A stretch of DNA of 42,831 bases from a virus, in the IMG/VR virus record IMGVR_UViG_3300025652_000146, positions 1 to 42,831 of that record, one strand, 5' to 3'. The position numbers and the translations under genes are program-made. Shown piece after piece: positions 1 to 42,831 of this stretch (within the stretch, counting starts at the first letter, position 1; each line of letters opens with the position of its first letter). The notes under the pieces were generated by a model. That model was not told the origin of the DNA and ran no database searches. It saw only the letters and a list, made by a program, of their open reading frames with translations.

Positions 1-127
1 AGAAAAAGTTTTACATTCAATAAGAAAAATCAAATTGGAACTTGAACAAATAAGTCATGTATTTGATATTCATTTTGAAAAGAATGTAACATGGAAACAA
101 GTTTTTGAAACGTGGAATGAAAATGAT
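1..127. repeat. Terminal direct repeat, left copy (circular overlap)
   Basis: These 127 bases are identical to 42705-42831. The repeat lies inside one open reading frame that only becomes complete when the ends are joined. That is expected of a circular assembly printed with an overlap. A length of 127 equals a common maximum k-mer of de Bruijn assemblers, so I read it as an assembly overlap and not as a biological terminal repeat. The unit genome is then 42,704 bp. Confidence 0.95.
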
Positions 128-403
128 TTGAAATTTGTCAATGGAACTGCAAATGAATGTATCAAGAAGACAAAAAAACATATGCAGTTCATCACAAAAA
201 TTCCTTCAAGTCATTCTTTTGATGAACACTATCATGATTTTCTTGAAACTTGTTTTGTCCTTGAAGGTGAACTTTATGATGAAAATTCAAAAATGACTTG
301 GTTCAAAGGTGAAACAGTTACTTTTGATGAAATGGTGAAACACACACCAAAAAACATTTCAGACAAGGACTGTTTGCTTCGAGTTGATTTTTTTAATAAC
401 TAA
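1..403 (+). CDS. Cupin-fold protein (3' part; gene begins at 42694 across the junction)
   Basis: Joined to 42694-42704, this encodes 137 aa. Residues 80-93 match cupin motif 1 exactly in spacing: H80-x-H82, three residues, E86, six residues, G93. Residues 107-122 resemble motif 2, with G107, H118 and N122, although the usual proline and glycine are replaced. The three His and the Glu would bind a metal ion. Cupins include sugar isomerases, oxygenases and pure binding proteins, so the reaction cannot be named. Residues 1-60 are helical and lack a signal peptide. The start ATG overlaps the stop of the holin-like gene (ATGA), suggesting translational coupling in the last operon. A TTG at 35 would remove the N-terminus and is not the start. 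Confidence 0.75.
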   Translation, partial: EKVLHSIRKIKLELEQISHVFDIHFEKNVTWKQVFETWNENDLKFVNGTANECIKKTKKHMQFITKIPSSHSFDEHYHDFLETCFVLEGELYDENSKMTWFKGETVTFDEMVKHTPKNISDKDCLLRVDFFNN

Positions 404-431
404 TTTTTTAACCTTTTAAATACCATAAAAA

Positions 432-836
432 ATGGGCAATCTTAATACAAAAAACGTTTTGAAACTACCTGCAAAAATTACTGATTCAGTTTATGCAAGT
501 TTGGAAGATGGTGATTTCAATTTTTTAACTGACTTTCAAAATTTCATTGACGACTTCATTGCTGTCAAACCTGCAATTGATTCAATCAAAGAAATGAAAG
601 AAGAAAACCTTTCAATGTCGATTGAAGAAAGAAAAGACTTGCAAACTTCAATTGTTGCAGAAATGCCAAATGTCAATGAAGATGATTCTTTTGATATTGC
701 TTCAGGCTTGACAGGTGTTCTTTCAATGTTTCGCATCGGATGGAGAAAAGGCGCAACTGCTGAACGTGCAAAATTGAAAGCTGAATTGAAAGCAGGAACA
801 TTGACAATTGAATCTTTACTTGCTGAAGAAGAATAA
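432..836 (+). CDS. Acidic protein of unknown function
   Basis: A 134-aa soluble, acidic protein without recognised motifs. Residues 25-75 are rich in Asp and Glu and predicted helical. A short Gly-rich stretch (about 88-96) is followed by a basic helix (about 103-122) and an acidic tail. The ATG lies 28 bases after the cupin stop, behind a TTTTTTAACC leader of the kind also found before the structural genes at 25821 and 26249. No Shine-Dalgarno sequence is present. It closes the operon that starts at the tail genes, because a strong terminator follows at 876. Function unknown. Confidence 0.75.
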   Translation: MGNLNTKNVLKLPAKITDSVYASLEDGDFNFLTDFQNFIDDFIAVKPAIDSIKEMKEENLSMSIEERKDLQTSIVAEMPNVNEDDSFDIASGLTGVLSMFRIGWRKGATAERAKLKAELKAGTLTIESLLAEEE

Positions 837-875
837 TTTTCAGGCTATTTCAAAAACCGTATTCTGTTTCAAAAA

Positions 876-914
876 AGAAAGCAGTTGATCAAATTAATGA
901 TCAACTGCTTTTCT
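876..914 (+). terminator. Intrinsic terminator ending the late operon
   Basis: A perfect 13-bp stem (AAGCAGTTGATCA at 879-891 with TGATCAACTGCTT at 898-910), six-base loop, followed by TTTTC. It lies 40 bases after the stop of the acidic protein gene. An upstream arm CTGTTTC (864-870) could also pair with GAAAGCAG (877-884) and compete with the stem. Confidence 0.8.
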
Positions 915-963
915 AATTCCTAAAACTTCAAGTATAAAACAAAACGAAAAACCCTTTTTGAAA

Positions 964-992
964 AAGCGCCTGAACGGAGAGTTCAGGCGCTT
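964..992. terminator. GC-rich hairpin, possible bidirectional terminator
   Basis: AAGCGCCTGAAC (964-975) pairs perfectly with GTTCAGGCGCTT (981-992) around a GGAGA loop. It is one of the most GC-rich spots in an AT-rich intergenic region. The tails are poor on both strands (GAAAAAATC on +, TTTCAAAAAGG on -). It could be a second terminator insulating the early promoter, or a transcript-end stabiliser. Confidence 0.55.
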
Positions 993-1091
993 GAAAAAAT
1001 CTTCAGTATGAAAATTTCAATTTTGACATACATAAAAATCGACAGTTCAAAGGTATGTCAAGTTTTTGAAACATTCAAAAAAAAATAATTG

Positions 1092-1122
1092 TTGTTTTTC
1101 TCAATATGAAATCATATTTTTG
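1092..1122 (+). promoter_or_regulatory. Bacteroidota-type promoter
   Basis: TTG at 1092-1094 is followed after 20 bases by TATTTTTG (1115-1122), which fits the Bacteroidota consensus TTG / TAnnTTTG. It is 33 bases upstream of the ATG at 1155. The rest of the gap 837-1154 holds two hairpins and one orphan copy of the ATCGACA motif (1035-1044). Confidence 0.6.
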
Positions 1123-1154
1123 TTTTATTAATTCAATCATAAAAATCGACAATT

Positions 1155-2150
1155 ATGACAATCAAATCTTTTGCCCTTCAATGTGGCGTTTCAGACAGAA
1201 CCATTCAGAGAAGAATTCAAGCTTTCAATAAATCCAGTAATTCAGAATTTCCTTCAGGTGTCAATGACGAAATTGACAATGAATCTTTGAAGCTATTCCT
1301 AAAAGAAGAATTCAATCTGACAAGTCAATTTGCTTCAGCAGATATTCCTTCAGGTTCTTCAATTTTAAGTTCAACACCAATCAGAACAGTTGAAGAACAT
1401 GAAAAGGAAAATGAAGAAGTGAATAAATCTTTTGATTCAAAGATGAAAACCAAAACTGAAGAATTGATTTCTGAAAGGTTGAAAAACTTGATGAATATTC
1501 TTGATGAAAAAGCAATTGAAGAATTAGAAAAGATTGATCATAAAATTGATTTCCCTGAAGGTGGTCTTCCTGTCAAAAACAATGTTGTTGAATTTGATCT
1601 TAGTTCAGAAGAAAAAGTAATTGTTCCAAACAAGAAATTGCAAGAAGAACACATTCAGCAATTGAAGGATATTTCAAAAGGATTGAGTGAAGGAAAAGGA
1701 AGTCTTATTTCTGATTTAGTTGAAAAGATTGAAAAAAGTAAAAATGAAACACTTGAACCTGTTGTTCAAAACAAAGAACAAGAAGATCAAATGACAACAC
1801 TTCAAAAAAGACTTTCTTCAGATTGGTTGATTGTTTTTGTTCTGCTTGTTATACTTACAATTGATATGATAATTTTCAGCATTATTGGAGAAATCAACTT
1901 CAAAGAAAAAATTCCTTTTGCTTCAATTTTATTTGCTGTTATTGGTTTAGCAACAGGAATTGGTTCAATTGCTACATATGCAAGAATTCAAGAAGAAAGG
2001 ATTGCAAATATTTGGAAGTGGTGTTTTTCATTCCTTCAATTCCTTATTTTTATTTTGACAATCAACGAACATTTTTTTCTTGCTGAAACTGTTCTCACAA
2101 CAATGGTCTGTCTTGTTTTTATTGGAGTGCAAAAAAGTATTAAAAAATAA
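1155..2150 (+). CDS. HTH, coiled-coil and four-helix membrane protein
   Basis: 331 aa with three parts. Residues 1-25 look like a helix-turn-helix (SFALQCGVSDRTIQRRIQ). Residues 80-220 are charged and helical, probably coiled coil. Residues 223-326 carry about four hydrophobic segments (224-244, 253-273, 287-304, 308-325). It may be a membrane-anchored DNA-binding protein. The start is set by the motif AAAAATCGACA ending 3 bases before the ATG. It is the first gene after the 1092 promoter. I do not recognise a family, so the combination of domains is what can be said. Confidence 0.75.
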   Translation: MTIKSFALQCGVSDRTIQRRIQAFNKSSNSEFPSGVNDEIDNESLKLFLKEEFNLTSQFASADIPSGSSILSSTPIRTVEEHEKENEEVNKSFDSKMKTKTEELISERLKNLMNILDEKAIEELEKIDHKIDFPEGGLPVKNNVVEFDLSSEEKVIVPNKKLQEEHIQQLKDISKGLSEGKGSLISDLVEKIEKSKNETLEPVVQNKEQEDQMTTLQKRLSSDWLIVFVLLVILTIDMIIFSIIGEINFKEKIPFASILFAVIGLATGIGSIATYARIQEERIANIWKWCFSFLQFLIFILTINEHFFLAETVLTTMVCLVFIGVQKSIKK

Positions 2151-2176
2151 TTATTCAACTTTTATAAATTTATATT

Positions 2177-2611
2177 ATGTCAAAAATCAAACTTCAAAAA
2201 CTAAAAAATTCAGTCGGTTCAAGTGTTCAAAGAATACATAACAACATGATGAAACTAGAAGGACAACCTGAAGCTTCTTCTTTGCAGATTCTTTCAATGC
2301 CAAAATCAATTGATGAACCTGAAGAAATGAATCTTGATTTCATTGTTGGTCAAACAGGAAACCCTTCAGCAGTTGCTGCTGTCATGATTGAGAAAGCAAA
2401 AATTGATTTGCCTTTTGCTGAATTTTGTTCAGCGCTTCTTGTTGAACTTGAAAAGAAAATGAAAGAAGAAGGAATTGAAGACAAAATCAAAGCTTCAGCA
2501 ATGAAGACTGAAGAAATAATTGAACAGCAGAAAGCGCTAATGAAGAAGAAAAAAGAAAATGGTCTTGTTGTTGTTCAGGATGGTGAAATTTTAAACCAGG
2601 AAGAAGAATGA
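2177..2611 (+). CDS. Small unknown protein, charged C-terminus
   Basis: 144 aa with no recognised motif. The N-terminus is basic (residues 1-30), the middle contains a short hydrophobic helix (about 62-85), and residues 85-144 are a highly charged helix ending in Glu residues. Native codon use. Its TGA overlaps the ATG of a 23-codon membrane peptide (ATGA), indicating coupling. Function unknown. Confidence 0.7.
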   Translation: MSKIKLQKLKNSVGSSVQRIHNNMMKLEGQPEASSLQILSMPKSIDEPEEMNLDFIVGQTGNPSAVAAVMIEKAKIDLPFAEFCSALLVELEKKMKEEGIEDKIKASAMKTEEIIEQQKALMKKKKENGLVVVQDGEILNQEEE

Positions 2612-2679
2612 TTTTATACATCTTAATTTTAATAGCTGCTTTTTTCACAGTCAAAGATTTGTTTGACGTAAAAGAATAA
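2608..2679 (+). CDS. 23-aa single-pass membrane peptide
   Basis: Starts in an ATGA overlap with the preceding gene and reads 23 codons to TAA. Residues 2-14 are strongly hydrophobic, followed by a charged tail (KDLFDVKE). It fills the gap before the next gene at 2684. One of several tiny membrane peptides in this genome (see 5103, 7495, 9514, 17181, 18129). Confidence 0.55.
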   Translation: MILYILILIAAFFTVKDLFDVKE

Positions 2680-2683
2680 AACA

Positions 2684-3130
2684 ATGAATTTTTTCAACTT
2701 GACAGACTTATTCAAACCAACGTCAACACCACACCCTTTCAAAAAGAAAGTTGTCGTTGACAGGTTTCACCATGTCGAAGAAGTTGAACCTGAAGACAAC
2801 ATTGTTTCAACCAGTTGGGGAAAATCAAAAGTTGTCAAGGCAAAACATGTGACAACTGACAAGTTTGTTGAATGGTCAATTGAAGAAAAAGATTCTGTCA
2901 GACTGAAATCAGTTGACCTTGATAAGTTTGATCTTGCTGTCATTCGTGAAAAAAAGCTAAGTATTGCAAATTATCGACTTGTCAAACCATATGTGATTTC
3001 AGGCGAATACACAAACAAAGAAATTGCAACAATCTTGACAGCTTCGAAATCATGGGTTGAACGACTAACGCCAAGAATCAAAGAAGCTGTCAGGAATCGA
3101 AGGAAAAGCGCCCCTATCGTGAAAAAATAA
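2684..3130 (+). CDS. Protein with C-terminal HTH-like domain
   Basis: 148 aa. Residues 96-140 contain a predicted three-helix unit (YRLVKPYVISGEYTNKEIAT onward, with SKSWVERLTPRI) that resembles sigma region 4 or a LuxR-type HTH, which would bind DNA. The N-terminal half is basic and Val-rich with no known motif. It could be a phage transcription factor for the membrane-protein operon that follows. It is terminated by a long hairpin at 3141. The assignment rests on the HTH pattern only. Confidence 0.65.
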   Translation: MNFFNLTDLFKPTSTPHPFKKKVVVDRFHHVEEVEPEDNIVSTSWGKSKVVKAKHVTTDKFVEWSIEEKDSVRLKSVDLDKFDLAVIREKKLSIANYRLVKPYVISGEYTNKEIATILTASKSWVERLTPRIKEAVRNRRKSAPIVKK

Positions 3131-3140
3131 CCTTATCACA

Positions 3141-3179
3141 GGAAAAAGACCGCAAATTTTACTTTTGCGGTCTTTTTCC
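3141..3179. terminator. Strong terminator hairpin (both strands)
   Basis: GGAAAAAGACCGCAAA (3141-3156) pairs perfectly with TTTGCGGTCTTTTTCC (3164-3179), a 16-bp stem with a U-rich 3' arm. A 14-base copy of the 5' arm (AAAAAGACCGCAAA) recurs at 3219-3232, inside the next gene. Confidence 0.85.
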
Positions 3180-3196
3180 AACAAAATCAACAGTTC

Positions 3197-3709
3197 ATGC
3201 ACAACCTTCAGACGGTAAAAAGACCGCAAACCACCGCAAAATATTCCCACATTGAATTTGAAGTTGTCAACGACAAACAAATTCAACTTGACAGATTGCT
3301 GACAGCAAGACCTGAAGTTTGTCCTGATGTCGTTAAACCTGTCAGACAAGTCAAGACAGCACCTGTTGCACCTGTCAAAGTTGACGTTGACAAAATGGAA
3401 GTTGTCAGACAAGCAATTGAAGAAGTCAAACCAGTTGTCAAGGTTCTGACAGAAGGTTTGATTCATGTCATTCATGTTTCAGGTTACATGACAGGGTTCA
3501 TTGTTGTCAAGGTGGTGAAATATTCCTTTTTGTTCATTGGTGCTGTTGTCGGTGGTTTGATCATGTCTGTTGTAGATGCTTTTGACAATCATTCAAATGC
3601 CAAAGGTTTTGAAGAAGATGAATTTGAACAGCAAGAAGTTCGAACGAATATAAACACAATCAATGCTTCAGGAAATTCAACAGTCAACATTCAAATCAAT
3701 AACAAATGA
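3197..3709 (+). CDS. Membrane protein with one or two central helices
   Basis: 170 aa. Residues 1-80 are basic with a Val/Pro/Lys-rich stretch (about 42-62). Residues 93-130 are strongly hydrophobic and give one or two membrane helices. The C-terminus is acidic, then Asn/Thr-rich (NINTINASGNSTVNIQIN). The ATG lies 17 bases after the terminator hairpin. The TGA overlaps the next ATG (ATGA). Function unknown; the coupled partner is also membrane-bound. Confidence 0.7.
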   Translation: MHNLQTVKRPQTTAKYSHIEFEVVNDKQIQLDRLLTARPEVCPDVVKPVRQVKTAPVAPVKVDVDKMEVVRQAIEEVKPVVKVLTEGLIHVIHVSGYMTGFIVVKVVKYSFLFIGAVVGGLIMSVVDAFDNHSNAKGFEEDEFEQQEVRTNINTINASGNSTVNIQINNK

Positions 3710-4248
3710 AAAATATAATCTTCGTTTTCGCTTTTCTTCTTTTGACAATGCTGTTGAATCAGTTTGAACTTCCTGTTGCAATTGCAGCTTTTTTGATTTC
3801 AGCAATTTCAGTTGCTGCTGTTTGGCATAAAGTGGAAATGTTTTTTTTGCTTCGAGAATATGCAAGCCAGGTTGAAAATATCTATGTTGTGTCAAATGAT
3901 CCTGCAACGAATGAAGAAGTTTTCATTGAAGCACTTCAGGAACTGATTGTCAACATTGAATTCAATGAAGTTGTCAATGAAGTTGCAAACCAAAAACAAT
4001 TGCTTCAGAAGTCAGGAAATGAACACTTCAATGACAAGGATCTTCAGGAACATGAAAAGCTTCAGGTGTTGTCATTCACTTTTCAAGATGCTGAATATAT
4101 CAATGAAACGTTTTTTGAATTTGAACTTCGAGTTGCTGAAGGAATCAAAGAAGACAGAATCAAACGTCATGCAGTTTTAAAAAATGCTGATCCTGTTTGG
4201 TATGATCAATTTTGTAATTATCAAAACGGGGTACAATGGAACAAATAA
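3706..4248 (+). CDS. Two-helix membrane protein with acidic cytosolic domain
   Basis: 180 aa. Residues 3-20 and 23-42 are hydrophobic segments and the rest is acidic and helical. It overlaps the preceding gene by ATGA and is followed by a terminator with a GAAA tetraloop, so the pair at 3197-4248 forms a transcription unit. No family recognised. Confidence 0.7.
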   Translation: MKNIIFVFAFLLLTMLLNQFELPVAIAAFLISAISVAAVWHKVEMFFLLREYASQVENIYVVSNDPATNEEVFIEALQELIVNIEFNEVVNEVANQKQLLQKSGNEHFNDKDLQEHEKLQVLSFTFQDAEYINETFFEFELRVAEGIKEDRIKRHAVLKNADPVWYDQFCNYQNGVQWNK

Positions 4249-4272
4249 AAAATTTAGTTAGGTGTTGTTTTC

Positions 4273-4300
4273 AGGTCAGCAGAAATGTTGACCTTTTTTT
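4273..4300 (+). terminator. Intrinsic terminator with GAAA tetraloop
   Basis: AGGTCAGCA (4273-4281) pairs with TGTTGACCT (one G-U wobble) around a GAAA tetraloop, followed by a run of T. It ends the 2684-4248 unit. Confidence 0.85.
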
Positions 4301-4323
4301 ATGTCAAAAAATAAATAAAAGTA

Positions 4324-4368
4324 TTTTATTATAAAATTAGGTTTTATAATAAAATGCCTGTACATTTG
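4324..4368 (+). promoter_or_regulatory. Early promoter with paired 13-bp operators
   Basis: Two 13-bp palindromes TTTTAT-W-ATAAAA (4324-4336 and 4342-4354) are separated by TTAGG. A -7-like box TACATTTG (TAnnTTTG) follows at 4361-4368, 6 bases after the second palindrome. The same layout occurs at 6142-6189 and, with one palindrome, at 10340-10365. A repressor or activator could bind here; which protein does so is unknown. Confidence 0.6.
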
Positions 4369-4412
4369 TTATGTAATTAATTTGAAAAACTTTTAAAATA
4401 AAAATCGACAAT

Positions 4413-4979
4413 ATGAAAAATTCAATCAACCTTCCTGAAGTACTTTCAATTTCAACTGATGAATGTCTTGAAAATCTTATCATTGTAACAGATGAAAATG
4501 AACATGAATTTGCAATTGAATATGCTTTGACAATTATTGAAAATCTAAACATCATTAATGACTTCAACTTGAATGAAGAAGAAGTTGCTGTTGACATGTA
4601 CTACTGTGATGAAAATTCACATAGACACGAAGAAGTTGAAAAAACTGAATGGTTCAACACTTTTGATTTCATCAATGATTTATCACTTGATCAAGGTCAG
4701 CAGATCCTTCAAGCATACATCAAGCAAGAACAAGCTGCTGCTGCTGCTGAAGAAAAGGAACAAAAAGAATCAATCCTTGAAGCGTTTGCTTGTTCTTCTC
4801 GAATCGTACCTTCTGAAGCAATTGCAGTTGAATTGAAAAAGAATTCAGAAGGGGATATTCATTTTGAAATCAAATCTGAAACATGGGTTTCTTTTGATCC
4901 TGATTCAAGCAAAGTTGTAATTCATCAACTCCAGGTAAAAGAAAATAAAATTCACATATCAGGAACATTTGTTTCTTGA
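4413..4979 (+). CDS. Acidic unknown protein, first gene of early operon
   Basis: 188 aa, acidic throughout. Residues 1-100 are mixed alpha/beta. A poly-Ala segment (about 110-114) leads into a charged linker, and the C-terminal 60 residues look beta-rich. The start is fixed by AAAATCGACA (4401-4410) two bases before the ATG. First gene behind the paired-operator promoter, so probably early. Phage early unknowns of this kind often act on host proteins, but nothing here proves that. Confidence 0.7.
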   Translation: MKNSINLPEVLSISTDECLENLIIVTDENEHEFAIEYALTIIENLNIINDFNLNEEEVAVDMYYCDENSHRHEEVEKTEWFNTFDFINDLSLDQGQQILQAYIKQEQAAAAAEEKEQKESILEAFACSSRIVPSEAIAVELKKNSEGDIHFEIKSETWVSFDPDSSKVVIHQLQVKENKIHISGTFVS

Positions 4980-5032
4980 TCTTAATCCTTCAAACCGAAA
5001 TCCAAAAACCGTATTTGTTCACACTATGAACA

Positions 5033-5061
5033 GGCAGCAGTTTTCAGAAGGGGCTGCTGCC
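5033..5061 (+). terminator. Possible terminator or attenuator hairpin
   Basis: GGCAGCAG (5033-5040) pairs with CTGCTGCC (5054-5061), then AACTTTTAAAA. A smaller hairpin TGTTC/GAACA (5016-5032) lies directly upstream. The U-tract is weak, so partial termination is possible. Confidence 0.5.
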
Positions 5062-5102
5062 AACTTTTAAAAATCATTTTTTCAAATCTTTAAATAATCG
5101 AC

Positions 5103-5195
5103 ATGTACAAATTTAAAATCAAAATCAAAAGACTTCCTGAATTGCTTTTTGCAATTTCAATTCTTGCTTCACTACTTTTAAAAAACTGTTTCTAA
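5103..5195 (+). CDS. 30-aa membrane peptide
   Basis: Its ATG overlaps the motif ATCGACA (5097-5103), the same element that marks other starts here. Basic N-terminus (MYKFKIKIKR) followed by a 16-residue hydrophobic stretch and a KNCF end. It is too short for routine gene callers but its start context is as good as that of its neighbours. Confidence 0.55.
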   Translation: MYKFKIKIKRLPELLFAISILASLLLKNCF

Positions 5196-5209
5196 AAAAA
5201 AATCACATC

Positions 5210-5461
5210 ATGGAAAAAATATCAAACACTCTTCAAGTTATCTTTGATGAAACAAAAATTCCTATAACTGAAGACAATATTAGAAAAATAGCTGAAGCAA
5301 TTAAAAAAGATTTTGACACAAAAGAACAACTTCTTGATGTTGCTTCAAGAATTGCTTCAGGGGTTATTGCAAATCCTGATTCGATTATAGATGATGAAAT
5401 GACTTCAAGAAGATCAATATTATTAGCAAAAACATTAATCTACAAAATAAAATCGACATGA
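5210..5461 (+). CDS. Small unknown helical protein
   Basis: 83 aa, soluble and predicted helical, without known motifs. Native codon use. Its last codons (TCG ACA TGA) double as the start motif and start codon of the next gene: the stop TGA overlaps the next ATG at 5458. Confidence 0.65.
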   Translation: MEKISNTLQVIFDETKIPITEDNIRKIAEAIKKDFDTKEQLLDVASRIASGVIANPDSIIDDEMTSRRSILLAKTLIYKIKST

Positions 5462-5799
5462 AAAAAATACCTTCAACAACAAGAAAGGCAATGTTCTACA
5501 ACCTACTTGAAACCCTTGAACGAATTGCAAACATAAGTGAAAAGTCAACTGTCTTTGAACAGGAAGCAAAAGGTTTTCCACAATTAGACATTGTCACTTT
5601 GAAAAAGATTGAACATAGATTCAATATTTATTCACAGGAAGATATAAGTGAATTAAAAATTGCTTTATTCAATCTTGATTGGACTGAAGAAAAATCAAAC
5701 TACTTCAGCAAAGTTGATGACATTGCAAAATGGTGTACATTGAAATATTTAGGAATTTATTTTAAACCACAAAATCAAAATCGACATGAAAAAAATTGA
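5458..5799 (+). CDS. Unknown early protein
   Basis: 113 aa, soluble, helical in the first half. Starts at an ATCGACATG that is embedded in the end of the upstream gene and ends 14 bases inside the following gene. No recognised domain. Tight overlap on both sides places it in one operon. Confidence 0.65.
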   Translation: MKKIPSTTRKAMFYNLLETLERIANISEKSTVFEQEAKGFPQLDIVTLKKIEHRFNIYSQEDISELKIALFNLDWTEEKSNYFSKVDDIAKWCTLKYLGIYFKPQNQNRHEKN

Positions 5800-6157
5800 T
5801 CAGGTCATTGACCAACTAAAAGAACAAGGTGCAATTCTTATTGAAAAGCAAATAATCAAGGAATCAGATATTTATCTTTTTTCATTGAATAAAGAAGTCA
5901 TTGTTGTCATTGATGACTTCATGACAGGGAAAATAAAAACTTTGGAAGAACGAAAAGAAGAACCTGTTCAGGCAATCAAGACAGACTTCACCAAAGAAGC
6001 AAAAGCTGCTTTTGATATTAAGATTTTGACACAAGCAGTTGATCATTACTTTGAACCAATCCTTCAGAACGAATTGAAACCTTCTGTAAAAGAATCAACA
6101 ACCAAAGCAAAAGATAATTTGATTCTTCGAGTTCGTGAAAGATTTATAATAAAATAG
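5786..6157 (+). CDS. Unknown early protein
   Basis: 123 aa. Residues 1-55 look like a small alpha/beta unit and the rest is basic and helical. Start again at AATCGACATG, inside the end of the previous gene. The stop is TAG, which shows that TAG is a normal stop in this genome. The last codons overlap the operator palindrome at 6142. Confidence 0.65.
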   Translation: MKKIDQVIDQLKEQGAILIEKQIIKESDIYLFSLNKEVIVVIDDFMTGKIKTLEERKEEPVQAIKTDFTKEAKAAFDIKILTQAVDHYFEPILQNELKPSVKESTTKAKDNLILRVRERFIIK

Positions 6158-6189
6158 TTTTCATTTTATTATAAAATAATGTAACTTTA
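6142..6189 (+). promoter_or_regulatory. Second paired-operator promoter
   Basis: Two near-identical palindromes (6142-6154, one mismatch, and 6164-6176, perfect TTTTATTATAAAA), then 5 bases and a -7-like box TAACTTTA (6182-6189). Centres are 22 bp apart, about two helical turns. Likely an internal promoter for the recombination genes. Confidence 0.55.
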
Positions 6190-6210
6190 CAAAAATAAAA
6201 ATTGACAAAT

Positions 6211-6510
6211 ATGAAAGTTTATCCAAACCACCTTGAAGAATTAATTCAAGAAGAATCAAAAAAAGCTATTATTGATTATCCTGTTTCATTTTTAAAAATC
6301 ATTTTACGTTTTCAAATTGCACACCAAATTGTTGAAGGTGGTCATAAGTTGACCCGTGAAGATGTAGCAGTTTTGATGATGAAAAAGGGATCAGAAGCAA
6401 TTCAAAAAGATACTGCAAAGTATTGCAAGCAATTCAACGAAGATCAGAATGAAAAATTCAATGCTGACTTTCTGAAGAAATCAAAATCATTTATCAAACC
6501 ATTAAAATAA
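6211..6510 (+). CDS. Unknown helical protein
   Basis: 99 aa, basic, helical, no known motif. The ATG at 6211 follows AAAATTGACA (a one-base variant of the ATCGACA motif). A TTG at 6202 lies inside that motif and is rejected as start. First gene after the 6142 promoter, upstream of the coiled-coil and RecT genes, so it may belong to the recombination module. Confidence 0.65.
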   Translation: MKVYPNHLEELIQEESKKAIIDYPVSFLKIILRFQIAHQIVEGGHKLTREDVAVLMMKKGSEAIQKDTAKYCKQFNEDQNEKFNADFLKKSKSFIKPLK

Positions 6511-6518
6511 ATATCGAC

Positions 6519-7490
6519 ATGACAAAGGAAATTATCAAAGCTGAAGATTTTGGAATTGAACAAAAAAAAGCTGAAGAATTGACAAAAGGATTAACAGTTG
6601 TAAAAGCTGAACGTGAATTGTTAATTGCAGAATTTGAAGAACTTTCAAAATTAGAATTGACAGAATCAAACCTTCCTAAATTTAAAGACTTGCGTTTGAA
6701 GATTGTTAAAAACCGAACACAAGGAATTAACAAATGGCACAAGGTCAACAAAGAATTCTTTTTGACAGGTGGAAAATTTGTTGATGCAATCAAACGAAAA
6801 GAAATTCAGGTGAACGAATCAATGGAAGAAAAATTGATGACTGCTGAAAAGCATTTTGAAAATTTAGAGAAAGAACGGATTGCAGCAATTCAAAAAGAAC
6901 GGGTAACTTTGATTTCTGAATATTTACCTGATGCAAATGAACGGGATCTTGCAAGCATGGAAGTTGATCTTTGGGATTTATTTTTTGATTCAAAGAAGAA
7001 AGCATTCTTCGAAGAAAAAGAACGAATTGAAAAAGAACGTCAAGCTGTTATTGAAAAAGAAAAAGCTGAAGCTGAAGAACGGGAACGAATAAGAAAAGAA
7101 AATGAAGAATTGAAAGCAGCAGCAGCAGCAAAGGAAAAAGAACTTCAAAAGGAACGTGAAGAACGTGAAGCGATATTGAAAGAAGAACGTGAAAAAGTTG
7201 AAGCTGAACGACAACAACGGGAAAAAGAAAAAGCTGAAGAACAAAAGAAGCTTCTTCAATTGCAAGCTGAATTGAAAGCAAAAAAAGAAGCTGAAGCTGA
7301 AAGAATTGCTGAAGCAAAAGCAAAAGAAGAAGCTGAACTTTCAAAAGGTGACCAGGATAAAATCAAAGAATTGATTTCTGATTTGGATTCATTGAAAACA
7401 AAATATTCTTTTAAGTCAAACGAAAATCAAAAAAAATACAAAGATGTTCAGCTTCTTCTTGACAAAATAATTGGTCACATAAAACAATAA
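6519..7490 (+). CDS. Long coiled-coil protein of the recombination module
   Basis: 323 aa. Residues 1-110 form a compact helical domain and residues 155-275 are an almost uninterrupted Glu/Lys/Ala-rich coiled coil. The C-terminal 45 residues return to mixed composition. Coiled-coil proteins of this size are often found beside phage single-strand annealing proteins, and this one is separated from the RecT gene only by a tiny membrane peptide. The start follows ATATCGACATG. A role in recombination or DNA protection is inferred from position only. Confidence 0.7.
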   Translation: MTKEIIKAEDFGIEQKKAEELTKGLTVVKAERELLIAEFEELSKLELTESNLPKFKDLRLKIVKNRTQGINKWHKVNKEFFLTGGKFVDAIKRKEIQVNESMEEKLMTAEKHFENLEKERIAAIQKERVTLISEYLPDANERDLASMEVDLWDLFFDSKKKAFFEEKERIEKERQAVIEKEKAEAEERERIRKENEELKAAAAAKEKELQKEREEREAILKEEREKVEAERQQREKEKAEEQKKLLQLQAELKAKKEAEAERIAEAKAKEEAELSKGDQDKIKELISDLDSLKTKYSFKSNENQKKYKDVQLLLDKIIGHIKQ

Positions 7491-7494
7491 TTTC

Positions 7495-7608
7495 ATGATA
7501 TTATTATTTGCAATGACACATTCTTTGAAAGTATTTCTTTGTATTTTTATAGGGTTCACAATTGCAACTTTTCTTTTCCATCATGAAGAAAACATTCGTA
7601 AAAAATAA
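7495..7608 (+). CDS. 37-aa membrane peptide
   Basis: An ATG 5 bases after the preceding stop opens 37 codons. Residues 1-28 are hydrophobic with no charged residue except one Lys, followed by HHEENIRKK. It fills the gap between the coiled-coil and RecT genes. Spacing and composition support it; function unknown. Confidence 0.5.
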   Translation: MILLFAMTHSLKVFLCIFIGFTIATFLFHHEENIRKK

Positions 7609-7634
7609 TTTTCTAATTTTAAAAAAATCGACAA

Positions 7635-8522
7635 ATGTCTAAAACAAATCCATTACCACAAGAAGAATTGAAACTTGAACTTCAACCTGAAGTTCTTCAG
7701 CAAATGCTTGAAGAAAAATCAAAAGAAAATATCAAGCTTCAAGAACTTTTGAATTCTGCCAAAGAAGAAACTTTGACAATTAAAACCCGTGCATTGAACG
7801 TGCATGAAAAAAACAGACTTTATGAAGCTGATCCTGAACTTGCTGCTGAAATGGCAAGAATGGAATTTCAAATGAATCTTGCTGATCGGTTTATAAAGTC
7901 AGGTGCATTCAAAGCAGCAAACAAAGAACAAGCTTTTGTTGTCATCAAATCAGGTGCTGAAATGGGAATGAAACCAGTTGAAGCAATGCAAGCTTTATAT
8001 TGCGTGAATGGTTCAGTTCGTTTCTATGGTGACAAGATGCTTGCAAGAATAACCAAAGCAGGGTATAAAACTGAATACTTGAATGAAACTGCAAAAGGTG
8101 TTGACGTTCGTGTTTTCCATCCTTCAGAAGACATTGATTTTGATGTGACTGAAACTGTCAAAGATACTGATCAAATCCTTCAACGATCAAAAGCAGCAGG
8201 TTTTGCAAAGAAAAACAAAATGCGTTTTCATGGAATCAGAATGATTGCTTCTTTTCACTTACCACATTTATTTGGTTCTGTTGCTGATGAATTTTCAAAT
8301 GACTTTCATGAATATGAACTTCTTCCTGAAGGAAACACAAAGCTTCATATTTCAGATGAAACACTTCTTCAGCAAATTCAGGATTGTAAAACATTGGAAT
8401 CTTTGGAAGAATTATATCTTGAACACAAAGCAGAAATTTCACGTGATATTCATCTTGCTTCAGCACTAGGAAAAGCAAAGAAAGTATTCCAAACAAAAAA
8501 ACCTGTTGATCATGAAGAATAA
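7635..8522 (+). CDS. recT: RecT-family single-strand annealing protein
   Basis: 295 aa. Residues 65-145 carry the RecT signature region: a helix (PELAAEMARMEFQMNLADRF), then AFVVIKSGAEMGMKPVEAMQ and the following LYCVNGSVRFYGDKMLARI. Family members anneal complementary single strands and promote strand invasion. Residues 1-50 are an acidic helical extension. The ATG lies just after ATCGACAA. The partner nuclease is probably the downstream FEN-type enzyme, since no YqaJ or RecE exonuclease is visible. The symbol follows the family, not a specific orthologue. Confidence 0.85.
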   Translation: MSKTNPLPQEELKLELQPEVLQQMLEEKSKENIKLQELLNSAKEETLTIKTRALNVHEKNRLYEADPELAAEMARMEFQMNLADRFIKSGAFKAANKEQAFVVIKSGAEMGMKPVEAMQALYCVNGSVRFYGDKMLARITKAGYKTEYLNETAKGVDVRVFHPSEDIDFDVTETVKDTDQILQRSKAAGFAKKNKMRFHGIRMIASFHLPHLFGSVADEFSNDFHEYELLPEGNTKLHISDETLLQQIQDCKTLESLEELYLEHKAEISRDIHLASALGKAKKVFQTKKPVDHEE

Positions 8523-9303
8523 TTTCACAGTACTTTTTGATTTTGATTCAATGGTTTACAAAGCAGTACATAGAATTGTTGACCTGCAAAAAATTCGTTC
8601 CTGGTTTGTTGATGGAAAATCAAAACAATGGATGGAAACTGAAATCATGAATTTGTCAATCAATCGGTTGCTTCAAATGTCAGACGGAATTATGATTGAC
8701 ATTGAAGAAACAGGAATCAACATTGAATCAGTTGAATATTTTTTGACAGCTTGCAAAAATTCTGTCAGAAAAAAAGCTTCAGCAACTTACAAGGCAAAAA
8801 GAAAGCGCAATAAGTGGGTTTCAATAGTTCGTCAACACTTGCTTAAGATGGAAGGATTTATTTTTGATGATGAATTTGAAGCAGATGATCTGATAAAAGA
8901 TAAATGTGTTGAATTAGGTTCTGAAAACTATGTGATTTGTTCCATTGACAAGGATTTGAAACAGATTGAAGGAATTCATTTTGATTATTATAGACCACCT
9001 TCAAAAGAATTAGATCAAAACGGTTTCAGAAAAGTTGCACCTTGTAGGGGTCTTGAATTTGTAACAACAGAAGCTGCTGATCTTTTCTTTTGGCAACAAA
9101 TGCTGCAAGGTGATGCAGGTGACAACATTGCAGGAATCAAAGGAATCGGAAAAGTCAAAGCAAAGAAGATCCTGTCAACGTCAACCAATCATGAAGAAAC
9201 TGTTTTTGAAAAGTACATTGAAATTTTTGGTAAAGAAGAAGGAAAAGAACAGTTTGACCTTCATAGGTTGTTGATTGGACTTGGAAAGAATCACAGACCA
9301 TAA
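8512..9303 (+). CDS. FEN-type 5'-3' exonuclease
   Basis: 263 aa. Acidic metal-binding motifs of the PIN/FEN fold are visible in order: FDFD (D10, D12), EFEADD (E121, E123, D125, D126), SIDKD (D146, D148) and QGDAGD (D201, D204). A helix-3-turn-helix DNA-binding loop (GIKGIGKVKA, 208-217) follows. This is the arrangement of T4 RNase H, T7 gp6-like and polymerase-I 5' nuclease domains. The ATG at 8512 overlaps the RecT stop by 11 bases; a TTG at 8506 is rejected. It would resect 5' ends to feed the annealing protein and remove primers. Confidence 0.85.
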   Translation: MKNNFTVLFDFDSMVYKAVHRIVDLQKIRSWFVDGKSKQWMETEIMNLSINRLLQMSDGIMIDIEETGINIESVEYFLTACKNSVRKKASATYKAKRKRNKWVSIVRQHLLKMEGFIFDDEFEADDLIKDKCVELGSENYVICSIDKDLKQIEGIHFDYYRPPSKELDQNGFRKVAPCRGLEFVTTEAADLFFWQQMLQGDAGDNIAGIKGIGKVKAKKILSTSTNHEETVFEKYIEIFGKEEGKEQFDLHRLLIGLGKNHRP

Positions 9304-9344
9304 AAAGTTTTTAAGTAGAGTTTTCTCATAACGGTTTATGCAAT

Positions 9345-9388
9345 GCGGTCTGTTTATTTCCTTTCTGAAAAGTCAGAAGACAGACCGC
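9345..9388 (+). terminator. Terminator hairpin after the recombination operon
   Basis: GCGGTCTGT (9345-9353) pairs with ACAGACCGC (9380-9388), followed by AATTTTT. The loop holds a smaller CTGA/TCAG hairpin. It lies 41 bases after the nuclease stop. The remaining gap to 9513 has only the palindrome at 9456. Confidence 0.7.
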
Positions 9389-9455
9389 AATTTTTAACCT
9401 AATTATCCCACACGGCAATTTTTGACAAGAAAAGAATCAATTTTCTTTTGAAAGG

Positions 9456-9470
9456 TGAACACTTTGTTCA
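9456..9470. promoter_or_regulatory. 15-bp palindrome, possible operator
   Basis: TGAACA-CTT-TGTTCA is an interrupted perfect palindrome in the otherwise empty stretch 9389-9513, 43 bases before a small membrane ORF. It is short enough to be chance; no second copy was noticed in an intergenic region. Confidence 0.3.
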
Positions 9471-9513
9471 TTTTGATTTTTGCCTTGCTTAGATCGCTTT
9501 AAAATCCTTGAAC

Positions 9514-9657
9514 ATGTACACAGTATTTTTTATTTTTTTAGCTGTTCTTTTTGGATCAGCTTCAATTGCTTTTTTTTCTTATGCTATTTTGAAAGCATTT
9601 GACCAAATCAATTCAAAAAAATCAGAATCAATTTTAAATCACTACGAAAAAAATTAA
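9514..9657 (+). CDS. 47-aa membrane protein
   Basis: Residues 1-27 are strongly hydrophobic (one membrane helix), followed by a charged tail (KAFDQINSKKSESILNHYEK). Its TAA runs straight into the ATCGACATG start of the next gene. Native codon use. Function unknown. Confidence 0.6.
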   Translation: MYTVFFIFLAVLFGSASIAFFSYAILKAFDQINSKKSESILNHYEKN

Positions 9658-9662
9658 TCGAC

Positions 9663-10328
9663 ATGAAAAAAGAAATCAAAGAATTAATCAAAAGCAAAGA
9701 AGAATATTATCCTGACATAACACCTTATGGAATGTCAAAGTATTTGATTGGAGAAGGATTTTGTTCAACACAAAGAGAAGCTTTTGTTTTATAGGATCAA
9801 TACAAAAAAGAAAAACCATTCGAAGAAGAACTTGCTGACAATGTTGAACAAACTGAAGCGATTGAAAAAGAAAGAAAAATCGAAGAATGTATTCATTTAA
9901 TGCCTTGCATCAATGCAAAAGATATTTCTGAAATACTTTTCAACAACGGTTTTGTTGATTCACTTGAAGAAGGACTTGAAGAAGCTGACAAATACAATCA
10001 AAGAAGAGCACAAAAAATTATTCAATCTGAATTTCAAAAAGCAAAATCTTTTGATAAATTCAATCGACAATCTAACGCAAAGCAAATTGATGTTAAGCAG
10101 GTTGGATTGAAGAAGTATTTCTTTATTTCATTTAATGTGTTTGGTGATAATGTTCAAGGTGAAACTGTTAATTATTTTGGAAACAAAGTTATTGATAATG
10201 ATCCTATGAATTGGCAATTTCAAAACCAGTTTAAAAAGATTGGTCTTCAAATTATTTTGTTGTCATGGAATCAGATTTCAAAAGAACAGTTTGATAAATA
10301 TCAAAAATTGTTTCTTTCAGACATTTGA
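9663..10328 (+). pseudogene. Unknown gene interrupted by an in-frame amber codon
   Basis: An ATG preceded by AATCGAC opens a frame of 43 codons that meets TAG at 9792-9794. The same frame continues without another stop for 178 codons to TGA at 10328. Codon choice is native on both sides and the protein looks continuous, so it is one gene of about 221 codons broken by one substitution (for example CAG to TAG), or read through. TAG ends other genes here (6157, 24139, 27232, 28352), which argues against general recoding. A shorter product could start at ATG 9900. No domain recognised. Confidence 0.6.
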
Positions 10329-10339
10329 CAATCTGAATA

Positions 10340-10365
10340 TTTTATTATAAATTGCAATATATTCG
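10340..10365 (+). promoter_or_regulatory. Promoter with single operator, before the replication gene
   Basis: TTTTATTATAAAT (10340-10352) is the operator palindrome with one mismatch. TATATTCG at 10358-10365 resembles the TAnnTTTG -7 box. Operator centre to box spacing is 12 bp, as at 6170/6182 (13 at 4348/4361). Transcription would run directly into the structured RNA at 10378. Confidence 0.5.
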
Positions 10366-10377
10366 AAACGGTTCAAA

Positions 10378-10467
10378 GTAGAAGCTGAATCATTTTGATG
10401 CAAGAATTTAAAAAACAAAATTTTTGTTTACCCGTGAATTGCTTCTACCAGTTCACGGTTTTTTTTT
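10378..10467 (+). ncRNA. Structured RNA element with interleaved stems, copy 1
   Basis: Stem 1: GTAGAAGC (10378-10385) with GCTTCTAC (10441-10448). Stem 2: CCGTGAAT (10432-10439) with GTTCACGG (10451-10458), which encloses the 3' arm of stem 1, so the stems interleave as in a pseudoknot or as alternatives. A small hairpin AAACAA/TTGTTT (10413-10429) and GATGCAAGAA (10397-10406) lie in the long loop. Nine T residues follow, so stem 2 is also an intrinsic terminator. Copy 2 at 14428 preserves all pairings with changed bases. The next ATG is 24 bases downstream. I do not recognise it as a known riboswitch or ribozyme class. Confidence 0.7.
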
Positions 10468-10490
10468 GCCTTTTTTTTAAAAAAAAATCC

Positions 10491-11378
10491 ATGATAAAAA
10501 ATAGTACTAAAGTAAATCGAATTAATAACGTTAGGTCAAAATTACCTTTCACAACAATCAGAAATGAAGCTATCAAAAACAAAAATCTATCTTGGAAAGC
10601 AAAAGGTATTCTTGTATTTTTAATTTCATTGCCTGAAGACTGGAAAATTTATATTAGCGAACTTCAAACACATGCAAAAGATGGAAGGGACGCAACAAAC
10701 AAAGGAATTGACGAATTGATAAAAGCAGGTTATGTTGTTAGAAATAGAATTCATAATTCAGAAAATGGAAGGTTTGAAGGTTATGAATACGATGTTTCAG
10801 ACGAAGTTCAAACCATTTGCAGAAAACCCGTAAACGGGAAACCCGTAAACGGGAAAACCGTAAACGGAAAACCCGTAACTATAAAAGAAAGAAGTAACAA
10901 AAGAAAGATTAAACAAAAGAAAGAAGTGAAGCAGCAAATCACAAAATCTGACAATCTTGAAGATCTTTTCATTGAAGCGACTATTCAGGAAAAAACAATT
11001 AAATCTTCTTTTGATGTTAAAGACGAAATTTTGAATCAAAATATTTTAACAGATTCACCTGAAGCAAGAATCAAAGTTTGGAAGATATATGAAAAATGGA
11101 TTGAACATGAATCTTTTGCTTCGCTTTGGAGTTTTTACGGTGATATGTACAAAGAAGTTGATCCAGTTGAATTAATGAAAATTTGGGTTACTAAAGCGGA
11201 TTGGTACACAGTCACACAAGTCAAAGTCAATTTGGTTCAAGGTTGGATCAAAAGGGCAAATCAAGAAATTCAAAAATTAAAATCTTCGACAAATGGAAAA
11301 ACAAGAAATAACAAAAACCTTATCAGCGAATCAGATGCAAAAGCAGTCTTTAATGATCTTATGCAAAACGGTATCTGA
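10491..11378 (+). CDS. Replication initiator-like protein with winged helix
   Basis: 295 aa. Residues 15-100 form a helix-turn-helix domain typical of phage and plasmid replication proteins (LSWKAKGILVFLISLPEDW, then GRDATNKGIDELIKAGYV and a beta wing). Residues 111-130 are a repeated KPVNG segment encoded by iteron-like DNA. The C-terminal half has Trp-rich helices. Such proteins bind an origin and recruit the host helicase. A frame extension to 10395 crosses the structured RNA and is rejected; the chosen ATG has an A-rich leader. It sits in the slot of lambda O-type initiators, downstream of the recombination genes. Confidence 0.7.
   Translation: MIKNSTKVNRINNVRSKLPFTTIRNEAIKNKNLSWKAKGILVFLISLPEDWKIYISELQTHAKDGRDATNKGIDELIKAGYVVRNRIHNSENGRFEGYEYDVSDEVQTICRKPVNGKPVNGKTVNGKPVTIKERSNKRKIKQKKEVKQQITKSDNLEDLFIEATIQEKTIKSSFDVKDEILNQNILTDSPEARIKVWKIYEKWIEHESFASLWSFYGDMYKEVDPVELMKIWVTKADWYTVTQVKVNLVQGWIKRANQEIQKLKSSTNGKTRNNKNLISESDAKAVFNDLMQNGI
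10824..10879 (+). repeat. Iteron-like 15-bp tandem repeats inside the initiator gene
   Basis: Units at 10824-10838 and 10839-10853 are identical (AAACCCGTAAACGGG). 10854-10868 differs at two positions and 10869-10879 is a partial fourth unit. Each contains the inverted repeat CCCGT/ACGGG. Tandem repeats within an initiator gene are the classic lambda-type origin layout, so this is the best origin candidate. They also encode the KPVNG repeats. Confidence 0.55.
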
Positions 11379-12141
11379 TAAAACAGGTTGTTCAAAATTT
11401 CAAGCTTCAGTTGTTGCACAAGGTCATGAAACACAACTTCGAAAAATGGATCAAGTCACAGCAATTGGAAGGTTGACTTTAGAAATTCCACAAGTTGCAA
11501 AAATATACGGGGCAAGATTTGACGTTTCGCAAAATGTACTTTCTGAATCAATCAGATTAATTTTAAAAAAATTTGGAAGACTTGGATTGATTGAAATTCG
11601 TGAAGCATACCGTCAACATGCTTCAGGGGAATTAAAAATTTCAGGTGGTGAAATGTGGGGTGGTGAATTTAATGTTGCGCAGCTTGGAAAAGTCTTGACT
11701 GCTTATTGTCAAAATAGATCAAAAATTTTAGCTGAAATTTTAAAACAAAAAGCTGAAGAAAAAGAAGCTAAAATTCAAGCTGAAATTCACAAGTCAAAGC
11801 AAGAACAGTTTGAAATTGATTTTCCTGTTGAAGTCATGGAGAAAAGAAAGACTTTCAAAAAGTGGTCAGATGTTCCTTCTTTTTGGTTTGAATTAATTTT
11901 CAATCGACATTGGATTAATTTTGAAGAAGGTGAAGCTGAAGCAATTCTTGAAGAAGCAAAAGCAATTGCAAAAATTGAACTTCGAAAAAAGGAATCAGAA
12001 AGAAGTCAAGCTTCACTTCAGGAACGTTTCAAAATGACTGTTCCAACAGAAGGTGAACTTGCAAAAAGAATTGCAAGACAGTTGACCGTTTTCAAAAAAG
12101 TAGTTCAGGAAGAAGATTTTCAACCAGTATCAAAAAAGTAA
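11353..12141 (+). CDS. Unknown protein following the replication initiator
   Basis: 262 aa from ATG 11353; an upstream ATG at 11293 would add 20 residues but overlap the initiator gene by 86 bases. The first 110 residues are helical (an RLILKKFGRLGLIEIREAYR segment is distinctive), then a Lys/Glu/Ala-rich helix (about 125-160) and a Trp-containing segment (KTFKKWSDVPSFWFELIFNR). No Walker A motif, so it is not an AAA+ helicase loader. Position directly after the initiator suggests a replication accessory role. Confidence 0.65.
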   Translation: MILCKTVSDKTGCSKFQASVVAQGHETQLRKMDQVTAIGRLTLEIPQVAKIYGARFDVSQNVLSESIRLILKKFGRLGLIEIREAYRQHASGELKISGGEMWGGEFNVAQLGKVLTAYCQNRSKILAEILKQKAEEKEAKIQAEIHKSKQEQFEIDFPVEVMEKRKTFKKWSDVPSFWFELIFNRHWINFEEGEAEAILEEAKAIAKIELRKKESERSQASLQERFKMTVPTEGELAKRIARQLTVFKKVVQEEDFQPVSKK

Positions 12142-12176
12142 TTTTATTTTTTAACTTTTATAAACCATATATAAAA

Positions 12177-12550
12177 ATGGCAACTTCAAAACCTAAAGCA
12201 GCAGGAAACAAAGCACCTGCAAGCAAATCAAGAATCAAAAAAACTGATTATCAGTTTTTTTGATTCTTGGAACATTACCAATGACCTTTTCACGTGGTGT
12301 ACAAATCAATGATAAAACTTCAAACCTTTCTGTTGAATTGAAGCTGAATCATAAAAAAGATTTAGTCACCATTGTTGCAAAAATTGACAATGATCAAATG
12401 ACAGGGGACGCAAAACTTGATTCTGCAATGTTGGAAACTTTAAATGAATTAACACTTGAAGCAATCAGTCAGGGCGTGAAATGGAGGAACGAAAGAAAGA
12501 AAGCCAAAGAAGAAAATTCTGATCCTGATCAGTTGAAAATTGGTTTCTAA
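12177..12550 (+). CDS. Unknown gene split by a -1 frameshift at a T7 run
   Basis: The ATG at 12177, behind a TTTTTTAAC leader, opens 28 codons with a Lys/Ala/Pro-rich start, ending CAG TTT TTT TGA (stop 12261-12263). The -1 frame, entered at the seven-T run 12255-12261, continues for 96 codons to TAA at 12550 with native codon use. Together they give about 123 aa. Either a T was lost from an original eight-T run, or ribosomes slip at TTT TTT before the TGA. Alternatively the downstream part starts alone at ATG 12281. Function unknown; the tail is charged. Confidence 0.6.
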
Positions 12551-12575
12551 GAAATAAGGGTGTTAGTTTTTCGGT

Positions 12576-12646
12576 TGCTGTCACTACAAAGTAAAATTTG
12601 TAATTCCTTTTTAATTCGGGGGAACGAAGAAAAAGAAAAGACAGCA
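12576..12646 (+). ncRNA. Possible three-way-junction RNA
   Basis: Outer stem TGCTGTC/GACAGCA (12576-12582 with 12640-12646) encloses hairpin TACAAA/TTTGTA (12585-12602) and hairpin CTTTTT..TTCG/CGAA..AAAAAG (12607-12635). ATTTTTAAAA follows, so the unit could terminate transcription. It fills most of the gap 12551-12675 between two damaged genes. Single copy, so the fold has no covariation support. Confidence 0.4.
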
Positions 12647-12675
12647 TTTTTAAAACTCATAAAATAAAAATCGAC

Positions 12676-12816
12676 ATGAAAAAATCAAAAACAAATTCAA
12701 AACTTGCTGATCCTTCAGCACTAAAAAAGAAAGTCAAAGAAATTATTGACAATAGGAAATTTAAAAAAAGAAAGTATTCAATTGGTTGTTCTGATGATCA
12801 TTTTTTTTATGGGTAA
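12676..12816 (+). CDS. Short basic protein, probably truncated by cassette insertion
   Basis: 46 codons from an ATCGACATG start. Lys-rich, ending in SIGCSDDHFFYG; the TAA stop is the first three bases of the attC-like hairpin at 12814. The native codon pattern stops exactly where the foreign cassette region begins. The original gene was probably longer and lost its 3' end, or the site was always at its stop codon as at 18216. Confidence 0.5.
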   Translation: MKKSKTNSKLADPSALKKKVKEIIDNRKFKKRKYSIGCSDDHFFYG

Positions 12817-12880
12817 CGGTCAATGTGTAAACGCAGTAGGAGCGCATAGCGACTATTGCCGTTTACACCGTGTTGTGTGC
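12814..12880. repeat. attC-like hairpin A (left edge of cassette island)
   Basis: TAACG start, then GTGTAAACG (12825-12833) pairing with CGTTTACAC (12860-12868). The stem extends through GCAGTAG/CTATTGC with one extrahelical base beside the CG. It ends GTTGTGTGC. The terminal TAAC resembles the left core of integron attC sites. Same general design as sites B, C and D. Confidence 0.6.
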
Positions 12881-12910
12881 TTTTAATTACTCGAAAATTT
12901 TAAATTAATT

Positions 12911-13114
12911 ATGAATTGGAAAACAAATAGTAAGATTGAAATACTAGAAGCACCGCCAAGACTAAAACACTTAGTTGGTGAATATGGAACATTAGAGGAT
13001 TATGAATACTTTATAAGAAGTAGCACAGGGAAAAGATATCATATGGATTCTGAAAAATGGCATGTGAAATTTCATTCAGTCACAGGGCAATTAGGTAAAA
13101 AAGTTAACATTTAA
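12911..13114 (+). CDS. Cassette gene, unknown small protein
   Basis: 67 aa, soluble, no recognised motif; contains several aromatic residues and a basic C-terminus. Codon junctions often read T|A and codons such as AGG and ATA are used, unlike native phage genes, so it was probably acquired. It is 10 bases upstream of the next cassette gene and both lie between attC-like sites A and B. Confidence 0.6.
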   Translation: MNWKTNSKIEILEAPPRLKHLVGEYGTLEDYEYFIRSSTGKRYHMDSEKWHVKFHSVTGQLGKKVNI

Positions 13115-13124
13115 AATCATTTTC

Positions 13125-13691
13125 ATGTATAAAGAATTTACTATTCCAGAACAAAAATATAAATCATGTGTATTGTGTCCACATTATTCTAATAGGCTTT
13201 TGAAGTCAGGAAGAAATCCGATTCGAGAGCATTATTGTAATCATCCTAATTTCGATAATTACGAAGATTTTATGCGTTCGATTTTAGGTAAAAGAGATGG
13301 ACGTAAAATTGGGGAAGATTCTAATACTCCAAAATGGTGTCCATTTTTACCCCAAGCAAATGGTAAAAGAAATTTCTCTCAAATTACACCTTCTGAATGT
13401 TTAGCAGTTTCCAAAATTGCAAAACCAACTTGTTTTGTAAATCCCGAAATCAAATGGAAGATTGTAAAAGCAGATAAGGACGTTTATACTTTTGGCGGAT
13501 ACTCTGTTAAATCAAAAGACAATTGGTTTCAATTTGACTTTGATTTTGAAATGGAAAACATATCTATTTGGGATACAAAATATCCTGAATCTGATGGGGA
13601 GAAAATAGACATGCAAAGTCATTTTGAAATTGTTCAATTCTTAAATTCTAAGAAGATTTTTTTTGAATGGCAATCTGTAAAATCTATTTAA
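13125..13691 (+). CDS. Cassette gene with Cys/His cluster, unknown
   Basis: 188 aa. Residues 15-40 hold CVLCPHYSN...YCNHP, a possible zinc site (two Cys as CxxC, then His, Cys and His). The middle contains another Cys (KWCPF). The C-terminal 70 residues look beta-rich. Foreign codon use as in its neighbours. No family recognised. Single-gene or two-gene cassettes of unknown function are typical between attC-type sites. Confidence 0.6.
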   Translation: MYKEFTIPEQKYKSCVLCPHYSNRLLKSGRNPIREHYCNHPNFDNYEDFMRSILGKRDGRKIGEDSNTPKWCPFLPQANGKRNFSQITPSECLAVSKIAKPTCFVNPEIKWKIVKADKDVYTFGGYSVKSKDNWFQFDFDFEMENISIWDTKYPESDGEKIDMQSHFEIVQFLNSKKIFFEWQSVKSI

Positions 13692-13731
13692 TCTTTAAAT
13701 TGCAAAGAAGCGGGGATTTTCTTTTTCAATT

Positions 13732-13804
13732 GCACATAACGTCCCCTGCATACACGCAGGGAAGCCGCATAGGCTTACTTGCCGTTGTATGCGTTGTTAT
13801 GTGC
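13732..13804. repeat. attC-like hairpin B
   Basis: Perfect outer arms GCACATAAC (13732-13740) and GTTATGTGC (13796-13804). The inner arm GCATACACGCAGGGAAGCC pairs with GGCTTACTTGCCGTTGTATGC; two bases on the 3' side, flanking a CG, are extrahelical. Both perfect outer arms and extrahelical bases are hallmarks of integron attC folding, though the core is not the textbook GTTRRRY. Confidence 0.65.
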
Positions 13805-13837
13805 TTTAAATTTATTATTAATCTTTAAATCAATTTT

Positions 13838-14266
13838 ATGAAACATATATTTTATTTAATAGCTGTATTTTTTATTATCTATGAATTAATGTGGTTAATG
13901 CAACCTCAAAAATTTGTACTTGATAGAATTAATTTTGATAAGCTCCAAAAAGAAAACAAAGGAAAAAAATGGGATGATATGTCAGAAGAATATCACTCAG
14001 CGCTTATTGGAAAAATCCCTATGCTGTTTTTATCTATTTGGATGATTTCTGGCTTATTTACATTTAATTGGGTTGCCTTTTTAATAATCCTTGTTTTTAA
14101 TTTTTTAATTATTACACCAATTGGTAAGGCTTTGAAATTTTCCAAAGGTTATACTATTTTACATTGGAGTAATTCGCTTATTGGTTTGATTTGGGGAGTT
14201 TTTATAATTATTAATTCCTATCATCTTAAAATTGATTTATTAAATTATTTGGCGAATGCCTTTTAA
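13838..14266 (+). CDS. Cassette gene, four-helix membrane protein
   Basis: 142 aa with about four hydrophobic segments (3-20, 57-76, 78-95, 110-130) and a charged loop (29-52, containing KGKKWDDMSEEYHS). Foreign codon use. It alone occupies the cassette between hairpins B and C. No family recognised. Confidence 0.6.
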   Translation: MKHIFYLIAVFFIIYELMWLMQPQKFVLDRINFDKLQKENKGKKWDDMSEEYHSALIGKIPMLFLSIWMISGLFTFNWVAFLIILVFNFLIITPIGKALKFSKGYTILHWSNSLIGLIWGVFIIINSYHLKIDLLNYLANAF

Positions 14267-14309
14267 ATTGAGCGATTGAAAAGCGGGTTTGGGTTTTCTC
14301 TTTTCAATT

Positions 14310-14372
14310 GCACATAACGCAAAGCTAAACGCAGTTCGACGTTAGGAGAATTGACGTTTTAGCGATTGTTAT
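14310..14372. repeat. attC-like hairpin C (right edge of cassette island)
   Basis: Starts GCACATAAC like site B and ends GTTAT. Inner arms GCTAAACGCAGTTC and GAATTGACGTTTTAGC pair with two extrahelical bases flanking CG, at the same positions as in B and D. Beyond it, 14373-14427 is AT-rich with no gene. Confidence 0.6.
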
Positions 14373-14427
14373 TTTTTACTATTAATATTTTTTTGTAAAT
14401 TGTGTTATCATTCAAATATCATTTCAA

Positions 14428-14518
14428 GTAGTAGCGGAATTTTATTTGATGCAAGAAAATTAGAAAACAATTTTTTTGTTTATGCTGAATCTAGCTACTA
14501 CCTAGATTCGGCTTTTTT
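14428..14518 (+). ncRNA. Structured RNA element with interleaved stems, copy 2
   Basis: Stem 1: GTAGTAGC (14428-14435) with GCTACTAC (14494-14501). Stem 2: GCTGAATC (14484-14491) with GATTCGGC (14505-14512), then six T. Shared with copy 1 are GATGCAAGAA (14448-14457), an AAACAA/TTGTTT hairpin and loop lengths within 2 bases (L1 46 vs 48). Stem sequences differ but stay paired: one A-T to T-A exchange in stem 1 and several changes in stem 2. The HNH start codon is 12 bases downstream. Either a cis-acting attenuator or a small terminated RNA. Confidence 0.7.
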
Positions 14519-14529
14519 AATTTTAAGAC

Positions 14530-15033
14530 ATGAAAGAAATACCAGGTTATCCCAATTATTATGCTTGTGAAAAAGGTTTTATTTTTACTTCTAATTATAA
14601 GAACACAGGAAAGTTCAAAAAGATGAAATTGGAAAAAATGATAACTGGTTATTTGAGAATTAATCTATGGAGGAATAAAAAACTAAAAAGATTTACAGTT
14701 CACGAAATTATCATGTTGACCTTTGAAGGTGAAAGACCAAAGGGATTTATAATTCACCATAAAGATGACAATAGGAAAAATAATAAATTTGATAATCTTG
14801 AATACACTACGCAATCTAAAAACATTCAATATGCTTTTGATAGGGGGCGAAAAGCAAAAGGTGAAAACCACCACCAAACAACTTTAAAAAGAGTTGAAGT
14901 GTTATTTATAAAAAAATTCTACAAAAATAATCCAAATGTTAAGTTTCCAATCTTAGCTAAAAAATACAAGGTATGTAGAACAACAATATCAAATATTGTG
15001 AATGGTAAAACGTGGGGACATGTTGAGATATGA
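14530..15033 (+). CDS. HNH homing endonuclease (NUMOD4-HNH-HTH)
   Basis: 167 aa. Residues 4-25 resemble the NUMOD4 module (IPGYPNYYACEKGFIFTSN). Residues 74-92 form the HNH core (IIHHKDDNRKNNKFDNLEY). Residues 112-163 give a helix-turn-helix ending in SNIVNGKTW, the usual target-recognition module. This is the architecture of free-standing phage homing endonucleases. Codon use differs from native genes, consistent with a mobile gene, and it arrived next to a second copy of the RNA element. Confidence 0.85.
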   Translation: MKEIPGYPNYYACEKGFIFTSNYKNTGKFKKMKLEKMITGYLRINLWRNKKLKRFTVHEIIMLTFEGERPKGFIIHHKDDNRKNNKFDNLEYTTQSKNIQYAFDRGRKAKGENHHQTTLKRVEVLFIKKFYKNNPNVKFPILAKKYKVCRTTISNIVNGKTWGHVEI

Positions 15034-15478
15034 TTTTTTTAAGAAGTCAAAAAAGAAACCACTTACTAGAGAGGTTTATATAATGGAACTTGATCCTTCT
15101 TTAATTAGATTAATTTCAGGTTTTTTCTTAAAGGTCAGAATAATCAAAATTGGAATTTCTAAGAATTCAAACCAACGAAAAAAAGAAGTTGATTCAGGAA
15201 TAAAAGGAAAGATTATATTAATTGATTGTTATCTAGTTGAAGCAGCAACAAGAACTGAATCACACATTCATAAATTATATAAATCAGATAGTTTCAAACC
15301 TAAAGTTCATAAAAAAGGAAGCGGAGAAACTGAATTCTTTAAATTATCGAATAGTCAAATTCAAGAAATAAAATCAATTCTTTCAAGAAGGTCAGCAAAC
15401 AATTCAGATTTCAAAAAGGTCTTCTTCCTGATCCTTTTTTTGATCATTCTTTTTTATTACTTTCTAAAATTCAAATAA
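15020..15478 (+). CDS. GIY-YIG/T5orf172-like nuclease domain with C-terminal membrane helix
   Basis: 152 aa from ATG 15020 (ATG 15002 is an alternative). Residues 18-50 read VYIMELD...IIKIGIS, then NQRKKEVDSG, matching the two strands and Arg of GIY-YIG-like T5orf172/MUG113 domains; SHIHKLY and GETEFFKLS complete the pattern. The domain normally cleaves DNA. Residues 131-150 are a hydrophobic helix, which is odd for a nuclease and would tether it to the membrane. It overlaps the HNH gene and ends on the A of the next ATG. Confidence 0.6.
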   Translation: MLRYDFFKKSKKKPLTREVYIMELDPSLIRLISGFFLKVRIIKIGISKNSNQRKKEVDSGIKGKIILIDCYLVEAATRTESHIHKLYKSDSFKPKVHKKGSGETEFFKLSNSQIQEIKSILSRRSANNSDFKKVFFLILFLIILFYYFLKFK

Positions 15479-16161
15479 TGCAAAACAAAAAAATACTTCT
15501 TGGATTTGACCCTTCGTTTGAAACAATGGGTGTTGCAATCAAAAATCCATCAAAAAAAATACACAAGTACAAATTGTTTTCAGGTGATCTTTTTCAATGT
15601 CTTGAATGGTTAGGTCAAAATGTCAAGATGAAAGATGTTGTTGCAGTTGTTGAAAATCCTGCACTTGATAGCGCTGTTTTTGGTGCATGGGAACAAATAC
15701 ACAAAGCAATCAAAACTGGAAGAATTGGATTGATCAAATATGAATTCAACATGATCATTTCACGGGCGCAAAAGGTGGGAGAAAACAAAGCTGCTGCAAA
15801 AGTTCTGATAAAAATGCTTGCTGAAAAAAATGTTCCAATCATTCAAATTGCACCTTCAGCAAGACAAAAAGCATATTCAAAAGACAAGGCAACAGGAAAG
15901 GTCACTTTGAAGAATGCTGAACTTCTTCGAATGCCAACAAAGACCACAAAAGAACAGTTTGCAAAGTTGACAGGTGTGACACAGTATGAAGGCAACACAG
16001 AACACAGCAGGGATGCTGCAACACTTTTGCACGGTAAAACTTTGAAGTGGTGTGAATTGCAGCTTCGACTTCAGGAAAAACCAAAGGAAAGGAAGAAACC
16101 AAAATCAATGCCTTCAGATAGAAATTTTAATTTTCATTTAGTCAAAAGAAAAACATCATGA
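15478..16161 (+). CDS. RuvC-like Holliday junction resolvase
   Basis: 227 aa. RNase H-fold acidic residues are visible: GFDPS (D11) on the first strand, VVENP (E59) on the fourth, and HSRDAA (H176, D179) on the last helix. This is the RuvC/RusA-functional equivalent found in many phages. It resolves branched DNA before packaging. Start overlaps the preceding stop by one base (TAATG) and the gene ends in an ATGA overlap with the methyltransferase. Native codon use. Confidence 0.8.
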   Translation: MQNKKILLGFDPSFETMGVAIKNPSKKIHKYKLFSGDLFQCLEWLGQNVKMKDVVAVVENPALDSAVFGAWEQIHKAIKTGRIGLIKYEFNMIISRAQKVGENKAAAKVLIKMLAEKNVPIIQIAPSARQKAYSKDKATGKVTLKNAELLRMPTKTTKEQFAKLTGVTQYEGNTEHSRDAATLLHGKTLKWCELQLRLQEKPKERKKPKSMPSDRNFNFHLVKRKTS

Positions 16162-16811
16162 AAAAGAAATTGAAAATCTTAGTTGGTTTTGAAGAAAGTC
16201 AAGCTGTCACAATAGCTTTCAGAAATTTAGGTCATGAAGCTTTTTCAAGTGATCTTCAAAGTTGTTCAGGTGGTTTTCCTGAATGGCATTTGAAAGGAAA
16301 TGTTTTTGATTTTATTGATTTTAAAAAATGGGATTTAGGAATATTTTTTCCACCATGCACACATTTAGCTTCTTCAGGTGCAGCACATTTTGAAAAGAAA
16401 AGAAAAGACGGACGACAACAAAAAGCAATTGAACTTTTTATGAAGGTGGTCAACATTCCAATCAAAAGGATTGCAATTGAAAATCCTGTTGGAATCATGT
16501 CTTCAGTATATCGAAAACCTGATCAAATCATTGAACCTTATTTCTTCGGTGATCCAACGACAAAAAAAACTTGTTTATGGTTGAAGAATTTACACCCGTT
16601 ATTTCATGCAAAAGAAAAGGATTTATTTAACGACAAAATAACACATGTTGAAAAAGGTGGTGTTGTTGAATTTTCAAGTGGAAACAAAATGTCAAATTGG
16701 TATGCATCAACAGGAAATTTACCACATTCAGAAAGATCAAAAGCAAGAAGTAAAACATTCCCTGGTATTGCGAAAGCAATGGCTGAACAATGGTCAAACA
16801 TAAATTTTTAA
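16158..16811 (+). CDS. C5-cytosine DNA methyltransferase-like protein
   Basis: 217 aa. Motif IV is FPPCTHL (PPC 65-67, nucleophile Cys67) and motif VI is IENP (108-110). Residues 6-11 (KILVGFE) replace the usual motif I. The C-terminal SKTFPGIAKAMAEQW matches the end of phage Dcm-like proteins. At 217 aa it lacks a large target-recognition domain, like other short phage members. It probably modifies cytosines to protect phage DNA, although a salvage role cannot be excluded. Confidence 0.75.
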   Translation: MKKKLKILVGFEESQAVTIAFRNLGHEAFSSDLQSCSGGFPEWHLKGNVFDFIDFKKWDLGIFFPPCTHLASSGAAHFEKKRKDGRQQKAIELFMKVVNIPIKRIAIENPVGIMSSVYRKPDQIIEPYFFGDPTTKKTCLWLKNLHPLFHAKEKDLFNDKITHVEKGGVVEFSSGNKMSNWYASTGNLPHSERSKARSKTFPGIAKAMAEQWSNINF

Positions 16812-16812
16812 A

Positions 16813-17169
16813 ATGGCAAAGTACAAAACTTCAACAGGTGAAAGTCTTGAAAATTCTGTCATTGACAGAAGGATTTCAAAAGCAAAAAAAGAATTCCTTG
16901 AAGACTTTTTTGATGAACACAATTATTTTTTTTGTGAAAGAACAAAACGGTCTGATATTCATCTTGAATGTTCACACATTATTTCAGTAAGAATTTGCAA
17001 AGCTTCAGGAAGGTCTGAACTTGCATATTCAAAAAAGAACCTTGAACTTTTAGGAAGATTTTCACATCAACACATTGAAAGTCAATCAAATCAAATTCGT
17101 GAAGACTGGTACAAAGCAAAACAGGAAGGACTGACTTTTGAAGAATTCAAACTTTTTAACAATCTGTAA
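16813..17169 (+). CDS. Small HNH-like protein
   Basis: 118 aa. Residues 44-88 show CERTKRSDIHLECSH, IISVRICKA and NLELLGRFSHQHIE, an HNH-like arrangement (His-containing beta turn, Asn on the helix, final His) with Cys residues that could bind zinc. It resembles NinG- or HNH-type nucleases that accompany RuvC-like resolvases in phages. The catalytic His is uncertain, so the call is tentative. Confidence 0.5.
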   Translation: MAKYKTSTGESLENSVIDRRISKAKKEFLEDFFDEHNYFFCERTKRSDIHLECSHIISVRICKASGRSELAYSKKNLELLGRFSHQHIESQSNQIREDWYKAKQEGLTFEEFKLFNNL

Positions 17170-17180
17170 AAATCAAAAAT

Positions 17181-17258
17181 ATGTTATTCAATTTGTTTAT
17201 TATAATAGGTCTTGCTTGGATTTTACACGAATTTAAAAATGAAAATTATGTTAATTGA
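17181..17258 (+). CDS. 25-aa membrane peptide
   Basis: ATG 11 bases after the previous stop; residues 1-16 hydrophobic (MLFNLFIIIGLAWILH), then a charged tail. It overlaps the next gene by 20 bases. Same design as the other tiny membrane peptides of this genome. Confidence 0.45.
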   Translation: MLFNLFIIIGLAWILHEFKNENYVN

Positions 17259-17652
17259 TACACTTTTTATGATGTTTGAAGAATCAAAAATTTTGAATGA
17301 AGAATCATTTGCTATTCCTGAAACAGATTTCAAAGAAGGTGATTCTTTTGAAGTCAGAACAGCAACTTCTTCATTTAGTATGAAAGCTAATTCACACAAG
17401 TTTGAAAACTTTCAAAAGATAAATGAAGAAATAAAAAATTGCCTTGTTAAAGTCACAAGACCATTCAGACATCTTCAGGTTATTCATTTGATGACAACAG
17501 TTGACTTCAATCAAGTCACAACAACAGTAATGACATATAAAACAACAAAACACTTTGCAGGTTTTGCTTTTGGTGTTGAAGAAAGACATGAATCAGGAAC
17601 TGAAACTTCTTTTCATTTTACATTGAATATTTTAATCAAAACAGAACCATGA
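17239..17652 (+). CDS. Unknown beta-rich protein
   Basis: 137 aa from ATG 17239 (a second in-frame ATG lies at 17248; the TTG at 17212 is rejected because it lies inside the membrane peptide). Thr- and Phe-rich, with alternating hydrophobic residues over about 75-135. No recognised motif. Its TGA overlaps the next ATG. Confidence 0.6.
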   Translation: MKIMLIDTLFMMFEESKILNEESFAIPETDFKEGDSFEVRTATSSFSMKANSHKFENFQKINEEIKNCLVKVTRPFRHLQVIHLMTTVDFNQVTTTVMTYKTTKHFAGFAFGVEERHESGTETSFHFTLNILIKTEP

Positions 17653-17849
17653 AAAAACCAATCACAGAAAAACAGAAAGAAGTTCTTCAGGCATTCAAAG
17701 AAGTAGGTGAAGCTTCGCCACATAAAATTGCCTTGAAATTAGGTCATAAAGAATCAGCACCAATTTTTGGGTCAATCAAATCTTTAGTCAAGAAAGGAAA
17801 ACTGAAGCAAACAGTAACAGGAAGACATTCAAAATATAAATCAATATAA
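17649..17849 (+). CDS. Winged-helix DNA-binding protein
   Basis: 66 aa. ITEKQKEVLQAFKEVGEASP, HKIALKLGH, then APIFGSIKSLVKKGKLKQT and a wing (VTGRHSKYKS) form a complete winged helix like MarR or LexA N-terminal domains. Probably a small regulator. ATGA overlap with the upstream gene. It is a candidate for binding one of the operators described here, without direct evidence. Confidence 0.65.
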   Translation: MKKPITEKQKEVLQAFKEVGEASPHKIALKLGHKESAPIFGSIKSLVKKGKLKQTVTGRHSKYKSI

Positions 17850-17854
17850 AAATC

Positions 17855-18106
17855 ATGGCATTAACACAACACCAAAAAGCAATTATCATATACCTTCAAA
17901 CAGGTCACAAGGAAAAGAAACAGATTGTCAACAAATTTAAAAGTTGGCATTACGCAAATTCAAATAAACACATTGGTGACATTCTTTCGAGAATGGTAAA
18001 CAGGGGTTTAATTGTCAGAGTAAAAAAAGGAATTTACGGAATATCAAAAGAACCTGTTTCTTCAGTATCTGAAATGATTGATCCAAAACAACAATCTTTA
18101 TTTTAA
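17855..18106 (+). CDS. Winged-helix protein with C-terminal clamp-binding motif
   Basis: 83 aa. Residues 4-65 form a winged helix (LTQHQKAIIIYLQTG ... GDILSRMVNRGLIVRVKKGIYGI). After a short linker the protein ends in DPKQQSLF, whose QQSLF matches the bacterial beta-clamp-binding consensus QL[SD]LF. A DNA-binding protein docked on the sliding clamp could target replication forks or late transcription (T4 uses its clamp for late transcription). The motif is short, so function is inference. Confidence 0.6.
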   Translation: MALTQHQKAIIIYLQTGHKEKKQIVNKFKSWHYANSNKHIGDILSRMVNRGLIVRVKKGIYGISKEPVSSVSEMIDPKQQSLF

Positions 18107-18128
18107 AACCATATAAAAAAACAGAATC

Positions 18129-18218
18129 ATGAAAAAAATATCATTCTTTAAAGGTGTTTTAATAGCAGGTTGCACTTGCATTTTTATTTGGTGGTTGATC
18201 CTTTCCGCTTTAAAATAA
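18129..18218 (+). CDS. 29-aa membrane peptide ending in an attC-like site
   Basis: ATG 22 bases after the previous stop; basic start (MKKISFFKG), then 19 hydrophobic residues. Its TAA is the beginning of hairpin D, just as the truncated gene at 12676 ends in hairpin A. Confidence 0.5.
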   Translation: MKKISFFKGVLIAGCTCIFIWWLILSALK

Positions 18219-18274
18219 CGCATAGTTAAACGCATTTTTGAGGAATCGAAAATTGACGTTTTAACGGTTGTTAT
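18215..18274. repeat. attC-like hairpin D
   Basis: ATAAC (18215-18219) and GTTAT (18270-18274) are the outer arms. GTTAAACG (18225-18232) pairs with CGTTTTAAC (18257-18265) with an extrahelical base. It shares AACGCA...TTGACGTTTTA...GTTATTTTTT with hairpin C. It lies 3.8 kb from the cassette island, so it is either an older scar or a free integration site. Confidence 0.55.
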
Positions 18275-18324
18275 TTTTTTGTACCTTGTAAATACTATTA
18301 CTATCAAGCTTTAATTCTGTTCTT

Positions 18325-18358
18325 AGTCAGTCACCTGAAAAATGACTGACTTTTTTTT
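18325..18358 (+). terminator. Intrinsic terminator
   Basis: AGTCAGTCA (18325-18333) pairs perfectly with TGACTGACT (18343-18351), followed by eight T. It ends the 15478-18218 unit. The rest of 18275-18385 has no gene. Confidence 0.85.
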
Positions 18359-18385
18359 GTCAACAATTAACAATAAATTTGATGT

Positions 18386-18574
18386 ATGAAAACATGGAAG
18401 AATTACAAAACACTTGCTGAAGCAATGCCAAATTTGAAAAGAAGAAAGTGTTGGAATAATTGTTTTGAGTGCAAAAAAGAATGGTCAGAAACAAAAACAG
18501 TTCATGTTCACATGATTCAACCAAATGGAGTTGCAAAATTTATTTGTGATCTTTGTCTTGAAAAATATCTTTAA
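18386..18574 (+). CDS. Small zinc-ribbon protein
   Basis: 62 aa with Cys residues arranged as CWNNCFEC (about 22-29) and CDLC (about 54-57), a zinc-ribbon-like pattern. Basic N-terminus. It follows a terminator and precedes the protease gene by 22 bases. Small zinc ribbons in phages often bind nucleic acid or host polymerase, but no specific relative is recognised. Confidence 0.6.
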   Translation: MKTWKNYKTLAEAMPNLKRRKCWNNCFECKKEWSETKTVHVHMIQPNGVAKFICDLCLEKYL

Positions 18575-18596
18575 TCTTTTAAACCATAAATTTATT

Positions 18597-19715
18597 ATGA
18601 AAGTAAAATTCATTATTCTATTGTCAATCTTCCTGTTGGGGTCAATCCTGTCTTCAGGTCAAGAAGGTGAAGTCAATCTGATTGAACCAATTATTGAATC
18701 ACCACAAATGAACGAACGTCAAGCAGCAATTTATTCAGCTTCACAAGTATTCAAAAATTGGGGAATTCAAAAGCTTCAACTTGATTCAGTCATGAAACAA
18801 TACACGGGAAAAGGTGTGAAAGTGTGTGTTTGTGATACTGGTCAACCTGATCATGTGAAATTGAAAGACAAAATCAAAGCTTCAAAGAACTTCACAAGTG
18901 ACGCAAGCGTTTTTGATGGAAACGGACATTCAACACACGTTTCAGGAATCATTGCAGAAATTGCACCTGATGCTGAAATACTGATTGCAAAGGTTCTGAC
19001 AGATGAAGGGTCAGGAACAAATTCAGGCGTTGCAAATGGTTTGACATGGTGTGTTGATCAAGGTGCAAATTTCATCAATCTTTCTTTAGGTGGTTCTAAT
19101 CCATCAACATCAATCAAAACTTCAATTGATTATGCAATTTCAAAAGGTGTTTCAATTATAGCAGCAGCAGGAAATTCAGGTCAATCAAAAGAAGATAACA
19201 TTGGTTATCCTGCCAAATATGACGAAGTCATTGCAATAGGTTCAATCAATGACAAGCTTGACGTTTCTTCATTTTCTTCTTCAGGTGAAGAAGGTGATCT
19301 TGTCACACCAGGGGAAAAGATTCTGTCAACCTACAAAGGAAATACTTATAGGGTTTTATCAGGTACTTCAATGGCAACACCTTATGCTTCAGCAGTTGCT
19401 GCTTTGTACTATGAAAAACACCAATCAAACACAGCGCTTGAACGAGTTCTTGAATTAGGGTCAACTGATATGCTACCTGAAGGTTTTGACAGGTATTCAT
19501 TTTGGGGTCATGTTGAACCAATAGAATTGTTTGAATTCAAAACACCACCTGAAACAAATCCACCAGTTGAAGAAGAACCAAAGGAATCAAAAGTTGAACT
19601 GTTTCTTTTTATTGGAATAGGTGTTTTAGTTGTTTTAGGTTTAGTCTTTTTTTATAGAAGACAGTATTCAAAAAATGATTCATCAACCCAAAAAGAAGAA
19701 AATGAAAGCAGTTAA
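18597..19715 (+). CDS. Secreted, membrane-anchored subtilisin-like serine protease (S8)
   Basis: 372 aa. Residues 1-20 are a signal peptide. The catalytic triad is clear: D80 (VCVCDTG), H111 (GNGHSTHVSG) and S258 (SGTSMATP), with oxyanion N193 (AAAGNSG). Residues 316-333 are a Pro/Glu-rich stalk and 335-353 a membrane helix, followed by a short charged tail inside the cell. The product would be tethered to a membrane facing the periplasm or exterior. The start ATG has the AAACC leader; the frame extends upstream but overlaps the zinc-ribbon gene. Native codon use indicates long residence. Unusual in a phage. Confidence 0.85.
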   Translation: MKVKFIILLSIFLLGSILSSGQEGEVNLIEPIIESPQMNERQAAIYSASQVFKNWGIQKLQLDSVMKQYTGKGVKVCVCDTGQPDHVKLKDKIKASKNFTSDASVFDGNGHSTHVSGIIAEIAPDAEILIAKVLTDEGSGTNSGVANGLTWCVDQGANFINLSLGGSNPSTSIKTSIDYAISKGVSIIAAAGNSGQSKEDNIGYPAKYDEVIAIGSINDKLDVSSFSSSGEEGDLVTPGEKILSTYKGNTYRVLSGTSMATPYASAVAALYYEKHQSNTALERVLELGSTDMLPEGFDRYSFWGHVEPIELFEFKTPPETNPPVEEEPKESKVELFLFIGIGVLVVLGLVFFYRRQYSKNDSSTQKEENESS

Positions 19716-19965
19716 TTTTGAAGGTGCAAATCTTATTCTTGCAAAAGATCAACCTGAATTCTATCAACTTCCTGTTTTACATGATCCTGCTTCAGGTGTT
19801 TGTCATTACTGTCATGAATTGACTTTTGAAGAAATTCAGGAAGTGATCAAGACAAAAAGAATTTGGAGTTTGCAAGTAACACAAAACAGGGGTTTCAATC
19901 CAATTAACATTTCTGTCAAGCCAATGTTTGAATTGACAGGTCAACCAATTAAAGAAGAAGAATGA
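19702..19965 (+). CDS. Unknown protein with HYCHE motif
   Basis: 87 aa from ATG 19702, which overlaps the protease end by 14 bases; an ATG at 19675 would lengthen the overlap. Residues 33-38 read CHYCHE, a possible metal site. The sequence otherwise shows no known motif. It overlaps the next gene by ATGA. Function unknown. Confidence 0.6.
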   Translation: MKAVNFEGANLILAKDQPEFYQLPVLHDPASGVCHYCHELTFEEIQEVIKTKRIWSLQVTQNRGFNPINISVKPMFELTGQPIKEEE

Positions 19966-20339
19966 AAAAATTAATCGAAGAAGATGTCATCATTCCTGAA
20001 GTAAAATCAAAACCTTTAGGAATCGAAGAACGTTTTGAACTGAAGCTTGAAAGAAAAGAACATGCTATTTTTCAACACCATGCAAAGGAACACTTGAAAA
20101 GATTGTCATGGTTAGAAATTCAAGATTCTTCAGGAAGGGCAATGTATTTCATTATGAATAAGATTGTCAAAGACTTTGATCCAATCTTCAATGCTGAAGC
20201 AATTTCAATTGAACTAGATTATCCTAGAGTTTGGGCGCTTTACAGATTCACAAGGATTGCACAACTTGCAATCAATGAAGAAAATGAAGAACAGAAAGTC
20301 TTTCAAGACATAGCTGCAAAACTGTTTCCAATAATTTAA
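19962..20339 (+). CDS. Unknown helical protein
   Basis: 125 aa, soluble, helical, with a conserved-looking stretch HHAKEHLKRLSWLEIQDSSG at about 39-58. Starts in an ATGA overlap and is followed by a hairpin. Last native gene before the acquired methyltransferase; no function can be assigned. Confidence 0.6.
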   Translation: MKKLIEEDVIIPEVKSKPLGIEERFELKLERKEHAIFQHHAKEHLKRLSWLEIQDSSGRAMYFIMNKIVKDFDPIFNAEAISIELDYPRVWALYRFTRIAQLAINEENEEQKVFQDIAAKLFPII

Positions 20340-20345
20340 AAACTG

Positions 20346-20377
20346 AAGCTGATCCTGATGAACTTCAGGATCAGCTT
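20346..20377. terminator. Hairpin between unknown gene and methyltransferase
   Basis: AAGCTGATCCTGA pairs perfectly with TCAGGATCAGCTT around TGAACT. The 3' tail is TAAAAAC, so it is weak as a + strand terminator. It ends 16 bases before the methyltransferase ATG. Confidence 0.55.
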
Positions 20378-20393
20378 TAAAAACAAATCGACA

Positions 20394-21077
20394 ATGAACT
20401 GGAATAAAAATATTGAAGTATTTAATGAGGATTGTATGTTGACAATGGCACGATATGAAGATAATCATTTTGATTTGGCTATTGTTGACCCACCCTATGG
20501 GATTGACGCTGATAAAAAAAACAATGGGAAAAATAGTGATAGGCACGAAAAGACAGCCAAAGCAAAAATTAATACTTATCAAAAAACAAATTGGGATTCC
20601 GAAATACCAAATAAAGAATATTTTGATGAATTGAAAAGAGTATCTAAAAAACAAATCATTTGGGGCGCAAATTATTTTGGATTAACTGCGGGAATGTTGT
20701 ATTGGCATAAAAACGTAACGATGCCAAGCTATTCAACGGGCGAACTTGCAAGTCTTAGTTGGTTAACTAAAAATGATTTCATAGAACTGACTTGGAACGG
20801 AATGCTTCAACACAACATGAAAGATAGAGAGCAAAGAATACACCCAACACAAAAACCCATTTCTTTATATCAACGACTTTTAATTAAGTACGCTGATAAA
20901 GGTTCAAAAATCCTTGATACTCACTTTGGCGGAGGTAGTCACGGAATAGCACTTGATAGTATGAACAAAATAGAAAAAATGGATTTAACTTTAGTCGCTT
21001 GCGAAATTGACGCAGATTATTACAACGATGCAAAGAAGCGATTTGAAAATAAAACATCACAATTAGTAATTTTTTAA
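20394..21077 (+). CDS. N6-adenine DNA methyltransferase (beta-class layout)
   Basis: 227 aa. Catalytic motif IV DPPYG (32-36) comes first, then the variable region, HPTQKP (150-155) and the cofactor motif ILDTHFGGGSHGIA (about 173-186), the order of beta-class enzymes. The ATG follows AAATCGACA; a frame extension to 20358 runs through the hairpin and is rejected. Codon junctions (ATT GAC GCT, GAT AAA) differ from native genes, so it is a recent arrival that nevertheless sits behind a native start motif. Probably protects DNA against restriction; the target site is unknown. Confidence 0.85.
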   Translation: MNWNKNIEVFNEDCMLTMARYEDNHFDLAIVDPPYGIDADKKNNGKNSDRHEKTAKAKINTYQKTNWDSEIPNKEYFDELKRVSKKQIIWGANYFGLTAGMLYWHKNVTMPSYSTGELASLSWLTKNDFIELTWNGMLQHNMKDREQRIHPTQKPISLYQRLLIKYADKGSKILDTHFGGGSHGIALDSMNKIEKMDLTLVACEIDADYYNDAKKRFENKTSQLVIF

Positions 21078-21089
21078 AACAATAATCTT

Positions 21090-21647
21090 ATGACGAAGGG
21101 AAGTCAAAAGAAACCAACAATCAAATCTTCAACAATTGCCAAATATAAAAGGGTTGTTGATGAATGGCTGAATAATGGTGAAAATGGAACTAAAGCATAT
21201 CAGAAGTTTTACCCAAAGGCAAAAGAAAGAACTGCTGTCAACAACTTCAAAAAAATACTGACAAATGCTGACATTCAATTTCACGTCAAGCAACAAAAGA
21301 AAATCAAAGCTGAAGCTGTCAAAAAAGAATATGACTTCACCTTTGAACAGCAAGTTCAGGATCAACTGAAGAAAAAGAAAGTCTTTGAAATGTTGCTTGA
21401 ACTTGGAACAAAAGAAACCTTGACACCTGTTGAAAAAGAAAGGTTTGAAAGATTGAAGTCATTCATGAATTTAAACGGTATCAACAAAGCTGATGACATA
21501 CTTAACAAGATGCTAGGTTTTGACGCTGCAATCAAAATTGCTGAAACTGATGTTGAAGGAAAAGACAAAGTTGACTATTCGAGTTTAACAAGTGAAGAAT
21601 TGATTGCAAGGGTCAAAGCTGCAAAGCTTTTAAAAGAAGCTTTATGA
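21090..21647 (+). CDS. terS: Terminase small subunit-like protein
   Basis: 185 aa. The N-terminal part has an HTH-like stretch (GENGTKAYQKFYPKAKERTA) and a following helix as in many terminase small subunits. The middle is charged and helical (oligomerisation) and the C-terminus reads SSLTSEELIARVKAAKLL. It overlaps the large subunit gene by ATGA, the usual pair order. It would recognise phage DNA for packaging. Confidence 0.75.
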   Translation: MTKGSQKKPTIKSSTIAKYKRVVDEWLNNGENGTKAYQKFYPKAKERTAVNNFKKILTNADIQFHVKQQKKIKAEAVKKEYDFTFEQQVQDQLKKKKVFEMLLELGTKETLTPVEKERFERLKSFMNLNGINKADDILNKMLGFDAAIKIAETDVEGKDKVDYSSLTSEELIARVKAAKLLKEAL

Positions 21648-23026
21648 CAATTTCAAACGTAATTCTTGAAGGGTCACTTGCATTATATAAAAGAAAAGAA
21701 TTTGAAGGTCTTGATTTTATTCCAAAACAAGAAAAAGCTTTGACTTATCTTCTTGATGATGAAACTTCAGATGTTCTTTACGGTGGTGCTGCAAGGGGTG
21801 GGAAAAGTTGGTTAGGTTGTTCCTGGATCTTGTTTGAAGCTTTGACAAAACCAAATTCAGCATGGTTTGTTGCCCGTGAAGAATTGACAAAATTGAAAGA
21901 CACAACTTTATTGACATTCTTCAAAGTTTTAAATTTTTGGGGATTGAAGAAAGGTGTTGATTTTAGATATAATGGTTCTTCCTATCAGCTTAACTTTTCA
22001 AATGGTTCAATTGTTTTTTTTGTGGAATTAAAATATGTTCCTTCAGATCCATTGTTTGATAGGATTGGTTCATATGACTTGACAGGCGCTTTCATTGACG
22101 AGGTGCAACAAATACACAAGCAAGCAATCAACGTTCTTAGGGGGCGTTTTTCTGTTCTTAGTGGTGAAGGTTGGTCAGCAATACCCAAACTTTTCATGTC
22201 AGCAAATCCTTCAAAAACTTGGATATACGAAGACTTTTATCTTGCTAACAAAGAAAACAAAATTGAACCTTGGCGAAAATTTATTCAAGCGCTGCCAACA
22301 GACAATCCACATAATTCACCTAATTATTTATCAAATCTTTTGAAGTCAGATGAACAGACGGTTCAACGGCTTTATTATGGAAATTGGGAGTATGACAATG
22401 ATCCAACAGCAATGATTGATTATGATTCAATTATAGGTTTGTTTAATAATGATCATATTGAAAAAGGAAGGAAGAAATATATTACAGCAGATATTGCAGG
22501 TGAAGGTTCAGATTATTTCAGGGTTATTGTTTGGAATGGATTTGAAGCAATTGACAAAATTAGTATGAAAAAATCAGATGGTCAGCAGGTGGTCAGCACA
22601 ATCAAAGACTTACAAAGGAAACATTTGATACCTGCAAAATCAGTTGCTTATGATGCTGATGGAATAGGCGCTTTTGTAGGTGGTTTTATTCATGGTGCAA
22701 TTGCTTTTCATAACGGTGCAAAACCATTATTGAAAGAAAACTATGAAAACCTAAAAACTCAATGCTATTATCAATATGCAGCAAAAGTTGTTGAAGGGTC
22801 AATTTGGATTTCATTTAAAGTCAACGAAATAGAACGAAAAGAAATCATTCAAGAACACGAACAAATCAAAACAAGGGATGCTGACAAAGAAGGGAAAATC
22901 AAAATGATCAAGAAAGAAGAAGTCAAAAGAAATATTTCAAGAAGTCCTGATTGGACTGATGCACTTGCAATGAGAATGTATTTTGAAATGATGCCAAAAG
23001 GATCAGGTGTTTCAAGAAGAAATTAA
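21644..23026 (+). CDS. terL: Terminase large subunit
   Basis: 460 aa. ATPase: Walker A GGAARGGKS (47-55), Walker B GAFIDE (D152, E153) and coupling motif MSANPS (185-190). Nuclease: TADIAGEGSD (D283), YDADG (D337, D339) and SPDWTDA (D436, D439). These are the RNase H-fold carboxylates that cut the concatemer. Full length for the family. It translocates DNA into the procapsid through the portal encoded downstream. Confidence 0.92.
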   Translation: MTISNVILEGSLALYKRKEFEGLDFIPKQEKALTYLLDDETSDVLYGGAARGGKSWLGCSWILFEALTKPNSAWFVAREELTKLKDTTLLTFFKVLNFWGLKKGVDFRYNGSSYQLNFSNGSIVFFVELKYVPSDPLFDRIGSYDLTGAFIDEVQQIHKQAINVLRGRFSVLSGEGWSAIPKLFMSANPSKTWIYEDFYLANKENKIEPWRKFIQALPTDNPHNSPNYLSNLLKSDEQTVQRLYYGNWEYDNDPTAMIDYDSIIGLFNNDHIEKGRKKYITADIAGEGSDYFRVIVWNGFEAIDKISMKKSDGQQVVSTIKDLQRKHLIPAKSVAYDADGIGAFVGGFIHGAIAFHNGAKPLLKENYENLKTQCYYQYAAKVVEGSIWISFKVNEIERKEIIQEHEQIKTRDADKEGKIKMIKKEEVKRNISRSPDWTDALAMRMYFEMMPKGSGVSRRN

Positions 23027-23080
23027 ATTTTGTATATTTGAAATGTATAGTTTTTTTCATAAAGATTTTTTGTTTAATAA

Positions 23081-23119
23081 CCTTCAGCAATCCATGATTT
23101 TGCTGAAGGTTTTTTTTTT
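23081..23119 (+). terminator. Intrinsic terminator after the terminase genes
   Basis: CCTTCAGCA (23081-23089) pairs with TGCTGAAGG (23101-23109), followed by ten T. It separates terminase from the head operon. Confidence 0.85.
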
Positions 23120-23132
23120 GAAAAAAATGTCA

Positions 23133-23140
23133 TAGATTTG
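23133..23140 (+). promoter_or_regulatory. -7-like box for the structural operon
   Basis: TAGATTTG fits TAnnTTTG and lies 77 bases before the first head gene. A good -33 TTG at standard spacing is not visible. A second box TATATTTG (23033-23040) precedes the terminator. Confidence 0.4.
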
Positions 23141-23217
23141 TAGTACATTATTCAAATCAAAATCTTTTCCTATGGGACGGGCAAAAGAACATTTTTTAAA
23201 AATAAAATTTCAAAATT

Positions 23218-23859
23218 ATGTTTTTACATTTTGCCCTTCTTTGTGGTTGCCCACCTGATGCAGCAGTTACTGACATTCCTGTTGATGCTTGTCTTGAACG
23301 TTGGGGTCAGCTTCAAAAATTCATAATCCAACGTAGAAAAAATGGAACTGTTGAAAATACAATTGTAGATGCAACAGACGATCCTACACTTCTTGCAACA
23401 TGGACATCTTTAAAAGCTGCTGTTGATTCAACCAAAGTTCAAGTTTCCCCTTACATGGTTTCAGTTGCTGTTGAAGCAGGTGAAGCAAGGGAATCAGGGG
23501 GTGGGAATGATTCAATTGGAGGTATTGCAGATGTTATTGGAAGAAACCCTTCAACATTTACAGCATCGTTCAAAGACATCAAACAAACAATTGTTGCTGC
23601 TTTGAAAACTTATGAATGCGAAAAAGAACTTGCAATTATTTTCATCAATGAACACGGTCAATTGATAGGTCGAACTTCAGATCCTGCAACGAACCTTGAC
23701 TTCAAAGGTTTTCCAATTCGTTCTTTCTTCTGTTCTGATAAGTCACCAGGTGGATTTGATAACAATGATATAAACAATTTGAAATGGTCATTCCTTCCAA
23801 ACTGGTCAGACAATACACGAATTGTCACACCTGTCTTTGATGCTTTGACAGCAATCTAA
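23218..23859 (+). CDS. Probable virion structural protein
   Basis: 213 aa. No enzymatic motif. An unusual Cys-containing start (LLCGCPPDA) leads into CLERWGQLQKFIIQRR, then a Gly-rich turn (about 93-100), beta-rich core and an ending typical of phage structural proteins. It is first in the head operon, between terminase and portal. I recall proteins with this type of N-terminus in Bacteroidota phages but cannot confirm here. Confidence 0.6.
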   Translation: MFLHFALLCGCPPDAAVTDIPVDACLERWGQLQKFIIQRRKNGTVENTIVDATDDPTLLATWTSLKAAVDSTKVQVSPYMVSVAVEAGEARESGGGNDSIGGIADVIGRNPSTFTASFKDIKQTIVAALKTYECEKELAIIFINEHGQLIGRTSDPATNLDFKGFPIRSFFCSDKSPGGFDNNDINNLKWSFLPNWSDNTRIVTPVFDALTAI

Positions 23860-23869
23860 ATTCAATCCA

Positions 23870-24139
23870 ATGAAAGAAGAACAAATCATTTTTCTTTGGC
23901 ATCCAATGAAAGGAAAGCGCCCGTTCAATCCTGAACATGCTGCAAGACTTCTTGAAAGTGAAAAGACCAATCCTTCAGGGTGGGAATTATTCACAGAAGA
24001 AGTTGATCCTTCAAAAGATGTCAAAGAAATTCAATCAAATTCAGAAGATGGTATTGGAAAACGATCAAATTCAAAAGCTGCTGAAGGAAAGGTCAACAAG
24101 CAAACAGGAAATTCAAGAAGCAAGAAGTCACGAGAATAG
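23870..24139 (+). CDS. Small charged protein before the portal
   Basis: 89 aa. The first 45 residues look folded (IIFLWHPMKGKRPFNPEHAA), the rest is Ser/Lys/Glu-rich and disordered. Stop is TAG. The 3' third is also open in the portal frame, but codon choice there suits this gene better (TCA, GGA, ACA). Function unknown. Confidence 0.6.
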   Translation: MKEEQIIFLWHPMKGKRPFNPEHAARLLESEKTNPSGWELFTEEVDPSKDVKEIQSNSEDGIGKRSNSKAAEGKVNKQTGNSRSKKSRE

Positions 24140-25793
24140 AATCAGATTACATTCTGAAACAACTATTTCTTCAACTTCAACTTCTTCAGCAATTACTGAT
24201 TTGTTGAACATGGTTGAAACACTTCTTCCTGAAGACAAATTCAACATGTTTTTAAATCTGTTGCGTTTTCCTATTTGTACCATTGATTTAACTTCAAGAA
24301 TCTACACAGCACTTGAAAAGGTGTTTGATGGTCGAAACCCTGTTTTCAAATACAACTTCAACAGTCCTGAAGATTCACAAGATTGGGATCATTACAGAAC
24401 TATTGAATTGAAACACCTTGATTTTTGGAGAAGCAAGGGTTTTGAAACAATGAAGACAGCAATCAATTCTGTTTTAATTGTTGACCTACCAATTGAACAA
24501 ACAACAGACAGACCTGAACCAAAACCTTTTTTCTTGTCGATTGATAAAATCATTGATTTTGAAATAAAAGAAGACGGTGTTTCTTTTGAATGGATTGCTT
24601 TCAAACAAGACAAAGAAAGAATTGCTGTTTTTTGTGATCAGTACTTCAGGACATACAAAACAAAAAACGGTTCAATTGCTGAAATTGAATCTTTGCCTGA
24701 AGTTGAAAATGTTCATGAATTAGGTTTCACACCTGCAAGATTCTTTTGGACTTCACCAATAAATAAGAAATCAAAGATTGTCAAGAAGTCACCATTGTCA
24801 AACCATTTAGGAAAACTTGACATGTATTTCTTTTTTGATGTTTCAAACGATCATTTGAATGTATACGGGCGTTATCCAATTTATTCTGTTTTCAGTTCTG
24901 ATTGTGATTTTGTAGATGACAGGACGGGTTCATATTGCAACAAAGGTTTTCTTCGTAACCGTGACGGAAACTATCTTTTTGCAAAAGCTGACAAACTTCA
25001 AAGTTGCCCTATGTGTGCAAATAAAAGGCTTGACGGTGCAGGAAGTGTTATCGAAATAGATCCACCTTCAATTGCAAATGATAATGCTGATTTAAGAAAC
25101 CCTGTTCAGATTACATCAATTGAAATTGATGCTTTGAATTATAACAATGAAGACCTTGACAGAAGGGCCAATTCAATTTATAATTCAATCACAGGGTATC
25201 AAGGTTCAAGCATAAACAACAAAGCAGTCAATGAAAAACAAGTCATTGCAATCTTTGAAAGTCTTGAAGCTGCTTTGCGAAATCCACAAGAAAATTTTGA
25301 ACAGGTTATTGAATGGACTGACAAAACAATTTGCTTGTTACGTTATGGATCAGCTTCTTTTGAATCTGTTTCAATAAGTCTTGGAACTGAACACTTCATC
25401 ATGAATTCAGGTCAAATTATGGATCTGTACACAGCAGCAAAAGAATTTGCTTCAATGCCTACCTTGGATTTATTGCAAGACAGATATTTTGAAACTGAAT
25501 TCAAAAATAATCCTGAACAACTTCAACGTCAACAGATTCTGAATAACATTGAACCTTTCAGGCATTTGTCAAATGAAGAAGTTTCAAAGATGTATTCTGA
25601 CAGTCAAATTTCATTTTCTGATTATATGTTGAAGAAAAACTTTTCTTCCTTGATTATGCGGTTCGAACGTGAAAATGTTTCAATTGTGCAGTTTGGTCAG
25701 AACCTAAAATTTGACAGAAAGATTGAAGTCATTCAAAATGCTTTGAAAGTTTACATTGAAGAAATGAAACCTGTTCAAGAAGTAGTAATTTAA
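24048..25793 (+). CDS. Portal protein
   Basis: About 581 aa from ATG 24048; the start is uncertain because this overlaps the preceding gene by 92 bases (next ATG 24210). Position after terminase, length, and a helical C-terminus with ITGYQGSSINNKAVNEKQVI followed by a long helix fit siphovirus portals. A Cys cluster lies about residues 285-323 (SDC, SYC, CPMC), a probable zinc knuckle in the clip or crown region, not usual in portals. The dodecamer forms the DNA channel and head-tail connector. Confidence 0.75.
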   Translation: MVLENDQIQKLLKERSTSKQEIQEARSHENRIRLHSETTISSTSTSSAITDLLNMVETLLPEDKFNMFLNLLRFPICTIDLTSRIYTALEKVFDGRNPVFKYNFNSPEDSQDWDHYRTIELKHLDFWRSKGFETMKTAINSVLIVDLPIEQTTDRPEPKPFFLSIDKIIDFEIKEDGVSFEWIAFKQDKERIAVFCDQYFRTYKTKNGSIAEIESLPEVENVHELGFTPARFFWTSPINKKSKIVKKSPLSNHLGKLDMYFFFDVSNDHLNVYGRYPIYSVFSSDCDFVDDRTGSYCNKGFLRNRDGNYLFAKADKLQSCPMCANKRLDGAGSVIEIDPPSIANDNADLRNPVQITSIEIDALNYNNEDLDRRANSIYNSITGYQGSSINNKAVNEKQVIAIFESLEAALRNPQENFEQVIEWTDKTICLLRYGSASFESVSISLGTEHFIMNSGQIMDLYTAAKEFASMPTLDLLQDRYFETEFKNNPEQLQRQQILNNIEPFRHLSNEEVSKMYSDSQISFSDYMLKKNFSSLIMRFERENVSIVQFGQNLKFDRKIEVIQNALKVYIEEMKPVQEVVI

Positions 25794-25820
25794 TTTTTTT
25801 AACCAATAAAATTTTTCAAA

Positions 25821-26207
25821 ATGGCAAAGGCAAAACTTCAGGCGAAAAAAGAACCTGAATTTCAAGAAGAAGAACTTCAAGATTTGACAGTCAAAATTGA
25901 ATTGACTGAATCTGAAAAGGACAACAAAGAACTTGCAAAAGGAAGACGAACAGAATATGTTGTTCCAAAACTAGAACTTGAACATGTTCATGTTGAATTG
26001 GAAAAAGTGAACATTGATAGTGCAACTTTCAAAAAGGAATCAACACCTTATGTTCAAATCTTTGACCCTCGATCATGGAATCAATTCAGAAATCAAGCTT
26101 TGAAACTAGGGTTCAATCATGTCAGGGTTTTACATGCACCTGCAAAAACAAATCTTGAAATCATTGATCCAACAAAAGCGGAAACAAAAGAAGCAAAAAC
26201 TAAGTAA
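25821..26207 (+). CDS. Small head-region protein of unknown function
   Basis: 128 aa, charged at both ends with a more regular core (about 70-120: YVQIFDPRSWNQFRNQALK). The ATG follows a TTTTTTAACC leader. Between portal and scaffold genes, so perhaps a head completion or decoration protein. No motif recognised. Confidence 0.6.
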   Translation: MAKAKLQAKKEPEFQEEELQDLTVKIELTESEKDNKELAKGRRTEYVVPKLELEHVHVELEKVNIDSATFKKESTPYVQIFDPRSWNQFRNQALKLGFNHVRVLHAPAKTNLEIIDPTKAETKEAKTK

Positions 26208-26248
26208 TTTTTCAATCAATTTTTTAACCTTAAAATAACACAAGGGAC

Positions 26249-27232
26249 ATGTTAACAACTGATTTTTTAAAAACCATAGCGCAACTAAATAATTTGACAC
26301 CTGAACAACTTTCAGCAATTGCAACAGCTTCGAAAAATGATGAGGATGTTATAATAGGAAGAAAAGTTTCTGACATACACAACCAATATGATCAGGACAT
26401 AAAAGAAGTTCTTGGAGTAGATAAGCCTGGAGGGATGAAAACTTATGAACACCTGAAGACACAATTGACAAGCTTGAAATCAAAAGCTGATTCAGCAGGT
26501 TCAGTTGGTGCTTTGCAAGCTGAAATTCAAGCTTTGAAAACTGAATCTGAAAGTTTGAAATCACAAATTGCAGCAGGATCAACAGACGAAGCTTTAAAGA
26601 CAGAATTGAATTCAATCAAGCAACAATTGACAGACAAGAATTCAGAATTAACAATCTTCAAATCAACTGCTGAAGCTGAAAAGAAAACACTTCAGGAAAG
26701 TCTGAACAAAGCAAAAGCAACTGCTTTGAATTTTGAAGTCAATCAATCAATCGATTCACACCTGATTGAAAAAAAGATTGGTTACAAAACAACTATTCCT
26801 GAAGGAACAAGAAACGCAGTAATTGAATTTGAAAGAAAAGCAATTCTGAACGAATTCAAACCTGATTACATTACAACTGAAGCAGGTGGTCAAAAATTAG
26901 TCTTCAGAAATCAAGCAGGTGAAATTGTCAGGAATGAACAGAATTTGAATGAACCTGCAACTGCTGCTGAATTGTTTTTGAAAAGACATTCAATTTCAGC
27001 AATGATTGATGAAGGAAGAATTGTAAACGGTGCAGGAAGTGGTGCAGGTGGTGCAGGTGGTGCAGGAACAGCAATTGATTTGTCAGGGGTCACAAATCAA
27101 ACACAAGCTGATGACAGGATCAGAAACCACATTGCGACAAACGAAGGAATTGCAAAGACAGATGTGAAGTTTGTTGAAAGACATCAAGAACTAAGGGAAG
27201 AACATAATGTTGCGAACATGGACGTTCGATAG
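26249..27232 (+). CDS. Scaffold-like coiled-coil protein
   Basis: 327 aa. Residues 65-165 are a Leu/Lys/Glu/Ser coiled coil with heptad spacing, as in phage scaffolding proteins of the gp20 type; it lies just before the major capsid gene, where scaffolds are normally found. The C-terminus has a GAGSGAGGAGGAG linker (about 263-275) and a charged end (ERHQELREEHN). Stop is TAG. No protease motif is seen, so the scaffold may exit intact or be cleaved by another enzyme. Confidence 0.65.
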   Translation: MLTTDFLKTIAQLNNLTPEQLSAIATASKNDEDVIIGRKVSDIHNQYDQDIKEVLGVDKPGGMKTYEHLKTQLTSLKSKADSAGSVGALQAEIQALKTESESLKSQIAAGSTDEALKTELNSIKQQLTDKNSELTIFKSTAEAEKKTLQESLNKAKATALNFEVNQSIDSHLIEKKIGYKTTIPEGTRNAVIEFERKAILNEFKPDYITTEAGGQKLVFRNQAGEIVRNEQNLNEPATAAELFLKRHSISAMIDEGRIVNGAGSGAGGAGGAGTAIDLSGVTNQTQADDRIRNHIATNEGIAKTDVKFVERHQELREEHNVANMDVR

Positions 27233-27308
27233 ACATTTTCAATATAAATTATTGGTTGCACGGGATCGCAAACCATTTATCATTTTATCATTTTAAAAAA
27301 TTTAAACA

Positions 27309-28352
27309 ATGAGTTTAATTAATACGAGATTGCTCAATTTTAGAGCAGAAAGCCCTGTTGACAAATGGGAAACCCGTGCATCAAATTATGGGTTTTTAGA
27401 TTTATTCCAGGCACAAACAAATTCAGGAACAGGAATAATCACACAAGAATTGAAAGACAAAGCAATTGCTGCTGTTGGTTCAAGTCTTGAAATTCCTGTC
27501 ATTGATAAGGAAGGTTTCACAATTCAAAATGTAACACAACCAGTTACAATTGCAGGTGATCCTTCTACTTCTCAATTATATGCGGTGACTTTCATCAATT
27601 ATTACTTTGGTTTTAGAATGTTTCCTGCTGCACACATGAACAATGAAATCAGTTTGCAACGTGAATTCAACAGAAAGCTTCAAGGGTATATCTATTCAAT
27701 GCTTTCTTCTTTAGATCAAGCAGCAGCAGCAGCACTTGAAGCTGACAAAACGCAAGTTTTAGCTGATGATCTTGGAGGGCGTTACACCTTGACAGCAAAT
27801 GTTGTTGTTGCACCTTTAGCTGAAGAAGGTGCTGTTGTTGGTGATGTCAATCCATTGTTCACAGGAAATGATTACATGGGGCCAATTCACATGGTAGGAA
27901 ATCCTTCTTTTGAATCGCATGTTCGAAATAAATTACTGGAACAGGGTCAATATAATACTGCTGATAAAACTTATCAGTATGCTGACAAGACCTTTCACTT
28001 CAGTAATAATCTAGCAAATGGTGTTGGTCACAAAGCAACGTTTTTTGCTGTTCAAGGTGATGCTGTTGGAATGGTTCAACAATTTTCACCTGATGCGATT
28101 CTTGGACATTCAACGCATAATCATGCGTGGGATTTAGATGTGTTACCAATTGCAAACCTTCCTATTGGTGTATATCAATATGATGACGCAATTAATGGTG
28201 CAACTTTGAATGGTGCTGCTTCAGCACACTTGACAGCTACAAAAATGGAAGCATACGGTTTTCATACTGCTGTTGCTTTCATTACACCATACAATTCAGA
28301 TCCAACAACTATTGCTTCTTCAATTATGAAAGTTGCAATTGCTACGACATAG
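27309..28352 (+). CDS. Major capsid protein
   Basis: 347 aa, in the standard position after portal and scaffold and followed immediately by its own terminator, as expected for the most highly expressed gene. Alternating beta segments, an Ala-rich helix (AAAAALEADKT) and an extended loop near the N-terminus are compatible with an HK97 fold, but no sequence motif proves it. Stop is TAG. Codon use is native and well biased. The leader at 27233-27308 carries an imperfect GGTTGC/GCAAACC hairpin. Confidence 0.8.
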   Translation: MSLINTRLLNFRAESPVDKWETRASNYGFLDLFQAQTNSGTGIITQELKDKAIAAVGSSLEIPVIDKEGFTIQNVTQPVTIAGDPSTSQLYAVTFINYYFGFRMFPAAHMNNEISLQREFNRKLQGYIYSMLSSLDQAAAAALEADKTQVLADDLGGRYTLTANVVVAPLAEEGAVVGDVNPLFTGNDYMGPIHMVGNPSFESHVRNKLLEQGQYNTADKTYQYADKTFHFSNNLANGVGHKATFFAVQGDAVGMVQQFSPDAILGHSTHNHAWDLDVLPIANLPIGVYQYDDAINGATLNGAASAHLTATKMEAYGFHTAVAFITPYNSDPTTIASSIMKVAIATT

Positions 28353-28389
28353 AAAATGAAGTCGCTTTAATTGGTTTTTGAGGTTAAAC

Positions 28390-28425
28390 GAAAAGGGGCG
28401 CAAAATGAAAATTGCGTTCCTTTTC
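28390..28425 (+). terminator. Terminator after the capsid gene
   Basis: GAAAAGGGGCGCAA pairs with TTGCGTTCCTTTTC (two G-U pairs) around AATGAAAA. The weak U-tract suggests partial read-through into the tail genes, giving more capsid than tail transcript. Confidence 0.65.
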
Positions 28426-28438
28426 TAAATTATAGAAT

Positions 28439-29575
28439 ATGTATAATGTAAATGAAATAAAAGCTGAATTTATTGGTCTTGTTGGATGGTTGCAAAACGA
28501 TTATTCAGATGGGTTTCAATTGACAGATTTGACAACTTCTGATTCAGGTCTTTTTTTTAATGATGTTCACCCAGTTTTGACAACTGAAAATCTTGCTTCA
28601 GTTTGTCCTGAATTTGATCAGCTTCACCCAAATGATGTTGCTGCAAGAAATGCAGCTTTCACAGCATGGTTAAGACAAAGGACTGAAGCAGGAATCATTG
28701 AAGGTCTTGAATCTTGGAATGTTGAAAAGTCAGCACTTGGAACTTCAAAAAACCTGTTGTCAAATTCAGACTTGTTTTCAACAACAGGAAATTTCACAGA
28801 TCTTGAAACGTCAACAGGCAAAATTGTTGGTTTTGAAATTAGTCCTTCGAAGTCAAACAGCTTGACATTGAACGTCAAAAAAATCAAGGTTCAGTTTGAT
28901 ACAAATCAAAACATTGGAATACACCTTTTTAAATCAGGTCAAAAAGCACCAGTTGGATCAGTTACAGTTGCATACATTGGATCAGGATCAGTTCAAGAAG
29001 TGCCTGTTTCCTGGTCACTATCAGGAAGTGGTTCATATTTCATTGGTTATGATCAAAACCTTGTTTCAGGTTCAGCAATCAACGGGGTAAAAGATTATAA
29101 TTATCAAGCTTCAGGACTTACTTCTTTTCCTTCAGGGCGCTATTTCAAAGCAACTGCTTTCAATGCAGGTGTTGCTGATGCTTCTGAACTTTGGGATCTG
29201 AAAGAAAATCAATATACAGTTTCAACAAATTATGGTTTGAACCTGTCACTTTCTGTTGAATGTGATTATACAAGTTTTTTGATTGAACAAAAAGTTCAGT
29301 TTAGAAATGTAATTCGTTTAGCTGTTGCGATTAATTTAATGCGGTCAATTGCTTTTAATCCTGAATCAAGGGTCAACAGGAATGAAGCAAATATCACACG
29401 TTCTGAAATGCTTTATGAAATCAATGGTGATACACAAGGAAGAAATTCTTCAACTGTTCATGGTCGATTCATGAAAGCAATTCAAGCAATTCAATTTGAT
29501 TCTTCAAACATTGATTCAATTTGTTTACCATGCAGAAAAAAATCAGTTCGTTTTCGTTCATTGGGGCCTTCTTGA
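28439..29575 (+). CDS. Virion structural protein after the capsid
   Basis: 378 aa, soluble, with a helical N-terminal 100 residues, a beta-rich Ser/Gly middle (about 110-270: GSGSVQEVPVSWSLSGSGSY) and a helical C-terminal part. No known motif. Position suggests a head-tail connector or adaptor. Native codon use. Confidence 0.6.
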   Translation: MYNVNEIKAEFIGLVGWLQNDYSDGFQLTDLTTSDSGLFFNDVHPVLTTENLASVCPEFDQLHPNDVAARNAAFTAWLRQRTEAGIIEGLESWNVEKSALGTSKNLLSNSDLFSTTGNFTDLETSTGKIVGFEISPSKSNSLTLNVKKIKVQFDTNQNIGIHLFKSGQKAPVGSVTVAYIGSGSVQEVPVSWSLSGSGSYFIGYDQNLVSGSAINGVKDYNYQASGLTSFPSGRYFKATAFNAGVADASELWDLKENQYTVSTNYGLNLSLSVECDYTSFLIEQKVQFRNVIRLAVAINLMRSIAFNPESRVNRNEANITRSEMLYEINGDTQGRNSSTVHGRFMKAIQAIQFDSSNIDSICLPCRKKSVRFRSLGPS

Positions 29576-29700
29576 TTGCAGCACTTGCTGTTGGTTGGTT
29601 TCTTGCAGGTTGTGAAATGTTTTCATATTTGACCGTTTTGTTGGTTTATTTATTCCTGAAAAAAATTATTTCAAATGTCAGAACTAGCAACACGAATTGA
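29530..29700 (+). CDS. Two-helix membrane protein
   Basis: 56 aa. Two hydrophobic segments (8-29 and 32-50) with a basic N-terminus (MQKKISS). It overlaps the ends of both neighbours (46 and 26 bases) but is the only coding possibility for the 99-base gap between them. A membrane protein inside the head-tail cluster could be a holin candidate. Confidence 0.45.
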   Translation: MQKKISSFSFIGAFLIAALAVGWFLAGCEMFSYLTVLLVYLFLKKIISNVRTSNTN

Positions 29701-30109
29701 AGACTTGAAAAAACTTGATTCATCTATTGATCAGATTGTAATTGACTTGATCAAAGACAATGAAAAACTTGTCATCAAAATGAATCTTGCAAATTTGAAT
29801 TCAGGGATCAATAATAAATCTGAAAAGCTTGTTCCACCTTACAGACCTTCAACAGTCAAACGAAAAAAAAGAAAAGGTCAACCATTTAATAGGGTAACTT
29901 TGAAAGACGAAGGTGATTTTCACGAAGGGTTTTTTGTTGAATATGGTGAAGATGAATTTTCTTTACAAGGTGATGACCCAAAAACAAGATACTTGATTCG
30001 TAAATATGGAAATGATATTTTTGGACTGACTGAAGAAAATATTGACGAATTGAAAAACAAGATCAGGGAACGATTAACTGAAGAAATCAAAAAAAGAATA
30101 TTGAAATGA
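29675..30109 (+). CDS. Tail completion or neck protein candidate
   Basis: 144 aa, helical first half, then RVTLKDEGDFHEGFFVEYGE and KTRYLIRKYGNDIFGLT, a pattern I associate with small neck proteins in Bacteroidota phages. Basic helical C-terminus. ATGA overlap with the next gene. Function is inferred from position. Confidence 0.6.
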   Translation: MSELATRIEDLKKLDSSIDQIVIDLIKDNEKLVIKMNLANLNSGINNKSEKLVPPYRPSTVKRKKRKGQPFNRVTLKDEGDFHEGFFVEYGEDEFSLQGDDPKTRYLIRKYGNDIFGLTEENIDELKNKIRERLTEEIKKRILK

Positions 30110-30738
30110 TGAATCCACAAATTGCAGTTTTGAAAGAACCAACAGGGATTGATTACGTACTCCAAGAAGTACAAATCATTCTTGCAACAAGGTTGACATG
30201 GTTGACCTATGTCTTTGGGAAAGCTGAAAGGAAGGTTGAAATGAATGACAACAAGAAGGTTGTCTTTCCTGCTGTTTATACTGGTGGAAAAGATTACTTA
30301 AAAGTTTTTCCTGATTCAAAAATTGGTTCATTCTGTTTCTTTGATTTTGAAGACGGTGAAGAACTGGACATGAATAGAACCAACGTTGATTGCATGTCAA
30401 AATTCAGCTTGATCTTTTTCTTCGACTTTAGAACAGTTTATCCTGATGACTGGCAGGAACGAAGTCTGCAACATGTTAAGCAGCAGGTCATTGAATTATT
30501 TAGATCAAGTACATTCCAATTTTCACAAATCAGAATCAACAAGATATTTGAACACGCCCCAAACATTTATAAAAATTATACTGACAAAGAAATTCAGAAC
30601 CAATTCACAATGCGCCCGTTTGGAGGTTTCAGGGTTGAAGGAATAATCAAATACAAAGAAACTGAAGGTTGTTCTTCAATGGTTCTTCCTGCTGGAATTG
30701 GTGTGATGAAAATTGAAAATGATTTCATTCCAGTTTAA
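30106..30738 (+). CDS. Tail terminator-like protein
   Basis: 210 aa, mixed alpha/beta, no motif. Overlaps the neck candidate and precedes the tail assembly genes, the slot for the tail terminator that caps the tube. The N-terminal helix (VLQEVQIILATRLTWLTYVF) and alternation of strands are compatible. Two ATG codons at 30106 and 30109 are equivalent starts. Confidence 0.5.
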   Translation: MMNPQIAVLKEPTGIDYVLQEVQIILATRLTWLTYVFGKAERKVEMNDNKKVVFPAVYTGGKDYLKVFPDSKIGSFCFFDFEDGEELDMNRTNVDCMSKFSLIFFFDFRTVYPDDWQERSLQHVKQQVIELFRSSTFQFSQIRINKIFEHAPNIYKNYTDKEIQNQFTMRPFGGFRVEGIIKYKETEGCSSMVLPAGIGVMKIENDFIPV

Positions 30739-30748
30739 CAAATAAATT

Positions 30749-31033
30749 ATGAAAAACCTGCTGCTTCTTTTTGCTTTATTTTCTTTGACTTCTTGTGAAG
30801 TTCTTCAGTTAATTGACACAAATGATTATATCAAAGGAAACTTTGTTTTGATTCTGATCAATTGGGAAAATGAACACATCACTTGTGAAGTTGATGGAAA
30901 AGAAATTGCAATCAAACCTTCAAGAAGATTCAAGTTGATACTTCCTGAAGGTGAACATGAAATTGTTTTCAATGGCAAATCAAGCAAGTTCAACGGGAAA
31001 AATTTAGTGACTTATAAAAAGATACTTAAATGA
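30749..31033 (+). CDS. Small phage lipoprotein
   Basis: 94 aa. Residues 1-15 are a signal peptide with lipobox LTSC (Cys16). The mature part is short and beta-rich, with repeated Lys/Gly/Glu turns. The Cys would be lipidated and placed in a membrane, probably the outer membrane. Phage lipoproteins often block superinfection by masking receptors (as in T5 Llp); location inside the tail genes would give late expression. This role is inference. Confidence 0.7.
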   Translation: MKNLLLLFALFSLTSCEVLQLIDTNDYIKGNFVLILINWENEHITCEVDGKEIAIKPSRRFKLILPEGEHEIVFNGKSSKFNGKNLVTYKKILK

Positions 31034-31788
31034 CAAAGCTTCAATTCAATGGTCATGTTTTAGACGTTCATGACAGCATTCAAGAATTACCAATAACAAG
31101 GTTTCAGTTGTACAACTTGAACATGTTGATTGATTCAGGCATTGGTTCAGATTTGAGTGCAACAAATAACCATATCAACAAAGCACTTCGTTTGATTGGA
31201 TCAGATACCGATTCAGCAAGAACTGAATTGATCAACCTTCAGCAGAACTTGCAATTCATGATTTCAAAAACTTCACCTGAAATGAATTCTTTTGTTGTAT
31301 TAATCGACAAAATAAACGGGCGCAAAATAGTTGAAGAAGATTTGACTGAAGAAGGGATCAAAGAAATAATTGCAGAACTAGGAAGAAAAAGGTTTTCTTA
31401 TGCAAATATGAAAGCAGCTTTGACCAGGATAAAAAAAAAGCTTGATTTAGAATTTGAAATGTTTTTTCCTGAATTAACCGATTCAGCAACGGCAAAAGAA
31501 TTTTATTCACAGTTGAAAAGAAGAACGGTTTTAATCTTGGAATCAATAGGAAATGAATCACAACAGATTGCAGAACAGATTGCTGAAATTGATGAATACC
31601 TTTTTTCAAAAATCAAACCTTCAAGATTTGACGGTCAACAAGGTCTTGAAGTTCAGATGATAAAAAATTTTGAATCAACCTGTACTTTGTTAGAATTTCA
31701 CAAGTTGTCTTTCAATCCAAAAAGTTTGTCAACACTTGCATTCCATGAAAAAATTATTGCATTAAAGAAGCTTTTAAAAAAGAAATAA
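31030..31788 (+). CDS. Tail assembly chaperone candidate
   Basis: 252 aa, mostly helical, immediately upstream of the tape measure gene, the usual place of tail assembly chaperones. ATGA overlap with the lipoprotein. No slippery sequence joining it to a second chaperone frame was noticed. A Lys-rich end (LKKLLKKK) precedes the tape measure start by 3 bases. Confidence 0.55.
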   Translation: MTKLQFNGHVLDVHDSIQELPITRFQLYNLNMLIDSGIGSDLSATNNHINKALRLIGSDTDSARTELINLQQNLQFMISKTSPEMNSFVVLIDKINGRKIVEEDLTEEGIKEIIAELGRKRFSYANMKAALTRIKKKLDLEFEMFFPELTDSATAKEFYSQLKRRTVLILESIGNESQQIAEQIAEIDEYLFSKIKPSRFDGQQGLEVQMIKNFESTCTLLEFHKLSFNPKSLSTLAFHEKIIALKKLLKKK

Positions 31789-31791
31789 TCA

Positions 31792-34700
31792 ATGGCAAAT
31801 CCAATCAAGACTTCAGAATTTTATGAAGATACTGGTGAACTGAAAAAACTGATTGCTGAACTTCAGCAGGTTCAAGAAGAATTGAAAGCTTTACGTGAAG
31901 TTGAAGTTGCAAATGCAAATGCAATAAATAAGTCAATCAAAAAAGTCAATGCAACAACAACAAAACAACGTGAAACAATTGAAGCTTCAGCAAAGCAAGC
32001 TGATGAAATTGCAAAAAGATATAAGATTTACAATGAATCATTATCTGAAAATAGTAAAAAAATTGCAGCGCTTAAAAATGCACAACGTCAACTGAATCAA
32101 GTCAACAAACTAGAAGCAAAACTTCTTGCTTCAAAAGAAGGATCTTATAATAAACTTTCTGCTCAATATTCACTTAATAAAATTAGGTTGAATCAAATGT
32201 CAGAAGCAGAAAGGAAAGGAACAAAAGCGGGTAAGGAATTGGTAAAAGTTACTAATGACATTTATCAGGAAATGAAACAGCTTCAGGAAGAAACAGGAAA
32301 GACTTCTTTGAATGTTGGAAACTATCAAGAAGCAATTGAACAAGCTGACAGGGCTTCAGGTGGATTCATTGGAAGTATTAAGGCAATAGGAAAAAGCTTT
32401 AAAGCTTTGTTGCTGAATCCTGTTGCATTGTTTTTAACTGTCATTGTTGGGGCGCTTGCTGCTTTAGGAAATGCTTTTAAAAGTTCAGACAAAGGTGCAA
32501 GACTTCTTGAAAAAGGAACAGCTTTGGTTTCAGCAGGTTTCAATATTTTGGTTGACCTTTCAGTTGCTGTTGCTGAAGGAATTGAATTTGCTTTTGGTAC
32601 TGTTGCAAATTCGAAAATTGGAAATTTTGCAGGTATTCTTGTTGGTAGGGTATTGACAGCATTGAAAGGAATAGTCAACACAGTTGGTTTTGTAGGTGAA
32701 GCTTTTCAAAATTTAATTGATGGTGAATTCAAGAAGGCAACAGAATCAGCTATAAATGCAGGGAAATCAATAGGTCAGGCATTTTCAGGAATCGAATTGA
32801 CAGAAAATTCAGAACTTGTCAAAGGACTTGAAAAGATAGTTGAAAAAACAACTGAAGCAACTTCAGCAACACTTGCTTTGAATGCTGCAAGATTATCAAC
32901 AGCAAGATCAAACAGGGAATTGACAAAATCAGTTGAAAACCTGACTACAAAAGAAGCGCTTCTTCGAACGTTTGCAGATGACACAACTAAATCATTCAAG
33001 GAACGTGAAACAGCAGCAGAAAACGCAAGAAAAGCACTTGAAGCAAGAAGTTCAAAAGAAATTCAGATTGCAAAAAATAACCTTTCATTAATCAATCAAG
33101 AAATTGATCTTCGAAGGTCAAGCAAACTTGATGTTGAAGCGCTTCTTGATCAACAGCTTTCATCATATTCAGCTTTGAAAGCTGCTGAACGTGAATTCAC
33201 ACTTGCAGTCAGGGACAATGAAAGAACAAGGGACGAATTGAAACAAGACAGACTTGAACGAGATCTTGATATTTTGCTTGACATTTTTGACAATCAGAAA
33301 ACGATCAATGAAAAACTGATTGCTGATGATGAATTGACATTCACAAAAAGAAAAGCAATTCTTGATGAAACAAATGAATTATCTGATTCATCATTTGCAA
33401 AACAAATTGAAACGATTCAAAAATTTACAGGTGTTGCAATTGATGCAAATGAATTGATTGCTGAATCTGATGCAATAGTTTTAAATCAAAAAATCAGAAA
33501 CCTTGGATTGTCAGAAATAATTGAAGGAAGATTGATTGAAATTATAAGAGATAGGAAAAGCGCAAATCAAGAACTTGCTGATTCTGAATCAGATCTGAAC
33601 AAAGCAATCAAAAAGAATGAAGAAGATCAATTGAAATTTCGAACATCATTAATTTCAAAAGCGAAAAAAGCCTATGAAGATTTTCAAAAAGCAAGATATG
33701 AAGGTTCACTTGAAACATTTGATCAACAGCAAGCACTTGCAAAATCTGAATTCGATTTGCAAAAAAGTACTGAAGAAGAAAAAACACGGTTTGCACTTAA
33801 TGCTGAAAAAGAAAGAATTCAAAAGTTAATTGACTTAAACAAAATATCAACTGAAAAGCTTTCAGATGTTCAGCTTGAAACCTTCAAAAATCAGATCAAG
33901 AAGATTGATCAGGAACTTGACAAGGTAGGGCAAAGACAGGTCAATGACATCTATGATTTGTTTGGCTTCAATTTGACAGATGAAAAGAAAACAGCTTTGA
34001 CTGAATCTTTGTCATTTGTGAAAGAACAGTTTTCTGATTTGGCAAACACAAGGGTTGAATTGTCAAATCAAAATGTTGATACGGCAAACACAGAAGTTGC
34101 AGCTTCACAAAGACAGCTTGACATTGAAATTGCAAATAGACAAGCAGGTCTTGCTGATAAGGTTGAAACAGCACAGAAAGAACTTGCTGCTGCAAAGAAG
34201 AATCAAGAAGACGCAATCAAAGAACAACAGAAAGCGCAACGGGCCCAACAAAGAATTCAGACAATTGAACAGTCTGTCAACATGGTCACAGCAGCTTCAA
34301 ACATTTGGAAAAGTTTAGGTTTCCCTTTGGCAATTCCTGCAATTGGTTTGATGTTTGGTTCTTTCATTGCTGCAAAAGTCAAAGCAAATCAATTATCGAA
34401 AAAAGAGTTTTCAGAAGGTGGTCTTGAAATTATTGGTGGTGGTTCACATGCTTCAGGAAATGACACATACCTTGGATTTCAATCAGAAGGAAAAGCTGCT
34501 TTTGGTGAAAAAGGTGAAGCGCATATCATTTTGCCAAAAGGAAAAACTTCAAAGTATAAATCAATTCTTCCTTCATTGGTTGACAGTCTTCAGAAGGGAA
34601 CATTTGAAAAGAATTATATGTCAATGAATGCTTCACATGTTTCAGATAGTCCAAATGTTTACATTCAATCTGAATCTTCAACTGCTGCAACAGATACTTC

Positions 34701-34815
34701 AAAAATGGAAGATGATCTTTCAGCAATCAGAAGAAACGGCGAAAGGTCATATACTACAAATGGAAAAGGTCAAACTGTTGAACGTTACAAAAACATAACT
34801 AGAACATATGTGTAA
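31792..34815 (+). CDS. Tape measure protein
   Basis: 1007 aa. Long coiled-coil N-terminus (residues 1-180), a hydrophobic central zone (about 200-320) with several membrane-like segments, more coiled coil (360-850), and a Gly-rich C-terminus (EIIGGGSHASGNDTYLGFQS). This architecture and size are diagnostic. At roughly 1.5 angstrom per residue the tail would be about 150 nm. The hydrophobic zone probably aids DNA passage through the inner membrane. No peptidoglycan hydrolase motif was recognised in it. Confidence 0.88.
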   Translation: MANPIKTSEFYEDTGELKKLIAELQQVQEELKALREVEVANANAINKSIKKVNATTTKQRETIEASAKQADEIAKRYKIYNESLSENSKKIAALKNAQRQLNQVNKLEAKLLASKEGSYNKLSAQYSLNKIRLNQMSEAERKGTKAGKELVKVTNDIYQEMKQLQEETGKTSLNVGNYQEAIEQADRASGGFIGSIKAIGKSFKALLLNPVALFLTVIVGALAALGNAFKSSDKGARLLEKGTALVSAGFNILVDLSVAVAEGIEFAFGTVANSKIGNFAGILVGRVLTALKGIVNTVGFVGEAFQNLIDGEFKKATESAINAGKSIGQAFSGIELTENSELVKGLEKIVEKTTEATSATLALNAARLSTARSNRELTKSVENLTTKEALLRTFADDTTKSFKERETAAENARKALEARSSKEIQIAKNNLSLINQEIDLRRSSKLDVEALLDQQLSSYSALKAAEREFTLAVRDNERTRDELKQDRLERDLDILLDIFDNQKTINEKLIADDELTFTKRKAILDETNELSDSSFAKQIETIQKFTGVAIDANELIAESDAIVLNQKIRNLGLSEIIEGRLIEIIRDRKSANQELADSESDLNKAIKKNEEDQLKFRTSLISKAKKAYEDFQKARYEGSLETFDQQQALAKSEFDLQKSTEEEKTRFALNAEKERIQKLIDLNKISTEKLSDVQLETFKNQIKKIDQELDKVGQRQVNDIYDLFGFNLTDEKKTALTESLSFVKEQFSDLANTRVELSNQNVDTANTEVAASQRQLDIEIANRQAGLADKVETAQKELAAAKKNQEDAIKEQQKAQRAQQRIQTIEQSVNMVTAASNIWKSLGFPLAIPAIGLMFGSFIAAKVKANQLSKKEFSEGGLEIIGGGSHASGNDTYLGFQSEGKAAFGEKGEAHIILPKGKTSKYKSILPSLVDSLQKGTFEKNYMSMNASHVSDSPNVYIQSESSTAATDTSKMEDDLSAIRRNGERSYTTNGKGQTVERYKNITRTYV

Positions 34816-37258
34816 AAATATTTACAGGTTTAGATTAGGGGAATTTTTCACATTGACAGAAGTCAATCCTTATTATGATGCAAATCTTGACAAGGAATTT
34901 AATATTGAACCAAATCAAAAGTTCTTCAGGGAAACATTAACGGGAAAATTAACCTTCGTTGGTGCTGATTTTCATCTTGTAAATGACAAACCTTTTGCCC
35001 ATCAATACAGAATTCAGATTGACAAACTTCTTGAAGATGGATCTTATCAAGATGAATGGTTTGTTGGGGAATTTACAAAAACTGATTTTTCCCTTGTTGA
35101 CCTTGATCAAGAAATAATTGAAGTCACACCAAAACCAAAGGACAAATACAAAAACATTGTTGATTCACTTGACAAGGAATTTGATTTGATTGAACTTTCA
35201 CCTGATGTCAGTCAAGTCAAAATTGCACTTCAACCTTTAATTCAAATTTATACAGCTTTGTCAGGTGTAGTCACAAACATTTTGTCAGGCATTCAATTTG
35301 AAACACCAGTTTCAACACCAACATTGAATTTCACGCAATTAACCAATGACTTTAAATTTGAATTGAATAAAACTTTGGTCTTTGTTCCTGGTGAAGCTTC
35401 ACTTTTAACACCTGATGTTTCAGGCGAATATCAAGAAAACATTTATGCAAGCAATGACAATCAATTTCAGTTGGTCACAATTGGTTTTGCTGATGTTGCT
35501 TTCCCTTTGCAAACAGATGATCCTGATGGACTTGCTGAATCAAATTTTGTTGTTCCTGCTTCGACATTGACAGACGAAGATTTTCTTTCAATATGGTCAA
35601 CAGGTGGAAAAAACTTTGAATACATAGGAACACAAATGATTTCAGGTGTTCCAAATTTAGGTTTCAGGGGTTTAGATGGTGACACAGCAGCAGCAACAGG
35701 AACATTGACACATGTTTCAGGGGCAACAAATACAGCCGATTTAATTTATACTAATTATGATAATACTTTTGTAGTTCAACGTTGGGGAATGTTTCACGCA
35801 GTACCACCTTCAGGCCCTTCACAGTATTTGTTTTTAGCACCAATGCAAGAAGGTCTTGCTTTTCAGAATGATGGTTTTTCAACTTTCAAAAGGTCAGCTT
35901 TGTTTTCACCAATCAACGGGTCAACAGGATCATTCAAAGTTTTTGTTGAAACATTATATACAAGGGTTTTGACAAATGCAGCTTCGTTTGATGGAAATGC
36001 AACTTTTGACATTCCTGAAGAAGATATTATTTCAAGTCATGGAAGATATTCAAAAGTTGTTGGTTTGGATTATTTAGGTTATCAACTTGCAGATGATAAT
36101 CAATTGACTTCTGATAAGTATGGAAGATTTTCAGAAGATGCTGCAAATTATGCTGATCAATATTTCATCAAACCAACTGTTGTTACAACAGGTCAAATGA
36201 TTCCCTTGCAGCTTTCAGAATGGTCTGAAGCAAGTCTTTGGATTTTATACACTCCAACACTTCAAGCACTTCAAGCTTCAGGTAATGAAATATATACTTT
36301 AAATCATGCTTACAGATTGTCAAGTGTTGTGAAATCTTTCCTTCGTGAAATAGATCCATCTTTGACACATGAAGAAGATGTTGATCATTCTGAATTCTTT
36401 TATTCTGTCAATGCAATCAGAAGTATTTTAACTGTTCCTTTGATTTCACCAAAATCAAATTTGATTTCAGGCAATTATGACAAACCTGCAAGAAAAGCAA
36501 AGATCAGATTTGCAGATATAACAAATCTTTTACGTGATTTTTATCAGGTGTATTTTTACATCACTTCAGATAACAAGTTCAAACTTGAAGCTGTTGATTT
36601 CTTTGACAGGGGTTTGACATACACAGGGCAAAACATCAATACTGACTTGACAACACTTCTTGAAGCGAAAACAAAAAAAGCTTGGTCATACAAAGACAGA
36701 AAATTCACCTACTTAAAAACAGAACTTCCTGAACTGATCAAGCATTCTTGGATGGATTCAGTCAGTCAACCATTCGAAGGAACATCAATAAAGATGCTTT
36801 CACCATATGTTGACAAAGGGAATTTTGATGAAAGAAGTATGTCAAGATTCACTTCAGATGTTGATTATATTCATGCACAATCAGGAAGTATTTCAACAGA
36901 TGGTTTTGCCTTCTTTGAAGCTGTTCTTGTTGACAATGAACTTGAACTTCCTTTTCTTGCATTGACTGTTGATAGTGATGATTATACTTTACAAAATGGG
37001 TACGCTTCAATGTTTTTTGCTCACTTGAAATATTGGCTTTTTGATTTACCTGCAAATGATGTAAATTTGAACTATGAAGATAAAACTGCAACAACTATCA
37101 AGAAGACCAAAATTCAGGAAATTGAGTATCCTTCAACTGAAGATTTAGATCCTTTGAAGTTGCTTATTTCATCACTTGGAACAGGATCAATTTCAAAGAT
37201 GACAATCAATTTGTCAACAGGGTCTGTCAAAATAAATTTGAAACATGTCACAGAATAA
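34808..37258 (+). CDS. Large tail-tip or baseplate protein
   Basis: 816 aa, overlapping the tape measure by 8 bases. Beta-rich throughout; the N-terminal 130 residues could form a tail-hub domain (RFRLGEFFTLTEVNPYYDAN). No enzymatic motif. Its place between tape measure and tailspike, and its size, suggest distal tail protein or hub functions. Native codon use. Confidence 0.65.
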   Translation: MCKNIYRFRLGEFFTLTEVNPYYDANLDKEFNIEPNQKFFRETLTGKLTFVGADFHLVNDKPFAHQYRIQIDKLLEDGSYQDEWFVGEFTKTDFSLVDLDQEIIEVTPKPKDKYKNIVDSLDKEFDLIELSPDVSQVKIALQPLIQIYTALSGVVTNILSGIQFETPVSTPTLNFTQLTNDFKFELNKTLVFVPGEASLLTPDVSGEYQENIYASNDNQFQLVTIGFADVAFPLQTDDPDGLAESNFVVPASTLTDEDFLSIWSTGGKNFEYIGTQMISGVPNLGFRGLDGDTAAATGTLTHVSGATNTADLIYTNYDNTFVVQRWGMFHAVPPSGPSQYLFLAPMQEGLAFQNDGFSTFKRSALFSPINGSTGSFKVFVETLYTRVLTNAASFDGNATFDIPEEDIISSHGRYSKVVGLDYLGYQLADDNQLTSDKYGRFSEDAANYADQYFIKPTVVTTGQMIPLQLSEWSEASLWILYTPTLQALQASGNEIYTLNHAYRLSSVVKSFLREIDPSLTHEEDVDHSEFFYSVNAIRSILTVPLISPKSNLISGNYDKPARKAKIRFADITNLLRDFYQVYFYITSDNKFKLEAVDFFDRGLTYTGQNINTDLTTLLEAKTKKAWSYKDRKFTYLKTELPELIKHSWMDSVSQPFEGTSIKMLSPYVDKGNFDERSMSRFTSDVDYIHAQSGSISTDGFAFFEAVLVDNELELPFLALTVDSDDYTLQNGYASMFFAHLKYWLFDLPANDVNLNYEDKTATTIKKTKIQEIEYPSTEDLDPLKLLISSLGTGSISKMTINLSTGSVKINLKHVTE

Positions 37259-38684
37259 CAATCTTTCAATTCTTCCTTTTTATGATTCAAGGTCAAAACA
37301 AAATCATTTGAAGTGGTGGGCCTATGACAAGGTTTTTGCATTGATAACTGAATTGGACACATTGCCAACATTCCAAATTCAAAAAAAAGTTGGTGGTCAC
37401 CCTGTCACTTCTTTAGTTCTGGTTGACTTCAACACAGAAGTTGAAACTGACATTCTTTCTTTGGCAACAACAGCAGGTTTGATTGTCACTTCATTTGATG
37501 ACTATGACCTTGTGATTTATCCTTCAACTGTTCCGTTGGGGATTCCAAATATCAAACCAGGTCATTATTTTCTTAGAATTGGTTATTCAGGATTGACATT
37601 ATATTCTGAAGTTTTCAACATGTCAGATGATGTTTCAGATTTCATCAAATTAGAGTATTATAATAATAGTAAATTTTGTTACGCAGGGGGACATATTGAA
37701 TATACTTTTCCTTATAAAAACAGGATTTACATTCCTTCAGATATTGCAAAACCTTTGTATGAATATGAAGAAAAAGTGATCAAAAGAGAAGGGTATAATT
37801 TTGCACTTCAACAGGTCAGTTTTAAGTTGTCAAGATTTTCAATGTTTGCACCTGAATATTTAATTGATGCAATCAGATCGATCAGAATGCACGATCATTG
37901 TATAATTCAATATGCAGGTTATGAATATGATGTTGATGAAATGTTGATGAATTCACCAAAATGGCTTGAACAAGGTGACATTGCTGAAGTTGAAATTGAA
38001 TTCAAGACAGACACAATTGTTGTTGCAAATGCAAAAGGTTCTTCTGATGTAACTTATGAAGCAGACCCTGGAAGTTGTATTTTAACAAATCATAATTGTG
38101 TTGCACTCATAATAAAAGATTCAACTGAATACAATAATTTTGAATACAATCCTTCAGACGGTGGTGCAGCAATTCCTTTTGCAAGTGGTGAATCTGTATT
38201 GATTCATGATACTGTTGCAGGAAGAATTGAATTGTTTGATTTTACTACTTTGCCTAATTCATACGAACAACAAAACCTTCTTCCTTTTGAAGTTGCTTTT
38301 GATGCAAACAATGATAAATATTATTTTGCACCTTCAAATGAAACTGACAATGTTTCAGAACCATTCATTACAAGTGTTACAAATTTAGGTTCAGACGGTC
38401 TTGTTTTTGGTGAAGCTTTTGAAAATACTGTTGTTGAAATTTGGGTTCGTTATACCGATCAAAACAACATCATGCAAGAAGAAAAAAGAGGTCAAGCACT
38501 TTCTTCAATTTTAATGTCAACAGGCGTTCCTTTTATTTATGATGGATCTGTCACACAAGTAAAATTGAAAATCAATTCAGCACTTTGTTCTTTGTTTTCA
38601 GAATCACCTTGGTTCATCCTTATTCCTGCAATAGCTTCAGGGATTGGTTTGATGGGTATAGAATACAATTTTATAATAGGTTAA
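37245..38684 (+). CDS. Tail-tip associated protein
   Basis: 479 aa, overlapping the preceding gene by 14 bases. Beta-rich, no motif. The last 80 residues are more hydrophobic (SPWFILIPAIASGIGLMGIE). Likely part of the distal tail with the 816-aa protein. Function from position only. Confidence 0.6.
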   Translation: MSQNNNLSILPFYDSRSKQNHLKWWAYDKVFALITELDTLPTFQIQKKVGGHPVTSLVLVDFNTEVETDILSLATTAGLIVTSFDDYDLVIYPSTVPLGIPNIKPGHYFLRIGYSGLTLYSEVFNMSDDVSDFIKLEYYNNSKFCYAGGHIEYTFPYKNRIYIPSDIAKPLYEYEEKVIKREGYNFALQQVSFKLSRFSMFAPEYLIDAIRSIRMHDHCIIQYAGYEYDVDEMLMNSPKWLEQGDIAEVEIEFKTDTIVVANAKGSSDVTYEADPGSCILTNHNCVALIIKDSTEYNNFEYNPSDGGAAIPFASGESVLIHDTVAGRIELFDFTTLPNSYEQQNLLPFEVAFDANNDKYYFAPSNETDNVSEPFITSVTNLGSDGLVFGEAFENTVVEIWVRYTDQNNIMQEEKRGQALSSILMSTGVPFIYDGSVTQVKLKINSALCSLFSESPWFILIPAIASGIGLMGIEYNFIIG

Positions 38685-38695
38685 AAAAAAATATT

Positions 38696-39085
38696 ATGGC
38701 AATCCAATCAGATGCAAGTCTAAAAACATATTTTGAAACAGGGGACGTTCCAACGCAACAGGAATTTGAACATTTCATTGACAGCAAGTATTCAAAATTT
38801 CACGGTCTTGGAACTGAAGCTGCTGTCACAAATGAAATTGAAATCATTATTCCTGAAAAAAGGATCTTATCAAGATTGATTGTGTGGGCAATAGAAAATG
38901 CTGTCATCAATTTAGGTGACACACTAGGAACAAAGGAACACCTGGAAGATGAACCTTTGACAGCAAACGTTCCTAGAATTTTTGATATTGATCCAATTTT
39001 TGCTTTGACACAAAAATCTGTTTTTCTTGAATTTGACGATGGTCAAGGAACACCTTCAGGAAATGTCATTTATTATATTCAGTAA
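38696..39085 (+). CDS. Tail fibre-associated small protein
   Basis: 129 aa from ATG 38696, which starts after the previous stop; an earlier start at 38585 is rejected because it overlaps by 100 bases. The opening SLKTYFETGDVPTQQEFEHF is, as far as I recall, frequent at the N-terminus of Bacteroidota tail fibre proteins, where it precedes fibre domains. Here it stands alone, upstream of the tailspike, so it may be a separate anchor or a split part of the fibre. Confidence 0.6.
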   Translation: MAIQSDASLKTYFETGDVPTQQEFEHFIDSKYSKFHGLGTEAAVTNEIEIIIPEKRILSRLIVWAIENAVINLGDTLGTKEHLEDEPLTANVPRIFDIDPIFALTQKSVFLEFDDGQGTPSGNVIYYIQ

Positions 39086-39104
39086 CAAATTAAAATTTCA
39101 GATA

Positions 39105-42100
39105 ATGAAAAAGTTATTTTTATTTATTGCAATTCTTCTTTTTGCAATTCAAGGTTTCAGTCAATCAAAACTGAAACGTGACATTATGGAAGCAAAGCAA
39201 ACATTAATTGTCAATGGTTATTCCATTGAAGGAATTTCAAATGATTCAATTATTGCGGTTGCAGATTCTTTGCAGTTGGTCACACAGTATGCAATGAAAA
39301 AATATATTGATGCAAATGGTGGGGGTGGTTTTATTCCTGATGGTGTTACAATTCTTCCTGATGGAACACTTGACACAATTAACTATGTAGCAACAAAAAC
39401 GGATTTATTGAATGTTAGTGTTGATACTGTAAATGAAATCTCAACAAAGTATGATATTACAAAGCAATTAAAATACTTTTCTAATATTGCAGCAATTTCA
39501 ACAACTTTAGAACTAGGGGAACGGATTAAAATTGAAGATAATGGTGCAGTATATTTTATACAAAATACAACGGTTGCAGGTTACAACGGTGGACTTGCTG
39601 ATGGTGTTGCCGTTATTGATTTGGGAGGCTCAAAATATGCAGTACTTCAACCAAATGGGGATGAAATTAATATGTCGTGGTTTACTGGGACTGATTACGA
39701 AAAACTGGATACAGCATCGTTATATTGTTCTTCAAATGATGCTTATAATTATGTTCTGATTGATTATGATACTATAACATTAGATGATCATAGCTTACCA
39801 CTTAGGAAAGGTTGTATTATTACAGGAACAAACGGAACGGGGGGGACACTAAACGGAATAGGGGGAACGGTTATAATTTCAGATTTTAATGATATTACAA
39901 AACCTACTTTTGTGACAGATAGTTTATATGTTGCCTCGTATCATAGTTTTACAGGAATCAAGGATTTAAAAATTGAAGCGGTATCTAATGCGCTTTGTGG
40001 AATTAGGTTAATTAATCCTGAAAGGAATGTAATTGAAAACATCGAAATAAACGGGAATGCAACAAACCGATACTTTAAAGACGGTTTTATAATGTCAGGT
40101 TCCATTCACCAATCAATAAAAGGTTTGACTATTTTAGGATGTGCTGAAGTTGCATTTCATACGGTTTATTACAACTTAATAGGTACTACCACAAACTTGG
40201 ACGACTGTTGGTTTAAAGCGAGTAATATAGGAATGAAATTAGATAGTAATAGTATGAACCTAGTCTTAAAAGAAAACACAATTGAGTTAATAGATAGTAG
40301 TTCAATCATTGCAGAAAATAACGGAATTACGGTAAGTGGGAAATTACATATAGAGGACGCTTCACAAAATGGTAATTCGAATGTTATTCAATTGGGGTTA
40401 ATGAATCCAACAGGTGCAATTACAAATAGCTCCTATTTCGATGGTTTACGATTAAGCCAAAATCCATCAAATACGGCTGCCATGATTTACGCTGACAAGG
40501 TTTCAACTTTATCATTTATGAATGCAATTTTTAGGAGTGGTTTAACGACTTTGGATGTGACTGATAATATTAATTCAATATCATTTGAAAACTGTATTGA
40601 AAGGGGAGTAACAAATACTGCGTATGATTTTGTAGGGATGCCAACCGATAGCACAAAAATAACTATGATTAATTGTACAGAGGGTGTAACAAGTCCACCA
40701 AAAACATTTTTCGGATCAAGTGAGTTTGGGACGGGTAATTTATTATTAAGTGGGACAGGTGATTATATTTCAAAATATAATTCAACAGGGGACAATATAG
40801 AAGATTCAGAAATATATCAACTTGGGGCAAAGATAGGGATAGGATTAACTGACCCCGTTTCACTTTTACAATTTTATGAACCAACAGGGGCAGAGGTCGG
40901 TATTCGTTTTGGTAATGTCACAACAGGGAAAACGGCAAGTGATGGGGCCTATTTTGGTATTGACGGAGGGGAAGATTTAGTAATCATTAACGAAGAAGCA
41001 AATAGATTAAGTTTAGGTACTAGCGGATTATCGAGGGTGGTAATAACATCAGGTGGAAACGTAGGTTTTGGAACTGGAAACGCAAATTATAACACTCAAA
41101 TTTTCAAAGCGGGCTCGGCTGCAATTTTATCACAATTCACAAACGGAACAACGGGGGCAAATTCAGCAGACGGGTTTTTAGTGGGTATTGATTCGGGAGA
41201 AAACGGGTACTTATGGAATCAAGAAAATAATGATATAATATTTGGAGTTAATAATTTAGAGAAAGTACGGGTTTTTTCAGATGGAACACTTCGTTTTTCA
41301 GATTACGGAAGCGGAACAGTAACAGGCACAGCAACAAGGTATTTGGCAGTTGAATTGGACGGTGATGTTATTGAAGTGGATGCACCAACAAGCGACAATC
41401 TATATAATACAGATGGAACACTAACAGCAAACAGAACCATCACATCAACAGGACAAAGTTTGACCTATTCCGCAATAGATGGAAATGATATTAATGTTAC
41501 AACTTTTGCTGACAATGGCATTGACTTTGGATTGACAGACACGGGAACGGGGGCGATAGGAAGTTATTCTTTCAAGCCGGAACATTTCAAATCAACTTCA
41601 GCGCCTGTAATTATTGTAAGTGATGTTTCAGATCAGTTAATCATTTCAGATAATGAAACAGATGCAACAACAAAAAACGCAACTGTTTCTGGTGGTCATT
41701 ATACCAATAGTGAAGAACCTTTAACTTTTCTATATTCACAATCTTCAAGCGCTGCAAATTCAATTCGTTTTGGAGGGGGTACAAGTTCAGGAAACGCTGC
41801 AACAGTTTTAGATTTTCATACAGCAGCAAACAACACAACTGTAACAGGAACACGAAGGGTCAGGATTGATTCAGAAGGAAGGACTTCTTTTGGATTGTTT
41901 TCAACACCAACTGCTGTTGTCAACATCAAAGGAACAGGAACAGCTTCTTCAACAAGTTCTTTTGAAATAAGTGATTCAGCAAATGCAACGAAGTTTGAAA
42001 TCAAAGACAATGGTGAAGTTGTGATTTATTCTGATATGGTCATTGATGATGCAAACAATGTCAGAATTGTTTCAGGATCAGGTTCACCTGAATCAGTTGT

Positions 42101-42206
42101 GACAGCAGGAATTGGTTCAACGTATCACAGAACAGACGGTTCAACAGGAACTTCTTTTTATGTGAAGGAATCAGGAACAGGTTCAACAGGTTGGATTGCA
42201 AAATAA
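39105..42206 (+). CDS. Tailspike or tail fibre with beta-helix and foreign middle
   Basis: 1033 aa from ATG 39105. Residues 1-19 look like a signal peptide (LFLFIAILLFAIQGFSQ). Residues about 215-480 resemble a right-handed parallel beta-helix (repeated turns rich in Asn, Gly, Ile, Thr, e.g. GIRLINPERNVIENIEINGN), as in pectate lyase-like tailspikes. Later repeats GIGLTDP and VGFGTGN are fibre-type. The end is GTGSTGWIAK; no S74 chaperone domain is seen. Codon use is foreign from about 39500 to 41400 and native at both ends, so the receptor-binding middle was exchanged. Confidence 0.75.
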   Translation: MKKLFLFIAILLFAIQGFSQSKLKRDIMEAKQTLIVNGYSIEGISNDSIIAVADSLQLVTQYAMKKYIDANGGGGFIPDGVTILPDGTLDTINYVATKTDLLNVSVDTVNEISTKYDITKQLKYFSNIAAISTTLELGERIKIEDNGAVYFIQNTTVAGYNGGLADGVAVIDLGGSKYAVLQPNGDEINMSWFTGTDYEKLDTASLYCSSNDAYNYVLIDYDTITLDDHSLPLRKGCIITGTNGTGGTLNGIGGTVIISDFNDITKPTFVTDSLYVASYHSFTGIKDLKIEAVSNALCGIRLINPERNVIENIEINGNATNRYFKDGFIMSGSIHQSIKGLTILGCAEVAFHTVYYNLIGTTTNLDDCWFKASNIGMKLDSNSMNLVLKENTIELIDSSSIIAENNGITVSGKLHIEDASQNGNSNVIQLGLMNPTGAITNSSYFDGLRLSQNPSNTAAMIYADKVSTLSFMNAIFRSGLTTLDVTDNINSISFENCIERGVTNTAYDFVGMPTDSTKITMINCTEGVTSPPKTFFGSSEFGTGNLLLSGTGDYISKYNSTGDNIEDSEIYQLGAKIGIGLTDPVSLLQFYEPTGAEVGIRFGNVTTGKTASDGAYFGIDGGEDLVIINEEANRLSLGTSGLSRVVITSGGNVGFGTGNANYNTQIFKAGSAAILSQFTNGTTGANSADGFLVGIDSGENGYLWNQENNDIIFGVNNLEKVRVFSDGTLRFSDYGSGTVTGTATRYLAVELDGDVIEVDAPTSDNLYNTDGTLTANRTITSTGQSLTYSAIDGNDINVTTFADNGIDFGLTDTGTGAIGSYSFKPEHFKSTSAPVIIVSDVSDQLIISDNETDATTKNATVSGGHYTNSEEPLTFLYSQSSSAANSIRFGGGTSSGNAATVLDFHTAANNTTVTGTRRVRIDSEGRTSFGLFSTPTAVVNIKGTGTASSTSSFEISDSANATKFEIKDNGEVVIYSDMVIDDANNVRIVSGSGSPESVVTAGIGSTYHRTDGSTGTSFYVKESGTGSTGWIAK

Positions 42207-42301
42207 TAAATTGATAACCTAAGATAATTTATATATTTTTACATGTGTTTAGAATCTAAATTAACTACCTATTTTTTAAACGCAGATAAAAATATTTTTC
42301 C

Positions 42302-42697
42302 ATGAACGAATTTTCAAATTTTATCAAAGATTTTTGGGTTGCTATTTTACCAGTACTTTCAGCGATTGCAATTTCAGTCAGATGGTTTTTAGAAAGGAAA
42401 GACAAGAACAGGAAAATCAAAGTTGAAGATGAAGCTGCTTTGAAAGAATATCAAGAAAATGAAGAACTGAACAAAGTGAAGATTGAAAACGAACTTCAAT
42501 CTTCAACAGAACTTTTAATTGATCAACTTGAAAACCTGAAGAAGAAGATTGTCATTTCTTTTACTAATGAAATCAGGATTGCAGAATCCAATGCAGAAAA
42601 ATCAAGATTCATTATGATGCTTCAAAAACATTGTCCTGAATGCTACGAAGAAGTAAAAGAGAAAATCAAATATCTTGATACAAAATCAAAAGAATGA
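42302..42697 (+). CDS. Single-helix membrane protein, holin-like
   Basis: 131 aa. Residues 8-28 form one membrane helix (FWVAILPVLSAIAISVRWFL), then a basic stretch and an acidic helical cytosolic region (40-100). It follows the tailspike and couples to the cupin gene by ATGA. Position and topology suggest a pinholin or spanin-like lysis component. No recognisable endolysin accompanies it. The gap 42207-42301 contains no gene. Confidence 0.55.
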   Translation: MNEFSNFIKDFWVAILPVLSAIAISVRWFLERKDKNRKIKVEDEAALKEYQENEELNKVKIENELQSSTELLIDQLENLKKKIVISFTNEIRIAESNAEKSRFIMMLQKHCPECYEEVKEKIKYLDTKSKE

Positions 42698-42831
42698 ATT
42701 CATCAGAAAAAGTTTTACATTCAATAAGAAAAATCAAATTGGAACTTGAACAAATAAGTCATGTATTTGATATTCATTTTGAAAAGAATGTAACATGGAA
42801 ACAAGTTTTTGAAACGTGGAATGAAAATGAT
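42694..42831 (+). CDS. Cupin-fold protein (5' part; continues at position 1)
   Basis: Begins at ATG 42694, whose TGA-overlap with the holin-like gene is ATGA. The frame continues into position 1 and ends at 403. Bases 42705-42831 repeat 1-127, so only 42694-42704 are unique here. See the entry at 1-403 for motifs. Confidence 0.85.
   Translation, partial: MNSSEKVLHSIRKIKLELEQISHVFDIHFEKNVTWKQVFETWNEND
42705..42831. repeat. Terminal direct repeat, right copy
   Basis: Identical to 1-127; marks the circular join. The sequence between position 1 and 42704 is the unique genome. Confidence 0.95.

Follow-up and report, generated by a model that had tools for sequence, protein, structure and literature searches.

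A duplicated three-hairpin RNA element resembling a kissing-loop-gated terminator precedes replication initiator-like and HNH endonuclease genes in a phage record

The two copies and their neighbouring genes

The window analysed here comprises positions 1 to 42,831 of IMG/VR virus record IMGVR_UViG_3300025652_000146 and carries two copies of an element of ~105-110 nt, each followed closely by a phage gene. A sequence-only reading of this DNA had placed the copies at 10378-10467 and 14428-14518, with start codons 24 and 12 bases downstream; both copies lie there, and the start codons were found at 10491 (24 nt) and 14530 (12 nt). The motif GATGCAAGAA, which that reading gave as common to both, matches exactly at 10397 and 14448 and nowhere else in the window. 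The features of the two loci are as follows.

10348-10355, + strand: copy 1, predicted -7 box TAAATTGC, matching TAnnTTGY; predicted start ~10360
10363-10398, + strand: copy 1, P1 hairpin, outer TCGAAA/TTTTGA, inner GGTTCA (10370-10375)/TGAATC (10386-10391)
10376-10385, + strand: copy 1, P1 apical loop AAGTAGAAGC, whose GTAGAAG (10378-10384) is predicted to kiss the terminator loop
10400-10427, + strand: copy 1, P2 hairpin GCAAGAATTT/AAATTTTTGT, with an A-rich loop
10432-10467, + strand: copy 1, P3 intrinsic terminator CCGTGAATTG/CAGTTCACGG, with a 7-nt loop CTTCTAC (10442-10448) and a T-run at 10459-10467
10491-11378, + strand: replication initiator-like protein with an N-terminal HTH, the gene 3' of copy 1
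14396-14403, + strand: copy 2, predicted -7 box TAAATTGT, matching TAnnTTGY; predicted start ~14408
14412-14449, + strand: copy 2, P1 hairpin, TCAAATA/TATTTGA plus ATTTC (14421-14425)/GGAAT (14436-14440)
14426-14435, + strand: copy 2, P1 apical loop AAGTAGTAGC, whose GTAGTAG (14428-14434) is predicted to kiss the terminator loop
14451-14479, + strand: copy 2, P2 hairpin GCAAGAAAATT/AATTTTTTTGT
14484-14518, + strand: copy 2, P3 intrinsic terminator GCTGAATCTAG/CTAGATTCGGC, with a 7-nt loop CTACTAC (14495-14501) and a T-run at 14513-14518
14530-15033, + strand: HNH endonuclease of 167 aa (HNH_3, free-standing homing-type; PF13392, 43.2 bits vs cut-off 24.8), the gene 3' of copy 2

The product of 10491-11378 shares 46% identity over residues 20-127 with Staphylococcus phage replication initiation proteins (tblastn, 1e-21), and its HTH_36 match falls under the cut-off. 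Iteron-like repeats at 10828-10880, inside this gene, look like an origin. The HNH gene had suggested a HEARO/IscB-type RNA, which was ruled out by the 167-aa HNH_3 homing-type enzyme that it encodes. An ATG at 10398 runs in frame into the rep gene in copy 1, while the corresponding frame of copy 2 stops after four codons, and a conserved leader peptide was therefore rejected.

Both promoter-like boxes are exact TAnnTTGY sequences, and the predicted starts lie 3-4 nt 5' of P1 in each copy. TAnnTTGY corresponds to motif SM5 of F. psychrophilum (PMC9723704), which in Flavobacterium is an alternative-sigma motif. No promoter-like box was seen between the terminator and the start codon, and the terminator stands between promoter-like box and gene in all copies. 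The genes upstream of the elements are co-directional.

The duplication is genuine: the two copies are homologous and structurally constrained. Their alignment scores 56.5 over ~145 bp and begins ~50 bp 5' of the element as originally reported, against maxima of 27.5 for shuffles and 32 for the remainder of the window. Among the terminator-like hairpins of the window, these two alone have an 8-nt upstream complement of the loop region. The kissing-loop-plus-terminator score was 13.0 for the real copies and at best 11.0 in 30 dinucleotide shuffles of the whole window, and the two copies were the top matches of a kissing-loop-terminator descriptor in 3.3 Mb of scanned sequence.

Folding, covariation and homologues

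The predicted fold consists of three consecutive hairpins, P1, P2 and P3, an architecture that is well supported. P3 is an intrinsic (Rho-independent) terminator in both copies, a GC-bearing hairpin directly followed by a U-run (10/11 bp, -12.1/-13.9 kcal/mol, 9/6 U). The sequence-only reading had called its stem 2 with the T-run a terminator, which is correct, but the stem is longer than it gave: 10 bp (copy 1) or 11 bp (copy 2), around a 7-nt loop. It had also located the 3' arm of its stem 1 in the loop of stem 2, and this arm fills the 7-nt loop exactly. What it overlooked is an additional 5' hairpin, P1, whose loop contains the 5' arm of stem 1. The AAACAA/TTGTTT hairpin that it drew (-1.3/-2.0 kcal/mol) gives way to an overlapping and much more stable one, P2 (GCAAGAA.../...UUUUUGU, -5.7/-5.9).

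The P1 apical loop has 10 nt (AAGUAG[A/U]AGC) and the P3 loop 7 nt (CU[U/A]CUAC); 8 nt are complementary, and a kissing interaction of 7 bp is predicted. Because the 5' arm of stem 1 lies in the P1 loop and the 3' arm in the terminator loop, stem 1 can form as a loop-loop pairing alongside the terminator, and the proposal that they exclude one another was not upheld: the terminator has a probability >0.9 in the unconstrained ensemble. The concern that a linker of 2-3 bases might bar both stems from forming together lapses likewise, since the pairings are compatible as a kissing loop and homologues fold alike without constraint. When folded without constraint, copy 1, copy 2 and two homologues, L304 and L317, all have P1 at the loop, P2 and the terminator in their minimum-energy structures, P1 of copies 1 and 2 being seen with a longer fragment. 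In the window copies P1 is a short hairpin, with 5-6 bp in its inner part; the inner part of copy 1 is supported by L304 and L317, in which the outer part is not retained. Between the two copies, P1 differs by two double and three one-sided changes among 12 pairs, one of which lacks a partner base in copy 1.

The claim that the changed bases keep every pair was borne out, as stem 1, the small hairpin and stem 2 are all retained with six double changes. For the whole element, the two-copy comparison gave 41 pairs, 10 of them with double changes, and 98.8% of cells paired; one of 500 shuffles scored as high, and slid controls had at most two double changes. In the P1-kiss-P3 core of four sequences (copy 1, copy 2, L304 and L317), 11 of 27 pairs carry double changes, and none of 500 shuffles was equal on any measure. 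One of the kissing pairs is A-U in copy 1 and U-A in copy 2. Thus two loops with at least 6 complementary nt and a compensatory change were found computationally, with 7 bp predicted in 4/4 sequences. The kissing energy is -10.3/-10.5 kcal/mol within each RNA and -5.8 for cross-pairing between the copies, so the loops are matched within each RNA.

A loop-pattern scan of IMG/VR yielded three contigs with homologues (L304, L317 and L318). They are effectively one further lineage, the cores of L317 and L318 being identical and L304 close, so that the independent sampling amounts to two paralogues of one phage plus this lineage. Because the two loop sequences served as the search pattern, part of the loop conservation among the homologues is built in; their stems, U-run and gene position played no part in the selection. 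The sequences of the P1 and P3 stems are largely different while pairing is kept, and the U-run lies 13-14 nt 5' of a gene for a 788-aa BT4734-like_N/DUF5906 primase-helicase in all three. The sequence-only reading had staked the element on further covarying homologues with a conserved stem 1, and these contigs supply them.

Searches and comparison with known systems

Covariance models of Rfam 15 gave nothing at or above gathering for the whole window or the elements, which agrees with the initial impression that no known riboswitch or ribozyme class is present; the sub-threshold matches were at chance (sroB, 25.0 vs 44; HrrF, 23.4 vs 77), as were those of ctRNA_pT181 to the two copies (E 2.5 and 5.7). 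Sequence patterns around GATGCAAGAA had zero matches in viral contigs. With a looser pattern, the matches listed were mostly marine phage coding sequence, and GATGCAAGAA-type patterns in genome contigs gave 13 chance matches. Model R1, built on the hairpins as originally drawn, found nothing convincing in 50 terminase-related phage records and 395 Bacteroidota genomes, its best matches lacking the fold. Model R2, built on P1-P2-P3, gave one match (L264, 0.0016, in one of 395 genomes), which was rejected as a plain terminator behind a tRNA-synthetase-like gene. Model R3, built on five sequences, gave 13 weak matches in 295 genomes, and among the matches listed, those examined resemble ordinary terminators behind genes. 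At several of these weak loci the upstream gene ends in ...EVVAE-stop. BLASTN of the elements against phage records returned chance matches only, and the DNA preceding primase-helicase relatives, both in named phages and in Bacteroidota genomes, contained no further copy. Homologues were likewise absent from the phage records linked through terminase or primase and from the Bacteroidota genomes sampled. In 18 related phages, generic terminators with a loop complement were no more frequent than in swapped controls.

Loop-loop contact or premature termination controls plasmid or phage replication in ColE1 (RNAI/RNAII-Rom), pT181 (attenuation) and phage P4 (CI RNA). The element would share with them loop pairing or leader termination that limits the expression of replication functions, but their partner is an antisense or separate RNA, whereas in the element a single RNA supplies both loops, and no antisense unit was seen. 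PreQ1 and SAM-II riboswitches are H-type pseudoknot attenuators or riboswitches in short leaders of a similar size class; there a loop pairs with a single strand, unlike the contact between two hairpin loops here, which has no Rfam match. T-box leaders carry a UGGN antiterminator bulge and a loop complementary to the anticodon upstream of a terminator. In the element, too, a loop 5' of a terminator can pair with an anticodon-like loop of 7 nt, but the UGGN bulge and an Rfam T-box match are missing (on inspection, UGG is absent from both RNAs), and tRNA complementarity fits copy 1, not copy 2. Comparable in geometry is the cobalamin (B12) riboswitch, in which a loop of the 5' leader kisses the loop of a regulatory hairpin before the gene. 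In M. tuberculosis metE, for instance, L5 kisses the expression-platform loop L13, and double mutants restore control (PMC11260477). The element differs in having no aptamer, B12 box, four-way junction or Rfam cobalamin match, in its size (~110 nt vs >200 nt), in that its partner hairpin is an intrinsic terminator, and in the genes it precedes, which are phage genes.

Proposed mechanism, alternatives and significance

We consider it somewhat better than an even chance (about 0.55) that the element is a leader RNA acting as a kissing-loop-gated conditional terminator of phage genes, mostly replication genes. From a promoter-like box of its own, a leader of ~105-110 nt would be transcribed, and P3 would act as the conditional terminator of a gene starting 12-24 nt further on: the replication initiator, the HNH endonuclease or, in other phages, the primase-helicase. 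Because no promoter-like box separates terminator and start codon, expression of that gene would depend on readthrough of P3. P1 would fold first, and its loop could capture the emerging P3 loop and so gate the closure of P3. That kissing hinders rather than helps termination is our guess, as is the suggestion that the balance might be set by a trans factor or the state of the cell. The released RNA of ~110 nt may additionally act in trans.

Action in trans, on other RNAs or proteins, might even be the sole role, the place before a gene being incidental in a dense co-directional phage genome; this is possible, though unlikely. Promoter-like box and strong terminator make a complete small transcription unit, there are two slightly differing copies in one genome, and the loops are nearly constant while the stems vary, as in a site bound in trans. 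That constancy, however, is partly ascertainment, no target was identified, and a start codon follows the end of every copy at a distance of 12-24 nt, which leaves no room for a second promoter, so that the terminator must affect the downstream gene. P3 is also a normal, strong terminator behind co-directional genes, and it could simply end the upstream operon, with the 5' hairpin and loop pairing protecting the 3' end from decay. This non-regulatory role seems improbable given the promoter-like box between upstream gene and element in both copies, the compensatory change within the loop pair and the recurrence before replication genes in unrelated phages; furthermore, in a set of 89 terminators from this phage and its relatives, these copies alone had a loop complement of more than 6 nt.

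The sequence-only reading had offered a pseudoknotted small RNA or an attenuator; the pseudoknot, the terminator of its own, the covariation and the leader position stand, but not stem 1 as a competing stem. A classical attenuator, in which stem 1 extends into the 5' arm of the terminator as an exclusive antiterminator, is highly improbable: the nested fold is the most stable only until the 3' arm of P3 is made, in both copies it is the terminator that predominates, all four sequences place the 5' arm in the P1 loop, and, with stem 1 forced, 63% and 94% of linker shuffles were at least as stable. Single-stranded DNA could form the hairpins and the kissing contact too, and copy 1, L304, L317 and L318 adjoin replication initiator or primase-helicase genes, as an initiation site or origin hairpins might. 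Such a DNA-level role has very little chance of being right in view of the strand-specific U-run immediately 3' of P3 in every copy, the G-U pairs among the retained pairs, the copy before the HNH gene and the iteron-like repeats resembling the origin, which instead lie within rep. Slimmest of all is the chance of a tRNA-sensing attenuator unrelated to T-boxes, in which a tRNA and the terminator loop compete for P1. In three of the four sequences the P1 loop is GUAGAAG, which could pair with 6 nt of CUUCUAA, the anticodon loop of Bacteroidota tRNA-Arg(UCU), and the terminator loop CUUCUAC is one base apart from that anticodon loop; but a C-U-nnn-A match in a 7-nt loop arises by chance in roughly 2% of cases by base composition, and the anticodon ACU that copy 2 would require was not seen among the tRNAs examined in two Bacteroidota genomes. 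Were it true, loss or cleavage of the tRNA, for example by anticodon nucleases of phage defence, would alter the expression of phage replication genes.

To our knowledge, descriptions of cis-regulatory RNAs in Bacteroidota phages are few. The element looks like an undescribed RNA switch that sets the output of the following gene, usually a DNA-replication gene. A terminator loop held by the loop of a 5' hairpin would provide a simple model for loop-loop effects on intrinsic termination, and since the copies differ by one compensated base pair of the kissing helix, they may be orthogonal regulatory parts. If the kissing-loop-gated terminator is confirmed, it would offer phages a compact means of metering replication proteins in the course of infection, the initiator in one phage and the primase-helicase in another.

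Architecture of the duplicated leader element

The window is a virus record of 42,831 bases. Its homologous pair of stretches (10360-10467, copy 1; 14408-14518, copy 2) aligns with a score of 56.5, compared with a shuffle maximum of 27.5 and a maximum of 32 elsewhere in the window. The alignment begins ~50 bp upstream of the element as marked in the sequence-only reading. A previously unreported hairpin, P1, was seen on folding fragments that start slightly further upstream, and the element has the architecture P1-P2-P3, in which P3 is the intrinsic terminator. Every pair proposed earlier in stem 1 (GTAGAAGC/GCTTCTAC and GTAGTAGC/GCTACTAC in the two copies), the AAACAA/TTGTTT hairpin and the terminator stem is present and retained between copies. 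Nevertheless, the terminator stem is longer than described, extending to 10 and 11 bp, and the small hairpin, although its pairs are conserved, reaches merely -1.3/-2.0 kcal/mol and is overlapped by a more stable 10-11-bp hairpin, GCAAGAA.../...UUUUUGU (-5.7/-5.9 kcal/mol).

The 5' side of stem 1 is located wholly inside the 10-nt apical loop of P1, AAGUAG[A/U]AGC, and the P3 loop is exactly the 7 nt making up its 3' side; stem 1 is the kissing of these two loops. Since the energy model, given shorter fragments, also produces alternative small pairings near the P1 loop, covariation is as important as energy in supporting P1 in the window copies. When the two copies were aligned column-consistently, 10 double-sided changes were found among the 41 pairs drawn, over all four helices. 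Those in P2 and P3 weigh less than those in P1 and the kissing pair because aligning P2 and P3 needs a choice of gap placement. Only one of 500 column shuffles was as high, and a slid partner strand gave at most two double changes.

The element has no match in Rfam at gathering score. In its way of working it is closest to the cobalamin riboswitch, whose aptamer has a loop that kisses the loop of the expression-platform hairpin; there, compensatory mutations in the loops bring control back (PMC11260477). The defining aptamer features of that riboswitch are absent from the element, which we therefore class as a new form of a known kind, namely a leader RNA whose intrinsic terminator takes part in a kissing loop.

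Homologues in viral contigs

Patterns based on GATGCAAGAA found no homologue, while the loop-only pattern AAGTAGNAGC...GCTNCTACC, which leaves out the stems, U-run and gene position, gave 54 stretches of viral contigs. Three of these (L304, L317 and L318, from IMG/VR) stand out, with 36.1-42.7 bits and E down to 2e-6 in 0.5 Mb under R2, a covariance model of P1-P2-P3; they are effectively one extra lineage, since L317 and L318 share the core sequence and L304 is close. Folded without constraint, L304 and L317 again show P1, P2 and the terminator, P1 having a 10-nt loop and the terminator the 7-nt loop CUUCUAC. The loop conservation in the three stretches is partly by construction because the loop letters belonged to the search pattern. 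Their P1 (GUUAGUUG/CAACUAAU) and P3 (AGCCCC..UUAG/CUAA..GGGGCU) stems are largely unlike those of the window in sequence. Across four distinct sequences of the P1-kiss-P3 core, 11 double-sided changes occur in 27 pairs, and none of 500 shuffles was equal on any measure.

No further member was found in the 395 and 295 Bacteroidota genomes or ~90 related phage records searched. The family is therefore either rare or fast-changing, or is confined to unsampled phages. Terminase relatives of the window are largely from Bacteroidota phages (Flavobacterium, Cellulophaga, Polaribacter, Bacteroides), and the terminase search found no close phage relative among the records covered (top identity 45%). 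A match of the RNA model in a human gut phage, MT835542.1:13893-14018 (L333/L336), was rejected as chance; the stretch holds nested inverted repeats of AAAGTTTGTTAGTA[A/G]CAAAC units and resembles an operator array.

Downstream genes, promoter-like boxes and neighbouring repeats

The gene that begins 24 nt beyond copy 1 encodes a protein matching replication initiation proteins of Staphylococcus phages (46% over residues 20-127, E 1e-21), with an HTH_36 match below cut-off. Translation from the ATG within the conserved GATGCAAG of copy 1 would pass through the terminator (10398-10490) and enter this gene in phase; the frame from the corresponding ATG of copy 2 stops after 4 codons. Iteron-like tandem repeats (acccgtaaacgggaaa) within the initiator gene (10828-10880) mark a likely origin. 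The gene 12 nt beyond copy 2 codes for an HNH_3 endonuclease and is followed by one for a GIY-YIG-type protein (T5orf172/MUG113), so that adjoining homing-type nucleases (14530-15478) lie 3' of an attC-like array. In L304 and L317, the U-run ends 13-14 nt before the start of a gene whose 788-aa product carries BT4734-like_N and DUF5906 domains and is a relative of phage primase-helicases. A 300-bp non-coding stretch 5' of the element (L304:7413-7716) carries repeated ggtataaaa/tataaa motifs, possibly an origin or promoter array.

Palindromic attC-like sites in the window (ATAACG...CGTTGTTAT type, inner arms imperfect)
12815-12887, attC-like site
13733-13808, attC-like site
14311-14378, attC-like site
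18215-18275, attC-like site

Three of the four flank small ORFs (12911-13691 and 13838-14266), like an integron cassette array without integrase, and RNA copy 2 directly follows the third. Phages are known to carry attC clusters (PMC9892861).

TAAATTG[C/T] is present 5' of both copies, at 10348 and 14396, and matches SM5, the TAnnTTGY motif at -12 to -5 in Flavobacterium psychrophilum, whose presumed reader is an alternative sigma factor (PMC9723704). The + strand of the window has only 19 octamers of this kind. Counting from the motif, we predict a promoter for each copy, with predicted starts at ~10360 and ~14408, 3-4 nt 5' of P1, and putative RNAs of ~105-110 nt. In L304, TATTTTTG near the corresponding place fits an ordinary TAnnTTTG box. 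In the copies inspected, the interval from terminator to gene contains neither a TAnnTTTG nor a TAnnTTGY box. The plain terminator at 18334 differs in this respect, being followed by a perfect TAAATTTG box at 18374. This region (18280-18386) comprises an attC-like site, TTGTAAATAC, the terminator and the box, which is merely 12 nt 5' of the start codon at 18386, possibly giving a leaderless or nearly leaderless mRNA. At 23040-23120, a TATATTTG box precedes by ~40 nt a 12-bp terminator (23091), with a gene at 23218, as in a promoter-then-terminator leader without kissing loop.

Kissing loops and a probable role in terminator readthrough

Competition between stem 1 and the terminator, one of two options proposed earlier, is not supported: a forced nested stem 1 gains nothing from its own linkers, since shuffling them gives equal or greater stability in 63% of cases for copy 1 and 94% for copy 2. 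Terminator pair probabilities exceed 0.9 in the free ensemble. In kissing complexes such as ColE1 RNAI/RNAII, a 7-nt loop is fully paired on an intact stem. Each loop pair suits its own copy, as cross-pairing between copies costs one pair and leaves the interaction at -5.8 instead of about -10.4 kcal/mol. While the 3' arm of P3 is still unmade, the stem-1 fold is favoured, and therefore capture of the nascent P3 loop by the P1 loop is kinetically plausible.

The anatomy of the element, its covariation and its position before genes are shown by computation. P1 is transcribed first, and its loop may seize the P3 loop on emergence. The loop complementarity covers 8 nt and includes one base of the pair that closes P3, a sign that capture may hinder P3 closure (antitermination); kissing may instead stabilise P3. 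The balance could be tilted by a trans factor binding either loop, or by released RNA. As polymerase would have to get past P3 before transcribing the gene, the most likely role of the element, acting in cis as we infer, is to set how much transcription reads through into phage genes, chiefly those for replication.
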